Origin: an uncultured Acidobacteriota bacterium
GTDB taxonomy: Bacteria > Acidobacteriota > Thermoanaerobaculia > Multivoradales > SZUA-115
Assembly: GCA_937867335.1 (NCBI GenBank)
Contig: CALMKX010000370.1
Location: forward strand, 1 to 38,893
Reading direction: 5' to 3'
Length of the DNA stretch: 38,893 nt
The first letter of the stretch is position 1. Every line of letters starts with the position of its first letter. Shown one piece after another: positions 1 through 38,893 of this stretch. The notes beneath the pieces are model-generated. The model was not told the origin of the DNA. It ran no database searches and worked only from the letters and a program-made list of their open reading frames with translations. A program made the position numbers and the translations under genes.

Positions 1-333
1 TGTACGGCCGAATTCGGTGAGGATCGCCACGACCGTGTCTTTCCAGGCCTCACCAAGACCGTCGTGCAGCGTCCTGATGGCGAGATCGAGCCCGGCGAGA
101 CGGTTGCCGAGCTGGCCTGTCAAAACTCCCTCGTCGGCGTGCGTATCCCAGCCGTTGATGCTGAGCGCTCCGATGCGCGGCCCATCTTCCGCCGAAAGGA
201 AGCGAGCTGCGGCCTGGGCCGTTTCGACGAGATCCCGGTAGGGCTGTGCTGGAGGAGCTATGACACGCCCCGTGGGACCGGCCACGCCTTTACCGGGCAC
301 GAAGCCGCCATCCGCGCGGCCCACGCCGCACAT
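1..333 (-). pseudogene. 5'-truncated DUF1501-family fragment, runs off the left edge
   Basis: Read on the minus strand from an ATG at 333, the frame gives a segment with the motifs GWDTHADEG, then TGQLGNRL, then DTVVAILTEFGRT, which is the conserved core of exported DUF1501 proteins (sulfatase-like fold, usually Tat-secreted). In that family this core lies past the middle of a roughly 400-residue protein. Here the frame closes upstream at a TAA at 427-429, so the signal peptide and N-terminal half are absent, and the C-terminus lies outside the window. No ribosome binding site precedes the ATG. Seen: the motif block and the stop. Inferred: a truncated or decaying gene, or a junction artefact near a contig end. 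Function of the family is not established. Confidence 0.55.
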
Positions 334-800
334 GCTTTCAGCCCCATCTCGCCCCCCTGATTGTTCCAAACGGGAGGAATGTAAATTAAAAGGATCTGCT
401 TTCGGTCGCCGATCTTTGTGATTTATTTACATCCAGGCGCTCAGGCCGCATGGCTCAAAACTTCGTATAGCCCCATCGATCCGCGCCCAACGCGGATTGA
501 CGCTCTGCACGCGCCGGCTTCCAATCGGGCCGGTCGGCGATGTGCAGTGTAGGAGCTGGCCGACCGTCCGACCGAATTCTTTCCGCCCGCAAGGCGCAAG
601 AAGAGCGCCGTGCGGCGATCGAAGCTGCCGAGGCCGAGGCCGACGAGGCCGAGCCCGCCGGCTAGCGCGGTGTGGAAACCGGCGGCTCGAGCTCCGGCTC
701 GGGCCGCCCGGCGAGCCTCGGTCCGGACCACCTGAGGCCGCTGGTTCGCGTAGAGAGGTCTGCGAGTTGCTCGGGGGTTAGGGTGTCGACCAAAGATGGC
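334..800. other. Gene-poor stretch with a short AT-rich patch and a possible gene remnant
   Basis: No convincing gene lies here. Positions 361-435 are noticeably more AT-rich than the rest of the window. From 540 to 665 (+) a 41-codon frame ends in an Ala/Glu-rich tail typical of bacterial protein C-termini. Its middle (VGAGRPSDRIL) weakly recalls the end of ribosomal protein S16, but it has no RBS or conserved upstream part. The remainder, 666-800, is the HU leader; I see no clear promoter in it. Confidence 0.4.
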
Positions 801-1079
801 ATGACCAAGGCCGAGCTGGTAGACGAGGTCGCCCGGACGACCCAGTTGACCAAGAAGCACGCCGAGATCATCGTCAACACGGTGTTCGACAGCATCGTGC
901 TCTCGCTCAAGGCGGGGGAGAAGATCGAGCTGCGCGGCTTCGGCAGTTTCCGCATTCGCCAGCGGGGCTCGCGGCTGGGGCGCAACCCCAAGACCGGCGA
1001 GGGAGTGACCGTCCCGCCCAAGCGGATTCCGTACTTCAAGCCTGGCAAAGAGCTTCGGGATCTACTCAACGGTGAGTAG
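801..1079 (+). CDS. HU family DNA-binding protein
   Basis: A 92-residue member of the HU/IHF family, which bends and compacts DNA as a dimer in the nucleoid. It begins MTKAELVDEVA, has the helical dimer region through about residue 45, then the family signature GFGSFRIRQR and the beta-arm region with GRNPKTGEGV, and ends in IPYFKPGKELRDLL. This matches the normal family length. The ATG at 801 was chosen because homology starts there; an in-frame GTG at 783 would add six residues. Neither has a strong ribosome binding site. It is followed at short distance by membrane-protein and lipid A genes on the same strand, so it may be co-transcribed. HU versus IHF subunit naming cannot be decided from the sequence. 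Confidence 0.93.
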   Translation: MTKAELVDEVARTTQLTKKHAEIIVNTVFDSIVLSLKAGEKIELRGFGSFRIRQRGSRLGRNPKTGEGVTVPPKRIPYFKPGKELRDLLNGE

Positions 1080-1112
1080 GCCTTTTGTCTCGGGACGCTC
1101 CTGGCCGCGCTC

Positions 1113-1580
1113 ATGGCGGCACCCGGAGCCGGTGCTGCAGGGTTCGTCGAGTTCCAGGAGGGTGTGAGGACCTTGGCCGAGACCCACGGCTCCCCGAATG
1201 GCGCCAGAACCCTGCCGCGCAGCCCCTGGCCGGCTTTGATCGCCGCCTGGCTGATCCCGGGCGGTGGCCACCTGATGCTCGGCCGCAGGCCGCTCGCTGC
1301 GGCCTTCTTCGCCCTGGTGCTGCTTTGCTTCCTGATCGGCCTCGGCCTCCACGGCGAGCTCTGGTCCCTGGGCTCTCCCGAGCCGCTGACCAAGGCCGCG
1401 GCTCTGGCTCAGCTCGGCACCGGCCTGCCCTACGTGGTGGCCCAGTTCCTGGCGCACTACCAGGGCCAGGTGACGGCTGCCGGCTACGAGTACGGGAACG
1501 TCTTCCTGCTCACGGCCGGGCTGATGAACTTGCTGCTCCTGCTCGAGGTCTACGACCTGGCGACCGGCAGGAAGGAATGA
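1113..1580 (+). CDS. Small multi-pass membrane protein (DUF6677-like)
   Basis: Up to 155 residues with three or four hydrophobic segments: around residues 40-55 (starting AWLIPGGGHLMLGR), 57-75, 100-112 and 124-140. The glycine-rich turn in the first segment recalls small membrane proteins common in Acidobacteriota that I remember as DUF6677; this is from memory and not checked. The start is uncertain. An AGGAGG at 1156-1161 precedes an in-frame GTG (1164) too closely and an in-frame TTG (1173) at a better distance, so the first 17 to 20 residues may not be translated. It sits four bases before another small membrane protein gene that overlaps lpxB, suggesting a role at the envelope, but the function is unknown. 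Confidence 0.7.
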   Translation: MAAPGAGAAGFVEFQEGVRTLAETHGSPNGARTLPRSPWPALIAAWLIPGGGHLMLGRRPLAAAFFALVLLCFLIGLGLHGELWSLGSPEPLTKAAALAQLGTGLPYVVAQFLAHYQGQVTAAGYEYGNVFLLTAGLMNLLLLLEVYDLATGRKE

Positions 1581-1584
1581 GGCG

Positions 1585-1779
1585 ATGCCCAGCCACTTCC
1601 TGCTGATGGTGGTCTACTCGCTCCTGGTGTCGAGCTTCTTCGCGCTGCTCTGGCAGCGCGAGAAGAAGCCCCGCATCCGCCTGTTCCTGCAAGTGTTTCT
1701 CGGCATGGTGGTGGGCGGCGTCGCGGTCGCCTGGCTGATGTACGGCTTCCCTTCGGGACCTCCGGCCGCCTTTCCATGA
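1585..1779 (+). CDS. Small two-TM membrane protein upstream of lpxB
   Basis: A 64-residue protein made almost entirely of two hydrophobic helices (about residues 5-22 and 34-52) joined by a positively charged loop containing REKKPRIR, so the loop likely faces the cytoplasm. It starts four bases after the preceding gene and its TGA overlaps the lpxB ATG in an ATGA, which is good evidence that it is translated and coupled to lpxB. I do not recognise a family. A helper role in lipid A assembly or export is suggested only by position. Confidence 0.7.
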   Translation: MPSHFLLMVVYSLLVSSFFALLWQREKKPRIRLFLQVFLGMVVGGVAVAWLMYGFPSGPPAAFP

Positions 1780-2900
1780 TTCCCCTCCTGGTGGTCGCCG
1801 GAGAAGCCTCGGGCGACCTGCACGGGGCTCGTCTGCTGGCCGCGGCCCGGCGGCAGCTACCCGACCTCGCCCCTTTCGGCCTGGGCGGGGAGGAGCTCGC
1901 CAAGGTGGGCTTCGACGCTGTGGCGAAGAGCTCGGAGATCGCCGTCGTGGGCATCACCGAGGTGGCCCGCATCCTGCGGCGTGCGCGCCAGATCTTCCAT
2001 CAGCTGCTGGCCGAGGTCGATCGGCGCAAGCCGAAGGCCGCGATCCTGATCGACTCTCCGGACTTCAACCTGCGCCTCGCCCGCGAGCTGCGCCGGCGCG
2101 GGGTGAAGGTGCTCTACTACATCAGCCCTCAAGTCTGGGCCTGGCGCTCGGGCCGGGTGGAGACCATCCGCGAGCGCGTCGACCGCATGTGGGTGCTGTT
2201 TTCCTTCGAGGAGGAGCTCTATCGACGGGTCGGAGTCGAGGTGGTGTGGGTGGGCCACCCGCTGGTCGATGAAGTGCCCCGGCTGCCGCAGATCTGGGAT
2301 GCCGGACCGCCCGAAGCCGGCGAGCCCTATCGCGTGGCTCTGCTGCCGGGTTCCCGGCGCAGCGAGGTCGCGGCGCTCTTCCCCCTCCTGCTCGAAGCGA
2401 CGCGTCGGCTCGCCGAGCGACTGCCGATCGCGCCGAGGTTGATCGTCGCCCCTGGCCTGGACGCCGAGGCGATGGCCCAGCAGGCGCGGGCCGCCGGCGT
2501 AGAGCTCGAGATCGTCCGCGACGGGCGCTTTGCGGCCCTGGCGGCCTCTCATCTGGCCCTGTGCGCCTCGGGAACCGCCACCCTGGAAGTGGGCCTGCTC
2601 ACCACGCCCCTCCTGGTGACCTACCGGGTGGGGCGCCTCACCGCCCTGCTCGGGCGTCTGCTGCTCCGGCTGCCGCACATCAGCCTGGTCAACCTGGTGC
2701 TCGGCAAGGGGGCCGTACCGGAGCTCCTGCAGGCTGAAGCCCGGCCGGAGACGCTCGCCGCCAGGGCGGCGGAGCTGCTGACCCATCCGCAGCAGGTGGC
2801 GGCGATGCGGGCCGATCTCGCCTTGCTCCGGGGTCGCCTGGGCTCGAGCGGCGCGGCGGAACGAGCGGCCGCCGAGCTGGTCAAGGAGCTCGGGCGATGA
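1776..2900 (+). CDS. lpxB: Lipid-A-disaccharide synthase
   Basis: LpxB condenses UDP-2,3-diacylglucosamine with 2,3-diacylglucosamine-1-phosphate (lipid X) to form the lipid A disaccharide, acting at the inner face of the cytoplasmic membrane. The 374-residue product has the family start LLVVAGEASGDLHGARL (residues 4-20), the IDSPDFNLRLA motif near 91-101, the signature YYISPQVWAWR near 115-125, and the UDP-binding half with GHPLVDE and LLPGSRRSEV. Length is normal for GT19 enzymes. Its ATG overlaps the previous stop, and its own TGA overlaps the next start (ATGA at 2897). Together with the following exporter this shows that the organism makes lipid A. Confidence 0.97.
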   Translation: MIPLLVVAGEASGDLHGARLLAAARRQLPDLAPFGLGGEELAKVGFDAVAKSSEIAVVGITEVARILRRARQIFHQLLAEVDRRKPKAAILIDSPDFNLRLARELRRRGVKVLYYISPQVWAWRSGRVETIRERVDRMWVLFSFEEELYRRVGVEVVWVGHPLVDEVPRLPQIWDAGPPEAGEPYRVALLPGSRRSEVAALFPLLLEATRRLAERLPIAPRLIVAPGLDAEAMAQQARAAGVELEIVRDGRFAALAASHLALCASGTATLEVGLLTTPLLVTYRVGRLTALLGRLLLRLPHISLVNLVLGKGAVPELLQAEARPETLAARAAELLTHPQQVAAMRADLALLRGRLGSSGAAERAAAELVKELGR

Positions 2901-4777
2901 GCCTGGGCGCCTTTCTCTGGAGCTACGCCCGGCGCTACCTGGCGTGGGGCGTGTTGGCGCTCGCGGCGATCCTGGTCTACGGCGCTGCGACCACTGCGAT
3001 GGTCACGCTCTTCGAGCCGATCTTCGGCGAAGTGCTGCTCGCCCGGGACCAGGCTCCCGACCTGCTCAAGACCGCGACGAGCCTCGGCGAAAGCAAGGTG
3101 AAGCCCGAGGACCCGGGCTGGAAGCAGGCCCTCGCCCGGATCAATCTCAAGAGGATTCTCGAGGGAGGGTACGAGCGGCTGAAGCGCCACTTCGCCGTCG
3201 GCCCGGATGCGGTGGTGTTCTTCGTGCCCCTGGTTTTCCTGGCGGTCTTCCTGTTGCGTAGCGGCGCCGACTTCGCGAGCGGATACGCCTTCCAACGGAT
3301 GGGCTTCGGCCTCACGGCCGATATCCGCAACGACCTCTACGACCACATCCTCGGCCAGTCCAGCCGCTTCCACGCCGAGCACCCTTCGGGCGAGCTGGTG
3401 GCGAGGGTCATCAACGACGTCAGCCTGATGCAGAACGCGGTCTCGAACCGCCTGCTCGACCTCTTCCAGCAGACCCTCACTTTGCTGCTCCTCCTGGCCC
3501 TGCTGGTCTCCTCCCAGCCCCGCCTGGCGCTGCTCTGCCTGGTGGTGGCGCCGATGCTCCTCCTGCCCATCGTGCGCTTCGGCAAGGGCTTGCGCCGCAC
3601 CAGCCACCGGAGCCAGGAACGGCTGGCGGACCTGACGGCCCTGCTTTCCGAGGCCGTGCGCGGCCATCGAGTGGTCAAGGCCTTCGGCATGGAGCGCTTC
3701 GAGCACACCCGCTTCGCTGCCTCCAACGCTCGCCATCTGCGGGTCTCGCTGCGGGCCCAGCTGCTGGCGAACCTCTCGGGGCCGGTGGTCGAGAGCATGG
3801 GGGTGGTTCTGGCGGCAGTCCTCTTGATCTGGGCCGGCTTCGCTATCCGCCAGGGCCAGCTCGATGCTCCGGCCCTGGTGACCTTCCTGGTCAACCTCTT
3901 CTTGATGTACGACCCGATCCGCAAGCTCAACAAGGTGAACCTGGTGCTGCAGCAGGCTCTGGCCGGAGCCCAGCGGGTGCAGGACCTGCTGCGCCTGGAG
4001 AGCGAGATCACCGAGCGGCCGGGAGCCCAACCGATCCACACGGTGGAACGCGGGATCGCCTTCGAGAGGGTGGCCTTCTCCTACGACGGCGACGGAGATT
4101 CCGTCCTCAAGGGGGTGGACCTCGAGATCCGGCGCGGCGAGGTGGTGGCGCTGGTGGGCCCCTCCGGAGGCGGCAAGTCCACCCTGGTCAATCTCCTGCC
4201 GCGCTTCTTCGACCCGACGACGGGGAGGGTGACGATCGATAGTCACGATATCCGCGACCTGCCGATCGCCAATCTGCGCTCGTTGATCGGCATCGTCACC
4301 CAGGAAACCACTCTGTTCAACGACACCATCCGCAACAACATCGCCTACGGCCGGGCCGATCTGCCGCTCGAGCAGGTGCGGCAGGCGGCGGTCGCCGCCC
4401 ACGCCGACGAGTTCATCCGCCAGACGCAGGCGGGTTACGACACCCTGGTGGGCGAGGGCGGCTTGCGGCTCTCCGGCGGCCAGCGCCAGCGCCTGGCGAT
4501 TGCCCGCGCCCTGCTCAAGAACGCCCCGATCCTGATCCTCGACGAGGCCACTTCACAGCTGGACACCGAGTCCGAGGCCCTGGTCCAGGAGGCTCTCGGC
4601 AACCTGATGACCGGCCGCACCACCCTGGTGATCGCCCACCGGCTCTCCACCGTCACCCGCGCCGACCGCATCGTGGTGATCGAAGACGGGCGCATCGCCG
4701 AGTCCGGCACCCACGAGGAGCTCCTGGCCAACAACGCCACCTACAAGCGGCTCTACGACTTGCAGTTCCAGGGCTGA
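2897..4777 (+). CDS. msbA: MsbA-like lipid A/lipid exporter, ABC type (TM + ATPase)
   Basis: A 626-residue half-transporter with an N-terminal six-helix exporter domain (about residues 1-365) and a C-terminal ATPase domain. Visible motifs are Walker A GPSGGGKST near 420-428, the Q-loop in IVTQET, the signature LSGGQ near 525-529, Walker B ILILDEAT near 545-552, and the switch histidine in VIAHRLS. It is slightly longer than Escherichia coli MsbA because the first extracytoplasmic loop (about 45-105) carries a hydrophilic insert. Close coupling to lpxB supports flipping of lipid A core across the inner membrane. A multidrug or other lipid substrate cannot be ruled out from motifs alone. Confidence 0.88.
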   Translation: MSLGAFLWSYARRYLAWGVLALAAILVYGAATTAMVTLFEPIFGEVLLARDQAPDLLKTATSLGESKVKPEDPGWKQALARINLKRILEGGYERLKRHFAVGPDAVVFFVPLVFLAVFLLRSGADFASGYAFQRMGFGLTADIRNDLYDHILGQSSRFHAEHPSGELVARVINDVSLMQNAVSNRLLDLFQQTLTLLLLLALLVSSQPRLALLCLVVAPMLLLPIVRFGKGLRRTSHRSQERLADLTALLSEAVRGHRVVKAFGMERFEHTRFAASNARHLRVSLRAQLLANLSGPVVESMGVVLAAVLLIWAGFAIRQGQLDAPALVTFLVNLFLMYDPIRKLNKVNLVLQQALAGAQRVQDLLRLESEITERPGAQPIHTVERGIAFERVAFSYDGDGDSVLKGVDLEIRRGEVVALVGPSGGGKSTLVNLLPRFFDPTTGRVTIDSHDIRDLPIANLRSLIGIVTQETTLFNDTIRNNIAYGRADLPLEQVRQAAVAAHADEFIRQTQAGYDTLVGEGGLRLSGGQRQRLAIARALLKNAPILILDEATSQLDTESEALVQEALGNLMTGRTTLVIAHRLSTVTRADRIVVIEDGRIAESGTHEELLANNATYKRLYDLQFQG

Positions 4778-4787
4778 GACGGCCCCG

Positions 4788-6542
4788 CTAGCCGCCGCCC
4801 GAGCCAGGCCGAAAGCGGAAGGCGAGGGGCTTGCCGGCAGCGGGGGACTCGAGCTTCAGCTGGTAGAGGCGAACCTCGGGGCCGTCCCACCACATGCCGT
4901 GGACGGCAATGGGACGGCCAAGGGGGAAGTCGAGGATCACGCTGCCGGAGGGCTCGAGGGTTCGGCGGGTCGGAGCCCGGCCGTTCAGGGTGGCTTCGGC
5001 CGGGCCTCCGGGGAGGATCTCGAGCGTGAGCCCGGCGAGCTCGCTCGGGCTTCCCACCAGGAGCTCTCCTCGCGTAGCCCTGTCGAGCCGAAAACTGCGG
5101 CCGCCGTCCTCCACCCGCACCTCGGGGCCGAGCGGCTTCACCCAGAGCCCGTTGTGCGCCACATCCTCCTGGCCAGAGGGCTTGAGGTGGTCCTGGGTGG
5201 TCTCGTAGGGCAGCCAGGCCCGGGCCTGGGCCGAGACGTGGTGGTAGCCGCCGGCCGCGGTGGTGGGGAAGGCCCGGGGCTCGAGCCAGCTGGGGTAGAG
5301 GAAGGGCGCTGCGGCCAACGCCACCAAAGTCGGCAACAGCGGTGAGCGGGGCTTGCCGGGCAGGAACCAGAAGGCCGGGTAGAGAGGCAGGAAGTAGCGG
5401 TTGGCCACGGCCGCGCCGCCGCCCCAGAAGTTGAACGGGCGGATGGCGACGAAGACGGCCGTGGCGGCGAGAGCTGCGAGCGGCAGGGCCCAGCGGCCTC
5501 GGCCCGGTCGATAGGCGAGAAGGCCCAGGACGAGGGGCAGATAGTAGGGCAACAGGCCCACGTTCCGGCCGAGCAGCAGGTAAAGGGCGTTGTAGGCGCT
5601 CAGATGGGCATCGAAGCCGTAGGGCAGGAGATGCCCCGGGGCGATCCAGGAGCCCCGTCCCCGGCTCGCCACCAGGCTCGGCCAGCTTTCCTTGAGGTCC
5701 ACCAGGGGAAAGCCAGTGTACGAGTAGAAACCCAGGCGTTCGCCGCCGTAGGGGGTCCAGCTGCCGTTCCAGAAGTAGCTGCCGGCCACCGCCACCAGCC
5801 CGACGGTTGCTGCCCCCAAGCCGAGAGCCATCCAGCCGCTCCGGCGCTCTGACTTCGGCACCGCGAGGAGCCCCGGCAGGAAGAGGGCACCGTACTGAGG
5901 GCGGGCGGCGGCCGCCACGGCCAGCATCGCACCTGTCGCGGCCCATCGCCACGGGCGCCGGCCCGCCGGGGCCGGCTCGCCCCAGATCTCTGGCAAGGCT
6001 CCTGCGGTCTGCGCTTCCGGGAGGTTGGCGAGAGCCAGGGCGAGGGCGCCGGTGCACATCAGGAAGAGATCCATGTGGGCCCAGAAGACCTGGGTGAAAG
6101 CTACCGAGGCGAACACGAAGACCGCCACCCAGAGCGGTGCGGCCCTGCCCACGGTGTGGCGCAGAGTAAACGCGCTGCACAGCGCTGCGGCGGCGAGAAG
6201 CAGGGCGTTGGCCACCGACGGGCCGCGGGTGGGGGAGATCCGGACGAAGGGCGCGAGGTAGAGCGAATAGGAGGCCGGCTTGCCGAAGGTGAAGTGGGCT
6301 CCGCGATCCGGGCTCTGCAGGATCAGCCCCTCCGGGAGCCGACCCCAATGTTGCCGGAAGCGGTCGAAGTCGCGGCGCTCGTAGCGCAGATCGAAGTCGA
6401 AAGCCAGGCTTTCGGCCTGCATCAGGTAGGTGGCTTCATCGCCTACCAGGGCCGGCCAGGAGCGGCGATCGAAGCTCGCTGCTGCAACCAGCAAGGCTGC
6501 CAGCAAGGCTCCCAGAACAACCCAGCTGAACCGCGCGGTCAT
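4788..6542 (-). CDS. GT-C membrane glycosyltransferase, family 39/ArnT-like
   Basis: A 584-residue protein with an N-terminal membrane helix, then the loop motif GDEATYLMQAESL near residues 34-46. The acidic DE there is the expected catalytic site of polyprenyl-phosphate-dependent GT-C enzymes, which act on the periplasmic side. At least nine further hydrophobic segments follow, then a soluble C-terminal beta-rich part from about residue 430. Substrate and acceptor are not readable. The ATG lies 12 bases after the TetR gene stop, so it is probably the last gene of the operon starting at 9282. It converges with the msbA-like gene, with a ten-base gap and no hairpin between. Confidence 0.75.
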   Translation of the reverse strand: MTARFSWVVLGALLAALLVAAASFDRRSWPALVGDEATYLMQAESLAFDFDLRYERRDFDRFRQHWGRLPEGLILQSPDRGAHFTFGKPASYSLYLAPFVRISPTRGPSVANALLLAAAALCSAFTLRHTVGRAAPLWVAVFVFASVAFTQVFWAHMDLFLMCTGALALALANLPEAQTAGALPEIWGEPAPAGRRPWRWAATGAMLAVAAAARPQYGALFLPGLLAVPKSERRSGWMALGLGAATVGLVAVAGSYFWNGSWTPYGGERLGFYSYTGFPLVDLKESWPSLVASRGRGSWIAPGHLLPYGFDAHLSAYNALYLLLGRNVGLLPYYLPLVLGLLAYRPGRGRWALPLAALAATAVFVAIRPFNFWGGGAAVANRYFLPLYPAFWFLPGKPRSPLLPTLVALAAAPFLYPSWLEPRAFPTTAAGGYHHVSAQARAWLPYETTQDHLKPSGQEDVAHNGLWVKPLGPEVRVEDGGRSFRLDRATRGELLVGSPSELAGLTLEILPGGPAEATLNGRAPTRRTLEPSGSVILDFPLGRPIAVHGMWWDGPEVRLYQLKLESPAAGKPLAFRFRPGSGGG

Positions 6543-6554
6543 CGCCGGCGGATT

Positions 6555-7223
6555 CTATCGCCCGCCTGGCAGCCAGCCGCGCAGCCAGGCGGCGAGTGCC
6601 CCTTGGAGCTCGCTCTGGAAGTCGAGCTCGAAGGCGGCGAGCGCCGGGTCGCTCGCCAGGGCCTGGCGCTTCGCAGGAGGCGGTGCTGCGAGCTGGGAGA
6701 GCCCGAGAATGAGGGCGTAGGCGCGGCGAAGGAAGCGGAGGCCGTCCCCGGCCGAGAGGGCAGGCACTCGAGCCTCCAGCCAGGCCGCGGTGGGAGCCAG
6801 CGCCGACAGCAGCCGGCGCTTGAAGTGGGCGATCTGCTCCGGGTCCGTGCTGGTTTCGAGGCTCGGCTCGAGCAAGCTCAGCAGACGAATCAGCTCGGGC
6901 TTTGAAACCAGCGTCGAAGCGATCGCTGCGGCCAGAGCTCCGGGGTCCCCTCCCGCGCCGGGAGCTTCCGCCAGCGCGGGTGTGAGGCCCGCGAGCCAGT
7001 CCGCGAGCCGCTCGAGGAGCAACTCCAGAAACAGTGCCTCCTTCGAGGGGAAATAGCGGTAGGTGGCCCCTTTGGCCACGCCGGCGCGCCGGGCGATCGC
7101 GGCCATGGTCACCTGAGCGTAGGGCGCCTCGGCCAGGCAGTCGGACGCCGCGGCCAGCAGTTGGGCTCGGCGCTGGCCCTTGGCTTCGGGCGCTCGGGCG
7201 CGCCGGAAAGGCAGCTCGGTCAC
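6555..7223 (-). CDS. TetR/AcrR family transcriptional regulator
   Basis: A 222-residue protein with an N-terminal helix-turn-helix (about residues 15-60) that includes VTMAAIARRAGVAKGATYRYFPSKEALF in broken form: the recognition region runs TMAAIARRAG then VAKGATYRYF. A helical ligand-binding domain follows to the end, with no recognisable ligand pocket. The GTG start at 7223 overlaps the dehydrogenase stop as GTGA, so its level is tied to the operon. Autoregulation is likely, because the operon promoter contains a 20-bp inverted repeat (9298-9317) of the size and symmetry TetR dimers bind. That this protein binds that site is inference. Confidence 0.92.
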   Translation of the reverse strand: MTELPFRRARAPEAKGQRRAQLLAAASDCLAEAPYAQVTMAAIARRAGVAKGATYRYFPSKEALFLELLLERLADWLAGLTPALAEAPGAGGDPGALAAAIASTLVSKPELIRLLSLLEPSLETSTDPEQIAHFKRRLLSALAPTAAWLEARVPALSAGDGLRFLRRAYALILGLSQLAAPPPAKRQALASDPALAAFELDFQSELQGALAAWLRGWLPGGR

Positions 7224-8092
7224 CGAGGGAGTCCGGGCCTGGGATAGTTGGTAGAGAGGAAGCTGTCCCACAGGGTATCCGGCACCAGCCGCCGCAGCCG
7301 CATCAGCAGATGTGCCGAGCCGGTGACTTTGTAGCGTGGACGCGGGCTCCGGGCTTCCACCGCCCGCTGAACCACCTTGGCAACGTCGTCCGGGTCCCCG
7401 GCGAGCCAGGAGAGAGGGCCCTTGTGGTAGGACTCCTCGGTGAGCCGCGCCACGGCCCGGTTGAGCCCATCGTAAGGAGAGCTCTCGCCCCCCAGCTCTC
7501 CCATGCTGCCCACGGCGGTGCCCGAGAACTCGGTGCGGATCAGCCCGGGCTGAATCAGGCTGACGGCGATACCGAAGCCGCCCACCTCGAAGCGGAGGGC
7601 GTCGGAGAGAGCCTCTAGAGCGTACTTGGTGGCGTGGTAGACGCCGCCTCCCGGGAACGTGAGGATGCCCCCCATGGAGCCGATGTTGACGATGCGGCCC
7701 CAGCCTTGGCGCCTCATCGCCGGCAGCACCAGCTGGGTGAGCCGGATCAGGCCGAAGACGTTGGTCTCGAACTGCTGGCGGACTCGGTCGAGGGGAATCT
7801 CTTCCACTGCGCCGGATTGACCGTAGCCAGCGTTGTTCACCAGCACATCGATCGCGCCATGGGTCCTTTCCACCTCCGCGACGGCCTGCCTCATCGAAGC
7901 TTCGTCGTTGACGTCGAGGGCGAGAGCCTTGCAGCCGGCGGCGGTGAGCTCGTTCAGGGAGTCGGGCCGACGGGCGGTGGCGTAGACCGCATGTCCTGCG
8001 CGGGCAAGGCGCAAGGCGGTCGCCTTGCCGATGCCGGAGGAGCAGCCGGTGATGAGGATGGCTTTCGAGGGAGTGGCGTGGCTCATGGTCAT
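7220..8092 (-). CDS. Short-chain dehydrogenase/reductase (SDR)
   Basis: A 290-residue classical SDR. The cofactor motif TGCSSGIG is at residues 15-22, followed by ATARRP, which favours NADP(H). DVND, NNAG near residue 88, a serine in NIGSMGG, and the catalytic YHATK with Tyr152 and Lys156 complete the active site. The substrate is unknown; the long C-terminal segment is like SDRs acting on lipids or steroids. The ATG at 8092 overlaps the stop of the upstream yellow-like gene (ATGA); a second ATG at 8086 is possible. The stop overlaps the TetR start. This tight double overlap argues that all three work in one process. Confidence 0.93.
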   Translation of the reverse strand: MTMSHATPSKAILITGCSSGIGKATALRLARAGHAVYATARRPDSLNELTAAGCKALALDVNDEASMRQAVAEVERTHGAIDVLVNNAGYGQSGAVEEIPLDRVRQQFETNVFGLIRLTQLVLPAMRRQGWGRIVNIGSMGGILTFPGGGVYHATKYALEALSDALRFEVGGFGIAVSLIQPGLIRTEFSGTAVGSMGELGGESSPYDGLNRAVARLTEESYHKGPLSWLAGDPDDVAKVVQRAVEARSPRPRYKVTGSAHLLMRLRRLVPDTLWDSFLSTNYPRPGLPR

Positions 8093-9282
8093 GGGCTCTC
8101 GGTCGGGAAGGGTCGGGAGGGAGCGAGAGTGAGCATCTCGGGGCTTGCCGGCGCGTTGCCGCCGGGCTGAGGGAATCGGAAGACGAAGTACGGCGCCCGG
8201 CTCCGGATGTGGCCACGGGTGCGCAGCAGGTGGTCCGGAATGGCGCTGTCCGCGAGGTAGACCCAACCGTCCTGGCCGATCGCCAGGTTGTCCGCCCAGC
8301 GGATTCGCGGCGAGCGGATCAGAGTCTCGAGCTCGCCGCCAGCTCCCGAGCGCAGCACGGCGCCGTGATCGACATCGGTGATCAGCACTCGACCCTGGGC
8401 GTCGCAGGCGATGCCGTCGGAGAGTGGCTTGGGGCCGACCCTCTCGGGCGCGGGGCTCGCACTGGAAGGAAGTTTGGCGATGGCCGCCGTCGGCATTCGG
8501 AAGAGTGAATCGTGGTTCATCGCTGCGTAGTAAAGCCAGCTCCGGTTCGGAGAGAGGGCGATGCCGTCCACTCCCACCTTGAGGCTGCCCAGCCCGGCGA
8601 AGAAGACCATCTCCTTGGTCGGCGTGCGAATCAGCCAGTCCTGGGCTCGCACGGAAGCATCGCGCTCGAGGACGCGCTGGCAGACGTCGCTCGCCAGGTC
8701 GTAGATCACGATCGCCGGCCGGCGGCCCCAGAAAGAGGCGTCCGCGATGTAGAGCCGCCCGGCCGTGGCGTCGACCGCGAGGTCCTGGAAAAAAGCGCCG
8801 ATCGGCGCGCAATCCCGGCGGAAGCTGTGGTCGAAGGCAAGTGCCCCGCTCGCTAGGTCGAAAGCCAGGACTCGGGGCGGGCCGGTGGCATGCTGGTGGT
8901 GATCGATCACCCAGAGACGGTCCTGACCGTCAACGGTGAGGCCCAGGGGGGTGTTGAACAGCTGCTCCTGGAGCGCTGGGGAGGGGAAGGGAACCGCCTT
9001 GCCGGCCGCCCATTCGAAGAGCCTGGGCCCCGGCGGCCGGCTCTCCGGATGGAGGGTGTAGAACACTCGGCCGGTGCGAGAAACAGCGACATTGCCGATC
9101 GGCTCCGGGCTGGAGACCACCTCCTCGAGTGCCGACTCGGGCACCAGGGAGGCCGTTGTCAGGTCTCGATAGGGCTGGCCGGGAGCGTAGTTCAGGCGGA
9201 GGAAGAGGGCCAGGCCCGCTAGAAGCAGAGCGAGGAAGACGATCAACCGGCGAAGCGGCCGGGAAGGAGTCTTGGTGACCAT
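8089..9282 (-). CDS. Major royal jelly/yellow-like beta-propeller protein, membrane-anchored
   Basis: About 397 residues: a short basic N-terminus, one hydrophobic helix (about residues 13-28) and a large extracytoplasmic domain. It has the hallmarks of the MRJP/yellow family: GLTVDGQDRLWVIDHH, FQDLAVDATAGRLYIADA, IVIYDLAS, and VDGIALSPNRSWLYYAAM, spaced as in a six-bladed propeller. Bacterial members are of uncertain function; SMP-30/gluconolactonase-type propellers are a more distant alternative. The start at 9282 was chosen because the promoter just upstream predicts transcription beginning on this ATG; ATGs at 9291 and 9333 lie within or before the promoter. It is the first gene of the SDR-TetR-glycosyltransferase operon. 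Confidence 0.8.
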   Translation of the reverse strand: MVTKTPSRPLRRLIVFLALLLAGLALFLRLNYAPGQPYRDLTTASLVPESALEEVVSSPEPIGNVAVSRTGRVFYTLHPESRPPGPRLFEWAAGKAVPFPSPALQEQLFNTPLGLTVDGQDRLWVIDHHQHATGPPRVLAFDLASGALAFDHSFRRDCAPIGAFFQDLAVDATAGRLYIADASFWGRRPAIVIYDLASDVCQRVLERDASVRAQDWLIRTPTKEMVFFAGLGSLKVGVDGIALSPNRSWLYYAAMNHDSLFRMPTAAIAKLPSSASPAPERVGPKPLSDGIACDAQGRVLITDVDHGAVLRSGAGGELETLIRSPRIRWADNLAIGQDGWVYLADSAIPDHLLRTRGHIRSRAPYFVFRFPQPGGNAPASPEMLTLAPSRPFPTESP

Positions 9283-9289
9283 GGGTCGC

Positions 9290-9318
9290 ATATTAGGTGA
9301 CCAGCGGTCGCTAGTCAA
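9290..9318 (-). promoter_or_regulatory. Strong promoter with embedded inverted-repeat operator, leaderless start
   Basis: On the minus strand, -35 TTGACT (9318-9313), a 17-bp spacer and -10 TAATAT (9295-9290) are close to the sigma-70 consensus. Transcription would start about seven bases on, at the ATG at 9282, giving a leaderless mRNA. An inverted repeat, TGACCAGCGGTCGCTAGTCA on the plus strand (9298-9317), covers the spacer and part of the -35 box, with 16 of 20 positions symmetric. Two copies of GGTGACC (9274-9280 and 9296-9302) lie 22 bp apart. A TetR-type repressor bound here would block RNA polymerase. Confidence 0.7.
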
Positions 9319-9461
9319 GTCTCTCCTCGACACGCCCGTGGCTCTTTTTCTCTCCTATTGCGTAGAAAGAGTCATGGCGGCGACGGCTCGCCCCGCTAGC
9401 GATTCCTTCTTCGAGGTGCCGAGTCCCCGGACACCTCGCTCATCCAGCCCAGGAGGCAACC

Positions 9462-9851
9462 ATGAGACGCACCTTCCTCCCCATCTTCGGCTTACTCGCT
9501 CTCGGCTCCCTGGCCTTGCCGGCGCTGGCCGCCCCCGTGACGGTGACCATCACCGGACCGGCTTCGGTCACCGTCCCCTACGGCTGCCAGAACGTCACCT
9601 TCACCGGATCCGCGACGGGTGGCACCCCTCCCTACGTGCTCTACGCATGGACGAAGAACGGCGCCTCGGTGGGCACCAACTCGGCCACTCTGGTCCTCAC
9701 CTATTGCTCCGTCCAGGGGCAGTTCTCTCAGTTCAACGACACCATCGGGCTGACTGTCACCGACAGCAACGGGCGAGAGGGGAGCAAGACCAAGACCCTC
9801 ACGGTGATCCTCGAAGGTTGTGATTCGAGGGGAAATAACTGCGCCGGCTGA
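9462..9851 (+). CDS. Small exported Ig/PKD-like protein
   Basis: A 129-residue protein with a signal peptide (cleavage likely after ALA, near residue 23). One beta-sandwich-like domain follows, with GPASVTVPYGC, GTPPYVLYAWTKNG and IGLTVTDSNGR, typical of Ig-like or PKD-type domains. Four cysteines (in YGCQ, TYCSV, EGCDS and NNCAG) may form disulfides outside the cytoplasm. The ATG has a good ribosome binding site, AGGAGG, five bases ahead. It stands alone and is followed by a strong hairpin at 9870-9909. Function unknown; a single-domain secreted adhesin or inhibitor is possible but unsupported. Confidence 0.8.
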   Translation: MRRTFLPIFGLLALGSLALPALAAPVTVTITGPASVTVPYGCQNVTFTGSATGGTPPYVLYAWTKNGASVGTNSATLVLTYCSVQGQFSQFNDTIGLTVTDSNGREGSKTKTLTVILEGCDSRGNNCAG

Positions 9852-9869
9852 GCAAGCGCGATTCGGCAC

Positions 9870-9909
9870 GCGCCGCCGGGACCTCGGAGAAACGAGGCCC
9901 CGGCGGCGC
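9870..9909 (+). terminator. GC-rich hairpin after the small exported protein gene
   Basis: A long stem of two 17-base arms (9870-9886 and 9893-9909), rich in CGCCGGG, with a GAGAAA loop and one internal mismatch. It lies 18 bases after the stop at 9851. No T-run follows, so it may need Rho or may act as an RNA-stabilising end. Confidence 0.65.
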
Positions 9910-10069
9910 CTCCTCCTGACCGAGTCAGGACCCGAGTGCGATAGACTGCCGGCCATGCGGAATCGGGGTGGGGTGACTCTGGGAGGGTGTTCGGCTCCGC
10001 CTGTCTCTGCGACAGGATGGGCCGGGAGGCCCTGAGCTTTCCCGCTGCTTCTGGCTGCCTCGTCCCCCT

Positions 10070-10096
10070 GAAACCTTGCCCGGACCCTCCCGTACT
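10070..10096 (+). promoter_or_regulatory. Candidate ECF-type autoregulatory promoter, leaderless
   Basis: GAAACC (10070-10075), a 15-base spacer and CGTACT (10091-10096) resemble the GGAAC/CGT pattern recognised by ECF sigma factors. The start codon of the sigma gene is five bases past the -10 element, so the transcript would begin at or next to the ATG. No Shine-Dalgarno sequence is present. Autoregulation is typical of ECF factors; this site is an inference from pattern and position. Confidence 0.45.
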
Positions 10097-10101
10097 TACC
10101 C

Positions 10102-10689
10102 ATGACGCAGGAAGCCGCGAAAGAGACTGACGAAGAGCTGGTCCGCGCGGTCCTCGCGGGAGATCGAGACCGCTTCGGCGATCTGGTCGCCCGCTACCAG
10201 AGCCGCTTGGTGAACTACCTCTTCCGGCTCCTGCGCAGCAGTGACGATGCTCATGATCTGGCCCAGGAGGTGTTCCTGCGGATCTACCAGGCGCTCGATC
10301 GCTACGATCCCACGTACCGCTTCTCGACGTGGATCTTCCGGGTAGCGCAGAACGCGGCCATCGATCAGATCCGGAAGCGCCGGTTGCGGCTGGTGCCGCT
10401 GGTGAGGCCGGGCCAGGGGGATTCGGAAGGGGTGGAGCTGGAGCTGCCGAGTGACGACCGCGGGCCCTACGGTCATCTCAGGAACGTCGAGCGTGGCGAG
10501 GCGGTGCAGGCGGCGATCGATGCGTTGCCTTGGGAGTATCGAGAGCTGGTGGTGCTGCGGCACTACGGCGAGCTTTCCTACGAGGAGATCGCCCAGCTCA
10601 AGCGGATGCCGCTCGGAACCGTGAAGAACAAGCTCTTCCGGGGCCGGCAGATTTTGAAAGAGCGACTGCAGTCGTACCTGACGGATTGA
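10102..10689 (+). CDS. ECF (RpoE-like) sigma factor
   Basis: A 195-residue two-domain sigma factor. Region 2 spans about residues 25-95, with the core-binding stretch DDAHDLAQEVFLRIYQAL and the -10 recognition part RFSTWIFRVAQNAAIDQIRKRR. A linker rich in acidic residues follows, then region 4 at about 135-190, with ALPWEYRELVVLRHY and the helix-turn-helix SYEEIAQLKRMPLGTVKNKLFRGR. Length is normal for RpoE/SigW-like ECF proteins. It is followed 28 bases later by a membrane protein placed and shaped like an anti-sigma factor, then a bactofilin-like membrane protein. An envelope stress role is likely by context but the signal is unknown. Confidence 0.95.
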   Translation: MTQEAAKETDEELVRAVLAGDRDRFGDLVARYQSRLVNYLFRLLRSSDDAHDLAQEVFLRIYQALDRYDPTYRFSTWIFRVAQNAAIDQIRKRRLRLVPLVRPGQGDSEGVELELPSDDRGPYGHLRNVERGEAVQAAIDALPWEYRELVVLRHYGELSYEEIAQLKRMPLGTVKNKLFRGRQILKERLQSYLTD

Positions 10690-10717
10690 GTCCGAGTTCT
10701 TGCGGGAGGCGAAGCAG

Positions 10718-11332
10718 ATGAAGCACACCCATCGAGACGAGCTCCGGGAGTGGCTCTACCTGAGACCGGCAAGTGAGCTCGCCCCGGGGCAGCAGGCAGA
10801 GCTGGAGCAGGCCTGCGCCAGCGATGCTGAGCTCGCCGCCGAGCGGGACCAGATCGAGCGCATGGACGTGCTGCTGGCTGCGGAGCTGCTGGCGGTGCGA
10901 CCCAACTTCCGGCAGGCGGTGATGAGCAATCTGCCCCCCGCCGGCTGGGAGGCCCAGCACCCCCGAACCTGGAAGTGGGCCATGGTTCTGCTGCTCGCGC
11001 TCGCCGGCGGCTCGGCTGCGCTGCTCGGAGTGGGTTCAGCGAGGCTGTCGAGCGAGGGGGCTTTCGTGGGGGCCTTCGCTGCTGTTGCGGACCTCTTCAA
11101 GAGCGCGGCCCTTGCCGGCGCAGGGCTCCTGGCAGCCAGCTGGAAGGGCCTGGGAATGACGCTCTCGCACCTTGCCGACGGCTCGAAGCTCACGGCGATC
11201 ACCCTGGCGGTGACGGCGCTCTGCCTCAATGGACTCTTCTTCGTACTCTGGCGTTCGAGCCGTCGCTCCGAAGTGCCATCGCTCGCGGGTCGGGGCGAGG
11301 GCAGTCTGCCGCCGGCAGAGCCCGGAAGCTGA
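10718..11332 (+). CDS. Anti-sigma-factor-like membrane protein without zinc motif
   Basis: A 204-residue protein from the ATG at 10718, which has GGGAGG upstream; a TTG at 10700 would add six residues but overlaps that site. The N-terminal 80 residues are soluble, helical and charged (RDELREWLYLRPASEL, then AELEQACASDAELAAERDQIERM), as expected of an anti-sigma domain. The HxxxCxxC zinc motif of the common ZAS class is absent. Hydrophobic segments lie near 86-105, 125-145 and 165-185, leaving a short tail. Being directly behind the ECF gene, it probably holds that sigma factor at the membrane. Identification rests on context and layout more than on motif. Confidence 0.75.
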   Translation: MKHTHRDELREWLYLRPASELAPGQQAELEQACASDAELAAERDQIERMDVLLAAELLAVRPNFRQAVMSNLPPAGWEAQHPRTWKWAMVLLLALAGGSAALLGVGSARLSSEGAFVGAFAAVADLFKSAALAGAGLLAASWKGLGMTLSHLADGSKLTAITLAVTALCLNGLFFVLWRSSRRSEVPSLAGRGEGSLPPAEPGS

Positions 11333-11347
11333 GGAGGAGCCCGCTTC

Positions 11348-12277
11348 TTGCGACCGCCCCTCCTTCCTTGCTGGGCCGTTCTCTCCTTCCTTCTGGCCGC
11401 CGCATCTCCGGGTCGCGCGGCCGGCGACTCTCGTCCCCCGGCGCTGGTGATCGAGGCCGGGAGCGTTGCCCGTCACCAGGTGGTCGCGGTGGGGCGGGAC
11501 CTCAATATCGCTGGGCAGGTGGAAGCGGACGTGGCCGCCATGAACGGTGCCGTGACGGTGACCGGCGAGGTGAGCGGGGACCTGATCGTGCTCGGCGGCG
11601 ATGTCTTTCTCGCCGCCACCGCCCGGATGGGCGGCGACGTCTTCGTGCTCGGCGGCACTCTCACGGAATCCTCCGGTTCCAGGGTGGCCGGGCGCTCGGT
11701 GGCGTATCCCGACGCCTCGTCCGCCTGGTTGGCCCTGCTCGAAGCGCCCACGCTGGGCCTCTCGGCCACTTCCCCTTTGATCCTCGGAGCCAAGCTCGCC
11801 CTGCTCGCAGCCTGGCTGCTCTTGACCTTGGTGCTGTTCGCCGCCAGCGGGCGGCAGGTGCTCGCCACCTCCGAGAGGGCGGCGGCGGAGCCCTTCCGCA
11901 GCTTCTCGGTGGGCTTCACCGGCGTGCTGGCGATGACGCTGACGGCCCTTCTGTTCAGCCTCTTCGCGGCGGCGCTGGTGGGTATCCCCCTGCTGGTGCT
12001 GGTCGTGCTCTTCGCCCTGATCTTGAAGCTCTGGGGGCTGGTGGGGGTGTTCCACGCCTTCGGCAGCTTCGTGGCCCGGCGCCTCGCCAGACGGCGTTTG
12101 CCACCGCTCAACGCCGCAGTGGTCGGCCTCCTGGTGCTGGGCGCGATCAAGTTGATTCCGTGGATCGGGCTGCTCGCCTGGCATGTGGCGAGCTTCATCG
12201 GTGTGGGGGCTGCCCTCACCACCAAGCTCGGCCGCGAGGAGCCCTGGTTCGATCTCGCGGTGGCCCCCAGCCGCTGA
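11348..12277 (+). CDS. Bactofilin-like beta-repeat protein with membrane domain
   Basis: About 309 residues. A TTG start follows AGGAGGAG at a good distance, 15 bases after the anti-sigma stop. The order is signal peptide to about residue 25, then a right-handed beta-helix-like repeat region (about 35-125) with NIAGQVEADVAAMNG, GEVSGDLIVLGGDVF and MGGDVFVLGG, as in polymer-forming bactofilin/CcmA-like proteins. Three or four membrane helices follow (about 145-165, 195-235, 258-285). The leading signal puts the repeats outside the cytoplasm, unlike cytosolic bactofilins. It is the third gene of the sigma/anti-sigma operon, so it may be part of the sensed or regulated envelope function. It ends just before a bidirectional terminator. 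Confidence 0.75.
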   Translation: MRPPLLPCWAVLSFLLAAASPGRAAGDSRPPALVIEAGSVARHQVVAVGRDLNIAGQVEADVAAMNGAVTVTGEVSGDLIVLGGDVFLAATARMGGDVFVLGGTLTESSGSRVAGRSVAYPDASSAWLALLEAPTLGLSATSPLILGAKLALLAAWLLLTLVLFAASGRQVLATSERAAAEPFRSFSVGFTGVLAMTLTALLFSLFAAALVGIPLLVLVVLFALILKLWGLVGVFHAFGSFVARRLARRRLPPLNAAVVGLLVLGAIKLIPWIGLLAWHVASFIGVGAALTTKLGREEPWFDLAVAPSR

Positions 12278-12307
12278 TAGCCCTGCTATTTCCTGACTTG
12301 AAACGAC

Positions 12308-12331
12308 GAGCGGCGCCCGAGGGCGCCGCTC
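12308..12331. terminator. Bidirectional hairpin between convergent genes
   Basis: A perfect 10-bp stem, GAGCGGCGCC (12308-12317) pairing with GGCGCCGCTC (12322-12331), with a CGAG loop. It sits between the stop of the bactofilin-like gene (12277, +) and the stop of the Asp-box protein gene (12356, -), so it can serve both. On the minus strand it is followed by TCGTTT; on the plus strand by TTGAG. Confidence 0.75.
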
Positions 12332-12355
12332 TTGAGACCCCACTCCTCGGGAGTT

Positions 12356-13996
12356 CTAGGGATCGCTGATCGGAGCGGTCCAGATCTCTTCCTTGCCGCC
12401 GGTGCGACGGTCGGTCCAGGAGGGGAAGAACTTGCCGAGGAAGCCCGAGAGGCCGTTGTAGTCCCCGTACTGGTTGCCCAGGTTGGCGGTGGACTGGGTT
12501 TCGTCGGTCATCGCCGTGGTGACCTTGAGCGGGGCGGACCAGCTGCTGCAGTCGATGGAGGACTGGTAGTAGACGTCGGTCTTCAGGCGCCCGGGGTCCG
12601 CCACGGTGTCGTAGTACATCAAGCCGAAGCGGCCGCTCGTTTCGTCCACGGCCAGCCACTGGTTGAATTGGTCGTTCTTGCTCGTCTGGTGGTTCACTCG
12701 AGCCGGCGCGGACCAGGTGGCTCCGCCGTCCAGGGAGCGGGAAGTCCACACGCGGGTCTTGCAAGCGGACGCCACGCTCGACCCGGGCTCGTTGGCGGGT
12801 GCTGTGCAGCCCGAATCACCGGAAAGGTCGGTCCAGGCCACGCAGACCAGGTTCTGGGTCGCCGTGCGGTAGGCCGCGCCGGAGGTGTAGATCAAGGCCC
12901 GGCGGCTGTTGAACGAGGGCACGCCGATGTCGTAGCTGTCGAAGGTGGTGGCGACGACGACGGCCGGCACATAAGAAGCGCCACCGGTGGTGGACTTGCG
13001 CACGACGATTCTGCTGTTGCCGGTGGTGGGCCAGAAGGCGAAGACGTCTCCGGCGCTGTTGGTCTTGATGTCGCAACCGATGGCGGTACCGGTGGATTCC
13101 GAGCCGCTCACCTGCACAGCCGCCTGCCAGCCGGCGCTGGTTCGCCGGCCGACGTAGGCCGGGTTGTTGTTGTGGTAGCAGGTGTAGATGTTGTTGCGGA
13201 AGGGCGAGGAAGCGCTGTGGTCCACCCACATCAGCTCCTTGTCCACCGCTTTCTGGCTTCCGGAGGGGGTGCCGTCGAAGGTCCAAGTGGCGCCGCCGTC
13301 CGTGGAGCGATAGGCCCGGGCCGCGAGGGTGTTGCCCCGGATGCCCAGAGTCATCGCCCAGCCCACGCCGTCGGAGGTCCAGTCCACCGCCGGATCGGAG
13401 TGGAAGCTGTCGCGCAGGGCCAGAGGAAGCTCGGTCTGTCCCCAGGTGGCGCCGCCGTCGAGAGAGTAGAACTGGGCCTGACGGCCGCTGGCGCTGATGT
13501 TGTTCGAGGCAGCGAGGATCTGGCTGCCATTGTTGAAGTTGATTCGGACGTCCGACTCGCTGCGGGGCGTCGTCTGGGCTCCCGAGATCCGCTTGTCGCC
13601 GCCGATCACGGCGTTCCAGGCCTCCGGCCCGAAGCTCGGCCCCGGCGGCGGCACCTTGAGGTCCGGGTGGCTCATCATCCACTCCAGGATCTCCTTGAGA
13701 GCGTGCGGATAGCCCCTGGTGGGATCGGTGGCGGCCAGCGCGGGCGCCGGATTCCCTTTGCGCCACCAGACCCGGAGCCAGAGCGGCAATCCGCGCTGAT
13801 CCTGAGCCTCGTCGGCGGCGAGTAGGGAGAAGTCCTGGTTGGCGCGGATCAGGCGCTCCAGGGCGGAGCCTGTGGGGACTCCTGCCAGCTGGCTCGAAAG
13901 CGTCGGCCAGGGCGCGGGAGCGGCGCCAGCGATGCCGGCGAGGCCAATCAGCAGGGCTCCAGCGAGCAGGGGAACGCGGAAGAACTTCCAGTTCAT
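12356..13996 (-). CDS. Exported Asp-box (BNR/sialidase-fold) protein
   Basis: A 546-residue protein from the ATG at 13996, which has AGGAGG seven bases ahead. A signal peptide (about residues 1-26, ending GAA) leads to a beta-propeller-like domain. Asp-box motifs of the SxDGGxTW type occur as SLDGGATWGQ, STDGGATWTF and SLDGGATWSAP, with a degenerate TTGGASY. Such boxes mark sialidase-type propellers. The arginine triad and catalytic tyrosine/glutamate of true sialidases cannot be assigned by eye, so enzymatic activity is uncertain. Several cysteines suggest disulfides. It is transcribed in the same direction as a second secreted protein at 14174-15319, separated by 177 bases. A glycan-binding or glycosidase role outside the cell is possible. 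Confidence 0.8.
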   Translation of the reverse strand: MNWKFFRVPLLAGALLIGLAGIAGAAPAPWPTLSSQLAGVPTGSALERLIRANQDFSLLAADEAQDQRGLPLWLRVWWRKGNPAPALAATDPTRGYPHALKEILEWMMSHPDLKVPPPGPSFGPEAWNAVIGGDKRISGAQTTPRSESDVRINFNNGSQILAASNNISASGRQAQFYSLDGGATWGQTELPLALRDSFHSDPAVDWTSDGVGWAMTLGIRGNTLAARAYRSTDGGATWTFDGTPSGSQKAVDKELMWVDHSASSPFRNNIYTCYHNNNPAYVGRRTSAGWQAAVQVSGSESTGTAIGCDIKTNSAGDVFAFWPTTGNSRIVVRKSTTGGASYVPAVVVATTFDSYDIGVPSFNSRRALIYTSGAAYRTATQNLVCVAWTDLSGDSGCTAPANEPGSSVASACKTRVWTSRSLDGGATWSAPARVNHQTSKNDQFNQWLAVDETSGRFGLMYYDTVADPGRLKTDVYYQSSIDCSSWSAPLKVTTAMTDETQSTANLGNQYGDYNGLSGFLGKFFPSWTDRRTGGKEEIWTAPISDP

Positions 13997-14173
13997 CAAG
14001 GGCCTCCTCAGAAGCGGGGCTCGACCCTCAGCCTTGTTCAGCAGGGTCGAGGGCCAGGGTGAGAGAGCAAAAGGGCATGGAACTCTAAAGGTGAGAGTGC
14101 CAGAAATTGACGAACTGGGACAGCAGTGGGGGAGAAGCTGCGCGAGGCTCGCCACCCCGCGCAGCCCAGCGGT

Positions 14174-15319
14174 CTACGGGTTGGTCAGGTTGTTGAGCTG
14201 GAAGGCATCCATTCCCACGCTGAAGCGACCAGCGGCTCTCATCACCACACTGGCCCAGGCCTGGGCGAGGGGCTCGAAGGGCACCTGGCTTCCGGTCACG
14301 GGAGTGTCGAAGTTGAGCAGCAGCCAGCCGAAGTCGAAGGGCACGGGCAAGGCGATCGAGCCCACGGTCACCCGCTGCGCGGCATAGGGAAAGGGGTGCC
14401 CGCAGAAGCAGACCGAGGTCTCCTGCTCGTCGAAGGCCGTGATCTGGCTATCGAGGGGGTAGGGACGAGGCAAGGTGCCACAGGCGAAGGGCGCCATGGT
14501 GCGTTTCGAGTCTCGCCACACCTGGACATCGGAGGCCGCGTCCAGGGCGCCACCGTTCAGATAGCGCAGGGCGAACTGGCTGGGCAAGCCCTCTCGCTGG
14601 TCCTCTCCCGCGGTGAAGCGGCGATAGAAGGTGTAGTTGGAAGCCCGCAGAGAGTCGTCCGCCTCGAGGTGGACCATCGGGCTGCCTTCTGCCTTGCCAT
14701 CTCGCTGGTCGACGTAGAAATAGTCCCCCAGCAGCTGGTTGGCGTTGCTCGCATCGCCGCCGCCACCTCCGATGAAGAAGCCTGGGCCGGCGTGCAGGTT
14801 CGAGGTGCAGTTGTTCATCATGTCCACGGTGAGGAAGCCCCTGGCGATGGCATCGCCGTGGTCGACGGCGGCGCACAGCCCGCCGAACTGGCTGGATCCT
14901 CTGCCGGTGTGCTGGGCCTGGAGGTCGGCTCTCGCGGTCGAATCGAGCGCGGGTACCGGGATCGCTCCGGCGCAGGAGCCAGGAGGCGTACCGCCACCGC
15001 CAGGCACGGTACCGCGCAAGAAGAGATCCGCCACATTGAAGGTGGCCACGTCGTAGCCGGTCAAATAGATGTGGAAGTCGTAGGTCGGGACTCCGAGGTC
15101 GGTCCAGAGGGTGACCTTGGCGAGGGCCGGTGCAGCGCGGGCGTTGGTCACCGCGAAGAGCGTCGTCACGGTGGGGCCTGCCAGGTCGACCTCGAAGTAG
15201 GGGAGTAACAGCGTCGCGGCAGGCGTGGGCTCGAGCGAGCCGATTTCAGCCAGGATAGGAACGGGAGCGAGCAGGACCAGAGCCAGGGCCAGGAACAGAG
15301 AGCGTCGGAGGCATCTCAT
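14174..15319 (-). CDS. Exported protein of unknown function
   Basis: A 381-residue protein with a clear signal peptide (about residues 1-24, ending ILA) and a GGGAGG five bases before the ATG at 15319. No known domain is recognised. Features are a beta-rich opening (TLLLPYFEVDLAGPTVTTLFAVTNA), a glycine-rich stretch near 105-115 (VPGGGGTPPGS), a GGGGGDASN segment near 190, and several cysteines including CFCG near 305. The opening resembles a beta-strand domain that describes interaction with surfaces or outer membrane, but I cannot assign a family. It lies upstream of the Asp-box protein gene on the same strand. Confidence 0.75.
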   Translation of the reverse strand: MRCLRRSLFLALALVLLAPVPILAEIGSLEPTPAATLLLPYFEVDLAGPTVTTLFAVTNARAAPALAKVTLWTDLGVPTYDFHIYLTGYDVATFNVADLFLRGTVPGGGGTPPGSCAGAIPVPALDSTARADLQAQHTGRGSSQFGGLCAAVDHGDAIARGFLTVDMMNNCTSNLHAGPGFFIGGGGGDASNANQLLGDYFYVDQRDGKAEGSPMVHLEADDSLRASNYTFYRRFTAGEDQREGLPSQFALRYLNGGALDAASDVQVWRDSKRTMAPFACGTLPRPYPLDSQITAFDEQETSVCFCGHPFPYAAQRVTVGSIALPVPFDFGWLLLNFDTPVTGSQVPFEPLAQAWASVVMRAAGRFSVGMDAFQLNNLTNP

Positions 15320-15555
15320 CAGAACCTCCCGGCGGACTATGATCTCGAAAGCCTATCTTCCGAGAGCTTTGCGTTAAAGCATCGTCCGTCTCCAGATCTT
15401 GAGTTTGGGATTTCGGAGCCCGGGCTGGCTCTCCACACACCCGGCTCCGCTGCCTCGATGCTCCCCGAGCCTGCCGCACTGCGGCACCACCCGAAAGGGT
15501 GAAGGAGAGGCGCGTCTCTGGGCAGGGAAGCCCAGGTGGGGGTGGCCCAGGGACC

Positions 15556-16782
15556 TCAGCCCGCTCTCGAGGGCTGGCGGGGGGAAACCGAAGGCCCGCC
15601 GTCGCGCTCCGGCTGGCCGGCGACGTAGCTGCGCAGGCTGGCGAGCTCTTCTGGCAGGGCAGGGCGCCAGATCTCTTCTTTCTTGCGCCGCTCGATCGCC
15701 TCGGGCGTGAAGCGGATCGACGTGACCAGTTTGCCCTGGCGGTTGAAGACGTGGGCCCGGCCCCGCTCGCCCAGGATCACCAGGGTGTCGCGCCGGCGAT
15801 CCAGGAAGGCTTCCTCGGCCTGGGCTCGGGCGAGGTCTGCGAGGGCCATCCGCGTGGGGCGATCTCCCTGGGCATGTCGCTCTCGAGCGTGGAGGGTCTT
15901 GCGGCCTTCCGAGCGGCGGTCCTTCTCGAGGCGCAAGGCGAGACCCGCGAGCAAGCCCTCGATCCGTCGCTCGTGCTGGCCCTGCTGGCCCTTCTTGGCC
16001 GCCGACAGCGAGCTCAGGATCGACTGTGCCCAGGCGACCGGCTGGGACCACGGCACGGTGCCCAGGCGGTGGCAGAAGCGCTCGAGGCTCTCGCCGTCCG
16101 CGCCGACCCCGACCAGATTGAGCCCGAAACGACGAGAGCCCCGGCCGAGCCGGAGGGAGACCACCTGGAAGCTGAGGGCGAGCTGGATCGGATGCCCATC
16201 CGCTCCGGAACCCCGGTACCAGCCGGCCACCACCTGGCCGTGGAGGCGCAAGCCCGATTCAGAGCTCCGGAACGAGGGCAGCAGGGCTGCTTCGAGTTCG
16301 GAGCTGCTCACCACCCGGGTGAGGAACCGGCTGGCTTCGGGCTGGTAAAGCAGGTCGACATCCGGATCCTGCTTTTCGAGCAGCCAGGCCGGCAGCTCCG
16401 CGAAGCGTGGCACACCGCTCGGCCCGTAGCCGGTGAAGACCTCGCGGCTGCCGTGCGGAGAGGAGTGGTCGCAGTCCGCACGGGAGCAGCGCAAGCAGAA
16501 GACGTGGCCGGGGCGGAACGAAGCCCGCTCAGAGACCAGGCGCTGAACCTCCCGATCGAGCAGGTCCGAGGCCGCCTTCGAGAGGCGCTCGAGGTCTCCA
16601 TTTCGGAGCAGCAAGGGTAGCTTCAGCGGAAGCTCGAGTTGGCCGGCACGTTCGAGCAGGAGATGGCCTCCCGGGTGTTGCCGCACCCGCCGGCGCACCG
16701 CCTCCGCGAGGCCCGCGAGAGCCTGCCGGAGTTCGAGATCTCCGCTTTCGGGTGGGTTGGGGTCCAGCTTCTTGCCGTCCAC
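15556..16782 (-). CDS. Uncharacterised 408-residue protein with a Cys cluster
   Basis: The GTG at 16782 is chosen because GGGAGG precedes it at about five bases and the codons behind it are coherent; upstream frame continues but looks like non-coding shadow. The N-terminal half is helical. Near residues 97-106 the segment FCLRCSRADCDHS carries a C-x2-C-x4-C-x-H arrangement that could bind zinc or iron. This is followed by GYGPSGVPRFAELPAWLLEKQDPDVDLLY. The C-terminal part is charged and predicted helical (ERRIEGLLAGLALRLEKDRR), ending with a strand-rich segment with HVFNRQGKLVTSIRFTPEA. No signal peptide, so cytoplasmic. No family recognised; it is transcribed away from the exported protein at 16915. 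Confidence 0.7.
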   Translation of the reverse strand: MDGKKLDPNPPESGDLELRQALAGLAEAVRRRVRQHPGGHLLLERAGQLELPLKLPLLLRNGDLERLSKAASDLLDREVQRLVSERASFRPGHVFCLRCSRADCDHSSPHGSREVFTGYGPSGVPRFAELPAWLLEKQDPDVDLLYQPEASRFLTRVVSSSELEAALLPSFRSSESGLRLHGQVVAGWYRGSGADGHPIQLALSFQVVSLRLGRGSRRFGLNLVGVGADGESLERFCHRLGTVPWSQPVAWAQSILSSLSAAKKGQQGQHERRIEGLLAGLALRLEKDRRSEGRKTLHARERHAQGDRPTRMALADLARAQAEEAFLDRRRDTLVILGERGRAHVFNRQGKLVTSIRFTPEAIERRKKEEIWRPALPEELASLRSYVAGQPERDGGPSVSPRQPSRAG

Positions 16783-16914
16783 GCCGCCTCCCTGGAAGCA
16801 CCAGTGTAGCAACCACCAGTGGCCGAGGCTTGTCTCCTCGCTATGCTTGTGCGACATTGAGCAGCGCAGAAGGCCATCCGGCCATTCTGATCCCTCGGAG
16901 GAAGACAACAGTCC

Positions 16915-17787
16915 ATGAACACGATGAAGAGAAGCCGCTTGTCCGGAGCCACCCTCGCCCTCGCCTTCTCCTGGTTGGCCACGGCGCCGGCCTGGGCGGG
17001 TGTGAGCTACCGCGCCGTGACCGAGACCAGCGGCTCGGGGCATGCCAACAAGATCGTGGTCAGCGGCAAGGCCGAAGGCAGCAAGGCTCGCATCGAGTTC
17101 GCAGAAGCCTCGGGTAGCCCGATGTTCAAGCCCGGCAGTTTCATGGTGACCGAGAACGCCGGCGAGCCGCTGTTCCTGTGCGACCCCGGCCAGAAGATCT
17201 GTAGCGAGATGAGCGCCAAGGCGATGACCCAGACCATCGGGGCGGCCATGGAGAGCATGAAGGGCATGATGACCATGGAAGTGACGGACCCCAAGGTAGA
17301 GAAGCTGATCGACGAGCCCGGCCCCTCGATGCTCGGCATCCCCACCCGGCACGTTCGCTATCACACCTCCTACACCATGACCCTGAGCGTCATGGGGCAT
17401 ACCACCACCACCAGCAACGACACGCTCCAAGACCTCTGGCTGGCCGGCGACCTCGGCGATCTGGGGCTCAATCTGTGGCTCAAGAAGGAGCCGGTTCGCA
17501 CCGGCAATGCCGAACTCGACAAGCTGATCGATGCCGAGATGTCGAAGGTCAAGGGCTTTCCGCTCAAATCGGTGACGGTCACTACCACCGAGAGCCAGGG
17601 CCACAAGAACAGCTCGACCGCGACCACCGAGGTGCAGGAGTTGAAGACCGGCCTGGCCGGTTTCTCAGCCTCGGAGTTCCAGGTGCCGGCCGGCTACACC
17701 ACCCAGAAGCCCTTCGAAGGGCAGGGCAACCCGTTCGCGAAGATGATCGAGGAGCAGCAGCGGAAGAAAGACAAGGGCAACGGCTGA
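16915..17787 (+). CDS. Exported DUF4412-like protein
   Basis: A 290-residue protein with a signal peptide (about residues 1-29, cleavage after AWA) and a GGAGGA upstream. An in-frame ATG three codons in is an alternative start. The mature part opens GVSYRAVTETSG, then strand-rich stretches ending with a basic, glutamine-rich tail (EEQQRKKDKGNG). Positions such as KARIEFAEAS and FLCDPGQKICSEM resemble DUF4412-type proteins, which are small outer-layer or periplasmic proteins that seem to report a modified state of a bound ligand; their role is unknown. Two cysteines in CDPGQKIC could form a disulfide. It is divergent from the Cys-cluster gene. Confidence 0.7.
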   Translation: MNTMKRSRLSGATLALAFSWLATAPAWAGVSYRAVTETSGSGHANKIVVSGKAEGSKARIEFAEASGSPMFKPGSFMVTENAGEPLFLCDPGQKICSEMSAKAMTQTIGAAMESMKGMMTMEVTDPKVEKLIDEPGPSMLGIPTRHVRYHTSYTMTLSVMGHTTTTSNDTLQDLWLAGDLGDLGLNLWLKKEPVRTGNAELDKLIDAEMSKVKGFPLKSVTVTTTESQGHKNSSTATTEVQELKTGLAGFSASEFQVPAGYTTQKPFEGQGNPFAKMIEEQQRKKDKGNG

Positions 17788-17808
17788 GCGGCCAGCGAGT
17801 CTGGGCTC

Positions 17809-18408
17809 TTAGGAGACCGCTTCCGGGAGCCCGGGCCCGAGCCCACTCACCTTGTCGTAGACCTCGCTCAAGGCCAGCTTCACACCCAGCTCCGGGATGG
17901 CGAGGCCGGCCTCGAGGCCGCTCGCTTCGCTGAGCTGCCAGAGACCCTCCTCGAGACGGCGGAAGAGTTCGAGATGGGGTTTGTCCTGGGCCACCAACAG
18001 ATAGCACGAGAGGCTGGGCAAGCGCCGGTAGTGCTCGAACTTGGCGCCACGGTCGTAGGCCTCGGTAGACGGTGAGAGCACCTCGACCAGCATCAGTGGA
18101 TTGAGCAGCGTGTCCCGCTTGGCGTCGTCGAACTGCGAGTCGCCGCAGACCACCACCAGATCGGGGTAGGTGTAGAGCCCGGTCTCGTCCACCTTCACCC
18201 GCAGATCGGTGGCGTGGACGCGGCAGGGCTTGTTCTTCAGGGCGAGGCTAAGCTCTCGGGCGAGATTGGTGGCAATCAAGCCGTGGTCCGGACTGGCGCC
18301 GCTCCTGGCGTAGATCTGCCCGTTGACGAACTCGTGGCGCTCCTCGGCCTCGCGCTCGAAGGCGAGATAGTCGGTGGCGCTCAGGCAGGTCTGCGGCTCG
18401 GTGGCCAT
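17809..18408 (-). CDS. Uma2-family (DUF820) putative nuclease
   Basis: A 199-residue protein from the ATG at 18408 (AGGAG 11 bases ahead); an in-frame GTG at 18432 is a less likely start. It opens CLSATDYLAFEREAEERHEFVNGQIY, then has the restriction-endonuclease-like core TYPDLVVVCGD, LMLVEVLSPSTEAYDRGAKFEHY and YLLV. The D...EV-S pattern is the PD-(D/E)xK active site of Uma2 proteins. These genes are scattered, multi-copy and of unknown function in bacteria; nuclease activity is inferred from fold. It stands alone, converging on the DUF4412-like gene with a 21-base gap. Confidence 0.9.
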   Translation of the reverse strand: MATEPQTCLSATDYLAFEREAEERHEFVNGQIYARSGASPDHGLIATNLARELSLALKNKPCRVHATDLRVKVDETGLYTYPDLVVVCGDSQFDDAKRDTLLNPLMLVEVLSPSTEAYDRGAKFEHYRRLPSLSCYLLVAQDKPHLELFRRLEEGLWQLSEASGLEAGLAIPELGVKLALSEVYDKVSGLGPGLPEAVS

Positions 18409-18475
18409 GCTGGTCGATACTCCTGGTGGCACCTCCAGCCTAGCAGCCCGGCTTCGGCCGGCGCAGAAAGAGAAA

Positions 18476-18506
18476 GGCCTCCTCCCTCGAAACGAGAGAG
18501 GAGGCC
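18476..18506 (-). terminator. Intrinsic terminator of the tricorn-like protease gene
   Basis: A hairpin with arms GGCCTCCTC (18476-18484) and GAGGAGGCC (18498-18506), extended by CTCG/CGAG past one mismatch, around an AAA loop. On the minus strand it is followed by TTTCTCTTTC, a T-rich tract. It lies 28 bases beyond the protease stop at 18535. Confidence 0.85.
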
Positions 18507-18534
18507 AGGGTGAGGCGCCGCGCTCTGGAGCCGC

Positions 18535-21909
<3,375 letters not shown>

Positions 21910-22074
21910 ACTCTCTCCTTCTGAATGGATGCCGTCCCGGACAGACATGCCTCTTCCCGAGGCCTGCAAGGACGGCGAGCGCAGCTGGCCGCCGGCCCGG
22001 CCGGCGCCCCGGGCGCGGGCCGAGCCCCCACTGCTTTCACGCGCCAGCGTCTTACGTGACGGGGACGATAAAGT

Positions 22075-22104
22075 TTGCGAGCAGCGGGCTTCTTACCCTA
22101 TGCT
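22075..22104 (+). promoter_or_regulatory. Candidate promoter of the CBS-like gene
   Basis: TTGCGA (22075-22080), an 18-base spacer and TATGCT (22099-22104) fit a sigma-70 promoter with four of six matches in each box. It would give a leader of about 75 bases containing a small hairpin, TGGAG/CTCCA (22118-22133). No riboswitch is recognised. Confidence 0.4.
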
Positions 22105-22186
22105 TGCGCGGTTCTGGAGTGCAAGCTCCAGGCTGGATTCGAGCTTTTCCCTCGAGCTTCCTCCCACCCGGAGACCGAAAGCGCGC

Positions 22187-23182
22187 ATGGAGATCTACGA
22201 CAACATATTGGCTACTCTCGGCAACACGCCGCTGGTGCGGCTAAGCCGATTTTCCCCCGCCGGAGCCACTCTCGCTGCCAAGATCGAGTCGTTCAACCCG
22301 GGCTCGAGCGTCAAGGACCGAATCGGGATCGCCTTGATCGAAGCCGGCGAGAGAGCCGGCCTGCTCAAGCCGGGAGGCCTGATCGTCGAGCCCACATCCG
22401 GCAATACCGGTTTGGGCCTCGCCATGGTGGCCGCGCTCAGGGGCTACCGCCTGATCTGCACGGCCGCAGACAAGATCTCCAAGGAGAAGGTAGCCCTGCT
22501 CAGGGCTTTCGGCGCCGAGGTGATCACCTGCCCGACCAACGTCGAAGCGGAAGACCCCCGTTCCTACTACAAGACCGCCGAGCGCATCCGCGACGAGCAG
22601 GGCGCCTACCTTCCCTACCAGTACTACAACCAGGCCAATCCCGAAGCTCATTACCAGACCACGGGCCCCGAGATCTGGCGTCAGACCGACGGCAGGATCA
22701 CCCATTGGGTGGCCGGCATGGGCACTGGCGGCACCATCTCCGGTGTGGCCAAATACCTGAAGGAACAGAATCCGCAGGTCAAGGTGATCGGCGTCGACCC
22801 GGTGGGCAGCGTCTACGCCTATCTGAAAAAGCACGGCGTGATGCCGCCGGCCGAGCAGATCCACCAGTACTTGATCGACGGCATCGGCGAGGACTTCCTG
22901 CCCAGCTCGATCTGGCTCGAGTATGTGGACGACGTCGTGACGATCGACGACAAGACGGCCTACAAGGCGGTCTACGAGCTCGCCAGGAAAGAGGGCATCT
23001 TCGTCGGCAGCTCAGGGGGGGCCGCCGCGGCGGGTGCCCGCCTGGTGGCGGCCTCGCTGCCCGCGGATGCCGTCGTCGTCACCCTCTTCCCGGACTCCGG
23101 CGAACGCTACCTCTCGAAGCTCAACGATGATTGGATGCGCGCCCAGGGCCTGCTCGAAGAGGAAGCGGTGGCCGTGGGATGA
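22187..23182 (+). CDS. Cystathionine beta-synthase-like PLP enzyme (cysteine synthase fold)
   Basis: A 331-residue PLP-dependent enzyme of the cysteine synthase/cystathionine beta-synthase family. The PLP lysine lies in NPGSSVKDRIG (near residue 43), the substrate loop is EPTSGNTGLGLA, and the phosphate-binding loop is GMGTGGTISG. The segments IGVDPVGSVYAYL and GIGEDFLPSSIWLEYVDDVV are more like cystathionine beta-synthase than CysK, yet there is no C-terminal CBS (Bateman) domain. It may condense serine with homocysteine or make cysteine from O-acetylserine; the sequence alone does not decide. The start at 22187 begins the homology, with no strong RBS. Its TGA overlaps the flavin reductase ATG. 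Confidence 0.9.
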   Translation: MEIYDNILATLGNTPLVRLSRFSPAGATLAAKIESFNPGSSVKDRIGIALIEAGERAGLLKPGGLIVEPTSGNTGLGLAMVAALRGYRLICTAADKISKEKVALLRAFGAEVITCPTNVEAEDPRSYYKTAERIRDEQGAYLPYQYYNQANPEAHYQTTGPEIWRQTDGRITHWVAGMGTGGTISGVAKYLKEQNPQVKVIGVDPVGSVYAYLKKHGVMPPAEQIHQYLIDGIGEDFLPSSIWLEYVDDVVTIDDKTAYKAVYELARKEGIFVGSSGGAAAAGARLVAASLPADAVVVTLFPDSGERYLSKLNDDWMRAQGLLEEEAVAVG

Positions 23183-23664
23183 GCATCACGGCCGAGGCCT
23201 TTCGAGACGCCCTGCGTCATTTCCCGGCCGGCGTGACCGTGGTGACCCTGAAAGCCGGGGACCAGATCCACGGCCTGACGGTCTCGGCCTTCGCCTCGGT
23301 CTCGCCGGAGCCGCCCCTGGTGGCGGTGATCATCGACCGCAGGCATACCGCCCACGCCCTGCTCGAGCAGGAAGGCACCGTCTTCGCGGTGAACATCCTG
23401 GCCGAGGACCAGGTCGAGCTCTCCAATCGCTTCGCCTGGAGCAAGGATCAGGACCGGTTCGCGGGCGGGCGCTGGAGCCCGGCGGCCACGGGAGCGCCAG
23501 TGCTGGAAGACGCCCTGGCCTGGCTGGATTGCACGGTGTGGGCGCGGCACCCGGCCGGTACCCACACCATCTACCTGGGCGAAGTGCAGGCGAGCTCGGT
23601 CGCCAGGTCCGGAGAGCCCCCCCTGGTCTACTGGAACCGGGACTACCGGCGGCTCACGAAGTAG
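23179..23664 (+). CDS. Flavin reductase-like (FMN-binding split barrel) protein
   Basis: A 161-residue protein of the flavin reductase domain family (HpaC/ActVB type), which binds FMN and supplies reduced flavin or acts as an NAD(P)H:flavin oxidoreductase. Visible: FRDALRHFPAGVTVVT at the start, the FMN-binding GLTVSAFASVSPEPPLVAVII (residues 32-52), FAVNIL and the late GTHTIYLGEVQA. Its ATG overlaps the CBS-like stop (ATGA), so translation is coupled. A link between sulfur amino acid synthesis and flavin reduction is suggested by that coupling only. Its last 11 bases overlap the end of the convergent permease gene. Confidence 0.9.
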   Translation: MSITAEAFRDALRHFPAGVTVVTLKAGDQIHGLTVSAFASVSPEPPLVAVIIDRRHTAHALLEQEGTVFAVNILAEDQVELSNRFAWSKDQDRFAGGRWSPAATGAPVLEDALAWLDCTVWARHPAGTHTIYLGEVQASSVARSGEPPLVYWNRDYRRLTK

Positions 23665-24952
23665 TACGGCGGTGCCGCAGCGCCCACCAGGCGGCCGGCA
23701 GGCCGGTGGCGAGAGCGATGCCCGCCGCCACCAGCTCTCGAGGTTTGGCCGAGAGCAAAAGTACTCCACACAGAGCGATCGCCAGCAGGGGAATCGCCGG
23801 GCCTCCAGGCAGGCGGAAGCGGGCCGACTCGACGGGCCGGCCCTGCGCTTCCTGTCGCCTCAAGGCCAGCACGGCGGCGCAGGTGGGGAGGTACTGGCAG
23901 AGCCTTCCTACGACGGTGGCAGCAGCGAGCTCGCGGAAAGTTCCGGTGGTGGCGAGCGCCCAGGTGACGGCGTAGGTGAAGAGAATCGCCACCCAGGGCG
24001 TGCCCCAGCGGGGCTCGAGGCGAGCGAGAAGCCGCGGCAAGCCGCCCCCGGAAGCGAGGGCGTAGAACTTGCGCGGCGCCACCAGTGCGCTCGCGCTGTT
24101 GACTCCCAGAATCGAAACCAACACCCCCGCTGCCACCATGCGGCCGCCGGCCGGGCCGAGAAAGGCCTCGGCGGCGCGGGCCACGCCGTTCTTCTCGCCG
24201 GCCAGGGAAGGCAGGGTGCCGGTAGTGACCCCCTGCACCCCGAGGTAGAGCGCTGCCACCAGGGCGAGCACGGCGCCGAGGGCCACGGGCAAGTGGCGCC
24301 GAGGGTCGCGCATCTCCCCGGCCGGCACCACCAGGTTCTCGAAGCCGACGTAGGCGTAGAGCATCAGGAGCACCGCCTCGCCGAGTCGATCGAAACCGTA
24401 GGGGGCGAAGGGGGTGAAGCGGTGGGGATCGATCGCCGAGATCCCCAGGGCGATGAACGCGAGGGCAAGCCCCACCTTGAGGATCGACGTGAGGTTCGAG
24501 AGCGAGGCCGCGGCTCGGGCCCCCAGCACGTTGACAGCGGCCAGGCCCGCGATCAGGCCGGCGAGCAGCCACGGCCGAAGGCGCCCCTCCGCGTCTGGCG
24601 TGAACGGCGCGAGGGCGGTGACGAATGCGCTCGCCAGAGCCGCCCAGGCCACCAGGCCGGTCCAACAGCTCACCCAGCCGACCACCAAGCCGGGGCCTTC
24701 GCCGAAGGCCATCGTGGTGTAGAGGTACGGGCCGCCGGTTTCGCTGGTGCGGCTTGCCGCCTCGGCGCAGCACAGCGCGATGGTGAGCGCTGCGAGGCCG
24801 GCCAGCACCACCGCCACCAGGGCGGCAGGGCCCAGCTTCTCGGCGAGCGGCCCGGGCAGGAGGAAGATTCCGGAGCCCACCACGGCGTTCACTCCCAGGG
24901 CCAGGAGATCCGCCAGGCGCAGCTCGCGGGGCGGTGCTGCCGGGCTGGTCAC
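23654..24952 (-). CDS. APC-superfamily amino acid permease
   Basis: A 432-residue transporter with about 12 membrane helices. The family start is LALGVNAVVGSGIFLLPG (about residues 15-32), which carries the unwound substrate-binding helix; ETGGPYLYT and the YAYVGFENLVVPAGEMRDPRRHLP segment follow, all typical of amino acid/polyamine permeases. Substrate is not readable. The GTG at 24952 overlaps the stop of the quinone oxidoreductase gene (GTGA), which indicates coupled translation. The 3' end overlaps the flavin reductase gene tail by 11 bases on the other strand. Confidence 0.92.
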   Translation of the reverse strand: MTSPAAPPRELRLADLLALGVNAVVGSGIFLLPGPLAEKLGPAALVAVVLAGLAALTIALCCAEAASRTSETGGPYLYTTMAFGEGPGLVVGWVSCWTGLVAWAALASAFVTALAPFTPDAEGRLRPWLLAGLIAGLAAVNVLGARAAASLSNLTSILKVGLALAFIALGISAIDPHRFTPFAPYGFDRLGEAVLLMLYAYVGFENLVVPAGEMRDPRRHLPVALGAVLALVAALYLGVQGVTTGTLPSLAGEKNGVARAAEAFLGPAGGRMVAAGVLVSILGVNSASALVAPRKFYALASGGGLPRLLARLEPRWGTPWVAILFTYAVTWALATTGTFRELAAATVVGRLCQYLPTCAAVLALRRQEAQGRPVESARFRLPGGPAIPLLAIALCGVLLLSAKPRELVAAGIALATGLPAAWWALRHRRTTS

Positions 24953-25965
24953 CCTTCGAAGCTCAGGCAGATCTTGCCGAAATGGCGCCCGGAGCCCAGG
25001 TGCTCGAGGGCCGCGCGGGCTTCGAGCCAGGGGTACACCGCATCGACCAAGGGCTTCATGGCGTGCTGGCCGAGGGCTCGGTTCATCGCCTCGAAGGAGT
25101 CTCGATCGCCCACCAGGATGCCCTGGACGCGCAGCTTCTGCATGAAGACCGGGGTCAGGTTGAGCTCCCCCGAGCCACCAGTGAGCTGGCCGATCAGGGC
25201 GATGGTGCCGCCGAAGCGGGTTGCTGCCACCGATTGCGCGAAGGTGCCGGCGCCACCGACCTCGATTACCAGATCGGCGCCCCTGCCGCCGGTGAGCTCT
25301 CGCACCCGAGCGCCCCAGGCCGGCTGGCTGGGGTAATGGAGGGTCTCCCAGGCGCCCAGCTCGCGGAGCCGGGCGAGCTTCTCCTCGCCGCTGCTGGTGG
25401 CGATCACCCGCGCCCCCAGGAGCCGGGCGAACTGCAGGGCGAAGAGGGCAACGCCGCCGGTTCCCTGGACCACCACCACGTCGCCGGCAGCCACTCGACC
25501 TTCCACCACCACGGCGTTCCAGGCGGTCAGGCCGGCGCAGGGGAGAGTGGCGGCCTCGATGTCCGAGAGGTGGGGTGGAGTGGCTACCAGGGCCTCCTCG
25601 GGAACCACCATCCGCTCGCAGAGCGTGCCGTCGAGCGGCCCGCCGAGAGTGGAGCGCACCCGGGCGCGAGTCGGCTCGCCGGCGATCCAGCGCTGGGCGA
25701 AGAGGGGCAGCACGCGGTCCCCGACGGCGAAGCGGCTGGCGCCCGGGCCGAGGGCCTCCACGATTCCGGCACCGTCCGAGCAGGGCACCAGGGGCAGCGG
25801 CTGCCGCGGGTTGTAGCGCCCTTCGACGGTCAGCAGATCGCGGTAGTTGAGCGAGGCCGCACGCAGTGCGATGCGCACTTGCCCGGGGCCCGGCTCCGGA
25901 GTCGGCCGTTCGACGGCGACCAGATGATCGAGGCCGAAGCCGCCTTGGATCTCGAGGACCTTCAT
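24949..25965 (-). CDS. Zinc-free MDR oxidoreductase (quinone oxidoreductase-like)
   Basis: A 338-residue medium-chain dehydrogenase/reductase. The GroES-like half carries LNYRDLLTVEGRY and PCSDGAGIVEALG. The Rossmann half has GTGGVALFALQFARLLGARVIATSS near residues 168-188. The cysteine set for structural zinc is missing, which points to the quinone reductase/enoyl reductase-like branch using NADPH. Substrate unknown. The ATG at 25965 begins the homology, with GGAG upstream. It is the first gene of a pair with the APC permease, and lies divergent from the PIN-PhoH gene at 26153. Confidence 0.92.
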   Translation of the reverse strand: MKVLEIQGGFGLDHLVAVERPTPEPGPGQVRIALRAASLNYRDLLTVEGRYNPRQPLPLVPCSDGAGIVEALGPGASRFAVGDRVLPLFAQRWIAGEPTRARVRSTLGGPLDGTLCERMVVPEEALVATPPHLSDIEAATLPCAGLTAWNAVVVEGRVAAGDVVVVQGTGGVALFALQFARLLGARVIATSSGEEKLARLRELGAWETLHYPSQPAWGARVRELTGGRGADLVIEVGGAGTFAQSVAATRFGGTIALIGQLTGGSGELNLTPVFMQKLRVQGILVGDRDSFEAMNRALGQHAMKPLVDAVYPWLEARAALEHLGSGRHFGKICLSFEG

Positions 25966-26152
25966 GGCAGCGCTCCGCGCGCTGAGAGTCGTGGCCGGCG
26001 TGGGCAGGGCAGGAGCATGCGACCTCCGTGATCGAGGCGAGCACTCTACGCCCCGGGCTCCGGAGGCTGTCAAGGGCCCTGGCCGAGCTTCTAGCGAGGC
26101 TCGGAGCCCTCCTCGGGGAGCCTGTTTGTCCGTGCTAGCATCCGGGGCGCCC

Positions 26153-27505
26153 ATGGCAAGCCACCGACGCTCCCTCTCGTCTTCCGGCCCCAAAATCTTC
26201 GTCCTCGACACTTCGGTCATCCTCTACGACGCGAGCTCGATCAACAACTTCGAGGAGCACGACGTCGCCGTACCTCTGACGGTGCTCGAGGAGCTGGACC
26301 AGTTCAAGAAGGGCAACAACGTCTTGAACCTGCAGGCTCGCGAGTTCGTGCGCCAGCTGGACCGCCGTTCCGAGGATCAGGATCTGCGCCATTGGGTGCC
26401 TCTCGACGGCAAGGGCCGGGGGCGGCTGCGGGTGATCGCCGAGGAGGGCCAGGCGGACGAAGCCGGCCATGCTTTCGGCAACCGCAAGAACGATCACCGC
26501 ATCCTGAATGCGGCGCTCACGCTGGCGCGCCAGGAGAGCCCGCGACGGGTGATCCTGGTAAGCAAGGACATCGCCCTGCGGGTGAAGGCCCGGGCTCTCG
26601 GGCTCGAGGCCGAGGACTACGAGACCATCCGAGTGGCCGACGCCGGCCAGCTCTACAAAGGCAAGAGCGAGCTCGAGGTGGCGGACGACAGCCTGATCGA
26701 CCAGCTCTACGACACCGGCTCGGTGCCGGTGGAGAAGGCAGGCCCCAGCCGGCCGGCGGAGGCCAATCACTACTTCATCCTCCGCGGGCTGACCCGCTCG
26801 GGCCTGGGCTGCGTCAACGGCCGCACCGGCAATCTCGAGCGGGTGGTGAAGACTTCGGCCTACGGCATCCAGCCCCGCAACGCCGAGCAGACTTTCGCCA
26901 TCCACGCCATCCTGAACCCCGAGGTACCGCTGGTGAGCCTGAGCGGTCCGGCCGGCACCGGCAAGACGCTGATCGCCCTCGCCGCTGCCCTCGAGCAACG
27001 GCGGCGCTACCGCCAGATCTACCTCGCGCGGCCGATCGTGCCGCTCTCGAACAAGGACATCGGCTACTTGCCCGGCGACATCCAGTCCAAGATCGGCCCG
27101 TACATGCAACCGCTCTGGGACAGCCTGGGCGTGATCAAGGACCAGTTCGACGAGGGGCACAAGGAAGGCAAGAGGGTGGACGAGATGGTGGCCCTGGGCA
27201 AGCTCCACGTGGTGCCGCTCGCCTACATCCGCGGCCGCAGCTTCTCGAACATCATCTTCGTGGTGGACGAAGCCCAGAACCTCACTCCCCACGAGGTGAA
27301 AACCATCATCACCCGGGCCGGCGAGGGCACCAAGATCGTCTTCACGGGGGACATCTTCCAGATCGACACGCCCTACCTCGACGCCGAGAGCAACGGCCTC
27401 TCCTACTTGATCGACCGCATGCGGGGCAATCCCCTCTACGCCCACGTGAACCTCGACAAGGGCGAGCGCTCGGAGCTCGCCAATCTGGCCAGCCAGCTGC
27501 TCTAG
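26153..27505 (+). CDS. PIN-PhoH (PhoH2-type) ATPase/RNase
   Basis: A 450-residue fusion of an N-terminal PIN nuclease domain (about residues 13-140; IFVLDTSVILYD, LEELDQFK, and acidic residues in NDHRIL and VSKDIALR) and a C-terminal PhoH ATPase domain. The latter has Walker A GPAGTGKT at 266-273, Walker B IIFVVDEAQN near 367-376, and GDIFQIDTP. PhoH2 proteins of this layout are described as ATP-dependent RNA helicase/RNases and resemble toxins with an antitoxin-like small upstream gene. No such upstream partner is seen here. The ATG at 26153 starts the conserved part; an in-frame GTG upstream is possible. It stands alone. Confidence 0.92.
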   Translation: MASHRRSLSSSGPKIFVLDTSVILYDASSINNFEEHDVAVPLTVLEELDQFKKGNNVLNLQAREFVRQLDRRSEDQDLRHWVPLDGKGRGRLRVIAEEGQADEAGHAFGNRKNDHRILNAALTLARQESPRRVILVSKDIALRVKARALGLEAEDYETIRVADAGQLYKGKSELEVADDSLIDQLYDTGSVPVEKAGPSRPAEANHYFILRGLTRSGLGCVNGRTGNLERVVKTSAYGIQPRNAEQTFAIHAILNPEVPLVSLSGPAGTGKTLIALAAALEQRRRYRQIYLARPIVPLSNKDIGYLPGDIQSKIGPYMQPLWDSLGVIKDQFDEGHKEGKRVDEMVALGKLHVVPLAYIRGRSFSNIIFVVDEAQNLTPHEVKTIITRAGEGTKIVFTGDIFQIDTPYLDAESNGLSYLIDRMRGNPLYAHVNLDKGERSELANLASQLL

Positions 27506-27630
27506 CCCACCGTCTCGCGCCTGCGCCACGGTTTGGCCGGGCTGTGGGCATCGAGAGAGGGCATGCCCACTTCTTGTGCAGTCGGTGCTAGACTGCCGAT
27601 GAACAGCATTCCTTCGTAGCCGACTTGGTG

Positions 27631-28740
27631 ATGAGAGCCCGACCTCGACTGGCTGGCTGGCCCCTGCTTTTCTGTGCCTTGCTCGGCACCCCCGCCGTGC
27701 TGCGAGCGGGATGGTGGGCCGTGCCCATCCACGACGCCGCCGGTGCCACGGCGCGCTTCTACCAGATCAACCTCACCACCGGCTCGGTGACCGAACTCGA
27801 GCCGCGGCGCTCCGGCGAGGTGCTCAAGCCCCAGCGCCTGGTGCAGAACCTGTTCAGCGAAATCGGCCGACCGGCCGACCTTCCTGCTCAGCCGGGGGAA
27901 TTCCTGGTGGCCGGCCTCGAGGATTCCAATGGCCGGACTCGCAACCTGCTGTTGGTCGAGACGCCCACCGGCTACGTGGCGACCATCTCGAAGCTCGGAC
28001 AGGGGTTGCGCCTGGGCGAGTTCCACACGGTCTCCGGTCGCCCGGCTTCGGCGCTCGCCGGAGAGGGTGGGAGCTTCGCCCTGCTGGTCAACCGGGACTC
28101 GAACGGCCGGACCCATTCGGCCTTCTTGCTGAACGGCACCAGTGGCCAATGCCTGCTGTTCGAGAAGCTCGGCGACAACGAACCGGAACCGACGGCTCGC
28201 ACCTGCGGACAGGTTCCCCGGCTCCGGCTGGGCAGCGGTGAGGCCCCCCTGCAGCTGGCGGACGGCTCCACCCTCGGCCACCTCCTGGTCGACGGCACGG
28301 ACGGCTCGGTGTACCTGCTGCGGCTGCCGGCCGAGCGCGGCGGCACACCCAGCGTCCGACGCTCGGAAGTGAATCTCGCGACCCTCTTCGGCACGGAGCG
28401 CACCGATGTGGCCAGCCGCTCCTTTCTGCTGGTGCCGGTCACCAGCAGCTCGGGTTCGACCGTGATGGTGCTGGCGATCGATGCGATGACCGGCGGTGTG
28501 GCCGCCCTCAACGGCTGGGAAGAGGGTCAGAAGCTGGTGGCGAGCCGGCTGCCGGTGAGCCTCGCGGGCTCGTTGCCGGTGCCGAGCACGGGCAGCTGGC
28601 AGGCGGTGGCGAGGCAGTCGGGCCGCGGCGAGACGGCCGGCGTGTGGATCCTCGAGAACGGCCTGGAACGCGCAGCCCTGCTTTCCGAGCTCGCCGATCC
28701 CAGGAATCTCCAGGCCCGCCGGGTCGAGCTGGTGCCCTGA
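27631..28740 (+). CDS. Exported protein of unknown function
   Basis: A 369-residue protein with an N-terminal signal peptide (about residues 1-26, ending LRA). The rest is strand-rich with repeats of similar shape, such as LVAGLEDSNGRTRNLLLVET and LLVNRDSNGRTHSAFLLNG; the DSNGRT element recurs twice, 60 residues apart, and SSSGSTVMVLAI is a likely third. This looks like a beta-propeller or beta-sandwich built of internal repeats. No family recognised. GTG (27628) and TTG (27625) just upstream are alternative starts; no strong RBS is visible. Confidence 0.75.
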   Translation: MRARPRLAGWPLLFCALLGTPAVLRAGWWAVPIHDAAGATARFYQINLTTGSVTELEPRRSGEVLKPQRLVQNLFSEIGRPADLPAQPGEFLVAGLEDSNGRTRNLLLVETPTGYVATISKLGQGLRLGEFHTVSGRPASALAGEGGSFALLVNRDSNGRTHSAFLLNGTSGQCLLFEKLGDNEPEPTARTCGQVPRLRLGSGEAPLQLADGSTLGHLLVDGTDGSVYLLRLPAERGGTPSVRRSEVNLATLFGTERTDVASRSFLLVPVTSSSGSTVMVLAIDAMTGGVAALNGWEEGQKLVASRLPVSLAGSLPVPSTGSWQAVARQSGRGETAGVWILENGLERAALLSELADPRNLQARRVELVP

Positions 28741-28990
28741 TCCGGCCCGCACCTCGACTCGTTTGACCGACTAGCCATCCCATTCCGGCTCGGCTGGGCG
28801 GCTCCCGGGAAGGGCGCCCGGGCGAAGCGCTCTGCCTTCGTGTCACCAGGCCGTCAGCCAGCGGCCGCACTCTCCTCACGTCCAGAGGCCAGACTTCCCA
28901 CGCTGCCGGCCGACCTTGCCCGGCCGGGGCAGGAGACCGGCCATTCGAGCCACTCGCCAGCCAGGCCGCGACACCCCGGGCGCCGAGCCC

Positions 28991-29773
28991 TTGACCGCCT
29001 TCCGTTGGCTGCTGGCGGTCTTCCGGCCCCTGGCGGCGCCCTGGGTGGAAGTGGAGGGGGCCGAGTTTCTGCACGAGGTGCCGGACCCGGCCCTCTTCGT
29101 TCTCAATCACAACAACACCTTCGAGTGCGCGGTGGTGCCTCCGGTCCTGATGGGTCTGAGGCAGGGGCGACCGATCCACTTCCTGGTGGACTGGGCAGTG
29201 CTCCAGGTACCGATCACAGGCTGGCTGATCCGGGCCAGCGGGCCGATTCCGGTCTACACCAAGCGAGCGCGCTTCGGATTCTGGGAAGAGCGGCGTGCGG
29301 AAGGTCGTGGCCATTCCCCGATTGCAGCGGCGCTCGAGCGCCTGGCTGCCGGTAGCAGCGTCGGCCTGTTCCCGGAGGGTACGCGCAACGGCCGCTCGGA
29401 CGCTCTGCTCCGGCCACGCAAGGGGCTCGGGCGGCTGGTGCTCCGGTCGCAAGTGCCGGTCGTGCCGATCGGCATCCGCTTCCGCCAGGGCCGCCAAGGC
29501 CGAGTCGCGAGGATCGGCCGCGCCCGACTGAGGATCGGCCGGCCGCTGACCTTCGCCGAGGAGCGTCGCCTGGTCGCCGGCTCCGGGCCCGAATCGGCCC
29601 TCGAGCGCGATCTCGCTTCCCGGGTGGCCCGCGAGGTGATGGCCGAGCTCGCCCGCCTCTCGACCAAGACCGAATTTCTACCCCGAACCATTGCTCCGAA
29701 CCGGCCCATGCCAGGTGCGGAGCCGAGTTTTTCCAAGGAGGAGCTGCCATGCGCAGAAACGCGATCTCCCTGA
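28991..29773 (+). CDS. PlsC-family lysophospholipid acyltransferase
   Basis: About 260 residues, a member of the 1-acylglycerol-3-phosphate acyltransferase family, acting at the cytoplasmic membrane. The catalytic motif appears as NHNNTFEC (an H-x4-E variant of H-x4-D), and the substrate motif is FPEGTRNG. VVPIGIRFRQG is the third block. The start is uncertain: a TTG at 28991 opens MTAFRWLLAVFRP, while a TTG at 28916 would add 25 arginine-rich residues; neither has an RBS. It overlaps the GNAT gene start by 25 bases. The pairing suggests one enzyme makes an N-acyl product and the other adds a second acyl chain, as in ornithine lipid synthesis (OlsB/OlsA); this is inference. Confidence 0.85.
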   Translation: MTAFRWLLAVFRPLAAPWVEVEGAEFLHEVPDPALFVLNHNNTFECAVVPPVLMGLRQGRPIHFLVDWAVLQVPITGWLIRASGPIPVYTKRARFGFWEERRAEGRGHSPIAAALERLAAGSSVGLFPEGTRNGRSDALLRPRKGLGRLVLRSQVPVVPIGIRFRQGRQGRVARIGRARLRIGRPLTFAEERRLVAGSGPESALERDLASRVAREVMAELARLSTKTEFLPRTIAPNRPMPGAEPSFSKEELPCAETRSP

Positions 29774-30420
29774 CCAAGGTTGAAGGCCCTGAAGGCCGCG
29801 CCGAGGCGATCTCGGTGATCGAACGCGTGTACCTGGCGGAGAAGGGCTGGCTGCGAGACGCTTCAGCCGAGCTTCCCCTGAGCAAGGAGCCGAGCGGGAA
29901 CCGGAGCTGGTTCCTCGCTCGGGTGGGTGGAGACCCGGCCGGCGTGATCCGCCTCAGCTACGACCCTCCGCTCGAGATCCCACCCGAGCTCGACTTCCAC
30001 TTCGAGCAGGGGGTGGATCTCGCCCGGCTGCGCCAGGGTGGGCGGTTCGTGGAGGTGGGGCGGTTCATGATCTTGCCCGAGTACCGCAGCCGCATCGGAG
30101 TGGCCCTCAAGCTGATGGGGGCGGCGGTGGGGGAAGTGGTCGAGCGGGGCTACACCCACTTCATCACCGACGTCTTCGAGGGCGATCCGCATTCGCCTCT
30201 CGCTTTCCACACCCGGGTGCTCGGTTTCCAGCGTATCGGCTCCCACCGCTTCGGCGAGCTGTCCTCGGATCGCCGGCGGATCGTCCTGGTGCTGGACATC
30301 GCCGCCACCTATCTGCGTCTACGCGAGCGCAAGGACCGAGTCTTCCGCGAGCTCACCGGGGGTCTCTCGGAGCTCCTGGAAGGCTTGCTGCTCCGCCGGC
30401 GGCTGGAGCTCGCGCCCTGA
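29749..30420 (+). CDS. FeeM/LuxI-like GNAT acyltransferase
   Basis: A 223-residue GNAT-fold enzyme with a perfect AAGGAGG seven bases before the ATG. Visible: RVYLAEKGW near residue 27, the core FVEVGRFMILPEYRSRIGVALKL (about 99-121), and a late HTRVLGFQRIGSHRF, which together match the N-acyl amino acid synthase/autoinducer-synthase-like branch rather than ordinary N-acetyltransferases. Such enzymes move a long acyl chain from ACP to an amino group, often of tyrosine, ornithine or a homoserine lactone precursor. It overlaps the PlsC gene, which could further acylate the product. The substrate is unknown; the last 45 residues form a basic helical tail. Confidence 0.75.
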   Translation: MRRNAISLTKVEGPEGRAEAISVIERVYLAEKGWLRDASAELPLSKEPSGNRSWFLARVGGDPAGVIRLSYDPPLEIPPELDFHFEQGVDLARLRQGGRFVEVGRFMILPEYRSRIGVALKLMGAAVGEVVERGYTHFITDVFEGDPHSPLAFHTRVLGFQRIGSHRFGELSSDRRRIVLVLDIAATYLRLRERKDRVFRELTGGLSELLEGLLLRRRLELAP

Positions 30421-30430
30421 GCCGGCTCAG
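30417..30430. other. Perfect 14-bp palindrome holding both convergent stop codons
   Basis: CTGAGCCGGCTCAG is fully self-complementary. Its left half contains the TGA of the GNAT gene (30418-30420) and its right half the TGA of the halogenase gene on the other strand (30427-30429). A short hairpin could form in either transcript. It may be chance given the small gap. Confidence 0.5.
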
Positions 30431-31701
30431 CCGTGGGGGATGGCGGCTTCCGGGCTTCGCGGGTCGGCCACCACGCGGTAGGTCTTGTTGAGCCGGATGA
30501 TCCAGTGGAACAGCCACACCACCAGTCGCTGGTGCCAGGCGAGCTCGAGGCGGCCGGCGAGGAAGTGGGTCACGGGGCGACGGAAGAAGTCCACCGGGCT
30601 GAACAGGATGGCCGGGAACTGGGGCTGGTAGAAGGCGCGGATGAGGGAGAAATAGCCGCCGGACCAGTTGCGCAGCTTCCTCTGGTAGCCGCGGAAGCTG
30701 GCCTCGGTGAGCGGCAGACCGCGCCGGATGCGATCCGCCAGCACCTGGGCGGCGGCCTCGCCGCTCCTCAGGGCCAGGAGCACACCGGTCGAGAAGACCG
30801 GGTCGAGGAAAGTGGCGGCGTCCCCCACCAGGGTCCAGCCGGGGCCGGCGAACTGCTTCGAGGTGTAGCTGAAGTTGGCGAGAGTGTGCACTTCGGTGAC
30901 CCGCTCGGTGCCCGAGAGCCAGCCGGCCAGCCATGGGGAGGCGGCGATCTTGGCGGCCAGGAAATCGGCGGCGTCGAGCTTGGAGCTCTGCCAGGCGTCG
31001 CGGTCCACCACGCAGCCCACGCTGGCGAGTTCGGAGGAGAGGGGGATATGCCAGAACCAGCACCCGTCCCCGAGTACCAGGGTGATGTGGCCGGCGAACT
31101 TGCCTTCGTAGCGTTGGCCGCCGCGGAAATGGGCGAAATGGGCCACTTTCTTCAGGTCGGTGGCGGTCTCGCGCAGGCCGAGGCGGCGCGCGAGGTAGGA
31201 GCCCTGGCCGGAGGCGTCGATCACCCAGCGGCTGGCGATCTCGAGGTCTCGGCCGCCGCTGCTCCGCACCCGGACGCGGCAGCGTTCTTCGGCGAGCTGG
31301 GCTTCGACCACGGCATGCTCTTCGAGCACGTCGGCGCCGCAGCGCTCGGCATGGCGCAAGAGAAGCTCGTCGAAGCGAGAGCGCTCTACCTGGTAGGCGT
31401 AGGTGAAGGGGGCGGGGAGAAAGCGCTCGAAGTCCACGTCGGACCAGCAGGAGCCATCGTTCGAGCGGAAGAAGGCGCCGTATTTGGGCGTGAAGCAGGC
31501 GCTGTCGATGTGCTCGGCGAGGCCCAGGCGCTCGAGCACGGGGCCCTGGAGGGGTAGCAGAGACTCGCCGACGTGGAAGCGGGGGAAGCGCTCGCGCTCG
31601 CAGATCGTGGCGCGGATTCCGGCACGGGCGAGGACGATGGCTGCGGCGGCCCCGGCCGGGCCTCCGCCGATGATCAGCACGTCGCAGTTCTTCTCTTCCA
31701 T
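30427..31701 (-). CDS. Flavin-dependent halogenase-like FAD monooxygenase
   Basis: A 424-residue FAD enzyme. The N-terminus has IIGGGPAGAAAA (residues 10-21). FPRFHVGESLLP (39-50), Lys73 in TPKYGAFF (a candidate catalytic lysine), and WFWHIP at 215-220 (the WxWxIP halogenase motif) match the FADH2-dependent halogenase family; GWTLVGDAATFLDPVFSTG is the second FAD block. The substrate is not readable. Relatives without the right residues act as geranylgeranyl reductase-like oxidoreductases, so chlorination is likely but unproven. A flavin partner would be needed; the nearest candidate is the flavin reductase at 23179. The ATG at 31701 lies 34 bases after the acyl-adenylating gene. Confidence 0.8.
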   Translation of the reverse strand: MEEKNCDVLIIGGGPAGAAAAIVLARAGIRATICERERFPRFHVGESLLPLQGPVLERLGLAEHIDSACFTPKYGAFFRSNDGSCWSDVDFERFLPAPFTYAYQVERSRFDELLLRHAERCGADVLEEHAVVEAQLAEERCRVRVRSSGGRDLEIASRWVIDASGQGSYLARRLGLRETATDLKKVAHFAHFRGGQRYEGKFAGHITLVLGDGCWFWHIPLSSELASVGCVVDRDAWQSSKLDAADFLAAKIAASPWLAGWLSGTERVTEVHTLANFSYTSKQFAGPGWTLVGDAATFLDPVFSTGVLLALRSGEAAAQVLADRIRRGLPLTEASFRGYQRKLRNWSGGYFSLIRAFYQPQFPAILFSPVDFFRRPVTHFLAGRLELAWHQRLVVWLFHWIIRLNKTYRVVADPRSPEAAIPHG

Positions 31702-31735
31702 CGGTCTTGGCACCCTCCCCGCGCTCCCGGGCCGC

Positions 31736-33097
31736 TCAGCGCTCGCGCGCCCAGTCGCGGAGCTTTGCGCGGTCCAGCTTACCGCGCTCGGAGACCGGTA
31801 GCTGATCGATCCAGCGAATATCGCGGGACGCGAGGCCATGGGGCAGCCTGGAACGGGGAATCGGGTGCCGGTGTCCGACCAGGAACGCGACCACCCGGTC
31901 CCCTCGGACCGGATCCTCGATGCTCACGACGGCGGCGTCGGTGACGCCGGAGACGGCCTTGAGCGAGGTCTCGACGGCGGCGGTGGAGACGCGCCGGCCG
32001 GCGACGTTGAGCAGGTCGGCTACCCGGCCGATCAGCCGTAGGCGGCCTTCGGCGGTCCATTCGGCGCGGTCGCCGAGGACGACGGCGCGTGCGGACCTGG
32101 GCTCTTTGCCGAGGTAGCGGCTGAAGTTGGCGGCGGAGTCCACGTGGACAACGCCTTCGGCGTCGAGCTGGATGGCGACTCCGGGCAGGGGGTGGCCGAC
32201 GGTGTCGGCAGCCTCGGGCTCGAGGGGGCGCCGCTCGAAGCTGATGCCACCGGTCTCGGTGGAGCCGTAGAACTGGTGGACCGGCCGGCCGGAGCGAGCG
32301 AGGAAGCTCTCGGCGAATTCCCGGGTGAGGGGGCCGCCGGCGGAGATGACCTGGCGCAAGGGAAGGTCCTGGGGCCAATCGCTTTCGACGAGGGCGCGCA
32401 CCATGGGTGGAACGGCAGGGAAGAAGCTCGCCTCGCTTTCGGCCAGGGCGCGCAGCAGGCTCTGGGGAAAGAAGCTCGGCTCGAGGATCAAGGGAGTTCC
32501 GAGCACGGCGAGGGAGAGGACGCCGTTGTCGAAGCCGTAGGAATGGGAGAGGGGGATGGCGACCAGCACGCGGTCGCGGGCGTGGAGCTGCATGCCGGCC
32601 CCGATCTGCTGGATGCCAGCGAGCAGAGCCGGCTCGGTGAGACCGAGGCCGAGGCTCTGGCCGGTGGTACCGGAGGTCAGCTTGACGAGGGCGAGATCGG
32701 GGGCGTGGGCGGGCGTGTCGTCGAGGTCGATGGAGGCCTGCCAGAGGCCGTCGTCGAGGGGCTCGCCGGGCAGGCTTTCGTCGCAGTGGAGGAGACGGCG
32801 GAGGCCGAAGCGTCGAGCCAGGGCCAGTTTCTCCGCCCCAGGCAGGGAGGCGTCGACGGCGACCATGACGGAGCCGCGAGCGCGCAAGGCGAGAAAGAGC
32901 TCGACGAAGGCCGCGCGGTTGCCGGTGCCGACCCCCACAAGCTCGCCGGGCTCGCTGTCGAGCCGGCTCGCGCGCTCTCGGGCGCGGTCGGCGAGCTGGG
33001 CAAAGCTCAACTTGAGACCTTCTCCCCGCGACCACAGGGCCGGCTGATGGGCGCGGTCGCGGCAGTGGCGCTCGAAGGCTTCGAGGAGGAGGCTCAT
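31736..33097 (-). CDS. ANL-superfamily acyl-adenylating enzyme
   Basis: A 453-residue AMP-forming enzyme that should activate a carboxylic or fatty acid as the acyl-AMP. The P-loop lies at residues 141-150 (TSGTTGQSLG), where the usual lysine of the P-K-G motif is leucine (Leu149). YGSTETGG (A5), GDRAEW (A7) and the C-terminal SERGKLDR with the catalytic lysine are intact. The enzyme is short compared with typical acyl-CoA synthetases (about 500 or more). Neighbours are an alpha/beta hydrolase upstream and a halogenase downstream, the latter after 34 bases, so all three likely form a small-molecule or lipid pathway. No RBS is strong at the ATG at 33097. Confidence 0.87.
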   Translation of the reverse strand: MSLLLEAFERHCRDRAHQPALWSRGEGLKLSFAQLADRARERASRLDSEPGELVGVGTGNRAAFVELFLALRARGSVMVAVDASLPGAEKLALARRFGLRRLLHCDESLPGEPLDDGLWQASIDLDDTPAHAPDLALVKLTSGTTGQSLGLGLTEPALLAGIQQIGAGMQLHARDRVLVAIPLSHSYGFDNGVLSLAVLGTPLILEPSFFPQSLLRALAESEASFFPAVPPMVRALVESDWPQDLPLRQVISAGGPLTREFAESFLARSGRPVHQFYGSTETGGISFERRPLEPEAADTVGHPLPGVAIQLDAEGVVHVDSAANFSRYLGKEPRSARAVVLGDRAEWTAEGRLRLIGRVADLLNVAGRRVSTAAVETSLKAVSGVTDAAVVSIEDPVRGDRVVAFLVGHRHPIPRSRLPHGLASRDIRWIDQLPVSERGKLDRAKLRDWARER

Positions 33098-33224
33098 CCA
33101 GAAGTAGGACCTTTGCCCGGATGGGCTGGAGGCCGCGGCTAGGATATCGAATTTGCTACCAAACCGTAAGGAGCGCCCTGGACCTGAAGAGCCGGGGAAC
33201 AGGCCCTGCGGAGCTCTTGAGGCT

Positions 33225-34049
33225 CTACCAGCTGTGTCGATCCAGAAAGGCCTCGAGGCGCTCGACGATTCGGGGCCAGGTCTTGGCTCCCGGCGCGAGG
33301 AGCTCGTGGTCTCCGGGCAGCTCCTCGAGCTCGCAGGGAGCCTTGAAGCGGGAGAGCAGGAGCCGGGTTCGGCGGGGTGGGCTGATCGGATCGTCGGTGC
33401 CCTGGAAGCAGAGCACGGGGACTTCCACCGCCGATGCGGCGCGCAGGGCGGCTCTGCCCGCCAGCTGGAGCTGGTGGAGCACGGCGGTGGGCAGGCTGAG
33501 GCTGCGCAGGAAGGCGAGAGTCTCCGGCGCGTTCGGGTCGAGGTGGGGGAGGGAACCGGCCAGGCGGCGGCGCAGCCAGGGTTCGGCTCGGCCGGGGCGG
33601 CCCACCTGCTGGGACTGGCCCGGAAGCAGGGTTCGCATCACCGTCGCGAGGAGGCCTTGCACGGGATAGCTCAGCCGGGAGAAGGGAGCGAAAAGCACCA
33701 GCGCCGACGGCGCCGAGCGCTGGGCCTCGATCACCGCCAGAGTGGCGCCGATCGAGTAGCCCACCAGCAGTAGAGGCTGGTCTTCGGCTTCGATTTCGCG
33801 CCGGGCCTCGGCCACGGCCTCCGCCCATTGACGGTAGTGCAGCTGGCCGATCCGGCCTTCGTCGGCGCCGAATCCCGGCAGCAGCGGTCCGCTCACGGTC
33901 CAGCCGCGCTGGTGGAGAATCCGGGCCAGCGGTCGCATCTCGGCGGGAGTGCCGGGAAAACCGTGCAGCAGCAGGGCACGGCCCCGTCCGGCACCGTAGC
34001 GCAGAAACGAGTCGTGCTCGGAAGCGGACCACTCGCTGGATGGGAGCAT
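33225..34049 (-). CDS. Alpha/beta-hydrolase (esterase/lipase-like)
   Basis: A 274-residue hydrolase. HGFPGTP forms the oxyanion loop near residue 28, nucleophile Ser99 lies in GYSIGA, the acid in GTDDPISP, and the histidine in GDHELL, so the catalytic triad is complete. The substrate is not readable; members act on acylglycerols, thioesters or small esters. The ATG at 34049 is chosen at the start of homology; the frame stays open for 27 codons upstream but lacks motifs. The next gene in the same direction is the acyl-adenylating enzyme, 127 bases on, with a weak promoter-like pair (TTACGG, 17 bases, TATCCT) between. Confidence 0.87.
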   Translation of the reverse strand: MLPSSEWSASEHDSFLRYGAGRGRALLLHGFPGTPAEMRPLARILHQRGWTVSGPLLPGFGADEGRIGQLHYRQWAEAVAEARREIEAEDQPLLLVGYSIGATLAVIEAQRSAPSALVLFAPFSRLSYPVQGLLATVMRTLLPGQSQQVGRPGRAEPWLRRRLAGSLPHLDPNAPETLAFLRSLSLPTAVLHQLQLAGRAALRAASAVEVPVLCFQGTDDPISPPRRTRLLLSRFKAPCELEELPGDHELLAPGAKTWPRIVERLEAFLDRHSW

Positions 34050-34169
34050 GCTCAACAAAGCAAAGTGCCACGGAAAAGGATTTCGTGTCCAAGGGCTTGC
34101 CGCCCCGCCCGAAAGGCGCCGCGTTATCATCCTCGAGCGTAGAGATCCAGGCGTGGAGGGGCTCAGCGG

Positions 34170-36029
34170 ATGATCGCGGCACGGCGGCTTCTGACCAGAG
34201 GTTGGAGCTCATGGGCGTGGGTCTTGGTCCTGCTCGTCGCCGCTCCGGCGGCCGCCCAAGGCCCCGAGGTGCCGATCGGCGAGCACTGGCTCCGGGTTCG
34301 GACCGAGCACTTCCAGCTGCTCGGCAATGCCGACTCCCGCAAGACCGTGGAGATCGGCCAACGCCTGGAGCGCTTCCGCGAGGTGCTCGCCCGCCTGAAG
34401 CCCGGGCTGCGCCTGGCGGCGCCGATCCCCACTTCGATCCTGATCTTCAAGAACGACCGCTCCTTCTCGCCCTACAAGCAGGCGCAGTCTTCGGCCGGCT
34501 CCGAGCTGGTGGGCTTCTTCCTCAGCCACTCCTTCGGCAACGTGATCGCGGTCAATGCCTATCCGCCGAGCGGCAATGGCCTCGAGGTGGTGTTCCACGA
34601 GTACACCCACTTCTTCGTGCGCCACAACTTCCCGCACCTGCCGCTGTGGGCCAATGAGGGGCTCGCCGAGTACTACTCGAGCTTCGAGCAGCTCGGCTCG
34701 GAGATCGTGATCGGGGCGCCGATCGCCCGCCATTTGGAGTCCCTGAGGCGGCAGTCTTTCATCCCGCTCGAGCGGCTCTTCGCGGTCACTTCCGAGTCCC
34801 CCGAGTACAACGAGCGGGATCGCAAGGGGCTGTTCTACTCCGAGTCCTGGGCCCTGATGCACCTGCTGATCTCCGGCCTTTCCGAGCGCGAGGCGCCGGC
34901 GGCCCGCTTCCTGGCGGAACTGACGGCCGGGCGCCCGGCCGCCGAGGCCGCGGAGAAGGCCTTGGGCTTCTCCCTGGCCGAGCTCGAAGTGCGCCTCCGG
35001 GGCTACTTGAACGGCCGGCGGTTTCCCACCGTGAAGCTCGATGCCCAGCTTCTGCCGCCCCTCGCCGAGCCGAGCGTGGAGGAAGCCGCCGAGAGTGAAG
35101 CCTGGGTGAGCCTGGGCGACCTCCTGGCTCGAGGCAAGGAGACACCCGAGAACCTCGAGCGGGCGGCGGAGCACTACCGGGCCGCCCTCGCCCGCGACCC
35201 GGCGAGCGCCGAGGCCAAGGTGGGTCTGGCCTGGGTGGCCCGGCGCGGGGGCCGCCGCGCCGAGGCCGAGAAGCTGTTGAGCGAAGCGGTCGCCGGCCCG
35301 CTCAGGAGCCCCGTGGGCTATGTGCTCTACGCCCAGGCCGTGCTCGAGAGGCTGCGCGAAGAGGGTCCGCCCGAGCCCGATCAGCCGCCCCCTGCCGAGC
35401 TCGGACCGGTGCGGCAGGCGCTGGCCAAAGCCCGGGCCCTGGACCCGGACTTCGGCGAGCTCGAGGCCACCCTCGGCCAGAGCTACTTCCTCGAACCGGC
35501 CCGCGGTGAGGAAGGAGTCGGGCACCTCGAGCGGGCCTGCGAGCTGCTGCCCGACCGCCCCGACCTTCTCTACAACCTGGCGATGCTCCATCTGAACGCG
35601 GGCAAGACCGACCTCGCGGCGCAGGTGATCGACGGCCGCCTGCGGGCCACCGGCCGGGAAGATCTGATCGCGAGCGCCACCGAGGCTCTCACCCGCACAC
35701 GCTATCTCACCACGGGCAACCGGGCGGTCGAGGCCGGTAAGCTCGACGAGGCCCTCGCGGCCTATCGGGCGGCGATGGCGGCCACCTCGGACCCCCTCGT
35801 GCGGAGCCAGATCGAGGAGACCGTGGTGGGGCTCGAGCGGCAGATCGAGACTCAGGACCAGGTGGCAAACTACAACCGGGCGGTGGATCTCGCGAATCGA
35901 GGCGAGTCTCGGCAGGCCCTGGAGCTGCTCGAGAAGCTGCAACCGGACGTGACCGACGACCGGCTCTCGGTGGAGATCGAGGTGCTGATCGACCGCCTGC
36001 GCGAAGCGGCCGCAAGCCGGCCGCGCTGA
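34170..36029 (+). CDS. Exported gluzincin-like metallopeptidase with TPR repeats
   Basis: A 619-residue protein with a signal peptide (about residues 1-30). The peptidase part has the zinc motif HEYTH (residues 143-147) and NEGLAEY (Glu163/Glu167), which is the HExxH...E layout of MA-like peptidases. From about residue 300 tetratricopeptide-like repeats follow, such as AAEHYRAALARDPASAEAKVGLAWVA and EGVGHLERACELLPDRPDLLYNLAMLHLNAGK, for protein binding. DUF1570-type proteins are similar. It is divergent from the alpha/beta-hydrolase gene and convergent with the ATP-grasp gene. Substrate unknown; it should act in the periplasm. Confidence 0.85.
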   Translation: MIAARRLLTRGWSSWAWVLVLLVAAPAAAQGPEVPIGEHWLRVRTEHFQLLGNADSRKTVEIGQRLERFREVLARLKPGLRLAAPIPTSILIFKNDRSFSPYKQAQSSAGSELVGFFLSHSFGNVIAVNAYPPSGNGLEVVFHEYTHFFVRHNFPHLPLWANEGLAEYYSSFEQLGSEIVIGAPIARHLESLRRQSFIPLERLFAVTSESPEYNERDRKGLFYSESWALMHLLISGLSEREAPAARFLAELTAGRPAAEAAEKALGFSLAELEVRLRGYLNGRRFPTVKLDAQLLPPLAEPSVEEAAESEAWVSLGDLLARGKETPENLERAAEHYRAALARDPASAEAKVGLAWVARRGGRRAEAEKLLSEAVAGPLRSPVGYVLYAQAVLERLREEGPPEPDQPPPAELGPVRQALAKARALDPDFGELEATLGQSYFLEPARGEEGVGHLERACELLPDRPDLLYNLAMLHLNAGKTDLAAQVIDGRLRATGREDLIASATEALTRTRYLTTGNRAVEAGKLDEALAAYRAAMAATSDPLVRSQIEETVVGLERQIETQDQVANYNRAVDLANRGESRQALELLEKLQPDVTDDRLSVEIEVLIDRLREAAASRPR

Positions 36030-36045
36030 CCCTCTTTCCCCCTCG

Positions 36046-37269
36046 CTAGGCGGTGGCGTGGACCCTCACCGTCGCCGCGATGAAGTCGAGCATGCCCCGC
36101 AGGCCGTCGTAGCTCGGGTGGCGCAGTCGGAACCAGGTGTTCTCAAGGTAGCCGAGGCGGATCGCCTTGGTGACGCTACCCAGCTTGGGCACGCTCGAGG
36201 CGAAGATGTACTCGCCGCATTCGCGGACCACCTCGTGCAGTCCGAAGTAGCGAGCCACACGGCCATCGCGGTCGGGCCGGATCTGCACCGAGCCGGTTGC
36301 CAGGCGGCGCGAAGCCTCGCCGGCGGCCTGGCCCGCGGTCACGGCGAGGGCCCATTCGCGGTAGAGGTCGAGGTCGTTGCCCACGCAGTGGAGATCCCAG
36401 AGCCGCTCGCCGGGAGGGCGGGCGCCGATCTCGGAGAAGCGCAGCCCCTTGGGCCCGAAGAACCACTCCATGTGGGTCGCCGTGGTGCCGAGACCGAGGA
36501 TCTCGATCACCCGCCGGCCCATCTGCTTGAGCTCCTCGTAGCCCTCGGCCTTGAGCCGGTTGGTGGCGGCGATCTGCGGCGAGATGCGCCGCTCTTTCAT
36601 GGCCTCGAGCACGTTCGGGTAGTAGTGGCAGATGAACTCATGACGCACCTCGCCGGCCACGGTGAGGGTGTCGTAGAAGCCCTCGTGGCCTTCCACGAAC
36701 TCCTCGATGGCGATCGATCGGGTGCCGCCTGCGGTTAGCTCGTCGGTGGACCGGCCGAGCTCCTCGGCGGTCTCCACGCGGTAGGTCTTCTGCGAGCCCA
36801 GGCCGTCACGCGGCTTGACGATCAGCGGATAGCCCTCCTTCTCGGCGAAGGCGAGCGCCTCGGCGGTGTTGCTCACTGCGGCCGAGGCGGCGCAGGCGAT
36901 GCCCTGGGCGCGCAGGGCGTCCTTCATGGCGGTCTTGTCCCGGCAGAGCTGGGCGGTGGCGGTGGAGAGCCCCGGCACGCCGAGGGCCTCGCGCAGGGTG
37001 GCCGCCGGCAGCACCAGGAGCTCGTCCACGGCCTCGACGCGGTCGATCGCGAGCAGCCGATCGAGCCTGCGGGCGGCGGCCAGCACCTCTTCGGCGTCGA
37101 ACAGAGAGCGCACCTGGACGTAGGCGTCCAGCCAGGAGGCGAGCTCGGGGTCGAGACTCCTCTTGCCCTTGTGGCCCAGCCCGGAGACCCGAGCCCCTAC
37201 GGCCTTCAGGGCCCGGACGAAGTCGCGATGGGGCGCCGGATGCTCAGGAGCCAAAAAGAGAATGTGCAA
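36046..37269 (-). CDS. ATP-grasp family ligase
   Basis: A 407-residue protein with an N-terminal Rossmann-like segment (ILFLAPEHPAPHRDFVRALKAVG) and a central ATP-grasp domain. TATAQLCRDKTAMKDAL marks the domain start, YPLIVKPRDGLGSQKTY the ATP-binding lysine strand, IEEFVEGHEGFYDTLTV the hinge, and MEWFFGPKGLRFSEIGARPPGE the Mg-binding Glu/Asn side. Such enzymes form amide bonds between a carboxylate and an amine; substrates vary widely and are not given by the motifs. The start is TTG at 37269, preceded by GGGAG. It lies alone between convergent and divergent neighbours. Confidence 0.85.
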   Translation of the reverse strand: MHILFLAPEHPAPHRDFVRALKAVGARVSGLGHKGKRSLDPELASWLDAYVQVRSLFDAEEVLAAARRLDRLLAIDRVEAVDELLVLPAATLREALGVPGLSTATAQLCRDKTAMKDALRAQGIACAASAAVSNTAEALAFAEKEGYPLIVKPRDGLGSQKTYRVETAEELGRSTDELTAGGTRSIAIEEFVEGHEGFYDTLTVAGEVRHEFICHYYPNVLEAMKERRISPQIAATNRLKAEGYEELKQMGRRVIEILGLGTTATHMEWFFGPKGLRFSEIGARPPGERLWDLHCVGNDLDLYREWALAVTAGQAAGEASRRLATGSVQIRPDRDGRVARYFGLHEVVRECGEYIFASSVPKLGSVTKAIRLGYLENTWFRLRHPSYDGLRGMLDFIAATVRVHATA

Positions 37270-37432
37270 GGCCGGGTCTCCCTCTCCTAACGGTGTCCGT
37301 CGGCTCGAGCTCGGGCTTGGCCGCGGAGCGAGCCAGAGGAGCCCGTGTCGAACGCTGTTCGGCCGATCGGAAGAACGCGGGCGTATTGTAGCGAGATCGT
37401 CACCATTCGAGGACTCGAAGCGGGTCGCGCGA

Positions 37433-37462
37433 TTGACGAGGCCTCCGATTCCCCTTTACAGT
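37433..37462 (+). promoter_or_regulatory. Candidate promoter of the ferredoxin gene
   Basis: TTGACG (37433-37438), an 18-base spacer and TACAGT (37457-37462) make a plausible sigma-70 promoter, about 78 bases before the ferredoxin ATG. It probably also drives thyA and folA downstream, since no terminator is seen between them. Confidence 0.4.
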
Positions 37463-37546
37463 TACCGCCGGAAACGGGCTCCGGTCATCTCCGAAAGGGT
37501 ATTCAGGAGGCTCTGACGCGGCTCGTCCATCTTCAGGGAGGCCGAG

Positions 37547-37864
37547 ATGGCTTACGTGATCACAGAGAAGTGCTTGGGCGAGCGCTACTCCACCTGTGCG
37601 GCGGTTTGCCCGGTGGACTGCATCCACCCTGGTGAGTATCAAGGGCAGGAGTTCATGGTGATCGACCCGGAAGTGTGCATCGACTGCGGCCTCTGCCTGC
37701 CAGAGTGCCCGATCGGCGCCATCGTCGAGAGCCAGGACGAATCCCCCGAGTGGGCGGCGATCAATGCCGAGCTGGCGCCGGAGTTCAACAACAACCCTCC
37801 AGCCCCCGAGCGGCCCCGCAACGACCCCCCGCGCAAGCCCGGCAACACCATCGTCAACCCGTAG
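37547..37864 (+). CDS. fdxA: 7Fe-type [3Fe-4S][4Fe-4S] ferredoxin
   Basis: A 105-residue electron carrier. Cysteines lie at 9, 17, 21, 25, 44, 47, 50 and 54. Compared with Azotobacter FdI, C9, C17 and C54 should hold the [3Fe-4S] cluster and C21, C44, C47, C50 the [4Fe-4S] cluster, with C25 the free cysteine; the extra C11 of FdI is absent. The family tail AINAELAPEF is present, and the C-terminus is short and proline-rich. GGGAGG precedes the ATG. It lies 51 bases before thyA, on the same strand, and its own redox partner is unknown. Confidence 0.92.
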   Translation: MAYVITEKCLGERYSTCAAVCPVDCIHPGEYQGQEFMVIDPEVCIDCGLCLPECPIGAIVESQDESPEWAAINAELAPEFNNNPPAPERPRNDPPRKPGNTIVNP

Positions 37865-37915
37865 CACCCCACCTCGAGGCAGCGAAAGCTCGGGCGCGTT
37901 CCGGCAGGCTCAAGA

Positions 37916-38710
37916 ATGCGCCCCTACCTCGAGCTGCTGCGCTTCATCCTCGATCACGGCCTCGACAAGCCCGACCGCACAGGTACCGGTACCCGGAGCG
38001 TCTTCGGCTACCAGATGCGCTTCGACCTGGCGGAGGGCTTTCCGCTGCTCACCACCAAGAAGGTCCACCTGCGCTCGATTCTCCATGAGCTCTTGTGGTT
38101 CGTGGCCGGGGACACCAACCTCGCCTACCTGCACGAGCACGGCGTGACCATCTGGGACGAATGGGCCGACGAGAACGGCGACCTCGGACCGATCTACGGC
38201 CACCAATGGCGAGCCTGGGGCACTCGAGAGGGCGGCTCGGTGGACCAGCTGAAAGAGGTGGTGGCGGCGCTCAAGGCCCAGCCGGACTCGCGCCGCCACC
38301 TGGTCTCCGCCTGGAACGTGGGCGAGCTGCCGGCCATGCGCTTGCCGCCCTGCCATGTGCTGTTCCAGTTCTACGTCGGCGCGGGCCGCCTGTCCTGCCA
38401 GCTCTATCAGCGCAGCGCCGACGTCTTCCTGGGCGTACCCTTCAACATCGCCTCCTACGCCTTGCTCACCTTGATGGTGGCCCAGGTCTGCGACCTGGCC
38501 CCGGGCGAGTTCGTCCACACCCTCGGCGACGCCCACCTCTACCACAACCACCTCGAGCAGGCGCAGCTGCAGCTTTCCCGCGAGCCCCGGCCCCTGCCGC
38601 GGATGCGGCTCAATCCGGCCGTCCCCTCGCTGTTCGACTTCCGCTACGAGGATTTCGAGCTCGAGGGCTACGACCCCCATCCGGCCATCAAGGCACCGAT
38701 CGCGGTATGA
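37916..38710 (+). CDS. thyA: Thymidylate synthase
   Basis: A 264-residue ThyA that makes dTMP from dUMP, using methylenetetrahydrofolate and yielding dihydrofolate. Visible: [19 protein letters not shown] (residues 19-37), the catalytic Cys146 in [29 protein letters not shown], and the C-terminal IKAPIAV. Length equals that of the E. coli enzyme. Its TGA overlaps the folA ATG (ATGA at 38707), matching the metabolic link, because folA product recycles the dihydrofolate formed here. Confidence 0.98.
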
Positions 38711-38893
38711 AGATCTCGCTGATCGCCGCCGTGGCCGAGAACGGAGTGATCGGCCACGGCGGCCAGTTGCCCTGGCACCTCTCGTCCGACCTCCGCCGCT
38801 TCAAACGACTCACCCTCGGCCACCACCTGATCGTCGGTCGCAAGACCTTCGAGTCGATCGGCCGCCCTCTGCCGGGCCGGAAGATGATCGTGG
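38707..38893 (+). CDS. folA: Dihydrofolate reductase, cut by the right edge
   Basis: The first 62 codons of a DHFR, which reduces dihydrofolate to tetrahydrofolate with NADPH. Visible: [23 protein letters not shown] (broken as [11 protein letters not shown] then [12 protein letters not shown]), with the substrate-binding acid replaced by Ser-Asp in [12 protein letters not shown] (Asp28 as usual) and [16 protein letters not shown]. The ATG overlaps the thyA stop. The remaining part lies outside the window. Confidence 0.96.

Follow-up and report, generated by a model that had tools for sequence, protein, structure and literature searches.

In classical autorepressed TetR operons such as TetR/tetO, the operator lies within the promoter and the regulator gene is self-controlled. 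The locus described here, in a window of 38,893 nucleotides (the whole stretch of DNA analysed), shares with TetR/tetO an operator predicted within the promoter and a regulator gene that would be under its own control. It differs in that its TetR gene stands third in a co-directional operon, whereas the arrangement in TetR/tetO is divergent, and in carrying tandem 13-mers around the -10 box. In Thermus thermophilus, the TetR proteins SbtR (TTHA0167) and TTHB023 (PfmR) bind TGACYrnnyRGTCA and CTGACCGATCGGTCAG; there, too, TetR dimers occupy TGACY...RGTCA palindromes that overlap core promoters, and the TTHB023 promoter carries two sites, as does the operator predicted here (PMC7022988; PMC4948773). 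The Thermus sites described there are 14 bp long with an even centre, whereas those of the window and of all its relatives are 13 bp long with an N3 centre and fall outside the SbtR/PfmR type. Furthermore, the accessible text of the SbtR/PfmR literature contains no description of a fixed 21–23 bp tandem around the -10 box (PMC4948773; PMC7022988), and no tandem TetR operator of matching spacing was found in a literature search conducted mostly outside subscription journals. Matches between Thermus proteins in the PDB and relatives of P0003, the regulator of the present locus, lie mainly in the DNA-binding domain. The best solved-structure match, the TetR-family protein PDB 2zcx, aligns with P0003 and its relatives along almost their entire length, and the literature searched yielded no operator or ligand information for it. 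Set beside SbtR and TTHB023, the two-site element belongs to a known kind, distinguished by its site length and by how tightly its register is conserved.

The transcription unit comprises three minus-strand genes. The first (8089–9282) encodes an MRJP/SMP-30-like beta-propeller protein with an N-terminal membrane anchor, the second (7220–8092) a PRK06182-like short-chain dehydrogenase/reductase (SDR), and the third (6555–7223, GTG start) the TetR-family regulator P0003. Both junctions are 4-nt overlaps, ATGA between the propeller and SDR genes and GTGA between the SDR and TetR genes, so the sequence-only reading was right to place the TetR gene in the operon, where it is the third cistron of the transcription unit begun by the site-bearing promoter, as in autorepressed operons. 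P0003 scored 63.0 bits for TetR_N and 102.7 bits for TetR_C_34 (Pfam cut-offs 24 and 26.3), and both domains were matched by all 17 aligned relatives. The SDR-TetR gene pair recurs in two related genomes (G142 and G070), and the full propeller-SDR-TetR order in another (G141), whose contig ends within its first gene. On the minus strand at 4788–6542, starting 12 nt past the stop codon of the TetR gene, an open reading frame for a multi-pass membrane protein of 584 aa, without a match in the Pfam search, may represent a fourth operon gene. On the plus strand, a small secreted Ig/PKD-like protein of 129 aa (9462–9851), also without a Pfam match, is encoded divergently from the operon; beyond it, 10102–11332 holds an ECF-type sigma factor gene (Sigma70_r2, r4_2) and, close behind it, a membrane protein gene, whose product lacks a Pfam match and may by position be an anti-sigma factor; a further membrane protein gene comes next at 11348–12277.

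The promoter of this operon, also recognized in the earlier reading, runs from 9318 to 9290 on the minus strand, with a -35 box TTGACT (9313–9318), a 17-bp spacer and a -10 box TAATAT (9290–9295), 9 of 12 positions agreeing with consensus. It was confirmed as the single sigma-70-like match between 6500 and 11500, where shuffled sequences gave 0.2 ± 0.4. A 16-bp direct repeat, overlooked earlier, was found across it, consisting of GGTGACCATGGGTCGC at 9274–9289 and GGTGACCAGCGGTCGC at 9296–9311 with a spacing of 22 bp, and each copy holds a 13-bp dyad of the form YGACY-N3-RGTCR. Predicted operator site 1, CGACCGCTGGTCA (9298–9310, minus strand), occupies the space between the -35 and -10 boxes; predicted site 2, CGACCCATGGTCA (9276–9288, minus strand), lies just past the -10 box, which falls in the 9-bp gap separating the two. 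Site 2 contains the ATG start codon as well as the predicted transcription start, and its centre, 9282, is the A of that ATG. Beyond the direct repeat itself, both sites rest on the genome search and on comparison with relatives. In the 5.56 Mb of the genome to which the window belongs, the exact tandem pair occurs in one place. With up to three mismatches allowed over both 13-mers at 22-bp spacing, all other places have three, and these represent background because the reversed control gave 37 places. The single 13-mer showed no genome-wide enrichment (15 places versus 59 for its reversed control), and therefore no wider regulon is claimed.

Conservation of the pair was followed through TetR homologues gathered from the class, the phylum and other bacteria, since the propeller protein returned few and distant matches as a search probe and the TetR protein proved the useful one. 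In the 1.34 Mb of fetched DNA, a search for two exact YGACY-N3-RGTCR copies spaced 20–24 bp apart yielded nine pairs, all at the promoter of a transcription unit containing a P0003 homologue and none elsewhere; simulated promoters gave 0 in 200,000. The nine carriers are the window and eight other genomes of the same phylum (G142, G070, G037, G107, G108, G345, G457 and G153). In 9/9 the register is retained, with 2 nt from the end of the -35 box to site 1, 1–2 nt from site 1 to the -10 box and 0–2 nt from the -10 box to site 2, while TTGACA or a close variant stands 2 nt from site 1 in the relatives as well. As is characteristic of TetR-type palindromic operators, a short dyad is conserved at orthologous promoters, here in nine genomes and in fixed register. 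On the evidence of these aligned promoters, the arrangement of TTGACA, site 1, -10 box and site 2 is a conserved composite element, which can be written TTGACA-nn-[TGACYnnnRGTCA]-nn-[-10]-n(0–2)-[TGACYnnnRGTCA], with a site spacing of 21–23 bp.

In the TetR tree, the pairs are confined to a single side of 19 rows, supported at 100/99, ten of the rows with exact or near pairs and two with variants, while 0 of the 11 rows on the other side carry a pair. In G083 and G016 the recognition helix ends in FESR in place of F(P/T)(S/T)K; their sites are lettered differently in a similar 22–23 bp tandem, G083 having three GAACCGnCGGTT-type sites at 22-bp intervals upstream of its TetR homologue (locus L128, about 1655–1720) and G016 a pair of the GAACATCGTT type. 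In the G083 array, TTGACA lies on the opposite strand, with the layout kept and the letters different. In two further genomes (G292 and G238), one site is good and its partner degraded. In G153 (L201, 660–715), a third YGACY-N3-RGTCR follows 14 bp after the second and lies beyond the predicted start. Two Alcanivorax homologues carry one TGACC-CTT-GGTCA site ahead of an SDR-TetR pair. Upstream of the SDR gene in Alcanivorax and relatives (L010, L012 and L013), two TGACC/TAACY-N3-RGTTA-like sites were also seen with a separation of about 45 bp, or some four turns, not 22. No such pair was found near the TetR gene of the G018 and G024 homologues (42–46% identity), which may sit inside a longer operon, nor with the weak homologues at about 30–35% (L127, L129 and L132–L141), which lie on another side of the tree. 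First-gene orthologues in G096 and G107 were without a nearby SDR or TetR gene and without sites.

These comparisons bear directly on the operator proposed in the sequence-only reading, a single 20-bp inverted repeat over the spacer and the -35 box with 16 of 20 positions symmetric. The repeat, TGACTAGCGACCGCTGGTCA, is indeed present at 9317–9298 on the minus strand, with 8 of 10 position pairs matching. Its symmetry alone is weak evidence, however, because 49 of the 38,874 20-mers of the window are equally symmetric, and in relatives only 4–6 of 10 positions pair in the corresponding 20-mers, as against 4 or 5 of 6 in the 13-mers. A genome-wide search with the 20-bp repeat, which had been suggested as a check, returned only its own site at 0–1 mismatch; this uniqueness is uninformative, since few matches are to be expected for any chosen pattern with 16 letters fixed. 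The dyad is a misregistered combination of site 1 and the -35 box, its left arm being just the TGAC of the -35 box, matched to GTCA, the right arm of site 1. It is thus very unlikely that this palindrome (9298–9317) is the operator, and the compact single-site switch drawn from it gives way to YGACY-N3-RGTCR in two copies around the -10 box, conserved in eight relatives. More generally, where the -35 box resembles a half-site, a palindrome found by eye can be misregistered.

Altogether, 9274–9318 is, with good confidence, a composite promoter-operator at which two dimers of the TetR_C_34 protein P0003 (6555–7223) would bracket the -10 box and repress their own operon. Negative autoregulation, as already suggested, stands as the best reading because the predicted operator forms part of the promoter of a TetR-encoding operon. 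In the proposed mechanism, two P0003 dimers would bind the two 13-bp YGACY-N3-RGTCR sites, perhaps cooperatively, and would lie on one face of the DNA, since 22 bp is about two helical turns. With site 1 in the spacer between the -35 and -10 boxes and site 2 over the transcription start and ATG, the -10 box would be clamped and RNA polymerase excluded. A small-molecule ligand at the C-terminal domain, possibly a compound that the SDR or the propeller protein uses or produces, would free the dimers, and their release would switch on the three-gene operon, regulator included. The kind of control is very probably that of an ordinary self-controlling switch, with two sites instead of one. For the uncharacterised TetR_C_34 clade, this provides a testable operator of 13 bp, present twice at 21–23 bp in fixed register to the -35 and -10 boxes, and a pattern of such specificity makes targets predictable across the phylum.

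Two other assignments of function to the same sites were weighed. The genome encodes at least one further TetR homologue and several TetR families use TGACC/GGTCA half-sites (PMC4948773; PMC7022988), so that another TetR-like regulator encoded elsewhere might bind both sites, with P0003 a passenger of the operon. This is quite improbable, given that the pair tracks the P0003 clade across genomes, even with different neighbouring genes (G037, G107, G108 and G345), and that a changed recognition helix goes with changed site letters. Activation from both sites is scarcely probable at all: the spacer is filled by site 1 and the start covered by site 2, where bound protein would be expected to block polymerase, and the promoters are otherwise near consensus (9–11 of 12). 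A few TetR proteins act as activators, a precedent that lends the activation reading some basis.

The ATG (9282–9280, minus strand) starts 7 nt downstream of the -10 box, and it is reasonably probable that a leaderless mRNA begins at A9282. Leaderless genes have been defined by a -10-like TANNNT some 12 bp ahead of the start codon with no Shine-Dalgarno (SD) sequence, and account for 13.3% of genes on average in Acidobacteria (PMC3160421). Here, TAATAT begins 13 bp before the ATG and no SD sequence was seen ahead of it. A leadered transcript starting upstream, with translation from the in-frame ATG 9291, TTG 9318 or GTG 9333, would be compatible with the predicted operator; the frame is open up to GTG 9333 and AGGAG precedes TTG 9318. 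It is nevertheless rather unlikely, as the conserved promoter layout sets the -10 box at 9290–9295, orthologues in G096 and G107 start near the same residue, and in 0.37 Mb of the same genome the distance from TANNNT to the start codon has its peak at 6 nt (9 versus a mean of 2.0 at distances outside 5–8). Over gaps of 5–8 nt, the same survey gave 17 in total versus 8 expected, a mild enrichment based on unrefined gene calls. Leaderlessness lies outside the conserved module, because in several relatives the first start codon is further from the -10 box. It is a plausible though tentative proposal that a two-dimer clamp on the -10 box is kept in the TetR_C_34 clade across the phylum and is fused here with a leaderless start, such that operator 2, transcription start and start codon are the same bases. 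One 13-bp word would then be read for repressor binding, polymerase start and ribosome entry. Many TetR genes of the class (L127, L129, L134 and L137–L141) likewise begin 6–8 nt after a TATNAT or TAGAAT box, in a leaderless-like manner.
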